A stretch of 64,000 nucleotides of DNA, taken from NCBI GenBank assembly GCA_022788085.1, contig JALEWA010000101.1:1-64000 (forward strand), written 5' to 3'. This document shows, one piece after another, positions 1 to 64,000 of the stretch. A program made the translations under genes and the position numbers. The first letter of the stretch is position 1, and each line of letters starts with the position of its first letter. Source of the DNA: Lachnospiraceae bacterium (GTDB lineage: Bacteria; Bacillota; Clostridia; Lachnospirales; Lachnospiraceae). Under the pieces are notes generated by a model that ran no database searches, was not told where the DNA came from, and was given only the letters and a program-made list of their open reading frames with translations.

Positions 1-179
1 GTTTTGAATCAGCTAATTCCATTAAAACACGTAAGCTGACAAAGCACTTTTATTTATGTGGTGATGGAGTAAGTGATATCGCAGATGGTATAGGACTTGT
101 TTCTACGCGGGTCATGGTATGTGCAGCACATCAGGCACATATGGTGCTTCGGATATTAATGGAAGAGTATGAACCTTAG
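1..179 (+). CDS. thiF: ThiF-family adenylyltransferase, C-terminal fragment (5' truncated by window)
   Basis: Frame 3..179 reads [58 protein letters not shown], followed directly by thiG and thiH. Confidence 0.7.
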
Positions 180-244
180 TTACTCTGTGTTCATCCAATG
201 AGCAACGAGGACTAATGATTGGGAAGGAAAGGAATGGTTTTAGG

Positions 245-1018
245 ATGCAGACAGAAGACAAATTAGTGATAGGTGGACATGAATTTCACTCAAGATTTAT
301 TCTTGGTTCAGGTAAATATTCCCTGAATCTGATAGAAGCTGCGGTAAAAGACGCAGGAGCAGAGATTATTACGTTGGCGGTCAGACGTGCCAATACGAAA
401 GAACAGGAGAATATATTGGATTATATTCCCAAGGGAGTAACCCTGCTTCCGAATACCTCCGGTGCAAGAAATGCCGAAGAAGCAGTCCGTATTGCCCGCC
501 TTGCAAGGGAGCTGGGGTGTGGTAATTTTGTGAAAATTGAGATTATGCGTGATTCAAAATATCTGTTACCGGACAATGCAGAAACGATTAAAGCAACAGA
601 AATTCTTGCAAAGGAAGGCTTTGTTGTCATGCCTTATATGTATCCTGATTTAAATGTTGCAAGAGACCTTGTAAATGCAGGTGCAGCAGCAGTTATGCCG
701 CTTGCTGCTCCGATAGGTTCTAATAAAGGATTGGCGACACGTGATTTTATTCAGATTCTGATACAGGAAATTGACCTTCCGATTATTGTGGATGCAGGTA
801 TCGGAAGACCTTCACAGGCATGTGAGGCGATGGAAATGGGTGCAGCGGCGATTATGGCAAATACTGCTCTTGCAACTGCCGGAGATTTACCTTTGATGGC
901 AGCAGCTTTCCGTCAGGCAATTGAAGCCGGAAGAAAGGCATATCTTTCAGGACTCGGACGTGTTCTTGTAAGAGGCGCATCAGCATCCGATCCGCTTACG
1001 GGATTTTTGCATGATTAA
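245..1018 (+). CDS. thiG: Thiazole synthase ThiG (start 245 preferred over 215)
   Basis: [21 protein letters not shown] and the [31 protein letters not shown] motif; thiamine gene context. Confidence 0.95.
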
Positions 1019-1058
1019 TTTTTAAGTTGCAGCTTGATAGAAAGGCACGGTAATAAAA

Positions 1059-2312
1059 ATGGAAAATCAGTATTTTGTTGATTCAGAGTATCTTTCAGCA
1101 CAAGCGAAGGAGAAAAAACATAGATTGGAAAATGACCCTTCTTCCAGAAAAAATCATATGGAATATCTGCCGGGAATGGAGCAGATAGAGTCTGATATTT
1201 GCGAGAAGGTGATTTCTCAAATGAAAGCATTTGATTATTCACAGTATACGGCGGCAGATGTGAAGGCAGCATTGGAGCATGAGATTTGTACGATAGAGGA
1301 CTTCAAAGCTTTGCTTTCTCCGGCGGCAGAAACGTTTTTGGAGCAGATGGCACAAAAGGCAAGAATAGAAACGAGGAAGCACTTTGGTAATACGGTGTAT
1401 TTGTTTACACCATTATATATTGCTAATTACTGTGAGAATTATTGTGTGTATTGCGGTTTTAACTGTTACAATCATATCAATCGTATGAAACTGACATATG
1501 AACAGATAGAGCACGAAATGAAGGTAATTGCAGATTCCGGAATGGAAGAAATACTGATTCTTACAGGTGAAAGCCATTCGATGAGCGACATTCATTATAT
1601 TGGCGAAGCCTGTAAGTTGGCACGTAAATATTTCAGAATGGTCGGTTTGGAGATTTATCCGGTAAATACAGAGGATTACCGTTACCTGCACGAATGTGGA
1701 GCAGACTATGTTACCGTTTTCCAGGAGACTTATGATGCAGATAAGTATGAAACACTTCATCTGATGGGGCATAAGCGTGTATGGCCATACCGGTTTGATG
1801 CACAGGAAAGAGCTTTAAGAGGTGGAATGAGAGGGGTTGCCTTTTCGGCATTGCTTGGACTTGCTGATTTCAGGAAGGATGCTCTGGCAAGTGCATTGCA
1901 TGTATATTATCTGCAAAGAAAGTATCCACAGGCAGAGATGTCCCTTTCCTGTCCGCGATTAAGACCAATTATCAATAATGATAAGATTAATCCGCTTGAT
2001 GTGCATGAGAAACAGCTTTGCCAGATTATCTGCGCGTATCGTATTTTCCTTCCTTTTGTCGGAATCACGGTTTCTTCCCGTGAAAGCGCCCAGTTCCGTA
2101 ATGGAATCGTGAAAATAGCAGCAACAAAGGTATCTGCCGGCGTTTCTACCGGAATCGGTGATCATGAAAGCAAATATACCGGAAAGGAGAGCGACAGCGC
2201 TTCCGGTGATGAGCAGTTTGAAATCAATGACAGCCGTAGCTTTGAGAAGATGTATCAGGATATGGCAAGCGAAGGACTGCAGCCTGTGCTGAACGATTAT
2301 TTGTATGTCTGA
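1059..2312 (+). CDS. thiH: 2-iminoacetate synthase ThiH (radical SAM)
   Basis: Radical SAM CxxxCxxC motif (ANYCENYCVYCGFNCYN) and position after thiG. Confidence 0.93.
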   Translation: MENQYFVDSEYLSAQAKEKKHRLENDPSSRKNHMEYLPGMEQIESDICEKVISQMKAFDYSQYTAADVKAALEHEICTIEDFKALLSPAAETFLEQMAQKARIETRKHFGNTVYLFTPLYIANYCENYCVYCGFNCYNHINRMKLTYEQIEHEMKVIADSGMEEILILTGESHSMSDIHYIGEACKLARKYFRMVGLEIYPVNTEDYRYLHECGADYVTVFQETYDADKYETLHLMGHKRVWPYRFDAQERALRGGMRGVAFSALLGLADFRKDALASALHVYYLQRKYPQAEMSLSCPRLRPIINNDKINPLDVHEKQLCQIICAYRIFLPFVGITVSSRESAQFRNGIVKIAATKVSAGVSTGIGDHESKYTGKESDSASGDEQFEINDSRSFEKMYQDMASEGLQPVLNDYLYV

Positions 2313-2865
2313 TATTTTATGTGTAACAAACCGTAAGCTTTGCAAAAAGAATTTTCTTGTTCGCATTGAGGAGATTGCCCGGACATCTCCCAAAGGAATT
2401 ATTCTTCGTGAGAAGGATTTATCGGAAGAAGAGTATAAGAAACTGGCAGTTGACGTTATGAATATATGCAGAAGGTATGGTGTTCCATGTATTCTGCATT
2501 CTTTTGTAAGAACAGCTCTGGAGCTGGAATCAGGAGCCATTCATGTACCATTTCCTGTACTCATTAGCATGACAGAAGCGGAAAAGAAAGCCTTTCCGAT
2601 ACTTGGTGTTTCCTGTCATTCTGTAGAAGAAGCAGGAAAAGCAAAGGAGCTTGGCTGTACCTATATCATCGCAGGACATATTTTCGAAACAGATTGTAAA
2701 AAGGGTGTTCCACCAAGAGGTTTGGAATTCTTAAAAGAAGTATGTGATACAATAGATATCCCTGTGTACGCAATCGGGGGAATCACAATGGATAATATTG
2801 CATTGGTAAAGAATGCAGGGGCAGCAGGCGGCTGTATGATGAGCGGATTGATGAGACAAAGATAA
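2305..2865 (+). CDS. thiE: Thiamine phosphate synthase (ThiE/TenI-like)
   Basis: VPFPVLISMTEAEKKAFPILGVSCHSVEEA...YIIAGHIFETDCKKGVPPRGLEFL...PVYAIGGI; overlaps the thiH stop. Confidence 0.85.
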   Translation: MSDILCVTNRKLCKKNFLVRIEEIARTSPKGIILREKDLSEEEYKKLAVDVMNICRRYGVPCILHSFVRTALELESGAIHVPFPVLISMTEAEKKAFPILGVSCHSVEEAGKAKELGCTYIIAGHIFETDCKKGVPPRGLEFLKEVCDTIDIPVYAIGGITMDNIALVKNAGAAGGCMMSGLMRQR

Positions 2866-2923
2866 AAAGAAAATGTAGTAGTGTTAGTAGCTGCATTTTT
2901 TTTTTGCAATTTTTTTAAAAAAA

Positions 2924-2950
2924 TTAGCACTCACCTATTGACAGTGCTAA
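2924..2950 (+). promoter_or_regulatory. CIRCE element (HrcA operator)
   Basis: TTAGCACTC-ACCTATTGA-CAGTGCTAA, matching consensus TTAGCACTC-N9-GAGTGCTAA with one mismatch, upstream of hsp20. Confidence 0.92.
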
Positions 2951-3103
2951 TAATAGGTGTTATATTACATATAGAACAAAGGAAAGGGAAAAGAAAAAGA
3001 AAAATTCCAAGATTCTTTTGTTATAACTCGACACGTCAGATTTCTCTGATTGTGCTAAACATAAAAGTCATTTTTTAAAGATTATGGAAAGGAGATATGA
3101 CTT

Positions 3104-3556
3104 ATGTTAAGACCTAGTATTTTTGGAGAAGATTTATTTGATGAGATGATGGATTTCCCATTTGAGGATGAATTCTTTGGAAAGAGGAATCCACTGTATG
3201 GCAAGAATGCCAAGAACATGATGAAGACGGATGTAAGGGAAACAGAGAATGGCTATGAGGTAGATGTTGATTTACCGGGCTTTAAGAAGGATGAAATCAA
3301 TGCAGAGCTTAAGGATGGCTACCTTACCATATCAGCCGCCAAAGGACTTGATAAGGATGAAAAGGATAAGAAGACCGGAAAATACATTCGCCGCGAGCGT
3401 TATGCAGGAAGTTTAAGCAGAAGCTTCTATGTAGGTGAAGATATTACCCGGAATGATGTTCACGCAAAGTTTGAAAATGGTATTTTGCAGCTTACCATTC
3501 CAAAGAAAGATGCAAAGGCAGTAGCTTCAAATCAGTATATTGCTATAGAAGGATAA
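3104..3556 (+). CDS. Hsp20/alpha-crystallin small heat shock protein
   Basis: DVRETENGYEVDVDLPGFKKDEINAELKDGYLTISA... and C-terminal GILQLTIPKK; CIRCE upstream. Confidence 0.95.
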   Translation: MLRPSIFGEDLFDEMMDFPFEDEFFGKRNPLYGKNAKNMMKTDVRETENGYEVDVDLPGFKKDEINAELKDGYLTISAAKGLDKDEKDKKTGKYIRRERYAGSLSRSFYVGEDITRNDVHAKFENGILQLTIPKKDAKAVASNQYIAIEG

Positions 3557-3578
3557 TCAAAGAAGGGAAGTGTTGATA

Positions 3579-3701
3579 ATGGCTGATAAGAATCCAAAGC
3601 ACCCATTAAAGAAGAAAAAAACAACGCAGAAGATAAATGTAGCCGATCATACGATTGATCAGGAAGCAGCAGCTGCAAAGCATAAAAAACATGTATACTA
3701 A
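3579..3701 (+). CDS. 40-aa very basic small protein (not in ORF track)
   Basis: SD GAAGGGAAG then ATG; MADKNPKHPLKKKKTTQKINVADHTIDQEAAAAKHKKHVY*; just downstream of hsp20 and ahead of a terminator. Confidence 0.6.
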   Translation: MADKNPKHPLKKKKTTQKINVADHTIDQEAAAAKHKKHVY

Positions 3702-3710
3702 ATAACAGTG

Positions 3711-3755
3711 GCAGGCGTATTGAATAGTGATTTGATACGCCTGCTATTCTTTTGC
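3711..3755. terminator. Convergent Rho-independent terminator
   Basis: GCAGGCGTAT...ATACGCCTGC stem followed by a T-rich tract between converging genes. Confidence 0.75.
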
Positions 3756-3759
3756 TTCT

Positions 3760-4461
3760 TTATAAAATCTTACCGTCTGTGGATATGGTGATTACCTGCC
3801 AAGGAATGAATTTACCACTTTCCTGTAGAGCATGTTTTGCAGCATTTTCGATACCACCACAGCAAGGAACCTCCATACGCACGATGGTCACACTCTTGAT
3901 GTCATTATTTGTAATGATTTGTGTCAGCTTTTCTGTATAATCGCCTTCATCTAGCTTGGGACAGCCAATCAGCGTAATATGGTTCTTGATGAATTCATTG
4001 TGAAAATTACCGTATGCATAGGCGGTACAATCTGCTGCAATCAATAGATTAGCATCCTTGAAATAAGGGGCATTCACAGGTAACAGCTTTATCTGAACTG
4101 GCCATTGTGACAGTTTGCTGGAAATGGATACCGGACTTTCCGATTCACAGGTGTTATTGTGGGTAATTGATTTTGACTGTGTACCCGGGCAGCCGCAGGG
4201 AAGGGGAGTGGTTTTGTCTTGCTTTTGCTGTTTGGATGCTAAAACTGCCACCTCATTATAGGCAGGTGCCTCACGTTCTTCAAAGGAAATGGCACCTGTA
4301 GGACATGTAGGAAGACAGTCACCAAGACCATCACAGTAATCTTCACGCATCAGTTTTGCTTTACCATCCACCATTTCAATGGCTCCTTCATGGCACGCAG
4401 ATGCACAAAGACCACATCCGATACACTTCGCTTCATCAATTTTAATTATTTTTCGAATCAT
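3760..4461 (-). CDS. 4Fe-4S ferredoxin-domain protein
   Basis: Two clusters: CIGCGLCASACHEGAI and CDGLGDCLPTCPTGAI. Confidence 0.9.
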   Translation of the reverse strand: MIRKIIKIDEAKCIGCGLCASACHEGAIEMVDGKAKLMREDYCDGLGDCLPTCPTGAISFEEREAPAYNEVAVLASKQQKQDKTTPLPCGCPGTQSKSITHNNTCESESPVSISSKLSQWPVQIKLLPVNAPYFKDANLLIAADCTAYAYGNFHNEFIKNHITLIGCPKLDEGDYTEKLTQIITNNDIKSVTIVRMEVPCCGGIENAAKHALQESGKFIPWQVITISTDGKIL

Positions 4462-4597
4462 ACTAAACTCCTTTCTGATTATATGTACTCTCGGAATCTT
4501 TTCAGTACAGCATAAAACACTTGCTGTTTTATGCGTAAGAACATGATTTTAAAAGCAAAAATGCCATTGCGGAGCAATTTAACATGCATTTTTGCAT

Positions 4598-4626
4598 CGT
4601 ATCTATGAAGGTACTGAATAGATACG
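4598..4626. repeat. Intergenic hairpin, copy 1 (conserved loop GAAGGTACTGA)
   Basis: CGTATCTAT-gaaggtactga-ATAGATACG; same loop with a different paired stem at 59859-59885. Confidence 0.65.
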
Positions 4627-4752
4627 AATATTGCTTTTTGGTTTGTATTATAATAGGAAACACATAATGTTAACAAGATTGACTCTGTATAGCTATTATA
4701 ATAAAATGAAGAGAAATAATATGTTGTAAATCCAACAAAATGGAGAAGAAAG

Positions 4753-5433
4753 ATGAAGCAATATAGTTCTGTTTTGGAGAAATGTGCACTATTTCAAAAT
4801 ATTTATGAAAGGAATAAGGAATCGGATATTACAGAGATGCTAAAATGTCTCTCTGCAAATGTCATGAATGTCCACAAGAATCAAACGATATTGGCAGAGG
4901 GAGAACTGACACAAAAGGTTGGAATCGTTTTGTCAGGTGCGGTACAGGTTATCAGGGAGGATTATTATGGAAATCGTAGTATCGTAGCTTCGTTGGAAAC
5001 AGCGCAGTTATTTGGAGAGGTTTTTGCCTGCGCCGGAATCGACAGAATACCGGTGAGTGTGATTGCTGCCAAAGATAGTGAGATTATGATGCTGGATTGT
5101 AAGAAAATCATAACCACCTGCAACAATATGTGTCAATTTCATAATCAATTGGTATATAATATGGTACGCATCCTTGCAGGAAAAAATCTGATGCTGAATC
5201 AAAAACTGGAAATACTTTCAAAGCGTACTACACGGGAAAAGCTTATGACATATCTGCTTTCACAGGCAAAACTTCATAATAGCAACAGTTTTACGATTCC
5301 TTACGACAGACAGGAACTTGCAGATTATTTGTCTGTTGAGAGGAGTGCAATGTCAACAGAAATTGGTAAGCTTCGAAAGGAAGGAATATTGGAGTGTAAG
5401 AAAAATTACTTTAGATTATGTAAGAATATATAA
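4753..5433 (+). CDS. Crp/Fnr-family transcriptional regulator
   Basis: cNMP-binding-like N-terminus (ILAEGELTQKVGIVLSGAVQVI) and C-terminal HTH (YDRQELADYLSVERSAMSTEIGKLRKEGIL). Confidence 0.92.
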   Translation: MKQYSSVLEKCALFQNIYERNKESDITEMLKCLSANVMNVHKNQTILAEGELTQKVGIVLSGAVQVIREDYYGNRSIVASLETAQLFGEVFACAGIDRIPVSVIAAKDSEIMMLDCKKIITTCNNMCQFHNQLVYNMVRILAGKNLMLNQKLEILSKRTTREKLMTYLLSQAKLHNSNSFTIPYDRQELADYLSVERSAMSTEIGKLRKEGILECKKNYFRLCKNI

Positions 5434-5453
5434 TAGCAAAGGAGATTGGGCGA

Positions 5454-5966
5454 ATGAACAAATTAGATAAATTGATGGAACGAATGATAGAGTTTGATGG
5501 TGGTGATCCAAAAAGAATACAGCATTTTATAAAGGTACATAGCTTTGCACAACAGATTGGAGTTGGTGAGGGGCTTGATGTACATACGCAGGAACTTCTT
5601 GAGGCAGCAGCTATTGTTCACGATATTGGCATTCATCCTGCAGAAACAAAATATGGTCGATGTGATGGCAGGCTTCAGGAGCAGGAGGGACCAAAGCCTG
5701 CCAAAGAAATACTGAAAGAACTTGATTTCCCAGAAAGTGATATAGAAAGAATATGCTTTCTGATTGCGCATCATCACACTTATGAAAATGTTGAGGGTAT
5801 GGACTACCGTATTCTGCTGGAGGCAGATTTCCTTGTGAATCTTTATGAGGATGCTTTACCTGAATCCGCTATACATGCTGCTTTACAGAATATTTTCCGT
5901 ACAGAGACAGGAATACGGATTTGTAAGACAATGTATGGTATTCAGGATGAAGGAGCAGAAAAATGA
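5454..5966 (+). CDS. HD-domain phosphohydrolase
   Basis: QHFIKVHSFAQQIG...AAIVHDIGIH...LIAHHHTYENVEGMDYRILLEADFLVNL. Confidence 0.9.
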   Translation: MNKLDKLMERMIEFDGGDPKRIQHFIKVHSFAQQIGVGEGLDVHTQELLEAAAIVHDIGIHPAETKYGRCDGRLQEQEGPKPAKEILKELDFPESDIERICFLIAHHHTYENVEGMDYRILLEADFLVNLYEDALPESAIHAALQNIFRTETGIRICKTMYGIQDEGAEK

Positions 5967-7197
5967 CAAACGATTTTTCAAAGGGAAGTGTTTGGAAAAA
6001 TATCGTTGCTCAGGCAATTCCATTGATCTTAGCACAGCTGGTGCATTTCCTCTGACAACATTAATTGCAGCATTTACGAATTTGTTTGGAACACCGTTTG
6101 TCATGCTTTCTACCGGTTTAAATGGTTTTATCAATGCACAAGGCTTTCCGAGAGTTGGAATGATGACTACTGTAATCGGGGCAATTTTGAATTTGATTTT
6201 AGATCCGCTATTTATCTTCTCTTTTCATATGGGGGTTAGCGGAGCCGCATTGGCAACAGTAATCAGCCAGATAGTATCGGCAGTATGGGTGCTGAAGTTC
6301 TTAACCGGAAAGAGGGTTCTGCTTCATATTAAAAAGAGATATATGAAGGTAAATCCAATGCTTGCAAAAGAGATAACGAGTCTTGGAATGGCAGGATTCA
6401 TCATGCAAGGTACAAACTGTCTGGTACAGGTGGTATGTAACGCAACCTTGAAAATCTATGGTGGAGATTTGTATGTTGGAATTATGACAGTAATCAATTC
6501 CGCGCGTGATATCTTATCCTTACCTGTTAGTGGGTTGACAAGTGGTTCACAGCCGGTTCTTGGCTATAACTATGGTGCAAGGGAATATACAAGGGTAAAA
6601 CAGGACATTTGCTTTACAGCTTTGCTTGGTATCTTGTATACAGTGGCAGCATGGCTATTTATCATAAAAAAACCAAGGTTTTTGATTTCAGTTTTTACAG
6701 AAGATGCTACCATGTTGGAATATGGTGTTTCTGCACTACATTTGTATTTTTTTGGCTTTTTCTTTATGGCATTTCAGTTTACAGGGCAGTCTACTTTTAC
6801 CGCATTAGGACATTCCAGGCAGGCTATCTTTTTTTCTTTGCTTCGAAAAGCTATTATTGTAACACCTCTGACTATTCTTTTACCAAGAATAGGATTTGGT
6901 GTGAGTGGAGTCTTTCTTGCAGAACCGATATCAAATGCGATTGGAGGTCTGGCATACTTCATAACGATGTGGTTTACTGTATACAGGCGGCTGGGGAGGC
7001 GAAAACAGATGGTGATGGCAAAGACAATGGATGGTGTAGCGGCTGTATGCGGTGGAGCAAATCATACGGTGATTATCAGAACTGATGAATCTGTTTGGAC
7101 TTGTGGTTCAGGAAATTATGGAGAACTTGGTAATGTGACTCCAGTACCATATAATTCAGACGGAGACGTAGGAAGTAATTTTGATATAACCAATTAG
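5963..7197 (+). pseudogene. Decayed MATE efflux gene with internal deletions, fused to an RCC1-repeat fragment
   Basis: MTNDFSKGSVWKNIVAQAIPLILAQLVHFL* opens in one frame, then FPLTTLIAAFTNLFG continues in another, then an in-frame jump to TPFVMLSTGLNGFINAQGFP; the C-terminus reads VAAVCGGANHTVIIRTDESVWTCGSGNYGELGN (RCC1 repeat). Confidence 0.8.
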
Positions 7198-7833
7198 TTC
7201 CAACGAAGATTTCTCTAGTAAGATGTCACAAAAGTGTGACGTAAATAATATCACGACACAATACATCGAAGAATATCACTTTGCGATATTAGTTGTTCTG
7301 TATATGTGCGATTGGCTTGCATCACCATACAGTTTTCATTTGATGAAAATGGATAGATATAAATAATCTGAATAATTTAAGATTATTTTAAACTTATATT
7401 TCCTATTTACATTGACTGAACAACAGCTTTGTTTTATATTTTGTAAGGGAAATATTTATACATCGATTTCTAAGTACCAAGTGGTCAGTGTATTAGTATA
7501 TCGTTTCTAAAATAACTGCACCATACAACTTGTTTTTATGCAAAATGCACCATTTAGAAGCCTTGATATAGCATAGCATGTATTTATTTTTGCAATGGCA
7601 TTCTTGAAAATCGTTCTACATTTTCTGGTACAGTATATTAGAGATGAATAGCGTGTGATTTATTGTGTCTAATTATAACAATTCTGTAGTATTCATATTA
7701 TTATTCAATATTAACCGATTATCTGGTTAGAAATCCATTTATATAGTTAGGATTAAGATAAGCAGGAAGATGAACATTTTATAAACATTTGTGGTGTGAG
7801 AAGAAAGGAGAATCAAAGAGAAATCAAGAGCAT

Positions 7834-8197
7834 TTACGTGTCTCAAAGGGAGAAAGGCAAAAAGGCACGTAAAACGAGAGAAAGGGAAGGAGAAATTAAG
7901 TGAAATTACGTGCGGAAAGAAGAAAAAGGCAAAAGAGACACGTAAAACGAGAAAAAGAAAAAGAGAAATCAAGTGAAATTACGTGTACCAAGAAGAGGAA
8001 GGCAAAAGGGACACGTAAAGCAAGAAAAAGAGAAGGAGAAATCAAGTGAAATTACGTGCGGAAAGAAGAGAAAGGCAAAAGAGACACGTAAAATGAGAAA
8101 AAGAAAAAGAGAAACCAAGTGAAATTACGTGCACCAAGAAGAGAAAAGCAAGAAAGGCACGTAAACCTGAAAAAAGAGAAATTAACATAGTTACGTG
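7834..8197 (+). repeat. 73-bp-period array of TTACGTG/CACGTAA dyads
   Basis: TTACGTG at 7834, 7906, 7979, 8052, 8125, 8191; CACGTAA at 7866, 7939, 8012, 8085, 8158; loops 25-26 nt, linkers mostly 33 nt, all purine-rich on the + strand. Confidence 0.95.
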
Positions 8198-8256
8198 TCC
8201 AAAGGAGAAAAGGTAAGAAAAGCATGCAAGTAAATAAAGTACATACAAGGAGATTA

Positions 8257-9087
8257 ATGTTGGAATATATAAATGATAGCATAAAGTTAACCAAAGATAA
8301 TATCATATCAACTGTAGAAAGAAGAAAAAAGGAGTTGGAGAGTGTTTGCAAATTATTGGAAAAGAATATTGAAAAAGCACCAGAGGGATGCTTGAGAGTT
8401 TCTGTTTCAAATGGTAAAGTACAATATTATTATAAAGAAAATTCTAAAAAATCAAGAAGAAAATACATTCCAAAATCTGACAAAAAATTGGCGTATTTAT
8501 TGGCTCAGAAAGATTATAATCGAAAAGTATTAGTTGCATTATACAAGGAACTGGATGTAATGAAATGGATATGCAGTCATTATTACCCTGAGAAAATACA
8601 AGAGTTATACGATAAAACTCCAATTAGCCGGAAAATGCTTATCACCCCGATTATTCTTTCAGATGGTGAGTATATTAAGTGTTGGGAAGCGCAAGAATAT
8701 GAACATATGGGATTTAAGGAAAATATGCCTGAATATTATACAGCAAAGGGAGAAAGAGTGCGTTCGAAATCAGAAATCATGATTGCTGATACACTGTACC
8801 GAAGGGGGATTCCATATAGATATGAATATCCAATCAGGTTGCAGGGTATAGGAACAGTACATGCTGATTTTTATTGTCTGAATGTCAAAACACGAAAAGA
8901 ATTTGTTTGGGAGCATTTTGGAATGATGGATAATGACGTGTATTCTAATGGAGCTGTAGAAAAGCTTGAGAAGTATATGCAGAATAATTACTGGCCAGGG
9001 ATGAATTTCATTGCAACGTTTGAATCAGCCATGCATCCTTTAAGTACTAAGCTTATAGAGGCAAATATACAAAAATACCTTACTTAA
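8257..9087 (+). CDS. PD-(D/E)XK-like nuclease-fold protein of unknown function (start 8257 preferred over 8224)
   Basis: RSKSEIMIADTLYRRGIPYRYEYPIRLQGIGTVHADFYCLNVKTRKEFVWEHFGMMDN suggests an E...D...E core; AAGGAG at 8247-8252 precedes ATG 8257. Confidence 0.65.
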   Translation: MLEYINDSIKLTKDNIISTVERRKKELESVCKLLEKNIEKAPEGCLRVSVSNGKVQYYYKENSKKSRRKYIPKSDKKLAYLLAQKDYNRKVLVALYKELDVMKWICSHYYPEKIQELYDKTPISRKMLITPIILSDGEYIKCWEAQEYEHMGFKENMPEYYTAKGERVRSKSEIMIADTLYRRGIPYRYEYPIRLQGIGTVHADFYCLNVKTRKEFVWEHFGMMDNDVYSNGAVEKLEKYMQNNYWPGMNFIATFESAMHPLSTKLIEANIQKYLT

Positions 9088-9239
9088 GGATGTATGTATC
9101 AAATACAAGAATGTAATATAATAGAAAAAGAATAACCGTTCAGTACAGCATAAACGACTTGGTGTTATTATACGTAAGAACGAGATTCAAAAATGAAATA
9201 ATACTTCACAACATAATTAGTATCAACAATTTGACAATT

Positions 9240-9276
9240 TAGGCAATTACCGTAAGAAAGTAATTGCCTTTCTTTT
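9240..9276 (+). terminator. Rho-independent terminator upstream of trpB
   Basis: GGCAATTAC-cgtaagaaa-GTAATTGCC followed by TTTCTTTT. Confidence 0.75.
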
Positions 9277-9325
9277 ATAGAACGGTTAAAATGAAAAGGA
9301 GATTGCTATAAAGGAGAAGGAATTT

Positions 9326-10540
9326 ATGGATTATAGAACATATTTGAAGAATTATCCCGATAAAGATGGTCGTTTTGGACCTTATGGAGGGGCATATTTG
9401 TCGGAGGAGTTAAAACCGGCATTCGAGGAAATCACAGAGGCATATCAGACTATTTGCCATTCCTCACAGTTTATTAATGAATTGCGTAGAATCCGTAAGG
9501 AGTTTCAGGGAAGACCAACTCCGGTTTATCACTGTGAAAGACTTTCCAGAGAGCTTGGAAATTGTCAGATTTATTTAAAAAGAGAGGATTTGAATCATAC
9601 GGGAGCGCATAAGCTCAATCACTGTATGGGAGAAGGCTTGTTAGCAAAGTTCATGGGTAAGAAACGTCTGATTGCAGAAACAGGAGCAGGACAGCATGGT
9701 GTGGCATTGGCAACAGCAGCAGCCTATTTTGGACTGGAATGTGAGATCCATATGGGAGAAGTGGATATTGCAAAGCAGGCTCCTAATGTAACAAGAATGA
9801 AGATTTTAGGTGCCAAGGTGGTTCCTGTTACACACGGACTGAAAACCTTAAAGGAAGCAGTAGACTCTGCATTTGAATCCTATGCTAAAAATTACAAGGA
9901 TTCGATTTACTGTATTGGCTCAGCATTAGGACCACATCCATTTCCATTGATGGTGCGTGATTTCCAGTCCGTGGTAGGATACGAGGCAAGAGACCAGTTC
10001 CATGAAATGACAGGAATCGATCCCGACGTAGTATGTGCCTGTGTAGGCGGTGGAAGCAATTCTATCGGTATGTTCATTCCATTCTTAAATGATCCGGTAG
10101 ATATCGTAGGCGTAGAGCCTCTTGGACGCGGCGAAAAGCTGGGAGACCATGCGGCATCTATGAAATATGGTGAAAAAGGTGTCATGCATGGCTTTGAAAG
10201 CATTATGTTAAAGGATGAGAACGGAGAACCTGCACCGGTTTATTCCATCGCCAGTGGTTTAGACTATCCGTCGGTAGGACCGGAGCATGCATATTTACAT
10301 GATCTTGGAAGAGTACAATATGAGACTGTGAATGATGAACAGGCAATGGAGGCATTCTTTAAACTGTCAAGATACGAAGGAATCATTCCGGCAATCGAAA
10401 GCGCACATGCAGTAGCTTATGCAATGCGAAGAGCAAAAGAAATGCGACAAGGTTCTATTCTTGTATGCTTAAGCGGACGTGGCGATAAGGACATAGATTA
10501 TGTAGTAGAGCATTATGGATATGGAGAACAATTTTTATAG
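9326..10540 (+). CDS. trpB: Tryptophan synthase beta subunit
   Basis: [38 protein letters not shown]...[14 protein letters not shown]...[12 protein letters not shown]. Confidence 0.92.
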
Positions 10541-11288
10541 GACAAAAGATAAAAGATACTATACTTTAGATGGTATTCGTGGCATTGCAATTTTAAATAT
10601 GATTCTTTATCATATGGTATGGGATTTAGTGCATCTGTTTGGAATGAAGTGGACGTGGTATCATTCCCCCGGGGCTTTTATATGGCAACAGGGTATTTGT
10701 TGGACGTTTATTTTCTTATCCGGATTCTGTCATGCTTTGGGACGAAAGCAGGTAAAACGTGGATGGATTGTTTTTCTGGTGGGAGCATTGTTATCCGTGT
10801 TCACAAGCATTGTAATGCCGGAAAATCGTGTGGTATTTGGTGTGCTTACATTGATAGGATCCTGCATGCTGTTAATGATTCCGATGGAGCCTATTCTGAA
10901 AAGAGGCAATCCAATCATAGGATTTGCCATTAGCATGATTTTCTTTATACTGACAAGGAATATCAATCAGGGTTATCTTGGATTTGGTGACTGGAATGTA
11001 TTGTCGCTGCCGGATTACTGGTATTGTAATCTGGTTACGACATATTTTGGAATGCCTATTCCTGGTTTTTATTCAACAGATTATTTCTCTTTGTTTCCTT
11101 GGGTGTTCTTATATGTAGCAGGAATCTATTGCTATCAGTTTTGTAATCGAAGAAGACTGCTTTGGCATCTTAAAGCAAGTAAGGTGGAAGTTATAGAATG
11201 GCTTGGTCAGCATTCGCTATTGATTTATATTGCACATCAGCCCATTTTATTTGTGGTATTGCATACTGTGTTTACTATTTTGTTGTAG
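10521..11288 (+). CDS. DUF1624/heparan-alpha-glucosaminide N-acetyltransferase-like membrane acyltransferase
   Basis: [21 protein letters not shown]... multi-TM protein; overlaps the trpB end. Confidence 0.8.
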
Positions 11289-11324
11289 ATGATAAATATC
11301 ATTTTTTATTTTTTTAAGTTTTTG

Positions 11325-11353
11325 TTGACTCGTTGCATACACTGTAGTATGTT
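11325..11353 (+). promoter_or_regulatory. Sigma-A-type promoter for the MutS2-like leader
   Basis: TTGACT-17 nt-TATGTT. Confidence 0.6.
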
Positions 11354-11409
11354 ATAAGAGTAGAGCGGTTAATACACGTACCGTAAAAGAAATAATAGGA
11401 GGATATAGT

Positions 11410-11448
11410 ATGTTACGTGTGGTAAGAATGGAGAAACAGGCTAACTAA
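11410..11448 (+). CDS. 12-aa leader peptide MLRVVRMEKQAN
   Basis: Strong SD (aataGGAGGatatagtATG) and a 13-codon ORF between promoter and terminator-like hairpin. Confidence 0.65.
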   Translation: MLRVVRMEKQAN

Positions 11449-11664
11449 ATAGCAGTATGGGTTTGTTTCATGTATAGAGTGCTATGTTGAAAAGAATCAT
11501 GCACTTTATAGAGGTGAAGTCTGCCCATTTTATCCACCTTACGAATGCGTCGTATATAGAATCCATATATGTATATAAAGCATGGCTGTATGGTCATGTT
11601 TTTTTATACTATTTATCCCGTAAAATGGGAGCACACTTTCTATTGATTGGAAATGAATGGAGAT

Positions 11665-11746
11665 AGCCATGTAGCGAATCTTTATTTTGCATTGATGCAT
11701 CTTTTGGGGTGCGCGAAGCATGTAAGGATGGTACATGGCTTTTTAT
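11665..11746 (+). promoter_or_regulatory. Attenuator terminator hairpin upstream of the MutS2-like gene
   Basis: AGCCATGTA (11665-11673) pairs with TACATGGCT (11732-11740) followed by TTTTATT; competing CATGGCT at 11581-11587. Confidence 0.6.
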
Positions 11747-11799
11747 TATGCCTGTGAAATGAGGTATTGTAATCTAAGAAATAGAAAGGACATGATAAA

Positions 11800-13716
11800 A
11801 TGAATCAGACAGAGAAAATATTAGAATTTGACAGAATAAAGGAAAACTGGAAAGAGCTGGCATTAACAGAATGGGCGAGAAAGGAAATTGAAGAAACCCT
11901 GCCTTGTCTTTCTGAGTTAGAACTTAGAGCAAGATTGCGAGATACTACAGAAGCAAGAATTATATTGGAAAAATGCGGTAATCCACCACTTACATCGCTG
12001 GAGGAAATCAGAGAACTGCTTGTTATTGTCCAAAAAGGAGGGTGCCTGACAGCATTACAGTTAGAAAAACTGGGAATGACACTTGTGTCATTCCGGAGAA
12101 TGAAAGCTTATCTGGAACGTGGAAAAGCATATCAGCTAGGCTTACCATATTATGAAGAGAACATTAATCCACTGGAAGAACTCGAACAGATGATTACGAT
12201 GCAGATACGGAATGGAAGTGTGGATGATGGAGCATCCCCTTTGTTAAAGGATTTACGGGGAGCAATCATGCGAGCTGAAGATAAGATGCGTGAGAAAGCA
12301 GATGCCATGATTCGCAGCAACAAGGAATGTATGTCAGACAGTTTTAGTACGATGAGAAACGGCCATATTTGCATCCCGGTGAAGAAGGAATACAAGTTCC
12401 GTATCAGTGGCAGTGTCATGGATAAATCTTCCACAGGGAATACTTTATTTATTGAACCGACAGCGGTTGCAAAGTATTATGAGGAATTACAGAATCTAAA
12501 GCTTGATGAAGAAAATGAAGAAAGAAGAATTCTATATACACTTTCTGCGATGACAGCAGATTCTTCCGAAATATTGGAACAGGACATTCGTATGATGGAA
12601 AAGCTGGATTATATCTTTTCTAAGGGAAAGCTTAGTCTTGATTATGAAGGAACAGAGCCTGATATTAATACGGAACGTAGAATTGTATTAAAAGATGGAA
12701 GGCACCCTTTGATGGAGAAAACGATCTGTGTACCGTTGCAATTTTCCATAGGAGATGGAACGAATGGTATTGTCATAACGGGACCAAATACAGGCGGTAA
12801 GACAGTAGCAATTAAAACCGTTGCGTTAAACTGTATGATGGCTCAGTGCGGACTTCATGTAGCGGCAAAGGAAGCTGATATCTGTATGAATAGTAATTTC
12901 CTGTGTGATATCGGAGACGGACAGAATCTGTCAGAAAATCTGTCAACATTTTCCGCACACATTACAAATGTATTAGATATTTTGAAAAAAGTAAATAGTG
13001 ACAGTCTTGTCATAATGGATGAACTGGGTTCCGGTACGGATCCGACAGAGGGAATGGGAATTGCTATTGCTATTTTGGAAGAGCTTGCAAAGAGTGGAGC
13101 TTTGTATCTGGTAACAACGCATTACCCTGAAGTGAAGCAGTATGCACAGAAAAAGCAGGGTGTTGTAAATGCTCGTATGACCTTTGATAAGGAAAGCTTG
13201 AAACCATTATATCAGCTTGTTATTGGTGAAGCAGGAGAAAGCTGTGCTTTTCATATTGCAAAACAACTTGGAATGCCCGCCGATATGCTTACAACCGCTG
13301 CAAAGGCAGCCTATGGTGAAGTTGCCGACTGGCTTACAGAGGATGTAAAGAGCACAAAGCTTGAGAAGACACATGCACCAAAAGTACAAAAGATTAAGCA
13401 AACGAATAAGCAGCAGACAAGGGCATTAAGTTTTCAGCTTGGTGACAGTGTAATGATTTATCCTGAGAAGAAGCTTGGTATTGTATGTGAAACGACAAAT
13501 GATAAGGGAGTACTTCGTGTACAGTTGCCCAATAAAAAAATCTGGATTAATCATAAAAGAGTTAAGCTTCAGGTAGCAGCAACAGAATTGTATCCGGAGG
13601 ATTATGACTTCTCCATTATTTTTGATACCGTAGAAAACAGAAAACTACGCCATCAGATGGAGAAACACCACATGGAAGGAAAAAAGATAGAAATGGAGAA
13701 AAAGGATTTTACATAA
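11800..13716 (+). CDS. MutS2-like ATPase lacking the C-terminal Smr domain
   Basis: Walker A GPNTGGKTVAIKT; Walker B SLVIMDELGSGTDPTEG; 638 aa with no Smr-like end. Confidence 0.88.
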   Translation: MNQTEKILEFDRIKENWKELALTEWARKEIEETLPCLSELELRARLRDTTEARIILEKCGNPPLTSLEEIRELLVIVQKGGCLTALQLEKLGMTLVSFRRMKAYLERGKAYQLGLPYYEENINPLEELEQMITMQIRNGSVDDGASPLLKDLRGAIMRAEDKMREKADAMIRSNKECMSDSFSTMRNGHICIPVKKEYKFRISGSVMDKSSTGNTLFIEPTAVAKYYEELQNLKLDEENEERRILYTLSAMTADSSEILEQDIRMMEKLDYIFSKGKLSLDYEGTEPDINTERRIVLKDGRHPLMEKTICVPLQFSIGDGTNGIVITGPNTGGKTVAIKTVALNCMMAQCGLHVAAKEADICMNSNFLCDIGDGQNLSENLSTFSAHITNVLDILKKVNSDSLVIMDELGSGTDPTEGMGIAIAILEELAKSGALYLVTTHYPEVKQYAQKKQGVVNARMTFDKESLKPLYQLVIGEAGESCAFHIAKQLGMPADMLTTAAKAAYGEVADWLTEDVKSTKLEKTHAPKVQKIKQTNKQQTRALSFQLGDSVMIYPEKKLGIVCETTNDKGVLRVQLPNKKIWINHKRVKLQVAATELYPEDYDFSIIFDTVENRKLRHQMEKHHMEGKKIEMEKKDFT

Positions 13717-13731
13717 ATGCATATCCTTGAT

Positions 13732-13773
13732 ACAATAAACTTATCCGTAAATGATTACGGATAAGTTTATTGT
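13732..13773 (+). terminator. 19-bp perfect inverted repeat, likely terminator
   Basis: ACAATAAACTTATCCGTAA-atga-TTACGGATAAGTTTATTGT. Confidence 0.75.
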
Positions 13774-13796
13774 AAGAACATATGAGGAGGCATTTT

Positions 13797-14900
13797 GTGA
13801 AGAAAAAGAAGAAAGTACTAATCAGCGCAGGTGCTACATTGGTGGCTGTGCTAATTATAATCTGCTGGCCGGAGAAAAAGGTCTCTCCACCGGATAATAT
13901 GCTGGTATTAGATACATCAAAATTAGAAAACAGGGACTTTTACCTGTCAGAAGAAACATATGCAGAAGAAATGCAAAATATAGTAGAGCCTTATTTGAAT
14001 GAATATAAGGTAAGCGGTTTCTTCAAAGGTTACGACGGTGAAGACATATATTATGAACAGTATATGACAGATAATGAAAAGGGTCATATAGTTGTTGTTC
14101 ATGGTTTTACAGATGCAATTTATAAGTTTCATGAAGTGATTTATTATTTCCTGCAAAATGGTTATTCTGTCAGTGCATTGGAGCATCGTGGGCATGGAAA
14201 TTCTTACCGTGCCATAGATAATCTGTCAAAAATAACGGTTGCATCCTTTGATGAATATATTAAGGATTTTGGGATTTTTATTAATACAATAGTAAAGCCA
14301 TCCCTGCAGGAAAATGAGAAGCTTTTTGTATATGCACATTCCATGGGTGGTGGAATTGCGGCCCGTTTTATGGAAGAAGATAATACGGTATTTGATGCGG
14401 CAGTACTAACGTCACCAATGATGGAAATTGAGTATGGTGGCCTTCCAAATCATGCGGCAGAACTGGTTATAAAAACAGCTTCTCTATTAGGAATGGAAGA
14501 TTCTTATATATTGGGAAGTTCAGATTATGAAGAAACATATGATTTTGAAAATAGTTCACTGACCAGTAAGGCCAGATACGATTATATTTTTCATGTCTGT
14601 ACACAAAATAAGAACTATCAGATGAGCGGTGGCGACTATAATTGGATTACGGCAGCGATTCAGGGGACGAAAGAGATTAAGGAAAATGCTAAGAGGTATG
14701 ATACAGATACTCTGCTTTTTCAGGCAGAGAAGGATAGCATTGTTGGACCAAACGGACAGAATGAATTTGCTGCAAAGGCATCTAATGTCCAGTCGGTTTT
14801 GGTAAAGGATGCAAAGCATAGTATTCTGTTTACAGAGAATGAAACATTTATACCATACATGAATATGATTTTGTATTTTTATGAGGAGCATTTGAATTAG
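13797..14900 (+). CDS. Membrane-anchored alpha/beta hydrolase (serine aminopeptidase S33 type), GTG start
   Basis: AGGAGG at 13785-13790 precedes GTG 13797; GHIVVVHGFTDA, YAHSMGGGIAARF, and DAKHSIL near the C-terminus. Confidence 0.88.
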   Translation: MKKKKKVLISAGATLVAVLIIICWPEKKVSPPDNMLVLDTSKLENRDFYLSEETYAEEMQNIVEPYLNEYKVSGFFKGYDGEDIYYEQYMTDNEKGHIVVVHGFTDAIYKFHEVIYYFLQNGYSVSALEHRGHGNSYRAIDNLSKITVASFDEYIKDFGIFINTIVKPSLQENEKLFVYAHSMGGGIAARFMEEDNTVFDAAVLTSPMMEIEYGGLPNHAAELVIKTASLLGMEDSYILGSSDYEETYDFENSSLTSKARYDYIFHVCTQNKNYQMSGGDYNWITAAIQGTKEIKENAKRYDTDTLLFQAEKDSIVGPNGQNEFAAKASNVQSVLVKDAKHSILFTENETFIPYMNMILYFYEEHLN

Positions 14901-14914
14901 AGAAGGGAAATATT

Positions 14915-15562
14915 ATGAAAAAAATTGATACTGTGATTTTTGACTTGGATGGAACTTTGTTAAATACTTTGGAGGATTTGGCAGATTCAGTAAACTATGC
15001 ATTAACGACTTGTGATATGCCGGAAAGAACCATAGATGAAGTAAGATGCTTTGTGGGAAACGGTGTACGGAATCTGATGCTTCGCGCAGTTCCTGACGGC
15101 GAACAGAATCCAAAGTTTGAAGAGGCTTTTGCTGTGTTCAAAGAGTACTATGGAGAACATTGTAATGATAAGACAAAGCCATATGAGGGAATAATGGAAC
15201 TTCTTAATGTCCTAAAGGAAAAGGGATATGCAATTGGAATTGTATCCAATAAGATTGATTCAGCCGTAAAAGAACTAAACAACAGATATTTTAAGGGCAT
15301 CATTGATGTTGCTATCGGAGAACGGGAAGGGGTACTTAGAAAACCGGCACCGGATACTGTATTAACAGCACTGCAGGAGTTGGGAAAGGAGAAAGAGAGT
15401 GCCATTTATGTTGGGGATTCCGATGTAGATATAGCAACTGCTAAAAACGTTGGTATTCCTTGTATTTCTGTGCTCTGGGGATTTCGGGATAAAGAATTTC
15501 TGGTTAAAAATGGGGCAAGTACATTTGTGGAGTTCCCTAAGGATATACTAAAACAGATTTAA
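14915..15562 (+). CDS. HAD-family hydrolase (phosphoglycolate phosphatase-like)
   Basis: DTVIFDLDGTLLNTLEDL...VSNK...RKPAPDTVL...YVGDSDVDIATAKN. Confidence 0.92.
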   Translation: MKKIDTVIFDLDGTLLNTLEDLADSVNYALTTCDMPERTIDEVRCFVGNGVRNLMLRAVPDGEQNPKFEEAFAVFKEYYGEHCNDKTKPYEGIMELLNVLKEKGYAIGIVSNKIDSAVKELNNRYFKGIIDVAIGEREGVLRKPAPDTVLTALQELGKEKESAIYVGDSDVDIATAKNVGIPCISVLWGFRDKEFLVKNGASTFVEFPKDILKQI

Positions 15563-15672
15563 TTCATTGTAATAGTTGCTAAAATATGCTAACATATAGA
15601 GGATCCTGTATAAACATATATTATAATTTATATAGAGCGGTTTTAAGGGGATTGCTTTCAGGAGGGCTGATT

Positions 15673-17592
15673 ATGAAAAAAATAGCCTTGGTTATGGATG
15701 GATGGAAACGCTTTTTCACATATGCATGGCCGTCGGGAATTTTACAGAGAATAAAGGAAACAGGGGAAGAGGTTAATCTCTATATATTTAACAGCTCCGG
15801 TGATTGGAGCATGGATGAAGATTATAATATAGGAGAATATAATATATATAATCTTCCTGATTTCAAGGATTTTGATGGAATCATTATGGACTTGAACAAT
15901 ATCAGAAAAGAGGAAATTGGCCTTAAAGTGATTGATGCAGTAAAGAAATCAGGAAAACCTGCTATTTCCATTGCCAATAAAATAGATGACTTTTATTATG
16001 TAGGTATTAATAACTATGCTGCAATGCAGGGAGTTATTCAACATTTATATGAAGAACATCATTGCAGAAGCTTCTGGTTTGTTATGGGACCTGCAGATAA
16101 TTATGAAAATGACGTTCGAACACGTTCTTTGAAGGAATTTCTGGAACAGCATGGAATGCTGTGTAGCGAAGAAGATTTCTATTTTGAAAGTTATGAGTAT
16201 CAGTGCGGATATAATGGATTCATGCATTTATTGGAGACGCATGGTAAACTTCCGGAGGCAGTGATTTGTGCAAATGACAACATCGCAGTAGGTGTGTGCG
16301 AAGCAGCAGCTAGAAAAGGCTATCACATACCTGATGATTTCCGAGTGACAGGCTTTGATGATTTTGATAAGGCAAGTTTTTATATACCACAGATATCTAC
16401 CGTAGGGCATATACGTGAGGAGGTAGGATATCGATGTGCAGAGATTATGCTGAAGATTTGGAAAGGACAAGAAGTTCCAAAGTTTAATTATACCGAGATA
16501 AAAGAAATCTATTCAGAGAGTTGCGGTTGCCATTATAGCGAAAGAATTAATCTTCGAAAGCATGTTAAAGATCAGATTATGTATGATATCGAAACAACGG
16601 GGTTTGAAGAACAGGTTCTTACGTTGGAATATGCATTGTTAAATTGTAAATCTGTACGCGAAATGTCAAATCTGATTCCAAAGTGTATTCCATCTTGGCA
16701 TTGCGATGCTATGTATCTGATCCTGGATGATCATATGAATGACTTTAGACGAAGAAAGAATTATTATAGCCGTCACCTGATTGATGACGAAAGTTTTCAT
16801 ATTCATGGATATCCTAAGAGCATGAACGTGGAATTTGCATATGAAAATGGCATGAATTTGAGCTATGAAGGACAGAAAATAGACAGCCTGTTTCCTGCTT
16901 TTGATTATGATAAGGGAGGAATGGATTTTCTGTTTATGCCTTTGCATTTCAGAAATCGTACGGTTGGATTTTTTGTGATTCGAAATGCAATTTATCTGAT
17001 GGAGAAGCAATATTTATTCAAAGTGGTTAATGCATTATCTTCTGCTATGGAGAATCTGCATGAAAAGGAAAAGCTGGAATATATGAATCAAGTACTATCA
17101 GATATGAGTATAAAGGATTCAATGACCGGACTTTATAATCGACTTGGATATCAGCAGCTTGCATGTTCATTATTCGAAAAAAAGAGGAAACAGAAAGAGA
17201 ATTTGTTGATCATATTTGTGGATATGGATAGACTAAAGCATATAAATGATAAATATGGTCATGAATATGGTGATATGGCAATAATGATTATTGCAAAAGC
17301 AATTATGAAATACTCATCAGAGGATGCCATCCCGATTCGAATGGGTGGTGACGAATTCCTTATCATTGAGAATATGTTGAGTGATGAGGAAATAAAAAGA
17401 AATATTTTCGATATGCGTGAAGAGGTAAGAAGTGTTGCTGTAAAGAAGAAACTACCGTTTGGCTTGTCTTTTAGTATTGGATGCATTATGACAGATATGA
17501 ATCTGGATAAAGATTTAGATGACTATATCAGAGAAGCAGACGAAACCATGTATAAAGAAAAACAGATTAAAAAAGTAAACCGTACAGAGTAG
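15673..17592 (+). CDS. LacI-type periplasmic-binding-like sensor fused to GGDEF diguanylate cyclase
   Basis: SD AGGAGGGCTGATT before ATG 15673; PEAVICANDNIAVGVCEAA...VTGFDDFDKASF; C-terminal SMTGLYNRLGY...IRMGGDEFLII. Confidence 0.9.
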   Translation: MKKIALVMDGWKRFFTYAWPSGILQRIKETGEEVNLYIFNSSGDWSMDEDYNIGEYNIYNLPDFKDFDGIIMDLNNIRKEEIGLKVIDAVKKSGKPAISIANKIDDFYYVGINNYAAMQGVIQHLYEEHHCRSFWFVMGPADNYENDVRTRSLKEFLEQHGMLCSEEDFYFESYEYQCGYNGFMHLLETHGKLPEAVICANDNIAVGVCEAAARKGYHIPDDFRVTGFDDFDKASFYIPQISTVGHIREEVGYRCAEIMLKIWKGQEVPKFNYTEIKEIYSESCGCHYSERINLRKHVKDQIMYDIETTGFEEQVLTLEYALLNCKSVREMSNLIPKCIPSWHCDAMYLILDDHMNDFRRRKNYYSRHLIDDESFHIHGYPKSMNVEFAYENGMNLSYEGQKIDSLFPAFDYDKGGMDFLFMPLHFRNRTVGFFVIRNAIYLMEKQYLFKVVNALSSAMENLHEKEKLEYMNQVLSDMSIKDSMTGLYNRLGYQQLACSLFEKKRKQKENLLIIFVDMDRLKHINDKYGHEYGDMAIMIIAKAIMKYSSEDAIPIRMGGDEFLIIENMLSDEEIKRNIFDMREEVRSVAVKKKLPFGLSFSIGCIMTDMNLDKDLDDYIREADETMYKEKQIKKVNRTE

Positions 17593-17610
17593 TACGGTTT
17601 ACTTTTTTGT
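17571..17610. terminator. Convergent terminator
   Basis: AAAAGTAAACCGTAC-agagta-GTACGGTTTACTTTT. Confidence 0.85.
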
Positions 17611-17627
17611 TATACATATTGTATAGT

Positions 17628-19070
17628 CTAATGTTTTTTCCATGTTGCCGGATGGAAGAGAATTAACATGGGGAGAATCTCGAGTCTTCCGGCAAGCATA
17701 TCAAACATCAGAATATATTTTGAAAAAACAGAGAATTGTGAAAAGTTCCCACATGGACCTACCATATCAAGTCCGGGGCCAATATTATTTAAGGTAGCAG
17801 TTACGGCAGTAAAGTTTGTTGTAAAGTCAAATCCATTAAGACTAATAAGCAATATCGATATGACAAAAACAACAAGATAAGCCATAATAAATACATTACA
17901 AGAGCGGATAGTAGAATGTTCTATTCCCTTTTTATCCATTTTGACAACACAAATCTGTCTAGGGTGTATCTGTTGCATCAGCTCCTTACGAACCTGCTTA
18001 ATATATAGTACGATACGTGACACCTTGATTCCGCCTCCGGTTGAGCCAGCACAGGCTCCCATAAACATCAATAGAACCATGATCGTGCGGGAGAATTGTG
18101 GCCAAAGGTTGAAATCTGTGGTGGCATATCCTGTAGTTGTCATAATGGAAGCAACCTGAAATGCAGCTTTTTGTAAACAATGGAGAAAAGGAGCTCCATT
18201 GGCAGTAAGATTAAGGGAAATCAATAAAACAGCACCCACATAAATAAGAAAATACCAGCGTACTTCTTCTAAACTAAATGCGTTTTTAGGATTTCGGATC
18301 AATATATAGTAATAAAAAGTAAAGTTTACACCGGATAAAAACATAAAAACGGTGATCACATTTTGCAAGTAAGCAGAATATCCGGCAATACTGTCATTTT
18401 TTATTCCAAAGCCACCAGTTCCGGTTGTACCAAAAGCGTGACATAATGAGTCAAATAGTGGCATCCCGCCAAGAACTAAGAGGATAATTTCCAGTGTTGT
18501 TAATGTAAAATAGATTGCATATAACAAAAAAGCAGTATGTTGTATTTTAGGAACCAGCTTGCCAACGGAAGGCCCCGGACTTTCTGCTTTCATAAGATTC
18601 ATGGTAGAGCCACCTGTCATTGGCATAATGGCAAGGATGAATACTAATACGCCCATGCCACCAATCCAATGGCTAAAGCTTCTCCAAAAAAGATTACAAT
18701 GGGAAAGAGCCTCAACATTTGTCAAAATACTGGAACCGGTTGTCGTAAAACCGGATATGATTTCAAAAAGTGCATCTGTAAAGCTTGGAATAGCTCCACT
18801 GAAATAAAGTGGAAGAGCACCAAGCAGACTAATGATAATCCAGCTAAAGGATACAGCAAGAAATCCTTCACGTGCATAAAAAGTGCGGCTTTTGGGTTTG
18901 ACGAGCTTGAAACATAACCCAAGAAGGAAACAAAAAACGGATATTGCCAGATATATGAGTGCATCTTGACGTTCATGGTATAAAAACCCAATCAGACAAG
19001 AGGGTAGCATAAGAACGCTTTGAAGCATGATTACATGCCCTAAAATGGAGCTTATTAATCGAAAATTCAT
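17628..19070 (-). CDS. trkH: Trk/Ktr-type potassium uptake transmembrane protein
   Basis: TTGSSILTNVE, GTTGTGGFG, MTTTGYATTDF and GACAGSTGGGIKV filter-like motifs. Confidence 0.93.
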   Translation of the reverse strand: MNFRLISSILGHVIMLQSVLMLPSCLIGFLYHERQDALIYLAISVFCFLLGLCFKLVKPKSRTFYAREGFLAVSFSWIIISLLGALPLYFSGAIPSFTDALFEIISGFTTTGSSILTNVEALSHCNLFWRSFSHWIGGMGVLVFILAIMPMTGGSTMNLMKAESPGPSVGKLVPKIQHTAFLLYAIYFTLTTLEIILLVLGGMPLFDSLCHAFGTTGTGGFGIKNDSIAGYSAYLQNVITVFMFLSGVNFTFYYYILIRNPKNAFSLEEVRWYFLIYVGAVLLISLNLTANGAPFLHCLQKAAFQVASIMTTTGYATTDFNLWPQFSRTIMVLLMFMGACAGSTGGGIKVSRIVLYIKQVRKELMQQIHPRQICVVKMDKKGIEHSTIRSCNVFIMAYLVVFVISILLISLNGFDFTTNFTAVTATLNNIGPGLDMVGPCGNFSQFSVFSKYILMFDMLAGRLEILPMLILFHPATWKKH

Positions 19071-19081
19071 AATACACCCCT

Positions 19082-20455
19082 TTATCTTACGGGATTCTTC
19101 ATGATATCCTGAATATCACGAAGACCTTTGTGAGTCGTAACAACAATGACAGTGTCATCCACCTGAATAGAATCACGTCCGGTTGGAGTAATAATCTGAT
19201 TACCACGCACAATACAGCAGATTAAGAGTCCATTTTTAAGCTGTAAATCAATCAGAGGAATATCAGTAACAGCACTCTTTGTGGAAATATGGAACTCCAA
19301 AGCTTCAACCTGATTGTCCATCAGGCGATAAAGAGCTTCTACATTACTTCCAAGAGAATTACTTTGGCTTCGTGCATATTGCAATATATATTCTGCTGTA
19401 ATATGTTTTGGAGAAATGATACTTCCAATAGGAAGGTCTTCTACAATATCATTTAAAGCAAGTCGGTTAATCTTTGTTATGTTCTTACATCTTGGTGATA
19501 TCTTGTTCGCATATAGTGACAAAAATACATTTTCCTCATCCATGTTAGTCAGTGCTACAAAGGCATCTGTACTTGCAAGACCTTCTTCAAGCATGACTTC
19601 ATGATTCGTTGCGTCTGCATAGATAATGGTAGCATCGGGCAGGGCAATACTGAGAAAATCGCAACGTTCACGATTTTTTTCAATGATTTTTACGTGAATT
19701 CCTGATTGCTGTAAAATATGTGCAAGATAATAGGATATGGTTCCACCGCCTGCAATGATGACATCATGTATCTCTTTGACAGAAGATAACTTTGCCGTTT
19801 TATAAAAAGCATGTATTTTCTCCTTAGGAAGAATAACGGAAATAGTATCTCCGGCCTGAAGGATTGTTTCACCATTTGGAATGATAACTTTATGGTCATG
19901 AACCAGAATGCAGATAAGGATTTCGTGTCCGAATCTTCTTGAGAACTCCAAAACCTTTAAGTTGTGAAGTGGAGAGTTCTCAGAAATAGCGACTCTTAAT
20001 AAATCGATTCTGCCTTTGGCGAAGGTATCGATTTCCATGGCTTCAGGAACCTGAATCAAATGAGCGATTTCCTTGGCGGCTGCCAATTCAGGATTAATAG
20101 CCATGGCGATGCCCATACATTGCTTTAAATATGTAATTTCCTTAAAATATTCCGGATTTCGTACACGTGCAATAGTCTGGCAGTTGCTTGACTTCTGAGC
20201 AATCAGACAGCTTAACAGATTGTATTCGTCTTCACCTGTTACAGCAATGAATAAATCAGCAGCTTCGATTCCTGCTTCCTGCTGTGTGAGAAAGCTTGTG
20301 GCATTTCCTACAATCCCCTGTATATCCATTGCAGTCAATGCAGGCTGCAAACGCTCCGCAGAGTTATCTATGATTGTGATATTGTGGTTCTCGTCATTTA
20401 ATTGCTGGGCAAGAGCATAGCCTACTTTGCCACAACCAGCAATGATGATATTCAT
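19082..20455 (-). CDS. trkA: Trk system potassium transporter TrkA (two RCK/TrkA-N halves)
   Basis: MNIIIAGCGKVGYALAQQL...; second TrkA-N DVIIAGGGTISYYLAHIL. Confidence 0.94.
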   Translation of the reverse strand: MNIIIAGCGKVGYALAQQLNDENHNITIIDNSAERLQPALTAMDIQGIVGNATSFLTQQEAGIEAADLFIAVTGEDEYNLLSCLIAQKSSNCQTIARVRNPEYFKEITYLKQCMGIAMAINPELAAAKEIAHLIQVPEAMEIDTFAKGRIDLLRVAISENSPLHNLKVLEFSRRFGHEILICILVHDHKVIIPNGETILQAGDTISVILPKEKIHAFYKTAKLSSVKEIHDVIIAGGGTISYYLAHILQQSGIHVKIIEKNRERCDFLSIALPDATIIYADATNHEVMLEEGLASTDAFVALTNMDEENVFLSLYANKISPRCKNITKINRLALNDIVEDLPIGSIISPKHITAEYILQYARSQSNSLGSNVEALYRLMDNQVEALEFHISTKSAVTDIPLIDLQLKNGLLICCIVRGNQIITPTGRDSIQVDDTVIVVTTHKGLRDIQDIMKNPVR

Positions 20456-20575
20456 AAAGATTAGCTCCTTTATATTGAAATCTAAATAAATTCGATTTTA
20501 CATTATATCATATTTATTTTATAATGTATAGGATTTTGGATGTAAGAAGCCTATAAGACAGATGAGGGATAAAAG

Positions 20576-21943
20576 ATGAAGCTATATGATAAGAAAAAGA
20601 TTGATTGGGAGAATATGATGTTTGATAATAAGGCATTATTTACCTTGCTTTTCCCGATCATTATTGAACAGTTGCTGAACTCCTTTATGGGCATGGTAGA
20701 TACCATGATGGTCAGTACGGTGGGAAGTGAAGCTATTTCGGCAGTGTCCTTGGTTGATTCTCTGAACAATCTGGTCATTCAGGTATTTTCAGCAATGGCT
20801 GCAGGTGCGGCGATTATCTGTTCACAGTATCTTGGAAGTGGTGATAAGAGAGCGTGTAATAAAGCGGCAAGACAGGTTGTTCTTACCGTGTTTACTATAT
20901 CTATGATACTTATGTTTGTTTGCCTTTTGGGTAGGGAATCTTTGCTTTACCTGATTTTTGGTCAGGTGGAGGAACAGGTAATGAGAGATTCTCTCATTTA
21001 CTTCCTGATTACGGTTCTGTCATATCCGTTCCTGGCACTTTTTAATGCAGGTGCAGCGTTCTATCGTGCAGGTGGTAATTCAAGGTTTCCAATGAAAGTA
21101 TCGGCTATCTCTAATGTGATAAATATTTTAGGAAATGCACTTTTTATCTATGTATGTAAATGGGGAGTAGGAGGAGCTGCATTTTCAACATTACTTTCAA
21201 GAATCTTTTGCATGGCTGTCATTTTCTACTGTTTGCGAAAGCCCAAGGAAGTGATTGTTATACGTGAGTATATGAAAATCAGACCAGACTTTCCTCTGAT
21301 ATGGAAAATTATGGCAATAGGAATTCCGGCGGGAATTGAGAATGGCATGTTCCAATTTGGAAAGCTTGCCATTCAGTCTACGGTATCTTCTATGGGGACG
21401 ACAGCAATTGCAGCACAGGCAATGACAAATATTTTGGAAAATGTAAATGGTATCTTTGGTATTGGGGTTGGTATTGGCCTGATGACGGTGGTCGGACAAT
21501 GCATCGGTGCCGGAAGAAAGGAAGAGGCAAAATATTATATCGTTAAGCTGGTGGGAATCGCAGAGGTTGGTATCCTGATTTCATGTCTGTTTGTTTTTGT
21601 TATTACCAAGCCGGTAACCTGGCTTGCAGGAATGGAGACAGAAAGTGCGGCTATGTGCTTGGAAATGATCACTGCAATTACAATTGTGAAGCCGATTGCA
21701 TGGGTGGGTTCCTTTGTCATTGCGTATGGATTGCGAGCTGCCGGTGATGTGAGATTTTCCATGCTTGTTTCAACGGTTACTATGTGGTGCTGTCGTGTGG
21801 CTCTTTGCATCTTCCTTGTGAAAGCTTACGGCTTTGGCCCAATAGCAGTTTGGATTGGGATGTTTGCAGATTGGACGATTAGAAGCATTATTTTTGTAGG
21901 TAGGTTTTTAAGCGGAAAATGGTTAAAAAACCAATTAATCTAA
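20576..21943 (+). CDS. MATE family efflux transporter
   Basis: Multi-TM; FTLLFPIIIEQLLNSFMGMVDTMMVSTVGSEAISAVSLVDS. Confidence 0.93.
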   Translation: MKLYDKKKIDWENMMFDNKALFTLLFPIIIEQLLNSFMGMVDTMMVSTVGSEAISAVSLVDSLNNLVIQVFSAMAAGAAIICSQYLGSGDKRACNKAARQVVLTVFTISMILMFVCLLGRESLLYLIFGQVEEQVMRDSLIYFLITVLSYPFLALFNAGAAFYRAGGNSRFPMKVSAISNVINILGNALFIYVCKWGVGGAAFSTLLSRIFCMAVIFYCLRKPKEVIVIREYMKIRPDFPLIWKIMAIGIPAGIENGMFQFGKLAIQSTVSSMGTTAIAAQAMTNILENVNGIFGIGVGIGLMTVVGQCIGAGRKEEAKYYIVKLVGIAEVGILISCLFVFVITKPVTWLAGMETESAAMCLEMITAITIVKPIAWVGSFVIAYGLRAAGDVRFSMLVSTVTMWCCRVALCIFLVKAYGFGPIAVWIGMFADWTIRSIIFVGRFLSGKWLKNQLI

Positions 21944-22075
21944 TATTGTTAAAAAAAAGAGCAATTTAGTATTACTTTTTTTGGACTTTCTTATGGAAAA
22001 AAAGGCAAAAAATGATAAGATTATGTAAAGTGATTAAGAAATATCAGATATAAAAATGAAGCGTGGAGAAATAGT

Positions 22076-23344
22076 ATGAAGAGAATAAGATATGCTCTTT
22101 TGATAATGTCAATTCTTTCTTCCTTTATGGGAGGATGTGCCTCACGGACGGTTGACGAGCAGGCTGCCATAGTGACAGTAACAGAACCGTTACAAATGCA
22201 GTTAACAAATGCAGAAGAAACCAGTACTGATTCAGTGATGATAGAACAGACAGAAACTGCAATGGCTGAGTTGGCAGAAGGGGAGACGAACCCTGAGAAT
22301 AGAGAAGTCAGTCTTGTGATGGTAGGAGATGTTTTACTTCATACAAAAGTGTATGAGAGTGGACTTATGGAGGATGGAAGTTATAACTATGATCATATGT
22401 TTGCACATGTGAAAGAGGACATTGAAGCTGCAGATATCGCATTGGTGAATCAGGAGGTTATTCTTGGAGGAAGAGAACTTGGACTATCAGGCTATCCGGC
22501 ATTTAATGGGGCTTATGAGGTTGGTGACAGCCTTGTAGACGCTGGTTTTGATGTAATTCTTCATGCAACGAATCATGCTCTGGATAAAGGGAAAAAGGGA
22601 TTGCTCAATTGTATTCACTTTTGGAAAGAAGAGTATCCTGATATTGCAGTGCTTGGCATTCATGAAACTGAAGAGGAGTCGCAGGAGATATATGTGCAGG
22701 AGATAAATGGAATCAGAATTGCAATTTTAAATTATACCTATGGCACAAACGGAATTCCATTACCTTCGGGTATGCCGTATGCCGTAGAAGTGTGGAATGA
22801 GGAACAGATTACACAGGATGTTGCACATGCACAGGAAAATGCTGATTTTGTTATCGTGTGTCCTCACTGGGGAACAGAGTATGTTCTTCAGGAAACAGCA
22901 GATCAAAGGAATAAAGCGCAGTTTTTGGCTGATTTAGGTGTTGACCTTGTGATTGGTACGCATCCGCATGTAGTGGAACCTGTAGAATGGGTAACAGGGG
23001 TTTCCGGAAATGAAATGCTGGTATATTATTCGCTGGGAAATTTTATAAATGCTACAAGTGGAACCGGAGAAGGGAAAGCGGCACGAATGCTTGGAGCTAT
23101 GGCCAAGGTTTCGATAATCATGGACGAGGAAAAACAAGAGGTATATATTAGTGAATATGGTATAGAACCACTTGTTACACATAATGTATCCGGCAGAGGT
23201 CAGATTACTACATATAAGCTTCAGGATTATACAGAGGAGCTTGCTACGCAGAATGAAATGAAATATCAGGATGCAGCCTTTTCACTGTCTTATTGTGAGG
23301 ATATCTGTAATGAGGTATTCGGTGAGCTATATTTTACAAATTAG
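22076..23344 (+). CDS. CapA-family lipoprotein
   Basis: Lipobox GGCAS; SLVMVGDVLLHTKVYESG; VCPHWGTEY; VIGTHPHVVEPVE. Confidence 0.9.
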   Translation: MKRIRYALLIMSILSSFMGGCASRTVDEQAAIVTVTEPLQMQLTNAEETSTDSVMIEQTETAMAELAEGETNPENREVSLVMVGDVLLHTKVYESGLMEDGSYNYDHMFAHVKEDIEAADIALVNQEVILGGRELGLSGYPAFNGAYEVGDSLVDAGFDVILHATNHALDKGKKGLLNCIHFWKEEYPDIAVLGIHETEEESQEIYVQEINGIRIAILNYTYGTNGIPLPSGMPYAVEVWNEEQITQDVAHAQENADFVIVCPHWGTEYVLQETADQRNKAQFLADLGVDLVIGTHPHVVEPVEWVTGVSGNEMLVYYSLGNFINATSGTGEGKAARMLGAMAKVSIIMDEEKQEVYISEYGIEPLVTHNVSGRGQITTYKLQDYTEELATQNEMKYQDAAFSLSYCEDICNEVFGELYFTN

Positions 23345-23361
23345 GAGGGGACTTAAAGAAA

Positions 23362-24519
23362 ATGATCATAGCTATCGGAAATGATGAAAGACATCCGAAT
23401 ATGGAAAAGATAGAAGAAAGGGATCCCATGCAGACTATGCAGGGACTGATAAGCTTCCCGATGGCAGAAGCAGAAGAACTGATAGACATGGAGAAAAATC
23501 TGATGAGCGTAAAACGTATCATTAGTCTCATGGGAAGTCAGATTAATGAGCTGCTTGAATATACCAAGATGGAAAAAGGGCTGATATCACCAAAGAAGCA
23601 ATCTTTTTCCAAGGATGATCTCAGAAAACAGATAGAGTTTCTGTTACAGCCGTTATGTGAGGATAAGGAGCTGTCCTACAGAATTGATTTTGATGGGATG
23701 GAAGACGTGACCTTTATGACAGATAAAGGAATGCTGGTACAACTATTCTGGCAGCTATTGGATAATGCAGCACAATATACGGAGGAAGGCGGAAGAATAA
23801 CCTTTCAGGCTTATACAAAGGAAAGAACATTGGAAACGGTTACGAATTGCTTTGTTATTCGGGATAATGGTATTGGTATGAGCAGACAATTTCAGGAATA
23901 TCTGTTCCAACCATTTATGCGTGAAAGAAACAGATTGTCTGAAAGTATAGAAGGAACAGGGCTTGGAATGTATATTGTACAACAGATTGTGAAGATTATG
24001 GATGGAGAGATTCAAGTAGAATCTAAAGAAAATGAAGGAACCAGCTTTACAATTACCATTACCAGTCCGTGCTGTAGTATTATGCATGAAGGAAAAACAA
24101 AGTTTCTTGAAGATTTGACGATTCTTCGTAAGAAGAGAGTTTTACTATGTGAAGACCGTGTAGAGAATGCAATGCAGACATGTAAGCGGCTTGAAAATGC
24201 GGGAATGCTGGTGGATATTGCTAAGGATGGATATGAAGCAATAGAACTATTCAGAAACAGCAAGCTGTATTATTATGATGCTGTTCTAATGAATGTCAGA
24301 ATGAAGGCAATTAATGGGCTTGAAACGACTAGCAGAATTCGACATCTTGATCGGGAGGATGCTTATCTGATACCGTTTGTGGCACTTATTTTTGATACTT
24401 ACGATGAAAATATGATAAAGCCCATTGAAGGCGGAATGGATGCTCAGATTGATGAACCGGTTGATATTGGAGAATTACTTAAGCATTTGGTTACATTTTG
24501 GAAAAGATATAAAGAATAA
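23362..24519 (+). CDS. Degenerate hybrid histidine kinase (intact HATPase, degenerate receiver)
   Basis: N box LLDNAAQYT, RDNGIGM, GTGLGMYIV; receiver KRVLLCEDRVENA with D->N at YDAVLMNVRM. Confidence 0.85.
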   Translation: MIIAIGNDERHPNMEKIEERDPMQTMQGLISFPMAEAEELIDMEKNLMSVKRIISLMGSQINELLEYTKMEKGLISPKKQSFSKDDLRKQIEFLLQPLCEDKELSYRIDFDGMEDVTFMTDKGMLVQLFWQLLDNAAQYTEEGGRITFQAYTKERTLETVTNCFVIRDNGIGMSRQFQEYLFQPFMRERNRLSESIEGTGLGMYIVQQIVKIMDGEIQVESKENEGTSFTITITSPCCSIMHEGKTKFLEDLTILRKKRVLLCEDRVENAMQTCKRLENAGMLVDIAKDGYEAIELFRNSKLYYYDAVLMNVRMKAINGLETTSRIRHLDREDAYLIPFVALIFDTYDENMIKPIEGGMDAQIDEPVDIGELLKHLVTFWKRYKE

Positions 24520-24641
24520 ATAATAAATAAAAATAGTGCAATTTATGTCGAACTTGTGTATACTATGTCTATGCGGTCTGCGTTTTATATGGCAATCATA
24601 TAATAGCAGGAAGCGCAAATAAAAAAGTGAGGGAGAGAAAT

Positions 24642-26126
24642 ATGTTAGGATTAGGTATTGTGGTTGCCGTAGTTGTACTTTTGATAGTACTGTTATGTAT
24701 GGGGTATGTAAAGGCTCCGCCGGATATGGCATTCATTATTTCAGGTATTAAGAAAAAGTCTAAAATTGTTATTGGTAAGGCAAGTATTCGTATTCCATTT
24801 TTTGAAAGACTGGATAAGCTGAATCTGCGACTGATCCCAATTGATGTTAAGACGAGCAATGCAGTCCCAACAGCAGATTACATTAATATCAATGTAGATG
24901 CTACAGTTAATGTAAAAATCAGTAATGAACCTGAAAGGCTCAGACTTGCAGCAGAGAACTTTCTGAATAAGAATACCGAGTACATAGCAAGTGTGGCGAG
25001 AGAAGTTCTGGAAGGCAATGTTCGAGAAATCGTTGGAAAGATGAAGCTGGAAGAGATGGTTTCAGACCGTCAGAAATTTGCGACGCTGGTAAAGGAAAAT
25101 GCAGAGCCAGACCTTGCCGCAATGGGACTTGATATTATAAGTTTCAATGTACAGAATTTTGTGGATGGCAATGAAGTAATTGAGAATCTTGGTATTGATA
25201 ACATTGTTCGCATCAAGAAATCAGCTGCTATTGCAAGAGCAGAGAGTGAGAGAGATATCAAGGTTGCTCAGGCAAGTGCAGACAAGGAAGCAAATGATGC
25301 AGCAGTTGCCGCAGAAACAGAAATAGCAAAGAAACAGAATGAACTTGCTATTAAGAAATCTGAATTACAGATGGAAGCAGATACCAAGAAGGCTATGGCA
25401 GACGCAGCCTATGAGATTCAGAAGGAAGAACAGCGTAAGACCATTGAAATTACGACTGCAAATGCAGATATTGCAAGACAGGAAAGAGAGATTGAGTTAA
25501 AGCAGAAACAGGTTGCTGTTAAGGAGCGTGCGTTAGAGGCAGAAGTTAAGAAACAGGCAGAAGCAGATAAGTACGCAGCACAACAGAAAGCAGATGCAGC
25601 CCTTTATCAGAGACAGAAGGAAGCAGAAGCAAAGCAGTTTGAGGCACAAAGAGAGGCAGAGGCCAGAAAAGCGCAGGCAGAAGCAGACCGTTATGCCAAG
25701 GAACAGGAAGCAGAAGGTATCCGTGCTGTCGGAGAAGCAGAAGCTTCGGCAATTCAGGCTAAGGGTGTTGCAGAAGCAGAAGCGATGGAGAAGAAAGCAG
25801 AAGCATATGCTAAGTATAATAAGGCTGCTGTCGCAGAGATGATGATTAAGGTTCTTCCTGATATTGCAGGCAAGATTGCTGAGCCACTCAGCCAGATTGA
25901 TAAGATTACGATTATCGGTGGTGGAGAAGGTGGCAATGGCGTAGATCAGGTTGCCGGAAATGTTCCGGCAGTTATGACAAAACTGTTCGAGTCCATGAAG
26001 GAAACGACAGGAATTGATCTTGCGGATATTATTAAGGCAGATTCTTATGATGCTAAGGTAAATCGGAACATTACAGTAAATGGTTTGGATAACGTGAATC
26101 TTGTTATGAATGATAAGCAGGATTAG
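24642..26126 (+). CDS. Flotillin-like SPFH-domain protein
   Basis: N-terminal TM, YVKAPPDMAFIISGIKKKSKIVIGKASIRIPFFERLDKL, long Ala/Glu/Lys coiled coil. Confidence 0.93.
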   Translation: MLGLGIVVAVVVLLIVLLCMGYVKAPPDMAFIISGIKKKSKIVIGKASIRIPFFERLDKLNLRLIPIDVKTSNAVPTADYININVDATVNVKISNEPERLRLAAENFLNKNTEYIASVAREVLEGNVREIVGKMKLEEMVSDRQKFATLVKENAEPDLAAMGLDIISFNVQNFVDGNEVIENLGIDNIVRIKKSAAIARAESERDIKVAQASADKEANDAAVAAETEIAKKQNELAIKKSELQMEADTKKAMADAAYEIQKEEQRKTIEITTANADIARQEREIELKQKQVAVKERALEAEVKKQAEADKYAAQQKADAALYQRQKEAEAKQFEAQREAEARKAQAEADRYAKEQEAEGIRAVGEAEASAIQAKGVAEAEAMEKKAEAYAKYNKAAVAEMMIKVLPDIAGKIAEPLSQIDKITIIGGGEGGNGVDQVAGNVPAVMTKLFESMKETTGIDLADIIKADSYDAKVNRNITVNGLDNVNLVMNDKQD

Positions 26127-26215
26127 AATAAAAGGATAATTATAGGTTAACTTTACATAAAATCTGCCGATATAGTATATAAAGTATTTATATGTTATAA
26201 GGGGGAGAGAATAAT

Positions 26216-26965
26216 ATGATAGTAAGAGGAACAAGAACTTCTCTTGCAAGGGCGAGAATGATTAGAAGTGCAAGAAGAAATAGGAGTTCCAAGGTCTTGA
26301 GTGGAAGTTCTTCCAGAAATACATCATCCAGATTAAATAGTTCTTCGAGGACACAAAGTACAAGCAATACAACACAGACAAAGAAAATTGCTATGTATGA
26401 GAAAGTACAAAAGGCGGCAGATGAATTGCAGAAGGTTGCAAAATCACTGGTTGAACTTGGGAAAACGGGAACTGTTGAGAACACGGATAAGACTGATACG
26501 GAAAAGACATCTGATGTACAGACAAAGGAAAAAACACAAGAAGAACAAAAGAAGGAAATGATTACTGCTGTCAAAGACCTGGTGGAACAGTATAATATCA
26601 TCTATGAGAAGCTGAATGAAATAGGTGGTAGTGTTAATTCGGTATTTACAAGTCAATTGAAGAAATTGATGATGAATTGTGAGGATGACCTGAAGAAAAC
26701 AGGTGTAACCTTGAATAAAGATGGAACCCTGTCTATAACAGCAAAAACCCTGGAAAATACAGAACTGAGTACTTTGAAGGAAGTATATGGTAAGAGTAGT
26801 GGCATAGTTGGAAAGCTGAGCGAGAAATGTGAGAGTATTGAAAGCAATGCATCATCTACCATTGATGTCATGAATCGCATGTATGGTACCCAAACATACA
26901 ATAAATATGGTTATGGAAATTCATATTATGGAAATGCGGGAAGCTGGTACTCAGCACTGGGATAG
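26216..26965 (+). CDS. Hypothetical protein: Ser/Arg-rich N-terminus, FliD-like helical middle, Tyr/Gly-rich tail
   Basis: ORF after RBS GGGGGAGAG; LNKDGTLSITAKTLENTELSTLKEVY resembles FliD-type segments. Confidence 0.7.
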   Translation: MIVRGTRTSLARARMIRSARRNRSSKVLSGSSSRNTSSRLNSSSRTQSTSNTTQTKKIAMYEKVQKAADELQKVAKSLVELGKTGTVENTDKTDTEKTSDVQTKEKTQEEQKKEMITAVKDLVEQYNIIYEKLNEIGGSVNSVFTSQLKKLMMNCEDDLKKTGVTLNKDGTLSITAKTLENTELSTLKEVYGKSSGIVGKLSEKCESIESNASSTIDVMNRMYGTQTYNKYGYGNSYYGNAGSWYSALG

Positions 26966-26973
26966 AAAAAGAA

Positions 26974-27003
26974 AAGAAGCCGTCAGGAACGACTTCTTTT
27001 TTT
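26974..27003. terminator. Convergent terminator
   Basis: AAGAAGCCGTCAGGAACGACTTCTTTTTTT. Confidence 0.8.
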
Positions 27004-28599
27004 GTTTTTCTTATTCATATACATATTTTTGTCAGCTCTGTTATAGGTATCTTCAAGGCTCTTATCAAGAGCAGAATCGTAAATGGCATATCCATAAGCA
27101 ATCTGCATATGGATATTTTTTTGACCGGCATTGAAGGAATCGACAGACCATTCCAGCAGGTTAAAGTAATATTGGAAATCAAAATGAGAGGCCTGCTCAA
27201 TAATTACAACAAATTCGTCTCCGCCAACGCGATAACATTTTCCAACATTACTATAGGTGTTGGAGATGATTTTTGCAGAATTAATAATATAGTCATCACC
27301 AAGGGTATGACCTAAAGTATCATTAATCTGTTTCAAACAATTTAGGTCAAAGCCAATGACAGCAATGTCATTCGGTGAAGAAGACAGTATCGTGAAATCA
27401 CGGTTAAAGGCTGTACGGTTAGATAATTTTGTCATCTGGTCGGTAAAAGCAAGCTGCTGGTAAGTGGTTGCCTTTTTACCAAGCTTCATGAGGGAAGCTG
27501 AATCCCTGATGGAAGAAATTCCAAGGATAACAATGTACAGAAGGAATCCAAATCGCCCAAAGATATTGTTGTCAGACGAACCAAGATAAAAAACAAATAT
27601 ATCTAAAATAAGGGTAATCGTACAGATACAAATACAAAACAGATGCAGACTGATTTGTTTTGATTTTTCTTTTTTCTTAAGCAGTTTTTTGGAGCTGGTA
27701 AGAACAATGAGGGCTAAAAACAACATCATAACATGTGTCGTCCAAAGCGTATTACGTAAGTCAGCAACTTTTAGAAGCTGCAAAGCAAGGCATGTGATAA
27801 TCTGGATGACATCAAGAAAACAGAAGATATCCCAGATATCACTATCGTCTCCATAATATGACCTTACGAATAATGCAAATGGAAGTGGCAGCATCATTAA
27901 AGAAATGAATGCAATATAAGAACATACAAGGTTGTTTCCAAAGATAAGCGTGGTAAAACGGCTTTCATTTGCAGACCAGAAAGAAAGGAAGAGCGCAAAA
28001 ACACCAAGATTCAGCAAATTCAGCTTAGTTGGCATGTGAAAACGGATATAAATCCAATAAACAACCATGCAGATGCCAAAACAAAAGATAATAATACACA
28101 AAACAAAAGAAATCATATTGGAGGAAACTATTTTCCCAATAATAGAAACAGTATTTCCAACATAAAAAGTGGGAATATCCTCAGTATAACCGGCATAGGG
28201 GGATGTAATCTGAATGGTAATCTCGTTATTTCTATTAGGAAGAGTAACAAAGTTCCAATTATATCCCGGAGTCTTTGCAAAAGGATTGTTATTCTCTACA
28301 GGAAATTGATAGATGATCTTTTCATCACAATAAACTGTTATATTCTGATGGACAGAATAGAACACCAAAAAATCAGATACATTTGGTTGAGCAGGAATAG
28401 TGCCTTTTATAGTCATGGTATTGTCTGCATACTGCTGAGAGTATTCTGTCCAAATGATAGTATCTTCTGAAGAATAAAATTGTCGTGTGTTATTCCTGAT
28501 ATCAAAATTATAGATATAAATGAGAAAAGAACAGGCAAAAATAAAAAGAAAAGTATATACGATAAAATATAATTTTTTCATAAAATTCGCTCCAAACAT
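26983..28599 (-). CDS. Membrane diguanylate cyclase (7TM sensor plus GGDEF)
   Basis: YRVGGDEFVVI motif; extracellular beta-rich segment and multiple TMs. Confidence 0.88.
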   Translation of the reverse strand: MFGANFMKKLYFIVYTFLFIFACSFLIYIYNFDIRNNTRQFYSSEDTIIWTEYSQQYADNTMTIKGTIPAQPNVSDFLVFYSVHQNITVYCDEKIIYQFPVENNNPFAKTPGYNWNFVTLPNRNNEITIQITSPYAGYTEDIPTFYVGNTVSIIGKIVSSNMISFVLCIIIFCFGICMVVYWIYIRFHMPTKLNLLNLGVFALFLSFWSANESRFTTLIFGNNLVCSYIAFISLMMLPLPFALFVRSYYGDDSDIWDIFCFLDVIQIITCLALQLLKVADLRNTLWTTHVMMLFLALIVLTSSKKLLKKKEKSKQISLHLFCICICTITLILDIFVFYLGSSDNNIFGRFGFLLYIVILGISSIRDSASLMKLGKKATTYQQLAFTDQMTKLSNRTAFNRDFTILSSSPNDIAVIGFDLNCLKQINDTLGHTLGDDYIINSAKIISNTYSNVGKCYRVGGDEFVVIIEQASHFDFQYYFNLLEWSVDSFNAGQKNIHMQIAYGYAIYDSALDKSLEDTYNRADKNMYMNKKNKKRSRS

Positions 28600-28743
28600 T
28601 AATATTGACAGAATAAAGCATGCTCAAAATTATTATATCATTTCTGAACGTGATATACTATTTAAATTTTTGTTTTTTTATTATTTGACTATTGCACAGC
28701 ATCGGCGGATTTAATAAAATAGAAAGAAAAAGAGGAGCAGAAC

Positions 28744-29955
28744 ATGGGATTTGATAAGGAAAAATTAAAACAGACCAGACGGATGATTTTGTTTGTTGCA
28801 GGCATTTTATTAGCACTAAAGTATAGCGAAACTGTTTTTTGGGCAATTGGAGTATTGCTTGAAATAATGAAGCCTTTCCTCTATGGTGGTGTGATAGCAT
28901 TTATCTTAAATATTCCTTTACGGTTCATTGAGAGTAAGATTTTAAAAAACTGGAAGGGAAAGATTGCGGATAGAATAAAGCGGCCACTGAGCATTTTATT
29001 GAGCATTCTGTTTGTTATTTTACTTATAAATATCGTGATTATGACAGTAGTACCTCAACTTGGAAAAACCTTGGTAGAGATTGGATATCAGATTCCAATT
29101 TTTGCGTCTGCTGTTGTGGAGAGACTGGAAGCTGTCAGTAAAGAATATCCACAGTTGGAATCTTATATTGTGGAACTGGAAACAATAGAAATTGATTGGA
29201 AATCTGCTGTGGACAGCCTGATACAGTTCATGAAGACCGGAATGACGAATTTCCTGTCATCAACAGTAACAGTAGCGGGAAGCATTATTGGCGGTACTAT
29301 GAACCTCTTTATTGGTTTTGTCTTTGCTCTTTATATTCTGGGACAGAAGGAGGTTCTCAGTAACCAGGGAAAAAGAATTATTTCAGCGTTCTGTCCTGCA
29401 CATATGGAAAGACATATTTTAACTATATGCTCCATAGCATATAGAAATTTTTCGAACTTTATCAGTGGGCAGTGCACAGAGGCTGTCATTCTTGGTTGTA
29501 TGTTTGTGATTACCATGACAATTTTCAGAATGCCTTATGCGATTCTGGTTGGTGTCTTAATTGCGTTTACTGCATTGATTCCCATTGTAGGTGCCTTTAT
29601 CGGCTGTTTTGTAGGAGCCTTTTTGATTTTGGTCAACAATCCGATTCAGGCAGTAGGATTTGTTGTTATGTTCCTTGTTTTACAGCAAATAGAGGGAAAC
29701 CTGATCTACCCGAAGGTGGTAGGTAATAAGGTTGGACTACCTTCTATTTGGGTTCTGTTGGCAGTCAGTGTTGGAGGCAGTCTATTCGGGGTTGCCGGCA
29801 TGTTATTTTTTATCCCTTTGGTATCGACTATATATATGCTGTTTCGTGATATGGTTAATGAGAGAAATAGTAAAAAGCAGCAAAGGGATAAAAAAACATA
29901 TTATAAAAAATATCATAATAAACCAAGAACGAATCAAGGAAAAAAAGATGTCTGA
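28744..29955 (+). CDS. AI-2E family transporter
   Basis: FIGFVFALYILGQKE, ALIPIVGAFIGCFVGAFLILVNNPIQA, IEGNLIYPKVVG. Confidence 0.9.
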   Translation: MGFDKEKLKQTRRMILFVAGILLALKYSETVFWAIGVLLEIMKPFLYGGVIAFILNIPLRFIESKILKNWKGKIADRIKRPLSILLSILFVILLINIVIMTVVPQLGKTLVEIGYQIPIFASAVVERLEAVSKEYPQLESYIVELETIEIDWKSAVDSLIQFMKTGMTNFLSSTVTVAGSIIGGTMNLFIGFVFALYILGQKEVLSNQGKRIISAFCPAHMERHILTICSIAYRNFSNFISGQCTEAVILGCMFVITMTIFRMPYAILVGVLIAFTALIPIVGAFIGCFVGAFLILVNNPIQAVGFVVMFLVLQQIEGNLIYPKVVGNKVGLPSIWVLLAVSVGGSLFGVAGMLFFIPLVSTIYMLFRDMVNERNSKKQQRDKKTYYKKYHNKPRTNQGKKDV

Positions 29956-29972
29956 AAAGGCATCTTTTTTAT
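29941..29972 (+). terminator. Rho-independent terminator
   Basis: AAAAAAGATGtctgaaaaggCATCTTTTTT. Confidence 0.8.
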
Positions 29973-30112
29973 TTATCACATTCATATTAAGGTTAAATTA
30001 AATAGATGGTTAATGTAAAATATAGGTAAATAACTGAATATATCGTAATAATAAAATTAATAACTAAATATTAAGACTTATGTAGAGTCTGAAAAAGAAA
30101 GGATGTATTAGG

Positions 30113-30826
30113 GTGAAAAAGAAATTACTTGCTATAGTGCTGTCAGAGACTATGCTGGCTTTTGTATTAGCAGGCTGTGGAAGTAATCAGTCAGCACAGG
30201 AAAATTCTGAATCTCAAGAAGTAACAGAAGACACTGTACATGAACAGGATGCGGAACTTGAGTCGGGAAAGGTAGAATTGACAGTCTGGGCAGAAGCAAA
30301 TAATTTTGAGACACTGGATGGGATTCTTGCGGTAGCAGCAGTAGCCGACAAAAAGTTTTCTATGGAAATCACTTCGGGATGGTATATGTATTCCTTCTTT
30401 GGTGGAACAGGTCTGGACTTTGGAATCAATGATGATGGTGTTACCAATCATTGTAACTGGAATACAACTGAGGGTGCAATAAAGGGAACGGATATCGCAG
30501 AGGCAATGCTTAACGTTACTGCAAGTCCGGCGTTTTTTTCACAGCCTGACAATTTATTTGTCGAAAGTGTTGCATCAGGAGAGGTCATTGCAGGTATCAG
30601 TGGTGTATGGAATGCTGTAGCGATATGCGATGCATGGGGAGAGGATTATGGTGCATGTAAGCTTCCTACCTATACCTGTGCGGGACAGCAGATTCAAATG
30701 TCCTCCTTTACAGGATATAAAATGATGGGGGTTAATGCATATTCCGACCATGTGGAATGGGCACACAAGCTTGCAGAGTGGCTTACGAATGAAGAGAATC
30801 AGACAATTCGTTTTGAGGAAGTCTGA
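30113..30826 (+). pseudogene. Internally deleted sugar-type ABC substrate-binding lipoprotein
   Basis: Signal/lipobox VLAGCGSN, VELTVWAEANNFETL, then an abrupt join to DGILAVAAVADKKFSMEITSGWYMYSFFGGTGLDFGINDDG; ends [14 protein letters not shown] where the family normally continues. Confidence 0.75.
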
Positions 30827-31290
30827 CAAACGAAATCCTGAGTATCTCGAGCCAGACAAATTTATTTGCTTTAAATGCTTCTATTGAGGCAGCAAGAGCA
30901 GGGGAGGCAGGAAAAGGTTTTGCAGTAGTTGCCGATGAAATCCGCCAGTTGGCAGATTCAAGCCGTGAGACAGCAAACAGAATTCAGGAAATTAATGTTG
31001 TTGTAACCAATGCAGTACATAATCTTGCAGGAAATGCCAATAATCTAGTAGAATACCTGAATGAGTTCACGGACAAAACAGATGCATTAAAACGTGCCAT
31101 GGATGAAATTGCAGCTTCCATTAGTACCATTACAGATGCAATTGACGAAGGCGCAAAGGGAGTCAATGGAGCAGCAGAAAGCACGCAGATGCTCGTTGTG
31201 GATATGGAAAAAATCAGCAACCGTATGGATGTAAATGAAAAGATTGCTGGTGTTCTTCAACAAGGAACAGATATTTTTACCAAGTTTTAA
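30823..31290 (+). pseudogene. Methyl-accepting chemotaxis protein, C-terminal signalling fragment
   Basis: [51 protein letters not shown]... with no N-terminus or start region. Confidence 0.85.
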
Positions 31291-31312
31291 AAAATAATAA
31301 CATGAAGAAAAT

Positions 31313-31377
31313 AATCACGGTCATTCTCAAGCTTCTTGTACCATATGCGCAGAAAACCGTGATTTTTTCTGGACAAT
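31313..31377 (+). terminator. Rho-independent terminator
   Basis: AATCACGGT...ACCGTGATTTTTT. Confidence 0.7.
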
Positions 31378-31477
31378 TCTGGCAGTGATTTACAAAAGGA
31401 AGGATATTTGGTAAACTAAAAATGTTGGACTAAAGAGATTTATTATATTTTGGATAGTAAGAGGTTATGGACACAGC

Positions 31478-32104
31478 ATGGAAAGATGCATTATTGTAGG
31501 AGCAGGAGAATTCAGCTTATCATCATGGTGCTATGAAGAAGGAGATTATCTGATTGCAGCAGATGGAGGCTATGATCACCTGCAGGAAATTGGAATTACA
31601 CCAGATATGCTGATTGGTGATATGGACTCTATAAGGTTGAATCATTTGGCTCAGGAAATACAAGTCAAAAGGCTTCCTGTGGAAAAGGATGATACGGATA
31701 TGCTTGCGGCAATCAAGGAAGGGCTTCGTTTAGGCTACAGAGAATTCTATCTCTATGGAACCTTAGGAGGAGAAAGAATGGATCATTCTTTGGCTAACAT
31801 ACAGTGCCTTTTATATCTGTATAATCGAAGTGCAAAAGGAATACTGTATGGTGCCCATGACAGAGTGGAACTTCTATGTAATGATAAGATTTGCTATCCT
31901 GCATCTATGAAAGGAATTTTTTCTGTTTTTGCTCTTTTTGGAGATGCTAAAGGAGTGACGGAACAGGGGTTAAAATATTCGTTGCAGGATGCGACAGTAA
32001 ACATGGAGTTTCCTATAGGAATCAGTAATGAATTTATTGGTCAGGAAAGCATGATTTCTGTGAAAGAGGGAATGCTGCTTATCTGTATACATGAACTGGA
32101 ATAG
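31478..32104 (+). CDS. thiN: Thiamine pyrophosphokinase
   Basis: DYLIAADGGYDHLQEIGITPDMLIGDMDS...LPVEKDDTDMLAAIKEGL...LYGTLGGERMDHSLANIQ. Confidence 0.93.
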   Translation: MERCIIVGAGEFSLSSWCYEEGDYLIAADGGYDHLQEIGITPDMLIGDMDSIRLNHLAQEIQVKRLPVEKDDTDMLAAIKEGLRLGYREFYLYGTLGGERMDHSLANIQCLLYLYNRSAKGILYGAHDRVELLCNDKICYPASMKGIFSVFALFGDAKGVTEQGLKYSLQDATVNMEFPIGISNEFIGQESMISVKEGMLLICIHELE

Positions 32105-32160
32105 ACGAACAATAAGAAAATGTTAAAAGGACAGTATAAATAAGACAGGAGGAATTAAGT

Positions 32161-32997
32161 TTGTTAAAAATTGGATGTCATTTATCTTCATCAAAGGGGT
32201 ATCTTGCAATGGGAAAGGATGCGGCAGGGATTGGTGCTAATGTATTTCAATTCTTTACCAGAAATCCAAGAGGCGGAAAGGCAAAGGAGATAAACGAAGA
32301 GGATGTAAAGAAGTTTCTGACCTTTACAAAAGAGCATGGAATTACAGATTTTCTGGCACATGCACCTTATACCTTGAATGCATGTGCAGCAGATGAAAGA
32401 ATACGTGAATTTGCAAGGGAAACGTTTGCAGATGATCTGCAAAGACTGGAATATACACCGGGAAGTATGTATAATTTTCATCCGGGTTCCCATGTTGGGC
32501 AAGGAGTGGAAAAAGGAATCCAATATATTGCCGATACTTTGAATTCTGTTATGAAGCCACAACAGAGTACAACGGTATTACTGGAAACTATGGCAGGAAA
32601 GGGCAGCGAGATTGGCAGAAGCTTTGAAGAGCTTCAGAGCATTATCGAAAAGGTTACCTTGCAGGAAAAACTGGGAATATGTCTGGATACCTGTCATATA
32701 TTTGATGGAGGCTATGATATTGTTGAACATTTAGATGATGTGCTTATGGAATTTGATCAGGTAATCGGTCTTGACAGGCTAAAGGCAATTCATCTGAATG
32801 ACAGTATGAATACACTTGGTTCTCATAAGGATCGCCATGCTAAAATTGGAGAAGGAAACATTGGTAAAGAAGCATTAGTTCGGGTAATCAATCACCCAAG
32901 ATTAAGAAATCTTCCTTTCTATCTGGAGACTCCAAATGAGTTGCCAGGCTATGCTGCGGAAATTGCAATGCTTAAGGCTGCGTATAAAGAGGAGTAG
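32161..32997 (+). CDS. nfo: Endonuclease IV (TTG start)
   Basis: [18 protein letters not shown]...FFTRNPRG...[15 protein letters not shown]...[33 protein letters not shown]. Confidence 0.95.
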
Positions 32998-33000
32998 GCT

Positions 33001-34059
33001 ATGATATATTCTTTTGCACAATGGTTATTTTTCTTTTACATCTATTGTTTTATCGGTTGGATTTGGGAAACCTGCTATGTTAGTGTCCTTCAGGGGAAAT
33101 GGGTAAATCGTGGATTTATGAGAGGACCATTTCTTCCTATTTACGGTTCCGGCGCAATCATTGTATTGATTTTTACATTACCCGTCCGTACGGATGCAGT
33201 TGCCGTATTTTTTATTGGTATGATTAGTGCTACCATATTGGAATATTGTACAGGTGTTGTGATGGAGAAGCTTTTTCATGTACGATATTGGGACTATAGT
33301 AATCAGCCATTGAATCTGAAAGGGCATATTTGCGTTACATCTTCGTTGGCGTGGGGAGTATTTTCCGTTGTTCTTACTTTATATGGTCATACTCCGTTAG
33401 AACATTTTGTGCTTGGTATGAACCGGAATGCTTTGGAATTTCTAGTATTTATCCTTACGGTTATTATTTCCATTGATATGTTTGAATCCGTAAGAGAAGC
33501 TATGAATCTAAAAGAGATGTTATTAAGCCTTGAAGAAAATAATGCAGAGTTTAGAAGGATTCAGAAGCATATTGAGGTAGTTCAGGCTTTCTATGGAACG
33601 GAAATCAAAGAAAAATCAGAAGTCGGATTGAAGAAGTTAAGTACTGCAATTGAAAACGGTAAGGAGTTCTATAATAAGTACGGAGTACATAAAAAACGTA
33701 AGAGTGTTACGAAAGAAGTATTTATTTCAAATCTTGAACGGGCAAGAGCTGTAAAGGAGGAAACTCTTAAACGGTTAAATGATACCATGGAGGCTTATGC
33801 AGAGAAGATAAAGAGCGGCGAAGAGAAAAATGATTCTGTTCTGCAGGCGATTTCTGAATCAAGAAACATTGTTTCGAAACAGAAGCATAATATCTTTAAC
33901 ATGAAGAATAAGGAATATGTGCGATTAAGAGCATTATTAAAGAGAAATCCTCATGCAATATCTAAAATGCATGAACAGGCTTTTTCTGAACTTATGGATA
34001 TAACACAGGAAGAGGCACAAGAAGAACATGAAAGAGAAAAAATTGAGAAGATTGGGTGA
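33001..34059 (+). CDS. Putative ABC transporter permease-like membrane protein (CmpB-type) with long coiled-coil C-terminus
   Basis: YCFIGWIWETCYVSVLQGKWVNRGFMRGPFLPIYGSGA, EKLFHVRYWDYSNQPLNLKGHICV. Confidence 0.8.
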   Translation: MIYSFAQWLFFFYIYCFIGWIWETCYVSVLQGKWVNRGFMRGPFLPIYGSGAIIVLIFTLPVRTDAVAVFFIGMISATILEYCTGVVMEKLFHVRYWDYSNQPLNLKGHICVTSSLAWGVFSVVLTLYGHTPLEHFVLGMNRNALEFLVFILTVIISIDMFESVREAMNLKEMLLSLEENNAEFRRIQKHIEVVQAFYGTEIKEKSEVGLKKLSTAIENGKEFYNKYGVHKKRKSVTKEVFISNLERARAVKEETLKRLNDTMEAYAEKIKSGEEKNDSVLQAISESRNIVSKQKHNIFNMKNKEYVRLRALLKRNPHAISKMHEQAFSELMDITQEEAQEEHEREKIEKIG

Positions 34060-35215
34060 GTTATTAGAGGAAAGTGTAGCAAATCAGGAAATCGCAGGAG
34101 GCAATCTTTGCGTAATACATAATGGGCAGGAATTATATTATGCTCAGGCAGGGTATTCTGATATTGCAAATAAGAGAAAGATGGAAAGAGATAGTATTGT
34201 AAGGCTTTACTCTATGACTAAGCCCATTACGGCTTCGGCAGTCATGTTATTGGTAGAAAGAGGAATCGTGGATTTATTAGATCCCTTAGAAAAATATTTC
34301 CCGGAATTCTCTAATACAATGGTGACGGCTGATAGAAAAGCAGACATTGGAGCGATAAAGGCAAAACGTTCTATTACAATAAGAGATTGCATGAATATGA
34401 CTTCAGGTTTGCCATATGGCTGTGATGCGGATCCTTCCAGCCGTGATGTAGGGAAGGTGTTTGATGAGCTTGATCAGAGGCTATATTCCCAGAATCCTAT
34501 GACAACGGTGGAACTGGCAAGACGTCTTGGTAGCTGCAGACTTGATTTTCAGCCTGGAGAGGGTTGGAGATATGGAACAAGTGCAGATGTTTTGGGAGCT
34601 GTTGTAGAGGTGGCAAGTGGTATGCACTTCGGTGAGTTTTTGGAGAAGGAATTCTTTCGTCCTCTGGGAATGAAGGATACCGGCTTTCGTGTATCTGATG
34701 ATAAGCGGGACAGACTTACAGTCGTGTATGAAAGCACGCCGGATGGATTAATAGAATACCATGGAAATCATTTGGGAATTTGTAACCATATGGATACAAA
34801 GATTGCTTTTGAGTCAGGCGGGGCAGGATTAGTATCTACATTGGAAGATTACCGTAGATTTACACAGATGCTGATGCAGAAGGGAAGCTATGAGGGAAAC
34901 GAAATCCTTGCACCGAAGACGGTAGAGTATATGACAAATTGCCATTTGCAACCAAATCAACAGATTATGATGAAGGATTGGGAGAACCTGTATGGTTTTT
35001 CCTATGGAAATCTGATGAGAGTATTAGTGGATCCTTCTCTTACTGTATTTAACGGTTCTGTTGGAGAGTATGGGTGGGATGGATGGCTTGGTCCATATTT
35101 TGCTAACATGCCAAAAGAGGATACCACTTTCCTGATGATGGTTCAAAGAAAAGACAGTGGAACGTTTACGCTTACAAGAAAGCTGAGAAATGCCCTTGCA
35201 GCAGCGATGGAATAA
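34028..35215 (+). CDS. Serine hydrolase (class C beta-lactamase-like)
   Basis: LYSMTKPITASAVMLL (SxxK), YGTSADVLGAVVE (YxT/S). Confidence 0.92.
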   Translation: MKEKKLRRLGELLEESVANQEIAGGNLCVIHNGQELYYAQAGYSDIANKRKMERDSIVRLYSMTKPITASAVMLLVERGIVDLLDPLEKYFPEFSNTMVTADRKADIGAIKAKRSITIRDCMNMTSGLPYGCDADPSSRDVGKVFDELDQRLYSQNPMTTVELARRLGSCRLDFQPGEGWRYGTSADVLGAVVEVASGMHFGEFLEKEFFRPLGMKDTGFRVSDDKRDRLTVVYESTPDGLIEYHGNHLGICNHMDTKIAFESGGAGLVSTLEDYRRFTQMLMQKGSYEGNEILAPKTVEYMTNCHLQPNQQIMMKDWENLYGFSYGNLMRVLVDPSLTVFNGSVGEYGWDGWLGPYFANMPKEDTTFLMMVQRKDSGTFTLTRKLRNALAAAME

Positions 35216-35262
35216 ATAACAGAGTATTGTAGTTTCGTATGAAATGCAATACTCTGTTTTCA

Positions 35263-37041
35263 TTAGATAACATCCTGCAGCTGTGCCATTTGAAGCCGAT
35301 AGTAAGCACCCCTTTTTGCCATGAGCGTATCATGATTTCCTTCTTCTAATATTCCTCCGTTGTCGATCACAAAGATGCGATCAGCCTTCTGGATTGTAGA
35401 CAAGCGGTGTGCGATGACAAAAGAGGTTCTGCCCTTTAGTAATGCCTCTATGCCTTCCTGTACAAGAAGCTCTGTTTTGGTGTCGATACTCGAGGTAGCT
35501 TCATCAAGTATCAGAATCTTAGGCATGCTGACCATGGTTCTGGCAAAAGCGATAAGCTGTTTCTGACCAACGGACAGACCGCCGCCACGTTCTTCCAGGA
35601 CAGTGTCATATTGCTTTGGAAGCTTCATAATAAAATCATGGGCATGAACAGCCTTAGCAGCAGCAATGATTTCTTCATCCGTGGCATCAAGCTTGCCATA
35701 AGCAATGTTATCGCGAATGGTTCCCGTAAAGAGAAAATTATCCTGTGTCATGATTCCCATTTGCTGACGGAGACTTTCAATGCTGACGGATTTAAGGTCA
35801 TGCCCGTCAATTCGGATTGTTCCCTGCTGAATATCATAAAAACGACTAATCAGATTGACAATAGTGGTTTTTCCGGCACCGGTAGGACCTACAAGAGCGA
35901 TGGTTTCACCGGGATTGATATGAAAACTGACATCCTGCAATACCTTCGTGTTCTCATCATAGGAGAAGCTTACATGCTCAAAGTCAACGGAACCCTTAAT
36001 AACAGGCATTTGAACAACGTTCCTGGCATCAGTGATACCGGATTTTGTATCCAGTATTTCAAAGATCCTTTCAGCACCGGAGATATTGGTTATCAACTGA
36101 TTATAGAAGTTGCTAAGGTTCATGATTGGCTGCCAGAACATGGAAATATAAGTACCAAATGCAATAAGGGTACCTATCGTAACCTGCTCAACACCAAGAA
36201 TGACAATGCCTGTGTACCAAAGAGAAACACACCCGAATCCCCAACAGAAATCAATGACAGAACCAAAAGCATCTGCATATAAAACGGCATCCATGAAGGA
36301 ATCACGGTGCTCTTTGATTAATTTATGAAAGGTATCTCTTGTTTCATCTTCGGCATGGAAGCTTTGAATAATACGGATACCGGATAAATCCTCATGGACA
36401 AAAGCATTCAGGTTTGAGGATTTTTTCCTGTGTATCTGCCACTTTACATGAGACCGTGTCTGAATGAACCATACCCCGGCAATCATGAATGGGATACTGA
36501 TTAAGGAAGCAGCAGCAAGCAACGGATTCTTTACGAACATGATAATAACAACAGCACATATTGTGATGAAATCAGGAATCAGAGTAGTAACGCTGTTTGA
36601 CAATACATCCTTAAGAGAGTTGATATCACCTATGATTCGAGCAAGAATCTTTCCTGTTGGTCTGCTGTCAAAAAATTTGAAATCCAGGGTCTGAATATGT
36701 GTATACAGTTGCTGACGAATATTTACAAGCACATTGTTACAGACCTTTGCCATAACATACATTCTTAACTTTACAAGAATGATTAGAATGAGATTCATGG
36801 CAATAGCAATGGCAGCGATGCGGTATAATCCCTGAAAATCCTTTACCGCAATATGGTTATCAATAGCAGCCTCTATAAGCAGTGGATTGATTAAGCTAAC
36901 CGCAACGCAATATGCCATAATAAGCAAAACACCTAAGATTGGTAATTTGTATTGTAAAAGATAGGAGAATAGTCGTCCGAGAGTTTTTAGTTTGCTGACT
37001 TCAGCGATATTCTCATCTTCTTTGAAAGAGTTAATAGGCAC
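35263..37041 (-). CDS. ABC exporter half-transporter, catalytic-Glu subunit (BmrD-like)
   Basis: GPTGAGKTT; LSVGQKQ; KILILDEATSSIDT. Confidence 0.93.
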   Translation of the reverse strand: MPINSFKEDENIAEVSKLKTLGRLFSYLLQYKLPILGVLLIMAYCVAVSLINPLLIEAAIDNHIAVKDFQGLYRIAAIAIAMNLILIILVKLRMYVMAKVCNNVLVNIRQQLYTHIQTLDFKFFDSRPTGKILARIIGDINSLKDVLSNSVTTLIPDFITICAVVIIMFVKNPLLAAASLISIPFMIAGVWFIQTRSHVKWQIHRKKSSNLNAFVHEDLSGIRIIQSFHAEDETRDTFHKLIKEHRDSFMDAVLYADAFGSVIDFCWGFGCVSLWYTGIVILGVEQVTIGTLIAFGTYISMFWQPIMNLSNFYNQLITNISGAERIFEILDTKSGITDARNVVQMPVIKGSVDFEHVSFSYDENTKVLQDVSFHINPGETIALVGPTGAGKTTIVNLISRFYDIQQGTIRIDGHDLKSVSIESLRQQMGIMTQDNFLFTGTIRDNIAYGKLDATDEEIIAAAKAVHAHDFIMKLPKQYDTVLEERGGGLSVGQKQLIAFARTMVSMPKILILDEATSSIDTKTELLVQEGIEALLKGRTSFVIAHRLSTIQKADRIFVIDNGGILEEGNHDTLMAKRGAYYRLQMAQLQDVI

Positions 37042-37044
37042 AGA

Positions 37045-38781
37045 TTACGCCTCCTTTCTATTTGGTGCTCCATATTGAGAGCAATAAGTCGCAAAGTACA
37101 GCCCTTGCCTGGACATTAGCTCTTCATGAGTGCCACGTTCCTTGATTGAGCCATTATCTAAAACGATAATTTCGTCTGCATGGCGTACTGCACTGATTCT
37201 ATGAGCTATAATAAGCTTGGTCGTATTTTGCAGTTCATGTAGTGTTTTTTGAATTTCATGCTCTGTTTCCATGTCAAGAGCAGAAGTAGAATCATCCATA
37301 ACCAGAATGGGCGTGTTTTTAGCTAATGCCCTGGCGATACTGATTCTTTGTTTCTGTCCGCCGGACAGACCTACACCACGTTCTCCGATGATGGTCTCAT
37401 ATGCATCATCCATCTTTTCAATAAATCCGCTTGCCTGTGCAGCCTTTGATGCATTTCTTACAGCTATCATATCGATATATTCCCTTTTTCCAAGCTTTAC
37501 ATTTTCTGTAATGGTATCAGAGAATAGGAAAACATCCTGCATAACGAGTGAGATGCTTTGACGTAACTGCTTTAGGGAAAGCTCCTTGATATCAATATTA
37601 TCCAATAGAATCTTACCATCGGTAGCGTCATAAAGGCGCTGCAATAATTGAATGACTGAAGTTTTTCCGGCACCGGTTGCTCCCATAATACCAATTGTTT
37701 TACCGGGTTCTACCACAAAGGAAATATCGTGCAAAATCTCATGCATATCTTCTTTATGGAAGGAAACATGGGAAAATTCGATTTTCCCATTTACGGTATC
37801 AAGAATAACAGGATTTGCAGGTTCTGTAATGGCAGGAACTTCATTGTATATTTTTTGAATCTTTTTATTTGAAGCAATACCTGCTGATAAATCATTTGAC
37901 AGCCAACCTAACATTTCCATTGGCCACACGATATTGTTGGAATATTCAATAAAAGCTCCAAGTGCACCAAGCGTAATAATGTCTTTCATAACCAGACGAC
38001 CACCAAGCAGCAGAATGATCATTGGCAGCAGCTTTGTAATAATCTGGAAAAAAGGATAATATTTTACAAATACCTTTGACTGTTGCATATTGAGGTCATA
38101 GTAACGCTTGTTGTGTGAGAGGAACTTCTCAATCTCATAACGCTCTCTTGCAAATGCTTTTACTGTGCGGACCCCTGCAAGGTTTTCTTCTGCTACTGTA
38201 TTAAGCTTTGCATTCTCCTCACTGATTTCCTCATAAATTTCTCCAAGCTTTCTCTCCATTCTGACAGCAATAAAACCGCAAAGGATCATGGCACAGGTTG
38301 GAATGATTGCAAGCGTTACATTAAGACTGTACATACAAAAAAGTACGACAATTGTATGATAAATAACCTCAATGACCAGCATCCCAACATAAGACATGGT
38401 GTTCCAGATACGGTCAATGTCATCTTTAACACGAGCCATTAATTCTCCTGTGTTGTTTTTGTCAAAAAAGTTACAGCTCAGGCTCTGAATGTGGTCAAAA
38501 AGCTCCTTTCTCATTTCGGAAGCAATGCTTGAACCAGCCTTATCAAAGGTGTATTCCTTGGTATATTGAAAGATACATCTTCCGACCCCGACACACAGGA
38601 TTCCACCAAGCAGATAGGGCAGAAGTGTTAAATTGCCACCAATGATGACATCATCAATAATATGCATGGTCAGCATTGGTGCGAGCATATCCAGCGATAC
38701 ACTGATAAAAAGGGAAAGAATAGCCAGTAAATAAGACCATTTATATTCCCAGATGTAAGTTGACAGTTTCTTTCTCTTCAT
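37045..38781 (-). CDS. ABC exporter half-transporter with degenerate Walker B (BmrC-like); start uncertain
   Basis: GATGAGKTS; LSGGQKQR; PILVMDDSTSALD (D in place of catalytic E). Confidence 0.92.
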   Translation of the reverse strand: MKRKKLSTYIWEYKWSYLLAILSLFISVSLDMLAPMLTMHIIDDVIIGGNLTLLPYLLGGILCVGVGRCIFQYTKEYTFDKAGSSIASEMRKELFDHIQSLSCNFFDKNNTGELMARVKDDIDRIWNTMSYVGMLVIEVIYHTIVVLFCMYSLNVTLAIIPTCAMILCGFIAVRMERKLGEIYEEISEENAKLNTVAEENLAGVRTVKAFARERYEIEKFLSHNKRYYDLNMQQSKVFVKYYPFFQIITKLLPMIILLLGGRLVMKDIITLGALGAFIEYSNNIVWPMEMLGWLSNDLSAGIASNKKIQKIYNEVPAITEPANPVILDTVNGKIEFSHVSFHKEDMHEILHDISFVVEPGKTIGIMGATGAGKTSVIQLLQRLYDATDGKILLDNIDIKELSLKQLRQSISLVMQDVFLFSDTITENVKLGKREYIDMIAVRNASKAAQASGFIEKMDDAYETIIGERGVGLSGGQKQRISIARALAKNTPILVMDDSTSALDMETEHEIQKTLHELQNTTKLIIAHRISAVRHADEIIVLDNGSIKERGTHEELMSRQGLYFATYCSQYGAPNRKEA

Positions 38782-38828
38782 GATGTGTAAATAAACCTCC
38801 CTCAATGTAATGAAAATTCTCTGGGTTA

Positions 38829-38925
38829 TGCGCTTGTGCGTAATGAAAATCGAGCAGGCGACAGCCTGATCGTTGTGCCAAGCGCATGCAGCAAAGCTGC
38901 AAATTACCTTATGCGCTTGTGCACA
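38829..38925 (-). repeat. ATGCGCTTG/CAAGCGCAT repeat cluster
   Basis: Two direct ATGCGCTTGTGC copies flank an inverted CAAGCGCAT copy; also a GCAGCAAAGCTGC hairpin. Confidence 0.75.
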
Positions 38926-38957
38926 TAAAAAACCACGATAGAAAAACTACCGTGGTT
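38925..38957 (-). terminator. Rho-independent terminator/attenuator between leader peptide and ABC genes
   Basis: On - strand: AACCACGGTAG-ttttt-CTATCGTGGTT-TTTT. Confidence 0.85.
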
Positions 38958-39013
38958 AAGAATCAATAGACAAAGCAATGTATTTTACTCTAATTCCTAT
39001 ATAACATTCATTT

Positions 39014-39103
39014 TATGAATGACAATACCCAGAGGTAATCTTCATGTTGTGTGAAAATATTTTGTTTTCTGTGTTCATAAATGTAATTCTAAAACGTAAC
39101 ATA
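39014..39103 (-). CDS. 29-aa leader peptide MLRFRITFMNTENKIFSHNMKITSGYCHS
   Basis: On - strand AAAAGGAGGTaaaaattATG; upstream TTGACA-17-TATGGT promoter; downstream terminator. Confidence 0.7.
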
Positions 39104-39375
39104 ATTTTTACCTCCTTTTCTTAAAATTTGTGAACAGTGACATTTATTACCATACTCCAAGAAATATAATCTGTCAATAATGAATTAAAAAATTATATAA
39201 AAGATTTTCTATTTAGAAGAAAATTCATCAAAGTATCTGACAGAGGTCTCTTCGCTTAGGCGGGAATATTTGAAGAATAATTTAAAAACGACTTTATGGG
39301 AAAATGATACAAATTACCTAATAACATTGTTGCGATTTGCACAAAAACCATGTATAATGTACACGAATGCAATGA

Positions 39376-39535
39376 GCAGTGCGAAAAACAAAGAATGACA
39401 AAGTGTCTGCTTGCAGACACAATTGGCATTTTTGTTTTTCATAGTGCGAAGCACGTGAACGAGTGAAACGAAGTTTCGCGAGTGTGCACTGCGTAGTAGT
39501 GTGCTGAAAAAGTCCCGAAAAACGAAGTTTTTCAA
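39376..39535. repeat. Cluster of intergenic hairpins upstream of gpmI
   Basis: GTGTCTGC-tt-GCAGACAC (39403-39420) inside GAAAAACAAAG...TTTGTTTTTC; GTGCgaaGCAC; GAAACgaaGTTTC; GAAAAACgaaGTTTTTC. Confidence 0.75.
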
Positions 39536-39567
39536 ATAAAATTGAAATATAAAAAGGAGATTAAAAA

Positions 39568-41115
39568 ATGAGCAAGAAAACCACCGTTTTAATGATTCTT
39601 GATGGTTATGGATTGAATGACAAGAAAGAGCATAATGCTGTAGCAGAGGCAAAAACTCCTGTTATGGATAAGCTGATGAAGGAAAATCCTTTCGTTAAAG
39701 GTAATGCAAGTGGAATGGCAGTAGGTCTTCCTGACGGACAGATGGGTAACTCTGAAGTAGGACATCTGAATATGGGTGCCGGAAGAATTGTATATCAGGA
39801 ACTTACCAGAATTACAAAAGAGATTCAGGATGGTACCTTCTTTGAAAACGCTGCACTATTAGAAGCTGTTAATAACTGTAAGGAAAAGAATTCCGCACTT
39901 CATTTATTTGGTTTGTTATCTGATGGTGGTGTTCATAGTCACAATACACATCTTTATGGATTATTAGAGTTAGCTAAGAAAAATGGTTTATCTAACGTAT
40001 ATGTACATTGCTTTTTAGATGGACGTGATACACCTCCTGCATCAGGAAAAGGATTCGCAGAGGAATTAGAAGCCAAGATGCAGGAAATCGGTGTTGGTAA
40101 GATTGCATCTGTTATGGGACGCTATTATGCAATGGATAGAGATAATAACTATGACCGTGTACAATTAGCATACAATGCCATGACAAAGGGTGAAGGTGAA
40201 ACAGCTGTATCCGGACCTGAAGCAATTCAGCAGTCTTATGATAATGATAAAACAGATGAATTCGTATTACCAACTGTAGTAGTAGAGAATGGACAGCCTG
40301 TTGCTACGATTAAGGATGGTGACTCTGTAATCTTCTTTAATTTCAGACCTGACCGTGCAAGAGAGATTACAAGGAGCTTTTGCGATAATGATGGTGATTT
40401 CAAGGGCTTTGACAGAAAGAAACTTGACATCAAGTTTGTATGCTTCTCTGAATATGACCCAACCATTCCTAATAAATCAGTTGCATTCCAAAAGATCGCA
40501 GTAACCAATACTTTTGGTGAATGGCTTGCAGCAAATCATATGACACAGGCAAGAATTGCAGAAACAGAGAAGTATGCACATGTTACTTTCTTCTTTAATG
40601 GTGGTGTAGAAGAACCTAACGAAGGTGAAGACAGAGTTCTTGTTCCTTCTCCAAAGGAAGTGGCAACATATGATCTTAAACCGGAAATGAGCGCATATAC
40701 TGTTTGTGATAAGTTGACAGACGCTATTAAGTCCGGTAAGTATGATGTTATCATTATTAACTTTGCTAACCCTGATATGGTTGGACATACAGGTGTTGAG
40801 GCTGCTGCAATTAAGGCAGTCGAGGCAGTAGATGAATGTGTAGGTAAGGCTGTAGATGCTGTTCTTTCTGTAGATGGAACCATGTTTATCTGTGCTGACC
40901 ATGGTAATGCAGAACAGCTCGTTGATTATGAAACAGGTGCACCATTTACCGCTCATACAACAAACCCGGTGCCTTTCATTCTGGTTAATTATGACAAGAA
41001 TTATACATTAAGAGAAGGCGGATGCCTTGCAGATATCGTTCCTACTCTGATTGAAACAATGGGAATGACACAGCCTGCTGAAATGACAGGAAAATCTTTA
41101 TTAATCAAGAAATAA
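39568..41115 (+). CDS. gpmI: 2,3-bisphosphoglycerate-independent phosphoglycerate mutase
   Basis: MILDGYGLND...PDGQMGNSEVGHLNMGAGRIVYQELTRI...HCFLDGRDTPP. Confidence 0.97.
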   Translation: MSKKTTVLMILDGYGLNDKKEHNAVAEAKTPVMDKLMKENPFVKGNASGMAVGLPDGQMGNSEVGHLNMGAGRIVYQELTRITKEIQDGTFFENAALLEAVNNCKEKNSALHLFGLLSDGGVHSHNTHLYGLLELAKKNGLSNVYVHCFLDGRDTPPASGKGFAEELEAKMQEIGVGKIASVMGRYYAMDRDNNYDRVQLAYNAMTKGEGETAVSGPEAIQQSYDNDKTDEFVLPTVVVENGQPVATIKDGDSVIFFNFRPDRAREITRSFCDNDGDFKGFDRKKLDIKFVCFSEYDPTIPNKSVAFQKIAVTNTFGEWLAANHMTQARIAETEKYAHVTFFFNGGVEEPNEGEDRVLVPSPKEVATYDLKPEMSAYTVCDKLTDAIKSGKYDVIIINFANPDMVGHTGVEAAAIKAVEAVDECVGKAVDAVLSVDGTMFICADHGNAEQLVDYETGAPFTAHTTNPVPFILVNYDKNYTLREGGCLADIVPTLIETMGMTQPAEMTGKSLLIKK

Positions 41116-41129
41116 GAAGAATCATTTAT

Positions 41130-41163
41130 AAAAAGAGCCATAGCTTATATGGTTCTTTTTTTG
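41130..41163 (+). terminator. Rho-independent terminator
   Basis: AAAAAGAGCCATAgcttaTATGGTTCTTTTTTT. Confidence 0.85.
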
Positions 41164-41310
41164 CGCATTAAAATAAATTAAAATATCTTAATAAAAGTGG
41201 ATTAATGGAGATTTATGCAATAAAAAGTACATTATCATTGAAAGAAATCAGACAATAATGGTATAATAAAGTTAATTCACTAATGATATTACTATTTCAA
41301 AATATAGGAG

Positions 41311-43248
41311 ATGAGGTTGGTGATTAACATGAGATTTGCATATAATTTTCTAATACTTAGCATATTGTTTATATGTATATGGTTTGCGTATATAGGTATT
41401 AAGGGAAATGCTTACTATAAGCGAACTTTTCGATGGCTTATGTGGGCAGGGGTATTAATGTATATAAACAGGCTTTTTGGAATAGCAATGGAAGAGAACT
41501 ATATCAGCTATAATGATTTTATGCTGAGTATGGAACGTGTGATACATTATGTATTGACTGTAACTGTTTATGCATTATATGCCTTTTTCATATATTGTCT
41601 GATAGACCAATTTCATTATTTCTCACGTCTAAAGAAGCTGCTTTTGTTTATTCCGGCTATATTAATAGATATCATTATCATTTCATCATTATGGACACAT
41701 TTGATTTTTTATGTAGAAGATGGTACTTACTATGAAGGAAAGTTATTCTATCTAATGGTATTTATAAGAGGTGCCTATGCGCTGACTGCCACTGCACATG
41801 CTGTGAGGAAAAGACATTTGTTACCTGGAATATTTGGGCAAAGTGTCGTGTTAGTAGCAATTTTTGCAATTATACAAGCTGTCGAATTTTTTATTTCATA
41901 TGATGAAACGCTATATTATTCAACCTTAATCACAAATATCATAATATTTTTGCTTGCACTAACTGTTGTGGAATTCTATAAGGATGGTCTTACGAGTCTC
42001 CTTAATAGAGAAGCATTTGAACAATATGCTGCAAAAGAAATCGGTAAGAGAAACAATAAAGCAGTGTATTTAATAAAACTGAAAAATTATGAGTATATAA
42101 AGGAAAACTGTCATGAGACTTCCCTTTTGTCAATTATTAAGGATTTGGCTGAATGCCTTAAGGAATATACGATGCTTCCATCTATATACTATTTAGGATT
42201 GGGTCGTTATGCAATTATTGTTCATAAAAAGGATAAATTTGATGAAAAAGAGTTTCTTGATAAGTTAAAGGATAGATTGGATATAACTTTTGACCTGAAT
42301 GGCGTAAGCATACATTTGAACTTGTTTGTTGCCATTATGAATATGGAAAGTGGCAAGATTAATAAAAATAACTTTTTTAAATACGTGTCTGCATGCGATG
42401 ATATAAAGTATCGAAGCAAGGAAGCGATTGAAATTATTTATTGTGACAGCCTGGGTATCGATCAATTACAAAGATATCGTAATGTGGAGGAAGCAATAGA
42501 AAGAGCACTGGTAGAAAAGGAGTTTCGGATGTTTTATCAGCCGATTATTTCTACAGAGAAACAGAAAGTCATATCAGCAGAAGCTCTTATTCGCCTTAAT
42601 GACAGAGTACTTGGATTTGTTTCGCCAGAGGAATTTATACCAATATCGGAGAGTAATGGGAAGATACTTGAAATCAGCGAATTTGTCATAGACAGTGTTT
42701 TCCGCTTTGTGAGAGATAATCCACTAAAGGATATGGGAATCGAATTTATTGAATTAAATTTATCTGTGATGCAGTGTATGGATAAAAATCTTACAGAAAA
42801 ACTAAAGTACTACACTGATAAGTATCAGATTGACCCAAAACAGATTAATCTGGAAATAACTGAAACTGCAACAAATTTCGATGAGGATAGATTACGGGCA
42901 CAGCTTGGTAAGCTTAAAAAGCTTGGATTTAATTTCTCATTAGATGATTATGGAACAGGGTATTCTAATCTGGTACGTGTGTTGGAGTATCCGGTTGACA
43001 TTATTAAATTAGACAAGACAATTGTATGGAGTGCTTTTCATGACAGAGATAATTTTATTACATTAAAGAATCTTATATCCATGTTTCATGATGTAAGAAG
43101 AAAAATTGTAGCAGAGGGTGTTGAAAATGAAGAACAGATGAATGCTTTGATAGAATTAGGATGTGATTTCTTACAAGGTTATTATTATTCCAAACCGGTT
43201 TGCGAGGAAGATTTTCTGGCATACATAGCAAGGCATAATATTATGTAA
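41311..43248 (+). CDS. Membrane protein with degenerate GGDEF and EAL domain (c-di-GMP phosphodiesterase)
   Basis: GGDEF site reads LGLGRYAII; EAL motif ISAEALIRL; SLDDYGTGYSNL. Confidence 0.88.
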   Translation: MRLVINMRFAYNFLILSILFICIWFAYIGIKGNAYYKRTFRWLMWAGVLMYINRLFGIAMEENYISYNDFMLSMERVIHYVLTVTVYALYAFFIYCLIDQFHYFSRLKKLLLFIPAILIDIIIISSLWTHLIFYVEDGTYYEGKLFYLMVFIRGAYALTATAHAVRKRHLLPGIFGQSVVLVAIFAIIQAVEFFISYDETLYYSTLITNIIIFLLALTVVEFYKDGLTSLLNREAFEQYAAKEIGKRNNKAVYLIKLKNYEYIKENCHETSLLSIIKDLAECLKEYTMLPSIYYLGLGRYAIIVHKKDKFDEKEFLDKLKDRLDITFDLNGVSIHLNLFVAIMNMESGKINKNNFFKYVSACDDIKYRSKEAIEIIYCDSLGIDQLQRYRNVEEAIERALVEKEFRMFYQPIISTEKQKVISAEALIRLNDRVLGFVSPEEFIPISESNGKILEISEFVIDSVFRFVRDNPLKDMGIEFIELNLSVMQCMDKNLTEKLKYYTDKYQIDPKQINLEITETATNFDEDRLRAQLGKLKKLGFNFSLDDYGTGYSNLVRVLEYPVDIIKLDKTIVWSAFHDRDNFITLKNLISMFHDVRRKIVAEGVENEEQMNALIELGCDFLQGYYYSKPVCEEDFLAYIARHNIM

Positions 43249-43258
43249 TACGCATAGT

Positions 43259-44681
<1,423 letters not shown>

Positions 44682-44722
44682 AAAACAAGAGGGAATGTAT
44701 GAGAATGCATTCCTTTTTGTTT
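44682..44722 (+). terminator. Rho-independent terminator
   Basis: AAAACAAGAGGGAATGTATgagaATGCATTCCTTTTTGTTT. Confidence 0.8.
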
Positions 44723-44859
44723 AATTGTGAAAGATAAAAAGATAAAATAACAGACTATATCATAAAATCACATTGTATAAACAGAAAAAAAGGAGTATGA
44801 TTACTATAATGGTGATAAAATTATGAAGTGATACCAATTTATAATTAGGAGGATATGAC

Positions 44860-46548
44860 ATGTTTGATGATTATTTTAAGAATCTTAGTGTGGAGTTAAA
44901 ATTAAAGAAAGCATTTCGCGGTATCTTGATTCTGTTTATTATTGTTTTTGTAGCCGCATTAGTTGGTATTAGTTATCTCAACATTGCCATGAAGAACTTT
45001 CATGATATTTCTCATAAGAATAGTGTATTGCAGATGGAAATCCGAAAGGATCTTCAGGCTGCCGGGGAAATGGTACTTTGGTCAATGACTACCGATGATT
45101 TGGAGGAAACAAAGTATTATTTGGATCAGGCGGATGATTTTGCACAAAATCTCGCTGATAATGTAGATTTATTAGAAGAAACATTCCCTGATCAGGATCA
45201 TATCGTAGAACTGAATGAGGCAATTACAAAAGTGAAAGAATTAAGATTAGAGTTATCTGATCTTGCTGCTGCAAATAATAATGAAGCAGCATTAGAATTG
45301 TTTAACGGCGCATATAATGATGCAACTGAAGAACTGCAGAATGTACTGATAGAGATTGAGGAGCATTCAGAAGAGGATGCAGATAATGAATATAATTCTT
45401 CTATGCTATTTGGAATTATTTGTGTAATCTTCATGTTAATCTTAGTTGGTGTATGTGTTATCTTTATCAGAAAGCTTCGTGAGGTTCTGGTGAAGCTTAT
45501 TAATCAGCCTATTACAGAAATCAAAGCAGCGACAGAACAGATGAAGGCGGGAAATCTTAATGTAGAGATTACATATGAATCGGAAGATGAATTAGGAACA
45601 TTAGCTGTTGATTTCAAAGAAACCTGTGAAGCTTTGTATGAAATCGTAGCAGAGACAGAATACTTACTGGGTGAGATGGCAGGGGGTAATTTCGATGTAC
45701 ATACCACGAAAGAGGATAAATTCGTAGGGCAGTTCGCTGAAATTCTTCAATCCATGCGTCAGATGAACAGACAACTTGATGAGACTTTAAAGCAGATTAA
45801 AGGGGCTTCTGATCAGGTGGCAGCTGGTTCCGCACAGCTTGCAGGAAGTGCAGAGGAACTTGCAGAAGGTGCTACAGAACAGGCAGGAGCAGTAGAAGAA
45901 CTTACGGCAACGGTAGAAGATGTGGCTTCTATTTCAAGAGAAAGCGCGAAGTCAGCACAGGGTGCATATGAAATGGTTACCCAGACAGCAAAAAATGCGG
46001 AGAAGAGTCAGGATGATTTACATGAACTGACAAATGCAATGTCCCGTATCAGCGATACCTCTAAGGAAATTCAGAATATTATTGCTGCCATAGAAGATAT
46101 TGCTGATCAGACAAACCTCCTGTCATTGAATGCGTCTATTGAAGCAGCAAGAGCCGGAGAAGCAGGAAAAGGATTTGCTGTTGTAGCAGACCAGATTGGT
46201 AAGCTTGCGTCAGACAGTGCACAATCAGCAGCTAATACAAGAGCACTGATTGAAAAAGCTCTTGAGGAAATAGCAAATGGTAATGCTGTAACGGAGAAAA
46301 CGGTTGTGGCATTAAATGAAATCCTAAGTGGTATGAATGCTTTTGCTGATGTTGTTCATGGATCTAGTGAAGCCTCAAACGTTCAGGCTGATATGCTTAA
46401 TCAGATTCAACAGGGAATTGAACAAATTTCCGGTGTTGTACAGAGTAATTCAGCAGCAGCGCAGGAAACCTCAGCGACAAGTGAGGAATTGTCAGCCCAG
46501 TCAGAGAGCTTGAAGAATCTTGTTGGAAGATTTCGGTTAAGAAGTTGA
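44860..46548 (+). CDS. Methyl-accepting chemotaxis protein
   Basis: N-terminal [46 protein letters not shown]. Confidence 0.95.
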
Positions 46549-46566
46549 TAAATGAAAATGTTATGA

Positions 46567-46597
46567 AAGGTGTGTACCATATGGTATGCACCTTTTT
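46567..46597 (+). terminator. Rho-independent terminator
   Basis: AGGTGTGTACCATATGGTATGCACCTTTTTT. Confidence 0.8.
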
Positions 46598-46610
46598 TGA
46601 TAAATGGACA

Positions 46611-46651
46611 TTTTACATATATTTTACAAAACATTGGTTTTGCATTTTACA
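46611..46651 (+). promoter_or_regulatory. PhoP-box-like TTTTACA direct repeats
   Basis: TTTTACA at 46611, 46622 and 46645 (11 and 23 bp spacing) upstream of pstS. Confidence 0.65.
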
Positions 46652-46746
46652 TAGGAAAGATATCCTAGTAACAACGAATGAATGAGACATTCGAAAATAA
46701 TCATAATAGCTTGACACAGAGGATGTACAAGCCAAGGAGGAAAATT

Positions 46747-47709
46747 ATGAAGAAAACAACATTAACAAAAAGCATGGCAGCAGTTATGTCAGCAGCAATG
46801 GTATTAGGACTTACAGCATGTGGTGGAAGCACAGAAACAACTACTAAGGAAGATACAACACAGCAACAGGCACCGGCAGCGGATACGACAGCAGACACAA
46901 AGACTTCCGACAATAATGCATCAAATGAAGCACCATCAAGTGAAGCAAAGGAAGAGGAAAAAACAGCTGATTTGTCAGGAACAATTACAATGGCAGGAAG
47001 TACTTCTATGGAGAAGCTTGCAAATGCAGTAGCAGAAAGCTTCATGGCAAAATATCCTGGCGTAACAGTAACAGCAGAGTTTACCGGTTCATCTGCCGGA
47101 ATCGAATCTCTTCTTGCAGGAAGCGTAAATATCGGAAATGCATCCAGAGCATTAAAAGATAGTGAGAAGGAAGGCGGCGCTGTAGAGAACATTGTAGCAA
47201 TTGATGGAATTGCAGTAGTAACAGATTCAGCAAATGCAGTAGCAGATTTGACAAAGGATCAGCTTGTCAGCATATACACAGGACAGACAACGAACTGGAG
47301 TGAACTTGGAGGAGAAGATGCTGCAATCGTAGTAGTAGGACGTGAAGCAGGCTCCGGTACAAGAGGAGCATTTGAAGAACTTCTTGATATTGAAGATCAG
47401 TGTGCATATGCAAATGAATTAGATTCAACAGGTGCAGTAATGGCTAAAGTAGCATCAACACCAGGAGCAATCGGATATGTATCCTTAGATGTTGTTGATG
47501 ATACAGTTAAGGCATTTGCATTAGAAGGTGTTGAAGCAACAGCAGAGAATATTAAGGCAGGAAAATACTTCTTAAGCAGACCTTTCGTAATGGCAACAAA
47601 GGGCGAAATTGCAGAACAGGATGAACTTGTACAGGAATTATTTAACTATCTTGCATCTGATGAAGGTAAGGAAGTAATTAAGGCAGTAGGCCTTATCACA
47701 GTTGACTAA
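46747..47709 (+). CDS. pstS: Phosphate ABC transporter substrate-binding protein
   Basis: SD AGGAGGaaaattATG; lipoprotein; TITMAGSTSMEKLA...VVGREAGSGTRGAFEELL. Confidence 0.95.
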   Translation: MKKTTLTKSMAAVMSAAMVLGLTACGGSTETTTKEDTTQQQAPAADTTADTKTSDNNASNEAPSSEAKEEEKTADLSGTITMAGSTSMEKLANAVAESFMAKYPGVTVTAEFTGSSAGIESLLAGSVNIGNASRALKDSEKEGGAVENIVAIDGIAVVTDSANAVADLTKDQLVSIYTGQTTNWSELGGEDAAIVVVGREAGSGTRGAFEELLDIEDQCAYANELDSTGAVMAKVASTPGAIGYVSLDVVDDTVKAFALEGVEATAENIKAGKYFLSRPFVMATKGEIAEQDELVQELFNYLASDEGKEVIKAVGLITVD

Positions 47710-47740
47710 CATATCTTAGGGTTTAGTGATAAACATATGG

Positions 47741-47761
47741 GCGCCCACTTTAAGTGGGCGC
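47741..47761 (+). other. Intercistronic GC-rich hairpin between pstS and pstC
   Basis: GCGCCCACTT-t-AAGTGGGCGC; no following T-run. Confidence 0.75.
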
Positions 47762-47774
47762 AGTTAGGAGTTAC

Positions 47775-48737
47775 ATGGATATTAGAATCGAAAATGAAAA
47801 AGAAAATAAGGGAAATAATACATTTTCCATAATTGAGAATAAAAGGACAAAGGCATTGTTGGAAGAAGTAATGGAAGTGATTTTTCTGATATGTGCCTTT
47901 TTTGCAATACTGGCAGTTTTCTCCATAACCTTATATATGATTTTAAATGGAACCCCGTCTTTGTTTAAGGTTGGGTTAAAGGAAATTCTCTTTGGAACAG
48001 AATGGGCTCCAACAGCAGCAGAACCAAAATATGGTATCCTTTATGTTATTCTTACATCAATTGTAGGAACTGCCTGCGCAGTCATTATAGGTGTTCCAAT
48101 AGGAGTATTAACTGCAGTGTTTATTGCAGAGGTAGCACCAAAGAAACTTGCAGCAATTGTAAAGCCCGCTGTTGAACTGTTGGCAGGTATTCCTTCTGTT
48201 ATATATGGACTGTTAGGTATCATGCTGTTAAATCCTGTTATGTATAAGCTTGAAATGATTATTTTTAAGGGCTCGAAAACACACCAGTTTACGGGTGGCT
48301 CTAATCTGATATCAGCAATTATTGTACTTGCAATCATGATTTTACCAACGGTTATTAATATAAGCGAATCAGCTATCAGGGCAGTACCGAAGGAAATGAG
48401 AAGTGCTTCTCTGGCATTGGGTGCTTCAAAGATACAGACTATTTTCAAGGTAGTATTGCCGGTTGCTAAGTCTGGTATTATATCTGCGATTGTCCTTGGT
48501 GTAGGTCGTGCAATCGGTGAAGCCATGGCAATCACTTTGGTATCAGGAAGTTCAGTCAATATTCCGCTGCCATTTAATTCCGTTCGTTTCCTGACTACTG
48601 CCATTGTTGCAGAGATGGGATATGCAGCGGATCAGCATAGAGAAGTCTTATTTACAATTGGATTGATTCTTTTTGTATTCATTATGATTGTAAATACGAT
48701 TTTTGCAAAGCTTTTAAGTGGCAAGGAAGAATCATAA
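47775..48737 (+). CDS. pstC: Phosphate ABC transporter permease PstC
   Basis: FGTEWAPTAAEPKYGILYVILTSIVGT; AGIPSVIYGLLG; order pstSCAB-phoU. Confidence 0.95.
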   Translation: MDIRIENEKENKGNNTFSIIENKRTKALLEEVMEVIFLICAFFAILAVFSITLYMILNGTPSLFKVGLKEILFGTEWAPTAAEPKYGILYVILTSIVGTACAVIIGVPIGVLTAVFIAEVAPKKLAAIVKPAVELLAGIPSVIYGLLGIMLLNPVMYKLEMIIFKGSKTHQFTGGSNLISAIIVLAIMILPTVINISESAIRAVPKEMRSASLALGASKIQTIFKVVLPVAKSGIISAIVLGVGRAIGEAMAITLVSGSSVNIPLPFNSVRFLTTAIVAEMGYAADQHREVLFTIGLILFVFIMIVNTIFAKLLSGKEES

Positions 48738-48753
48738 GAATAGGAGGAGCGAG

Positions 48754-49674
48754 ATGGAAAGAGTAGTAGTTCTACAGGGAATGGAAAAAGTTGAAAAAAG
48801 TGAAAATGACAACATTTGCAGGAAGAAAACAAGAATAGCTGATGACATCATGTACATACTTATTTATCTCTCAGCAGGACTTGCAGTCGCATTATTGATT
48901 GGAATTCTTGGATATGTCTTTATGAGAGGAATTAGTCAGGTAAATTGGTCTTTCCTCACCTCAGTTACGAGTGTATTACAAGGAACAACAGGTATTGCAG
49001 GTAATATTTTGAACACGATATATGTGATAGTACTTACTTTACTTGTCGCTGCACCTGTTGGAATCGGGTCAGCCATTTATCTGAATGAATATGCAAAACC
49101 GGGAAAGTTTATAAAGATAATCCAGTTTACGACAGAGACCTTAGCCGGAATCCCTTCTATCATTTTTGGCTTGTTCGGCATGGTTTTTTTTGGTAATACA
49201 CTTGGTTTTGGCTATTCGCTGCTGACGGGATCCCTGACTTTAGCTATCATGGTACTTCCATTAATTACAAGAAATACGCAGGAAGCCTTGAAAACAGTTC
49301 CGGACAGTTATCGGAGTGGTGCCTTGGGAATGGGGGCAACGAAATGGTATATGATTCGAACCATTCTTCTTCCTTCGGCATTACCGGGAATCGTAACGGG
49401 CGTAATTCTTGCAATTGGACGTATTGTTGGTGAATCAGCAGCATTGCTCTTTACAGCAGGAAGTGGTTTTCTTTTACCAAGAACAGCGCAGGGGTATTTG
49501 ACTAAGGTGTTGGAATCAGGAGGAACTCTGACCATTCAGTTATATCTGTCGATGTCAAAGGGGCAGTATGACATTGCGTTTGGAATTGCAGTTGTACTTC
49601 TTGTTATTGTATTGGCAATCAATTTCCTTACAAAGGTACTTGCAGGTAAGCTTGATGTGAATAAGCAAAAGTGA
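48754..49674 (+). CDS. pstA: Phosphate ABC transporter permease PstA
   Basis: [30 protein letters not shown]; gene order. Confidence 0.95.
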
Positions 49675-49721
49675 CGTTTTGTATGACGCTTATTCCGAAA
49701 AAAGAAAGGGATATATGTAAG

Positions 49722-50483
49722 ATGAAAGAAAATATTAAAATAAGTGCGAAGAATGTGAATCTTTATTATGGTGATAATCACGCATTAAAAGATATCAATA
49801 TGGAGATTAAAAAGAATAAAGTTACGGCTTTGATCGGTCCATCCGGTTGTGGAAAATCTACATTTTTAAAGAGCCTGAACCGTATGAATGATTTAGTCGA
49901 TAACGTGAAAATAACGGGTGAGATTACATTGGATAATGAGAATATCTATGATGAAAATGTAGATACCACATTGCTGCGCAAAAAAATCGGTATGGTATTT
50001 CAGCAGCCAAATCCGTTTCCGATGAGCATATATGACAATATTGCTTATGGACCAAGAATCCATGGGATTAAGAGCAAGGCAAAGCTGGATGAAATCGTAG
50101 AGGAGAGTCTTCGTGGAGCAGCAATTTTTGATGAGGTAAAGGACAGATTGAAAAAATCGGCTTTAGGGTTATCAGGCGGACAGCAGCAAAGATTATGTAT
50201 TGCAAGGGCTTTGGCGGTACAGCCTGATGTGTTGTTAATGGATGAGCCTACTTCTGCTTTGGATCCAATTTCAACATTAAAGGTCGAAGAGCTGATGGAA
50301 GAACTGAAGAAGAAGTATACCGTTGTAGTTGTGACACATAATATGCAACAGGCGACACGCGTATCGGATGAGACAGCATTTTTCCTGGTAGGAGAGCTAG
50401 TTGAGTTTGATAAAACAGAAACCATATTTTCCAATCCAAAGGATAAAAAGACAGAAGATTATATTACCGGAAGATTTGGCTGA
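49722..50483 (+). CDS. pstB: Phosphate ABC transporter ATP-binding protein
   Basis: [48 protein letters not shown]. Confidence 0.97.
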
Positions 50484-50506
50484 TGTAAAATGGGGAGGAT
50501 AAAAAT

Positions 50507-51178
50507 ATGCGTACAAAATTTGATAAACAGCTGGCAACTCTGAACGAAGAAATGATACATATGGGAAGCCTGATGGAGCAGTCAATTGAAATGGCAATCT
50601 CTGCTTTAGTCAAGCAGGATATTGAGAAGGCGAAGAAGACAATTCTCTTTGCAGATGAAATTGAGCGTAAGGAGAAAGAATTGCAGAATATGTGCTTTCA
50701 AATTCTACTGTCACAACAGCCGGTGGCAGGCGACTTGCGATTAATATCTTCTGCTATGAAAATGATCACTGATATGAAGCGAATTGGAGATCATGCAGGT
50801 GATATTGCGGAAATATCAATTCAGCTTGCGGGTCAGGAATATATTAAGAAGCTTGAACATCTGACCAAGATGGCAAAGGAAACTACAGTAATGGTAATCA
50901 ACAGTATCGATGCGTTTGTAAGGAAGGATATTGTGCTTGCGGGTGAAGTAATCCGCTCAGATGATATAGTGGATGAATTATTCATTAATGTGAAGGATGA
51001 GCTGATCCATCTGATTCATGAGGATCCGGCAAATGGAGAACAGGCAACGGATCTTTTAATGATTGCAAAGTATTTTGAAAGAATAGGGGATCATGCAGTA
51101 AATATAGCAGAGAAGGTCATCTTTGCAATAACAGGCAAACAGTATGAAGCAACAGACTTTGCAACGGATTTGGGATGA
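50507..51178 (+). CDS. phoU: Phosphate transport system regulator PhoU
   Basis: RTKFDKQLATLNEEMIHMGSLMEQSI; KMITDMKRIGDHAGDIAE; KYFERIGDHAVNIAE. Confidence 0.95.
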   Translation: MRTKFDKQLATLNEEMIHMGSLMEQSIEMAISALVKQDIEKAKKTILFADEIERKEKELQNMCFQILLSQQPVAGDLRLISSAMKMITDMKRIGDHAGDIAEISIQLAGQEYIKKLEHLTKMAKETTVMVINSIDAFVRKDIVLAGEVIRSDDIVDELFINVKDELIHLIHEDPANGEQATDLLMIAKYFERIGDHAVNIAEKVIFAITGKQYEATDFATDLG

Positions 51179-51307
51179 TGGATGGGAAATTGTCTCAAGT
51201 TGTATAAAAATGGCATAAAAATATACAAATTATATTGAAAAAAAAATAGGTTTATGTTAAACTCTACTTCGTGGCAGGATATCTACCTGGCATTAGGAGG
51301 TGTAAAA

Positions 51308-51544
51308 ATGGCAGTTTTGAGAATAGTTCTTACTATTTTGTTAATAATAATATCAATTGTATTTACAGTGATTGTTTTGATGCAGGAAGGTAAGTCAGCT
51401 GGACTTGGAGCAATTAGTGGAGCAGCAGAAACTTATTGGGGAAAGAATAAAGGACGTTCTATGGAAGGAACACTTGTAAAGCTCACAACGATACTTGGAG
51501 TTGCTTTTATTGTACTTTCGCTTGTATTAAATCTTAATTTTTAA
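51308..51544 (+). CDS. secG: Preprotein translocase subunit SecG
   Basis: VIVLMQEGKSAGLGAISGAAETYWGKNKGRSMEG. Confidence 0.92.
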   Translation: MAVLRIVLTILLIIISIVFTVIVLMQEGKSAGLGAISGAAETYWGKNKGRSMEGTLVKLTTILGVAFIVLSLVLNLNF

Positions 51545-51551
51545 CGATCAA

Positions 51552-51579
51552 AACACTCTTGTAAAAGAGTGTTTTTTTA
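51552..51579 (+). terminator. Rho-independent terminator
   Basis: AACACTCTTgtaAAAGAGTGTTTTTTT. Confidence 0.8.
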
Positions 51580-51615
51580 ACCCTATAAGACATATATTAG
51601 AAAGGGGAGGTGGAG

Positions 51616-53784
51616 ATGGAATCGAAATCAACAGAAAAAAGAAAAAAGATTATCTTAGAGCTTATGGAGCAGGAATTCTATGTGCCGATGAAGGAGAAAG
51701 AACTTGCAGTGATGCTTCAGGTATCTAAGGAGGACAGAGATGAACTTAACCGGATTATGAATGAGCTTCTTGCAGAGGGCAAGGTTTCACTTACGAAAAA
51801 GGGAAAGTTTATCCGTGCAAAACATGCAGACGATAATCTTGTTGGAACCTTTATCAGCCATCCAAAGGGTTTTGGATTTGTGGAAATAGAAGGCAGAGAA
51901 GAGGATTTATATATTCCGGAAGGATTTGTGAATGGAGCTTTTCATAAAGATACGGTCAGAGTTGCTTTACTATCAGGAAAAAGCGGAAAGCGGCAGGAAG
52001 CACAGGTTGTTGAGATTATTGCACGAGGAATGAAGCAGATTGTCGGTATCTTTGATAAAAGTAATAAGAACTATGGATTCGTCATTCCTGACAATGGCAA
52101 GATCAGTAATGATATTTTTGTTCCAACAGAGCGTTCTAAGGGTGCAGTTTCCGGCCATAAGGTTGTTTGTGAGATTACTGATTATGGCAAAGAAAATAGA
52201 AAGCCGGAGGGTAAGATTGTTGAGATTCTTGGACACGTAAATGATCCGGGTGTCGATATCATGTCCATTGTCAAGGGGTATGAGCTTCCTGTAGAATTCT
52301 CTGAAAAGATTCTTCATCAGGCTCAAAATGTTGCAAAGGACGTATCAGAAGCAGATATGGCAGGAAGAACTGATTTACGTAACGTACAGATGGTTACGAT
52401 TGATGGAGAGGATGCTAAGGATCTTGATGATGCAGTCAGCCTTACAAAAGAAGGAGACTTTTACAAATTAGGGGTTCATATTGCGGATGTTACTAATTAT
52501 GTGCAGGAAAATTCTGCACTGGACTGGGAGGCAAAGACAAGGGGAACCAGTGTATATCTGGTAGATAGGGTTATTCCGATGCTTCCGCATACTTTGTCTA
52601 ACGGTATTTGTTCCTTGAATGCCGGTGTAGACCGATTGGCACTTAGCTGTCTTATGACGATTGACAAAAAGGGCGAAGTGGTTGGACATGATATTGTAGA
52701 ATCCGTGATTCGTGTAGACAGAAGGATGTCCTATACGAGTGTAAAGAAGATTCTGGAAGATAAGGACGAGAGAGAAATCAAGGAATATGAAGAGCTTGTT
52801 CCCATGTTTCAAATGATGGAGGAACTTGCTGCACTCTTGCGAGAAAAGCGAAGAAAGAGAGGCTCAATTGACTTTGATTTTCCGGAAACAAAGATTATTC
52901 TGGACAAGCAGGGACACCCTGTTGATATCAAGCCATATGATAGAAATGTAGCTACTAAGATCATTGAAGATTTCATGCTGATTGCAAATGAAACCGTGGC
53001 ACAGCATTTCTACTGGCTGGAGCTGCCGTTTGTTTATCGTACTCATGATAATCCTGACCCTGAGAAGGTGGAGAAGCTTGCTACATTTATCAGGAATTTT
53101 GGCTATGCATTAAAATCCAAACAGGATGAGGTTCATCCAAAAGAATTGCAAAAGCTTTTGGCAAAAATAGAAGATACACCGGAAGAAGCCTTAATCAGTC
53201 GCTTAACACTTAGAAGTATGAAACAGGCGAAGTATACAGTTGACTGCACGGGACATTTCGGACTTGCATGTCAGTATTATTGTCATTTTACTTCACCAAT
53301 CAGACGTTATCCGGATTTGCAGATTCACCGGATTATCAAAGAACAATTGCGTGGGAAATTAAATGAGAAGCGGATTGAACATTATCAGGAGATTCTGCCG
53401 GAAGTAGCAAAGCATTCCTCTGAGATGGAGCGCCGTGCTGATGAGGCAGAAAGGGAAACAGATAAGCTTAAAAAGGTAGAATATATGGAGGAAAGAATCG
53501 GTAATATTTATGAAGGCGTTATTTCCTCTATTACAGCCTGGGGTGTGTATGTGGAGCTTCCAAATACCATTGAAGGAATGATTCATGTATCCATGCTTCC
53601 GGGAGACTATTTCTATTATGATGAGGCATCTTATGAAATGGTAGGACAGGCTACAGATAAGCGCTATAAGCTTGGTGAGCGGATTAAGATTCGTGTCAAT
53701 GGCACGGATAAAATTGCAAGAACGATTGACTTCGTAATCCCGGAAGAGTGGGAATTGGAAGAAGATAATGCAGAAAATCTATAA
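51616..53784 (+). CDS. rnr: Ribonuclease R
   Basis: VTIDGEDAKDLDDAVSL; TSPIRRYPDLQIHR; C-terminal S1 domain. Confidence 0.96.
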   Translation: MESKSTEKRKKIILELMEQEFYVPMKEKELAVMLQVSKEDRDELNRIMNELLAEGKVSLTKKGKFIRAKHADDNLVGTFISHPKGFGFVEIEGREEDLYIPEGFVNGAFHKDTVRVALLSGKSGKRQEAQVVEIIARGMKQIVGIFDKSNKNYGFVIPDNGKISNDIFVPTERSKGAVSGHKVVCEITDYGKENRKPEGKIVEILGHVNDPGVDIMSIVKGYELPVEFSEKILHQAQNVAKDVSEADMAGRTDLRNVQMVTIDGEDAKDLDDAVSLTKEGDFYKLGVHIADVTNYVQENSALDWEAKTRGTSVYLVDRVIPMLPHTLSNGICSLNAGVDRLALSCLMTIDKKGEVVGHDIVESVIRVDRRMSYTSVKKILEDKDEREIKEYEELVPMFQMMEELAALLREKRRKRGSIDFDFPETKIILDKQGHPVDIKPYDRNVATKIIEDFMLIANETVAQHFYWLELPFVYRTHDNPDPEKVEKLATFIRNFGYALKSKQDEVHPKELQKLLAKIEDTPEEALISRLTLRSMKQAKYTVDCTGHFGLACQYYCHFTSPIRRYPDLQIHRIIKEQLRGKLNEKRIEHYQEILPEVAKHSSEMERRADEAERETDKLKKVEYMEERIGNIYEGVISSITAWGVYVELPNTIEGMIHVSMLPGDYFYYDEASYEMVGQATDKRYKLGERIKIRVNGTDKIARTIDFVIPEEWELEEDNAENL

Positions 53785-53822
53785 GAATAAAATTTCTGCA
53801 TAGAAAGGCAACGTGAATAAAT

Positions 53823-54287
53823 ATGGCAAAGGAAACTATGAAACTGGTAGCTAACAATAAAAAGGCATACCATGATTATTTCATTGAAGAAAAATATGAA
53901 TGCGGCATTGCCCTGCATGGAACAGAGGTGAAGTCCATGCGTATGGGGAAATGCAGTATTAAGGAAGCCTTTGTACGTATCGAGAATGGAGAGGTGTATG
54001 TTTACGGCATGCACGTCTCCCCTTATGAAAAGGGCAATATTTTTAATAAGGATCCGTTACGTGCGAAAAAGCTGTTATTACATAAGCAGGAAATTAATAA
54101 GCTTATTGGCAAGATAAAGGAAAAAGGATATACACTTGTACCGTTACAGGTTTATTTCCATAATGGAAAAGCAAAGGTAGAGATTGGTCTGGCAAAAGGT
54201 AAAAAGCTTTATGACAAGCGTGATGATATTGCCAAAAAGGATCAGAGACGAGAAACAGAAAGAGAATTTAAGGTTAGAAATTTATAA
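53823..54287 (+). CDS. smpB: SsrA-binding protein SmpB
   Basis: [30 protein letters not shown]; next to ssrA. Confidence 0.97.
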
Positions 54288-54400
54288 CGTAGATTTTACA
54301 TTGACATTGACTACTGCATTTACTATAATAATAAAGCACTCAATTTAAACATTATCATAAAAGAGTGATTCTTCAGATAAAGTAATCTGTATGAAACTGG

Positions 54401-54748
54401 GGCTAGTAAAGGTTTCGACAGGGGACTTGAAGATGGAGAAGCAGGTCGCAGGCATGCGTTAAATCCAAAATTAAAATTAAACGCTGAAGATAATTTAGCA
54501 ATCGCTGCCTAATGGCAGCTGTCCGACTTAGTGCACCTACACATTAAGAACCGGGCATCGATTTTGTAGGAAACGACACATGCTAAGCTTTGCGTATGTG
54601 GGCGTAGGATGAAGCTACCAACCGTTAAGGGGCGTTAATTCTCCTTTGCGGAAGGGAACAGGGCTGCAGAAACCCAAAATAATTAACTAAGCCTGTAGAA
54701 GTACATGGGATGGTCTTTTGGACACGGGTTCGACTCCCGTCTAGTCCA
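54401..54748 (+). ncRNA. ssrA: tmRNA
   Basis: 5' GGGCTAG...GGTTTCGACAGGGG; tag ending NAEDNLAIAA-TAA; 3' ACGGGTTCGACTCCCGTCTAGTCCA. Confidence 0.96.
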
Positions 54749-54753
54749 TATTT

Positions 54754-54790
54754 TGAAACGCCGTAAAACAATGAGTTTACGGCGTTTCCT
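54754..54790 (+). terminator. Terminator of ssrA
   Basis: GAAACGCCGTAAAacaatgagTTTACGGCGTTTC. Confidence 0.8.
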
Positions 54791-54826
54791 AATAAGATGC
54801 GAAGAGTTAGTTTTGGAGGATGAATT

Positions 54827-55696
54827 ATGAACATTACAATTACCGGTAATCTTGGAAGTGGCAAATCAAGTATTGGAAAGGTATTAAAGGAGAAGGGGTA
54901 TGAGATCGTTTCAACCGGAAATATCTTTCGTGAGCTTGCTATGGAGAAAGGTTTGTCAGTAGAAGAATTTAATAAGCAGGTCAATGAAGCTACAAGAAAA
55001 GGTGACCGTTCCGTTGACAAAATGATAGATGATACAACAGCGAAGATTGGAAGAGAACGTGACAATGTTATGTTTGATTCCAGACTAGCATGGAATTTTG
55101 TACCGGACAGCTTTAAGGTATTTGTAATAACGGATATTGATGAGGCAAGCAGAAGAGTATTCAATGACAGTGTACGGGCAAATTCCGAGTCTTATGAGTC
55201 GCAGGAGGCATGTAAAAAGGCGTTAGTACATAGACAGGAGATGGAGTCTGTCCGTTTTAAGGAAATCTATCAGATTGATTACTATGATATGAGTAATTAC
55301 AACCTTGTGATCGAGAGCACAAATGCAGCGCCGGCTGAAATTGCAGCAGAAATCCTGGAGAAACTGGAAGATTATCAGGCTGGTAAATTTACAAAGCTGA
55401 TGGAGCTGAATCCGAGTTCCATTTTCGTAAATGATGATGTACCAAATGATGGAGAAGTGACTGTGAATGAAGTGAATGGAACATGGTTCCTGAAAAGCGG
55501 ATTAGATGCGTTTACCAGAGCAATTACAGAAGGAAGAAAGTTCATTCCGGTAAAGGTAGATGCTTCCTATCAGCCCAAAATACAGGAAAAAGAAGTATAT
55601 GAAGCTTTTGAAAAGAGAACGGGAATAAATTATAAGAAATATCCGACACAAGCATTATTAGAAGAAAAAGGATTTATGAATTTTTCAAGAATCTAA
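54827..55696 (+). CDS. Cytidylate kinase-like P-loop domain fused to a ParB/Srx-like C-terminal domain
   Basis: GNLGSGKSSIGKVLKEKGYEIVSTGNIFRELA; C-terminal NEVNGTWFLKSGLDAFTRAITEGRKFIPVKVDA. Confidence 0.75.
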   Translation: MNITITGNLGSGKSSIGKVLKEKGYEIVSTGNIFRELAMEKGLSVEEFNKQVNEATRKGDRSVDKMIDDTTAKIGRERDNVMFDSRLAWNFVPDSFKVFVITDIDEASRRVFNDSVRANSESYESQEACKKALVHRQEMESVRFKEIYQIDYYDMSNYNLVIESTNAAPAEIAAEILEKLEDYQAGKFTKLMELNPSSIFVNDDVPNDGEVTVNEVNGTWFLKSGLDAFTRAITEGRKFIPVKVDASYQPKIQEKEVYEAFEKRTGINYKKYPTQALLEEKGFMNFSRI

Positions 55697-55700
55697 AGAA

Positions 55701-55742
55701 AAAGCATTTGGAAGAGAATAAAACTTCCAAATGCTTTTTTAA
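55701..55742. terminator. Convergent terminator
   Basis: AAGCATTTGGAAGagaataaaaCTTCCAAATGCTTTTTT. Confidence 0.85.
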
Positions 55743-56672
55743 TTATCCGTTACACATTTCATAAGCGTAGTTCCTGAGAACTTTAATCCATTCCCGGTAA
55801 GCGGCATTGTTTTCATGAACATAGCCGTCAGAACTGTAGTTTTCATAGATAGCATTTTCCTGATTCATAAGATATTCTGCAATATTGACAAAGCCCCATT
55901 GATTCTCAGTGCATGTAGAAGATAAAAGGGCATTTGCAGCCTGAATAGAAGAATTACTTAAGCCCCCTGTCTGAACATCCTTCATAATACAAGGTATAGA
56001 TAATACATAAATAGTAACCTGAGGATTCTTATTAAGTACTTTTTGAATCAGCGACTTTAAATCCTTTACGAATTGTTCTGGTGTACTGGAAACAAGGTCA
56101 TTCATTCCATAGCAGATAAATACTTTTTCGATATCCGGCATTTGTGAAATAGAATCCTCAATAAGCTGAACCTTTCCATTATATTCCGGCATAATATTGG
56201 AAAAAGTTGTCAAAGCATTCGAAGAAATGGCAGCTTTGGCTGATCCGCTTTGCCTTGCAAGAAAATAAGTGCTTTTAGACGCTATGCTATCAGAATGCTG
56301 TGTACAATAATTTTGAAATCCCACAGAGAGAGAATCGCCAACAAATACTGTGTGCTCAAAGAAGCTGTCATAGTCAGTTCCCTGATATAAGTTATCGGTG
56401 GAAAGAGCTGTCATGGTTATTTCCTGAGCAAGTGGGATTCCCGGCGATGAGAAAGAGGTATCCTCAAAGGTGTCAATGTAGAGGTTGGAATCTCCTTCCT
56501 CAGGGATGATTAAGGGTGATAAGAATGTCTCCTGAACGACTGTAAAATCAGGCTCACTGGTATCCTGTGCATGTACCAGGGAAGAGGTAAATGTAAAAAC
56601 AAGTAGAAGAAGCATAAGAAAAATTCTATGAATATGCTTTGGATTTTTCATGTTTTTCAATATCATAATCAT
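55743..56672 (-). CDS. Secreted SGNH/GDSL-type hydrolase
   Basis: Signal peptide; TVFVGDSLSVGFQNYC; FICYGMNDL; SSDGYVHENNAAY. Confidence 0.85.
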   Translation of the reverse strand: MIMILKNMKNPKHIHRIFLMLLLLVFTFTSSLVHAQDTSEPDFTVVQETFLSPLIIPEEGDSNLYIDTFEDTSFSSPGIPLAQEITMTALSTDNLYQGTDYDSFFEHTVFVGDSLSVGFQNYCTQHSDSIASKSTYFLARQSGSAKAAISSNALTTFSNIMPEYNGKVQLIEDSISQMPDIEKVFICYGMNDLVSSTPEQFVKDLKSLIQKVLNKNPQVTIYVLSIPCIMKDVQTGGLSNSSIQAANALLSSTCTENQWGFVNIAEYLMNQENAIYENYSSDGYVHENNAAYREWIKVLRNYAYEMCNG

Positions 56673-56862
56673 TCTCCATAGTTACATTGATTGTAAATGT
56701 ATCACGAGATATTATAAATGTATAAATTAATTATTACAATAGGATATTATAAAAAAAGAATGAATTTTAGCTGTTTAAGTAGCGAAATACAAGCATATTT
56801 GCTATACTATAGTATAAGTACAAAAGGGGTTATGCTGTCAGGTAACAGTTGGGAGGTATACA

Positions 56863-57096
56863 ATGGGGAATCAGATTGCACTTTGTGCCACAGTAGATGA
56901 TGAAATGAAGAACAAAACAGAGAAGGCACTATTAAAAGCAAAAATTGCATATCTTATGAAATGTGAAAAGAGATTAGAACAGGGTGAGCATGATAAAAAG
57001 GTAGTGTTTTACATTGAACCCTATCAGAAAGAAGAAGCTCTGCATGTTGTAAGAGAGCTTGAAAGAGAAGAAAAAGGATTAGAAATACTTTCATAA
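56863..57096 (+). CDS. Small hypothetical protein (77 aa)
   Basis: SD GGGAGGtatacaATG; charged ORF followed by a terminator. Confidence 0.6.
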   Translation: MGNQIALCATVDDEMKNKTEKALLKAKIAYLMKCEKRLEQGEHDKKVVFYIEPYQKEEALHVVRELEREEKGLEILS

Positions 57097-57099
57097 AGA

Positions 57100-57134
57100 G
57101 AAGATACGCTGTTTTTCGGCGTATCTTTTTTATT
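57100..57134 (+). terminator. Rho-independent terminator
   Basis: AAGATACGCtgtttttcgGCGTATCTTTTTT. Confidence 0.8.
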
Positions 57135-57260
57135 AAAGCGATGAGGAAATTATCTGAAAACATTGACTATTGTTTCAAAAGGATATAAAATTGTAATTGG
57201 GATTTATTGCTTTTGCAAAAATAAGAAGGCGAATGATTATATGTGGAAGGGGTGCCTTAC

Positions 57261-59402
57261 ATGGCTGAAGAATTCAATTTAGATGGAATGGTCGATATGT
57301 ATTTATATGAAAACGGTCAATTGCTTGAAAAGCTTGAAGAACTCGTTTTGGAAAATAAGGATGAGGATTCCTTTGATGAGAACAGTATCAATGAAATTTT
57401 CAGAATTATGCATACAATTAAAGGCTCTTCCGGAGTAATGATGTATGATAATATCATGAAGGTATCTCATAAGCTTGAGGATATTTTTTATTTTCTAAGG
57501 GAACATCAGGATATAGAAGAACATCATATGGAGTTGACAGACTGTATTTTTCAGGTACTTGATTTTATTAATGGAGAAATGGAAAAAATCAGAGATGGTG
57601 GCGACCCTGATGGCGACAATTCACAGTTGATTTCTAAAATGGATGCATTTTTAAAACAAATAAAAGATGAAAATAGTGATGGTGCAACATCGGTTGATAA
57701 AAAGAAAGAAGAAAAGAAAACAGAATCTAATATAAAGCTGGGACCAAATCAGTTCTATATTGCACCACAGGTATCTGGAGAGGATAAGTATTTCAGGGTT
57801 AGAATTACCTATAAAGAAGACACACAGATGTGTAATATGCGTGCATATTCAGCAGTTTACGCATTAAAGGAATTTACAGAGGATGTACATTATACACCGG
57901 AAGATATTCTGACCAATGAAGAAACGGCACAAACTATCCTGAATGAAGGGTTCCTGATGCTGATTCATGGAAATTTTACGGTTGAGAAACTTAAAAACCT
58001 GTTAGATACGACAGTGGAAATAGAACAGATAGAAATTGCTGAGTGTGTCAAAGCTGAGTTTGATGCAGGCTTTTCCCCGGAAAATCAGGGACAGATACAA
58101 CCAGGCGAGTCTGCTGATGAGGTGCAGGAAGAAATAAAACAGGAATCTGAGCCACAACCGGGTGATTATGTCATCCAGAAGGAAGCCGGAAGAGCAAAAC
58201 AGATTACAAAATCGAAAAAGAAGAAGGAACACAAACAATCTTTAATGAGTGTTAATATTGATAAAATGAATCTGTTGATGAACCTTATGGGGGAGATGGT
58301 AATTGCAGAATCTGTTGTATTACAGAATCAGGATCTTCAGATTCCGGGATTGGAATTATCCAATTTTAACAAAGCAGCAGCGCAGTTGGCGAAAATAACA
58401 ACGGAAATGCAGGAATTGATTATGTCCATGCGTATGATGCCGCTAACAAATACCTTTCAGAAAATGAACAGAACAGTATTTGATATATCAAGAAAGCTCG
58501 GTAAGGATATTGAGTTTGAAATGATTGGGGATACTACTGAAGTAGATAAGAATATTATCGAGACCATTTCTGATCCATTGATGCATCTTGTCAGAAATTC
58601 TGTTGATCATGGAATTGAAACAAATGAAGAAAGGGAACAGAAGGGAAAGACAGAGAAAGGTAAAATCATTCTGGAAGCTAAGAATGAGGGTGGTAAAGTA
58701 TGGATTACCGTTCGTGATAATGGAAGAGGACTAAATCGTAAGAAACTGTATAAGAAAGCGAAAGAAAATGGTATTTTACCGGACAACCGTGCAGAAAACG
58801 AATATACAGATAAAGAGATATATCAGTTTATTACTTATCCGGGCTTTTCAACGAAAGAACAGGTTACAGAATATTCCGGAAGAGGCGTTGGTATGGATGT
58901 TGTTGTTAAGAACATCCAGAAAATAGGCGGAGTTCTGGACATTGAGTCAGAGGAGAATAAAGGCTCTGCCATGACGATGAAGATTCCACTGACAATGGCA
59001 ATTATTGATGGTATTGTAATGAGAAACGGAAATACAAAATTTGTAATGGAGACTTCAGCAATTAAAGAATTTATTCGCGTGACTGAGGATAAGATGATTC
59101 ATGAACCGAACGGAGAGGAATATGTCATGATCCGTGGTGAATGTTATCCGATTCTGAGACTGAGTCAGAAGTATCATCTGGAGAATGCGGTACAGAGTGT
59201 AGAGGATGGCGTTATTCTGATCCTTGAATATGAAGGGAAAACACTTTGTGTACTAATTGATGAATTAATTGGGACACAGGAAATAGTAGTAAAGCCGATA
59301 CCATCCTATGTAAAAAAAGTTCATGGCATATCTGGTTGCACGCAGCTTGGAGATGGAAGCATTGCACTGATTCTTGATGTTAGTGGTCTCATGCAGGATT
59401 AA
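57261..59402 (+). CDS. cheA: Chemotaxis histidine kinase CheA
   Basis: Hpt IMHTIKGSSGVMM; MRMMPLTNTFQKMNRTVFDIS; HLVRNSVDHGIE; GRGVGMDVV; C-terminal CheW domain. Confidence 0.95.
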   Translation: MAEEFNLDGMVDMYLYENGQLLEKLEELVLENKDEDSFDENSINEIFRIMHTIKGSSGVMMYDNIMKVSHKLEDIFYFLREHQDIEEHHMELTDCIFQVLDFINGEMEKIRDGGDPDGDNSQLISKMDAFLKQIKDENSDGATSVDKKKEEKKTESNIKLGPNQFYIAPQVSGEDKYFRVRITYKEDTQMCNMRAYSAVYALKEFTEDVHYTPEDILTNEETAQTILNEGFLMLIHGNFTVEKLKNLLDTTVEIEQIEIAECVKAEFDAGFSPENQGQIQPGESADEVQEEIKQESEPQPGDYVIQKEAGRAKQITKSKKKKEHKQSLMSVNIDKMNLLMNLMGEMVIAESVVLQNQDLQIPGLELSNFNKAAAQLAKITTEMQELIMSMRMMPLTNTFQKMNRTVFDISRKLGKDIEFEMIGDTTEVDKNIIETISDPLMHLVRNSVDHGIETNEEREQKGKTEKGKIILEAKNEGGKVWITVRDNGRGLNRKKLYKKAKENGILPDNRAENEYTDKEIYQFITYPGFSTKEQVTEYSGRGVGMDVVVKNIQKIGGVLDIESEENKGSAMTMKIPLTMAIIDGIVMRNGNTKFVMETSAIKEFIRVTEDKMIHEPNGEEYVMIRGECYPILRLSQKYHLENAVQSVEDGVILILEYEGKTLCVLIDELIGTQEIVVKPIPSYVKKVHGISGCTQLGDGSIALILDVSGLMQD

Positions 59403-59420
59403 TTTGCAGGAAAGGAAATA

Positions 59421-59480
59421 GTGTGCAAAAACCATAAACGGAAGTTTTTGCACACGGCAAATTTGTGCTTTGCACAAATT
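59421..59480. repeat. Two intergenic hairpins between cheA and the Hpt gene
   Basis: GTGTGCAAAAAC-n11-GTTTTTGCACAC and AATTTGTGC-ttt-GCACAAATT. Confidence 0.8.
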
Positions 59481-59511
59481 CGCAGAATTTGAAGAAGGCA
59501 TGGTGATTAAT

Positions 59512-59862
59512 ATGGAAAATGCAGAGAGGATACTTTTAGAACAGCATGGATTTGACGTAGATGGAACTATGAAGAGGTTTTTAAATAATGAACAATTGTA
59601 TCGTAAATGTTTAAAAAAATTCTTGGAAGATGGAAGCATGGACGAGCTTAAGAAAGCATGTGCAGAAGATGATATCGAGAAAGCTTTTAAAGCAGCACAT
59701 ACTATGAAGGGGTTTATTTCCAATCTTGGCATGAATAAGTTATCTCATTTACTGTATCCGCTTGTAGAGAAGTTGAGAACGGGAAATGCTTTAACACAAG
59801 ATGAAATCAGGGAATTACAGGATGTTTATCAGGAAATGTATGAATTGATTGAAAAAATGTAA
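59512..59862 (+). CDS. Stand-alone Hpt-domain protein
   Basis: AFKAAHTMKGFISNLGMNKLSHLL with conserved phospho-His. Confidence 0.8.
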   Translation: MENAERILLEQHGFDVDGTMKRFLNNEQLYRKCLKKFLEDGSMDELKKACAEDDIEKAFKAAHTMKGFISNLGMNKLSHLLYPLVEKLRTGNALTQDEIRELQDVYQEMYELIEKM

Positions 59863-59885
59863 ATATGAAGGTACTGAATACTTAC
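59859..59885. repeat. Intergenic hairpin, copy 2 (loop GAAGGTACTGA)
   Basis: GTAAATAT-gaaggtactga-ATACTTAC (one mismatch). Confidence 0.6.
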
Positions 59886-59926
59886 GATAAATATAGAATT
59901 GGACTGGATTATGGAGGCTGAACAGT

Positions 59927-60499
59927 ATGACAGGAAGAGAAGAATGGACTATAGAGGGGTTCCAATTTGGTTCTGAAAAAGATGCAAAACAGGCAAAAGG
60001 TGAAGAACTTAAGATTCAGAAACTGGAGGATAAGATGGACTATCGCAATCCACATATGGTATTTATGGTCTATCAAAAAGCAATAGAGAATCGCATTTTT
60101 AAGACTCCGGTTGGTTATGAATATTTGAAAAGTTTACAGAAGACCTTGAAGGAAAGTCCATTGATCAGGGAAGAAGTTCCCCCGATTCCTGTAAATCAGG
60201 TCTATAATTTAAGAGATAGTACCAATCCTGTAATTGAAAAGGTTAAGGGAACAAATAAACCTAAGAAGCAACCAAAAGTAAAACAGGAATTCTTTACAAG
60301 AAAAACTTCCATATGTGTAAATGTCATTCTTGCTATTTTAGTTATTGTCATGTTCTGTATTTCCATGACCGGGTCAAGACCAACCATATTGAATTACGAA
60401 AAGGCAATTCAAAATAAATATGCTGCATGGGAACAGGAGCTTGAACAACGGGAAAGTGAATTAAGAGAAAAAGAGAGAGCAATTTTGTCAGAAGAATAA
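59927..60499 (+). CDS. Hypothetical protein with one TM segment and a C-terminal coiled coil
   Basis: Long ORF; SICVNVILAILVIVMFCISMTG then charged heptads. Confidence 0.75.
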   Translation: MTGREEWTIEGFQFGSEKDAKQAKGEELKIQKLEDKMDYRNPHMVFMVYQKAIENRIFKTPVGYEYLKSLQKTLKESPLIREEVPPIPVNQVYNLRDSTNPVIEKVKGTNKPKKQPKVKQEFFTRKTSICVNVILAILVIVMFCISMTGSRPTILNYEKAIQNKYAAWEQELEQRESELREKERAILSEE

Positions 60500-60577
60500 A
60501 GTAATCATTATTTTCACATTTTTATCACATATAGGTATTATGATAAATATTTAGGATGAAATATATGGAGGTCTGAC

Positions 60578-61258
60578 ATGAATCATTTAAAAATTCTCGT
60601 AGTAGATGATGAAAGCAGAATGCGCAAACTGGTAAAGGATTTTCTGGTAAAACAGAATTATGAAGTATTAGAAGCCGGGGATGGAAGCGCGGCACTTGAT
60701 TTGTTTTTTGAACATCAGGATATTGCACTGATTATTCTTGATGTCATGATGCCGAAAATGGATGGATGGCAGGTATGTAAAGAAATTAGAAATTATTCCA
60801 AGGTTCCTATTATTATGCTGACTGCCAAAGCAGATGAGAAGGACGAACTGCTAGGTTTCCAACTGGGTGTGGATGAGTATGTGACTAAGCCTTTTAGTCC
60901 AAAAATTTTGGTGGCACGGGTAGAAGCGATTCTTAGAAGAACGAATCAGGTAAGTGAAACTGTTACGATGGAGTATGGCGGTATTCAGATTGACAAAGCT
61001 GCGCATGTAGTCACAATTGATGGGAAGCCAATAGATTTAAGCTTCAAAGAGTTTGAGCTTCTTTCCTATTTTATGGAGAATAAAGGAATTGCCCTTTCGA
61101 GGGAAAAAATCCTGAATAGTGTGTGGAATTATGATTATTTCGGTGACGCAAGAACAATAGATACACATGTCAAAAAGCTTAGAAGTAAAATGGGGGACAA
61201 GGGTGATATGATTAAGACGGTTTGGGGCATGGGTTATAAGTTTGAAGAGGCACAGTAG
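60578..61258 (+). CDS. OmpR-family response regulator
   Basis: LVVDDESRMRKLV; ILDVMMPKMDGW; winged-helix DARTIDTHVKKLRSKMG. Confidence 0.96.
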   Translation: MNHLKILVVDDESRMRKLVKDFLVKQNYEVLEAGDGSAALDLFFEHQDIALIILDVMMPKMDGWQVCKEIRNYSKVPIIMLTAKADEKDELLGFQLGVDEYVTKPFSPKILVARVEAILRRTNQVSETVTMEYGGIQIDKAAHVVTIDGKPIDLSFKEFELLSYFMENKGIALSREKILNSVWNYDYFGDARTIDTHVKKLRSKMGDKGDMIKTVWGMGYKFEEAQ

Positions 61259-61259
61259 T

Positions 61260-62726
61260 ATGAAATATTCCATAAAACAGCAAATTGCAATGATTTTTAT
61301 AGCAGTAATGGCTGGAACCATTATATTATGCTGGTTTATTAATAATACATTTTTGGAGAATTTCTACATTAATCATAAGACGGCAGCGATACATTCTGCC
61401 TATGACAGTATCAATGAGGCTGCAAATACCGGTGATATCGCATCTGCAAAATTCGATGTAGAATTACGTAAAATTTGTGATATGTATAATATCAGTGTGG
61501 TGGTAATCGATGCACAATCCAATACAATTAAGTCATCATCGCGAGATACGGAAATGTTAATTAGAAGACTATATGATAATGTCTTTTCACCAAGAGATAC
61601 GAAAGACTATCTTGAGGAAACGGAGCATTATTCCGTCGCCATGCAGGTGGACTGGGCAACAAACACGGAATATCTGGAGATGTGGGGTGTCCTGGATAAT
61701 GGGAATCTTTTTCAAATGCGTTCGCCTCTTGAAAGCATAAGAGATAGTGTAAAGCTTGCTAATCGATTTCTTGCTTATGTAGGAGTGTTTGCGACTGCAT
61801 TAAGTGCAGTATTTATATGGTTTGTCACAACGAAAATCACAAAACCAATTATGCAGTTGAAAGATATTTCAGAAAAAATGACAAATCTTGATTTTGAAAC
61901 AAAATATCAAAGTCAGGGAAAAAATGAGATAGATTTACTTGGAGAGCATATCAATCAGCTATCCAGTACTTTGGAACGAACTATTTCCGAGTTAAAGACT
62001 GCAAATAACGAATTGCAGCAGGACATCAGGAAAAAAGAAGAAATCGATGAAATGAGAAAAGAATTCCTTTCCAATGTTTCGCATGAGCTAAAAACTCCTT
62101 TAGCGCTGATCCAAGGATATGCAGAAGGCTTGAAGGAAGGGATTAACAGTGATGATGAGGAGAGTAGGAATTTCTATTGTGATGTTATTATGGATGAAGC
62201 CGGTAAGATGAATACTATGGTTAAGAAACTGTTAACCTTGAATCAACTGGAATTTGGAAATGATAATATCTCGATGGAACGTTTTGATATTGTTACCATG
62301 GTCAATAATTTCCTGCAATCAGCAGATATCCTGCTGAAACAAAACGAAGTTAAACTCCGTGTAGAAGAAAAACCGCCTATTTATGTATGGGCAGATGAAT
62401 TCAAGGTTGAGGAAGTAATTCGTAATTATTTCAGTAATGCCATGAACCATGTGAGCGGTGAAAGAATCATTGATATCAAATATGAGCTGTTAGATGGAAA
62501 AGTTAGGGTATGCGTTTTTAACACAGGAGAACCAATTCCGGAAGATGCCATGCCACATATATGGGAGAAATTTTACAAAGTGGACAAGGCAAGAACACGG
62601 GAATATGGCGGTAGCGGAGTAGGACTTTCCATTGTAAAGGCTATTATGGAGTCAATGAATCAGCAGTATGGTGTAAAGAATTATACAAATGGTGTAGAGT
62701 TCTGGATGGAACTTGAAACAAAATAA
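61260..62726 (+). CDS. Sensor histidine kinase
   Basis: HAMP; FLSNVSHELKTPLALIQGYAEGLKEG; YFSNAMNHV; GGSGVGLSIVKA. Confidence 0.95.
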   Translation: MKYSIKQQIAMIFIAVMAGTIILCWFINNTFLENFYINHKTAAIHSAYDSINEAANTGDIASAKFDVELRKICDMYNISVVVIDAQSNTIKSSSRDTEMLIRRLYDNVFSPRDTKDYLEETEHYSVAMQVDWATNTEYLEMWGVLDNGNLFQMRSPLESIRDSVKLANRFLAYVGVFATALSAVFIWFVTTKITKPIMQLKDISEKMTNLDFETKYQSQGKNEIDLLGEHINQLSSTLERTISELKTANNELQQDIRKKEEIDEMRKEFLSNVSHELKTPLALIQGYAEGLKEGINSDDEESRNFYCDVIMDEAGKMNTMVKKLLTLNQLEFGNDNISMERFDIVTMVNNFLQSADILLKQNEVKLRVEEKPPIYVWADEFKVEEVIRNYFSNAMNHVSGERIIDIKYELLDGKVRVCVFNTGEPIPEDAMPHIWEKFYKVDKARTREYGGSGVGLSIVKAIMESMNQQYGVKNYTNGVEFWMELETK

Positions 62727-62740
62727 ACGGAGGTGTTATT

Positions 62741-63487
62741 GTGAAGAAGGGGAAGATAATAGGAATTACAGTAATGGTGGCGAGCTTATTGACTGGATGT
62801 GTTGATGCTATGCCGGATTTAACAGAAGAGCAGTCTGCACTCATTGCTGAATATGCAGCTGATATGCTGTTAAAGTATTCACCAAATTACAACTATAGGA
62901 TAGCAGATGAAGAAGCACTTGCTGAAGAAGAAACAACAGAAGAAATGATAGAAGAGGCTACACAGGAGCAGAGCGAAGTGGCACAAGAGGAACAGACGCA
63001 GGAATCTGTCAATGAGATGGAAACAGTAGAAACGGAGAACTCATTAAATGTGATTGATGCATCAGAGGTTGATTTTGCAGAAACTTTTGGTGTTGATGGA
63101 GTTGAAATTCGTTATGATTTGCTGGAGGTATGTAATTCCTATCCAAAAGGGGAGAGTGGAAGTGGCTTTTCTGTTAATGCGCCGGAAGGAAAATCACTAA
63201 TTGTGATAAGTTTTATAGTAGAAAACAAGAGTGAAGAGCCAGTCATCTGTGATCTTTTTGAAAAAGATTTTGATGTCAGCATGAATCTTAACAATAGTAA
63301 TTATAAGAAAATCTCAAGTACTTTATTGGTAAATGACTTTACTACGTATATAGAAGAAATTCCTGCAGGAGAGAACAGAGAGGTAGTTATTGTAGCTGAA
63401 ACAGGAGAGATATCAGAGGAAGAAATTAATTCCTGCATACTAAGAATTAGCTCAGATGATGAAAGTATTACTGTTAAATTGAAATAA
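62741..63487 (+). CDS. Lipoprotein with a DUF5067-like C-terminal domain (GTG start)
   Basis: LLTGC lipobox, acidic linker, VNAPEGKSLIVISFIVENKSEEPV. Confidence 0.7.
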   Translation: MKKGKIIGITVMVASLLTGCVDAMPDLTEEQSALIAEYAADMLLKYSPNYNYRIADEEALAEEETTEEMIEEATQEQSEVAQEEQTQESVNEMETVETENSLNVIDASEVDFAETFGVDGVEIRYDLLEVCNSYPKGESGSGFSVNAPEGKSLIVISFIVENKSEEPVICDLFEKDFDVSMNLNNSNYKKISSTLLVNDFTTYIEEIPAGENREVVIVAETGEISEEEINSCILRISSDDESITVKLK

Positions 63488-63654
63488 TTGTTAATGCTCA
63501 AAACAAAAATTGAATAAAAAAACAAAAATTAACTGAAAATATTTGTAATTACGAATATATGTATGTTATAATCTAAATAAGATGAGTATTCTGCAAAGCA
63601 TTATGATAAAGAGATTGAAAATATTTCAATTATCTGATGGAATGGAGGTTTAAT

Positions 63655-64000
63655 ATGGAGACTAAGATTCTCTTAGAAAATGGTACAAATGAACTTGAAG
63701 TGCTTGAATTTATTGTGGATGGTAATTATTACGGAATAAACGTTGCGAAAATTAAAGAAATTACTCCATATCAGCCTGTAACACCGGTTCCAAATACACA
63801 TCCAAGTGTAGAAGGTATATTTATGCCTAGAGATACGATGATTACAGCAATTGATTTGCGAAATTGCCTTCAAAGAGGTCAGTCACAGCCTGAAGGACTA
63901 TTTATTATTACAAGTTTTAACAAGTTGGATATTGCTTTCCATGTAGATGCGGTTGTTGGCATACATAGAGTTTCTTGGGCGGATATTATCAAACCAGGGG
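63655..64000 (+). CDS. CheW-domain protein, probably CheV (3' truncated by window)
   Basis: METKILLENGTNELEVLEFIVDGNYYGINVAKIKEITPYQPVTPVPNTHPSVEGIFMPRDTMITAIDLR. Confidence 0.85.
   Translation, partial: METKILLENGTNELEVLEFIVDGNYYGINVAKIKEITPYQPVTPVPNTHPSVEGIFMPRDTMITAIDLRNCLQRGQSQPEGLFIITSFNKLDIAFHVDAVVGIHRVSWADIIKPG

Follow-up and report, generated by a model that had tools for sequence, protein, structure and literature searches.

The window, a stretch of 64 000 nucleotides (64 kb) from a Lachnospiraceae bacterium, contains an array of five perfect TTACGTG-N25/26-CACGTAA dyads, located by exact pattern search, directly upstream of a gene for a PD-(D/E)XK-like protein (Table 1). The start-to-start distances of dyads 1–5 are 72, 73, 73 and 73 bp. 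A degenerate sixth dyad follows, with one mismatch and a longer spacer than the others, and no further TTACGTG-type dyads were found by the same search in the remainder of the 64 kb. The original prediction for this DNA had described the five dyads, a sixth left arm at 8191 and a period of 72–73 bp, all of which are reproduced here. Tandem Repeats Finder reports the repeat at 7815–8181 (period 73, 5.0 copies, score 471), and a template search with 8-nt arms and up to three mismatches finds six copies at the locus, compared with one copy in each of two dinucleotide shuffles. Purines account for 84.6% of the array outside the arms, which places it among the most purine-rich 400 bp stretches of the window; the earlier description of this strand as almost all purine was right in kind and slightly strong in degree. 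Since most other arrays of the family are not purine-rich, this composition is a local peculiarity. The best promoter-like site in the window, a weak one, precedes the array (Table 1). No terminator was found between the array and the gene, and a search of the array region against Rfam gave zero matches. A ∼155 bp MITE-like stretch (9133–9289), bounded by TAACCGTTC and GAACGGTTA, lies just 3′ of the gene, and the same genome has sequence similar to its left end at C70, C37, C115 and C31. Elsewhere in the window, a MATE-transporter-like ORF (5845–7197) ends in what resembles an RCC1-type repeat fragment at 7030–7197 (GGANHTVIIRTDESVWTCGSGNYGELGN), suggesting either an unusual fusion or gene decay, and a tmRNA gene with the tag AEDNLAIAA is located at 54400–54748.

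Table 1. Features of the array–gene locus in the window and copies of a MITE-like element elsewhere in the same genome.
Feature	Position	Strand	Description and basis
Dyad 1	7834–7872	.	25 nt between arms; exact pattern
Dyad 2	7906–7945	.	26 nt between arms; exact pattern
Dyad 3	7979–8018	.	26 nt between arms; exact pattern
Dyad 4	8052–8091	.	26 nt between arms; exact pattern
Dyad 5	8125–8164	.	26 nt between arms; exact pattern
Degenerate dyad 6	8191–8233	.	Left arm perfect; right arm decayed (CATGCAAGTAA), holding the upstream ATG 8224
Whole helically phased dyad array	7815–8233	.	Tandem Repeats Finder, exact pattern, template search, sequence
Promoter-like site	7412–7440	+	TTGACT-17-TATATT, upstream of array; weak (14 sites found, 11.2 expected)
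Ribosome-binding site	8247–8252	+	AAGGAG, for ATG 8257; sequence, start choice
PD-(D/E)XK-like protein gene	8257–9087	+	276 aa; alternative in-frame start at 8224 gives 287 aa
N-terminal domain	8257–8700	+	Long helices and β-hairpin, variable part; predicted structure
C-terminal PD-(D/E)XK-like domain	8701–9084	+	Alignment, predicted structure, fold matches, PADLOC PDC-S68 C-terminal match
MITE-like element copy with array	L200 5035–5395 (approximate)		
MITE-like element copy with array	L202 2462–2802 (approximate)		
MITE-like element copy with array	L204 5896–6256 (approximate)		

The open reading frame at 8224–9087 from which the gene was first described is present, but ATG 8224 falls within the degenerate last arm and ATG 8257 appears to be the better start, because it is preceded by AAGGAG and coincides with the position at which the homologs begin. 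With high confidence, the protein is predicted to consist of a helical N-terminal domain followed by an αβ core of the PD-(D/E)XK type. The AlphaFold2 model (pLDDT 91.7) contains a helix at 171–182, strands within 187–221, a second helix at 227–242 and a final strand at 251–255, in the α-β-β-β-α-β order of the PD-(D/E)XK superfamily core. The superfamily assignment, which had been proposed from a sequence pattern, is supported by the family alignment, by this model and by Foldseek, whose top matches include the superfamily members Bax1, DrdV, R2 endonuclease, MunI and arenavirus endonuclease (best E value 0.014, none being significant alone). A sequence search of the PDB gave nothing significant (endonuclease I at an E value of 1.5). 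The residues of the C-terminal domain that are invariant in the family alignment are the motif RSKxE (Arg169, Ser170, Lys171 and Glu173), Asp204, Glu219-His220-Phe221-Gly222, Lys236 and Glu256. The canonical (D/E)XK lysine is missing: Asp204 and Glu219 are invariant and Phe221 occupies the lysine place of ExK. The invariant Lys236 or Lys171 may stand in for it as a migrated lysine, or the enzyme could be inactive; nuclease activity of the window protein is plausible from its sequence and predicted fold, and is less secure because the conserved glutamate is not followed by the usual lysine. The protein has no match in NCBIfam, no family assignment in PHROGs and no acceptable match in Pfam, where no transposase family was matched either, and the Pfam and PADLOC scans gave no endoribonuclease family of the ToxN/CptN/TenpN type.

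A first homolog search returned 53 relatives, many from MAGs, in taxa including Lachnospiraceae, Fibrobacter and Treponema. By profile search, the family is present in 126 of 397 Lachnospiraceae genomes, mostly drafts and MAGs, with up to six copies per genome. The gene is patchy, with about a third of the genomes of this bacterial family carrying it, multi-copy and apparently horizontally spread. The window genome carries two more members, one at a contig end and one that lies between comEC and holA and lacks an upstream array; in the latter paralog (L055, 1495–2301), the conserved VWEHFG reads YLEHFG. Plasmid and phage collections contained only helicase-fused relatives of the nuclease domain and one unannotated 4.2 kb ‘Bacteriophage sp.’ record without an array, and viral contigs likewise gave partial matches. 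We found no earlier description of the protein family or of its arrays in open PMC articles, and the family is unnamed.

Arrays recur upstream of the homologs, as the original prediction had anticipated, although their arms differ by locus. When the 700 bp before 141 family members were searched for repeated dyads (8-nt arms, up to three mismatches), at least three copies of one dyad were found at 105 of the 141 loci, compared with three of 282 dinucleotide shuffles and eight of 129 stretches located 700–1400 bp upstream. For at least five copies, the corresponding counts are 65/141, 0/282 and 3/129, and at least four copies are present upstream of the gene at 86/141 loci, compared with 4/1120 overlapping windows in 20 kb chunks sampled from two genomes. 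A clear array was not seen at about a quarter of the family members. The arm sequence varies widely across loci (TACGGGT, GTACCCC, GGCGGCT, CATATAAT and others). Since a promoter-like site falls between the array and the gene at 20 of the 76 array loci that have any such site, the arrays would not be a constant part of the gene mRNA.

The distances from dyad to dyad cluster at 52–54, 62–65, 71–75, 83–85, 94–96 and 104–107 bp, with hardly any values between these classes. Taking one value for each protein cluster (n = 88) gives a best period of 10.45–10.55 bp (R = 0.84, Rayleigh p of about 1.6 × 10−27) with a phase near zero, and none of 2000 jittered sets was as well phased. A few spacings, at 111–112 and 151 bp, lie off whole turns. 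The rule persists inside arrays whose linkers are unrelated, such as those of Fibrobacter loci (64-95-84) and of L176 (73-83-85-85-85-74-84), and the phasing is therefore not a by-product of tandem duplication. The array periods correspond to whole helical turns and thus argue for DNA sites on one face of the helix rather than for RNA hairpins. The phasing points to proteins aligned along one face of duplex DNA, an argument that had been made for the window array and that holds across the family.

The arm sequence is linked to the N-terminal domain. In 259 pairs of members with C-terminal domains more than 60% identical, pairs that are not independent and in which close relatives may have inherited the same arrays from a common ancestor, motif similarity tracks the N-terminal domain (partial ρ of 0.39) and not the C-terminal domain (−0.02). 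A Mantel test of arms against whole-protein similarity gives a weak correlation (ρ of 0.07, 13/500 permutations), and the signal is restricted to the N-terminal domain and to pairs that share more than about 45% identity. Because its similarity tracks the arm sequence, the N-terminal domain is the likely dyad-reading domain; the correlation is support and not proof, given the non-independence of the pairs and the possible shared descent of their arrays. Different members occupy the same slot in two Pseudobutyrivibrio species (loci L023 and L045), where both are flanked by coaBC and by the same downstream gene. Their C-terminal domains are 79% identical and their N-terminal domains 26% identical, and both the arms (CTACGTGAGG and CATATAATTTT) and the periods differ, such that specificity has apparently been replaced at one locus.

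Arrays were sought in whole genomes by pattern searches and in sampled stretches. The complete chromosome of G282 contains 33 arrays of three flavours: GTACCCC (40–41 exact dyads, period 94), TTACGTG (41 exact dyads, period 71–72) and GTACCAT (32 exact dyads, period 72). The same chromosome has exactly three family genes, which pair one-to-one with the three array types: an array of a different flavour lies directly upstream of each gene. The GTACCAT flavour was met first, blind, in a de novo scan of G282, and the matching gene was located afterwards, directly 3′ of an eight-dyad GTACCAT array from which it is separated by a promoter-like site. Most of the G282 arrays are far from any gene copy; dispersed arrays keep their arms and period, with linkers that drift. 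Convergent genes flank 16 of the 33 arrays, where 12% would be expected from length (p = 4 × 10−7), divergent genes flank none, and many arrays sit after terminators. A second recurrent motif (approximately ATATGTTG/CAACATA) is present in the linkers of G282 GTACCCC arrays, for example in L207 and L214.

The exact TTACGTG dyad occurs 20 times at six places in the window genome, only one of which adjoins the gene; these dyads are mostly 73–74 bp apart and their inner sequences differ. Exact TTACGTG dyads are present in seven of the 397 genomes, six of them gene-bearing and the seventh with a single dyad, and are absent from the gene-less G196 of the same genus. Exact GTACCCC dyads number at most three in any genome other than G282. 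Genomes without the gene appear to be essentially without dyads. The original prediction had counted wide occurrence of the array without the gene against a pairing of the two; arrays without an adjacent gene do occur, but those of the TTACGTG motif are confined to gene-carrying genomes, with the one single-dyad exception. A four-dyad GTACCCCT GTACCCC array with a 74 bp period is located at 6200–6500 of L296 (G355:C32), a 6.7 kb contig without a family gene from a genome that is 81% complete.

The protein and its phased dyads very probably form a cognate pair at the level of DNA. The reading that we favour, and consider rather probable, is that the extragenic arrays are helically phased, cognate sites of a sequence-specific PD-(D/E)XK protein, in a system that would resemble RAYT/REPIN in organization and be built from unrelated parts. 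The arrays, their phasing, cognate pairing, dispersal and placement and the link of the arms to the N-terminal domain rest on sequence, and from them we infer binding, dimerization, autoregulation, nuclease activity and dissemination. In each dyad, the two inverted arms would be read by the variable N-terminal domain, with a dimer as the simplest arrangement. With the dyads at whole helical turns, the bound dimers would lie on one DNA face and could form a compact, cooperative nucleoprotein assembly. The array at the gene probably autoregulates it, and array copies with the same arms and period occupy intergenic sites around the chromosome, with a preference for positions that follow terminators and lie between convergent genes. 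Both the proposal of the array as a DNA target of the protein and the comparison with REP/RAYT pairs gain support from the comparative sequence data. Because the organization best matches RAYT/REPIN, a parsimonious, if tentative, reading by analogy, and the likeliest reason for the spread and persistence of the arrays, is that the cognate protein acts in trans to copy or maintain them as elements; dissemination alone does not account for the phased spacing. We suggest with similar reserve that these components make up a new genome-wide system, in which a horizontally spreading PD-(D/E)XK family, with a private dyad code for each member and several codes per cell, assembles on phased arrays as chromosomal addresses for chromosome organization, self-marking or control of its own nuclease.

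Chromosome organization and defence or sequestration are serious rivals to this reading. In the former, the dispersed arrays would be addresses at which the protein bridges or marks regions for organization or segregation, by the logic of matS/MatP or parS/ParB, and the nuclease fold would be incidental or would serve topology or repair. The phasing fits such a higher-order assembly, and the distribution of arrays along the G282 chromosome (origin at about 0.53 Mb and terminus at about 1.9 Mb by GC skew) also agrees with it: the GTACCCC arrays are near the origin (median 0.41 Mb) and the TTACGTG arrays are farther off (median 0.82 Mb, with no array closer than 0.55 Mb), a split seen in one genome only (Mann–Whitney p of 0.0002, or 0.003 after merging neighbours). 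However, the third array type, GTACCAT, has mixed origin distances, and G232, with a single dispersed array besides its gene array, has too few for an origin/terminus bias. The conservation of the nuclease-core residues and the patchy, multi-copy, apparently horizontally spread gene, which is unlike core segregation factors, make this explanation rather unlikely.

Also unlikely, to a slightly greater degree, is a role in defence or self-recognition, in which the arrays would keep the nuclease inactive or sequestered, as a DNA ‘antitoxin’ or a self mark, and array-less DNA or loss of the array would free it. The nuclease-like domain is related to the C-terminus of the PADLOC candidate PDC-S68, which matches it in 34 of 34 members, and to PDC-S69, which matches in 12 of 34, but the alignments are partial and confined to this domain (1100–1218 of 1221 and 164–231 of 289, respectively). 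The single-gene, patchy and multi-copy distribution, the private specificity of each locus and the different flavours held by one chromosomal slot in the two Pseudobutyrivibrio species would suit such a role; the gene neighbours in the sampled loci are housekeeping genes (recA/recX, comEC/holA, coaBC and trpB) and not defence islands.

It is improbable that the gene is incidental and that an unrelated transposase moves the arrays as passengers or components of MITEs. Three dispersed three-dyad TTACGTG arrays of the window genome lie inside 340–360 bp copies of a MITE-like element with inverted ends GTAACTGTTCA/TGAACAGTTAC (Table 1), two of the three having imperfect 8 bp flanking duplications, so that some of its arrays appear to travel in a transposable element that another transposase may mobilize. 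The 15 GTACCCC arrays of G282, on the other hand, have no common ends, and both the one-to-one pairing of genes and arrays and their cis linkage at most loci would be left unexplained. An empty-site comparison across the genus gave no clean empty site, with flanks too diverged or on separate contigs. A still less probable alternative is that the array is only an autoregulatory operator of its own gene and that all other copies are debris. The operator suggested in the original prediction agrees with the close cis association at most loci and with promoters near the arrays, but an operator alone is too narrow for dispersed arrays that, unlike debris, keep their arms and period as the linkers diverge and that avoid divergent promoter regions. 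The least probable explanation is that repeats ahead of the gene are transcribed into an RNA whose regularly spaced stems would inhibit or feed the nuclease, as in type III toxin–antitoxin systems. It is consistent with repeats upstream on the side of the gene and with the promoter-like site upstream of the window array, but we disfavour it as a general function since it leaves the helical-turn quantization unexplained, promoter-like sites often follow the array, most G282 arrays are distant from gene copies, stems of ∼7–10 bp would close loops of at least 20 nt, and the window array has neither an Rfam match nor a terminator before the gene.

If the arrays are cognate sites of sequence-specific PD-(D/E)XK proteins, as we favour, about a third of the sampled Lachnospiraceae genomes apparently carry a family with its own chromosome-wide, phased putative binding sites, in which each protein predicts its own site. 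This would account for one class of intergenic repeats of these genomes, and the many natural specificity pairs of N-terminal domain and dyad could be used for learning or engineering DNA recognition. In major bacteria of the gut and rumen, the family may also represent a new layer of chromosome organization or of genome defence.

Several known systems share individual features with what looks like a previously undescribed two-part genome system. PDC-S68 and PDC-S69 have a related C-terminal nuclease-like domain; the PDC-S68 models are ∼1200 residues long and are matched only at the C-terminus rather than over their full length, and we know of no report of a phased array for either candidate. 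The parS/ParB and matS/MatP systems consist of single short sites and core proteins of other folds. They resemble the present family in having dispersed chromosomal sites for a sequence-specific protein, if binding here is as we propose, and in a possible origin/terminus bias, which is seen here in one genome, and differ from its phased multi-dyad arrays and patchy, multi-copy nuclease-fold proteins. The neisserial dRS3/NIME elements and the BIME mosaics of E. coli are, like the arrays, extragenic inverted-repeat clusters with variable spacers; to our knowledge, they neither lie next to a cognate PD-(D/E)XK gene nor display helical-turn quantization. In the type III toxin–antitoxin systems ToxIN, CptIN and TenpIN, the repeat is an RNA and the toxin an endoribonuclease (PMC8860590). 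Like the window locus, these systems have tandem repeats that directly precede one toxin or nuclease-like gene, whereas the present family has a PD-(D/E)XK-like fold and dispersed arrays with a spacing that follows the DNA helix. The closest resemblance in organization is to RAYTs (TnpA_REP), Y1 HUH transposases whose substrates are single-stranded hairpins; each RAYT has a REPIN flavour of its own, located both next to its gene and at dispersed sites (PMC3116915). In both cases, a distinct enzyme gene accompanies each flavour, cognate palindromic elements are found beside the gene and dispersed extragenically, and several unrelated flavours can coexist in a genome. The family described here, however, has multi-dyad arrays at whole helical turns, with ∼20–26 nt between arms, and a predicted PD-(D/E)XK-like fold in place of Y1 HUH; because the fold differs, it is not a RAYT/REPIN member on the basis of the model, and it would instead be an independent, non-HUH counterpart to REPIN/RAYT.
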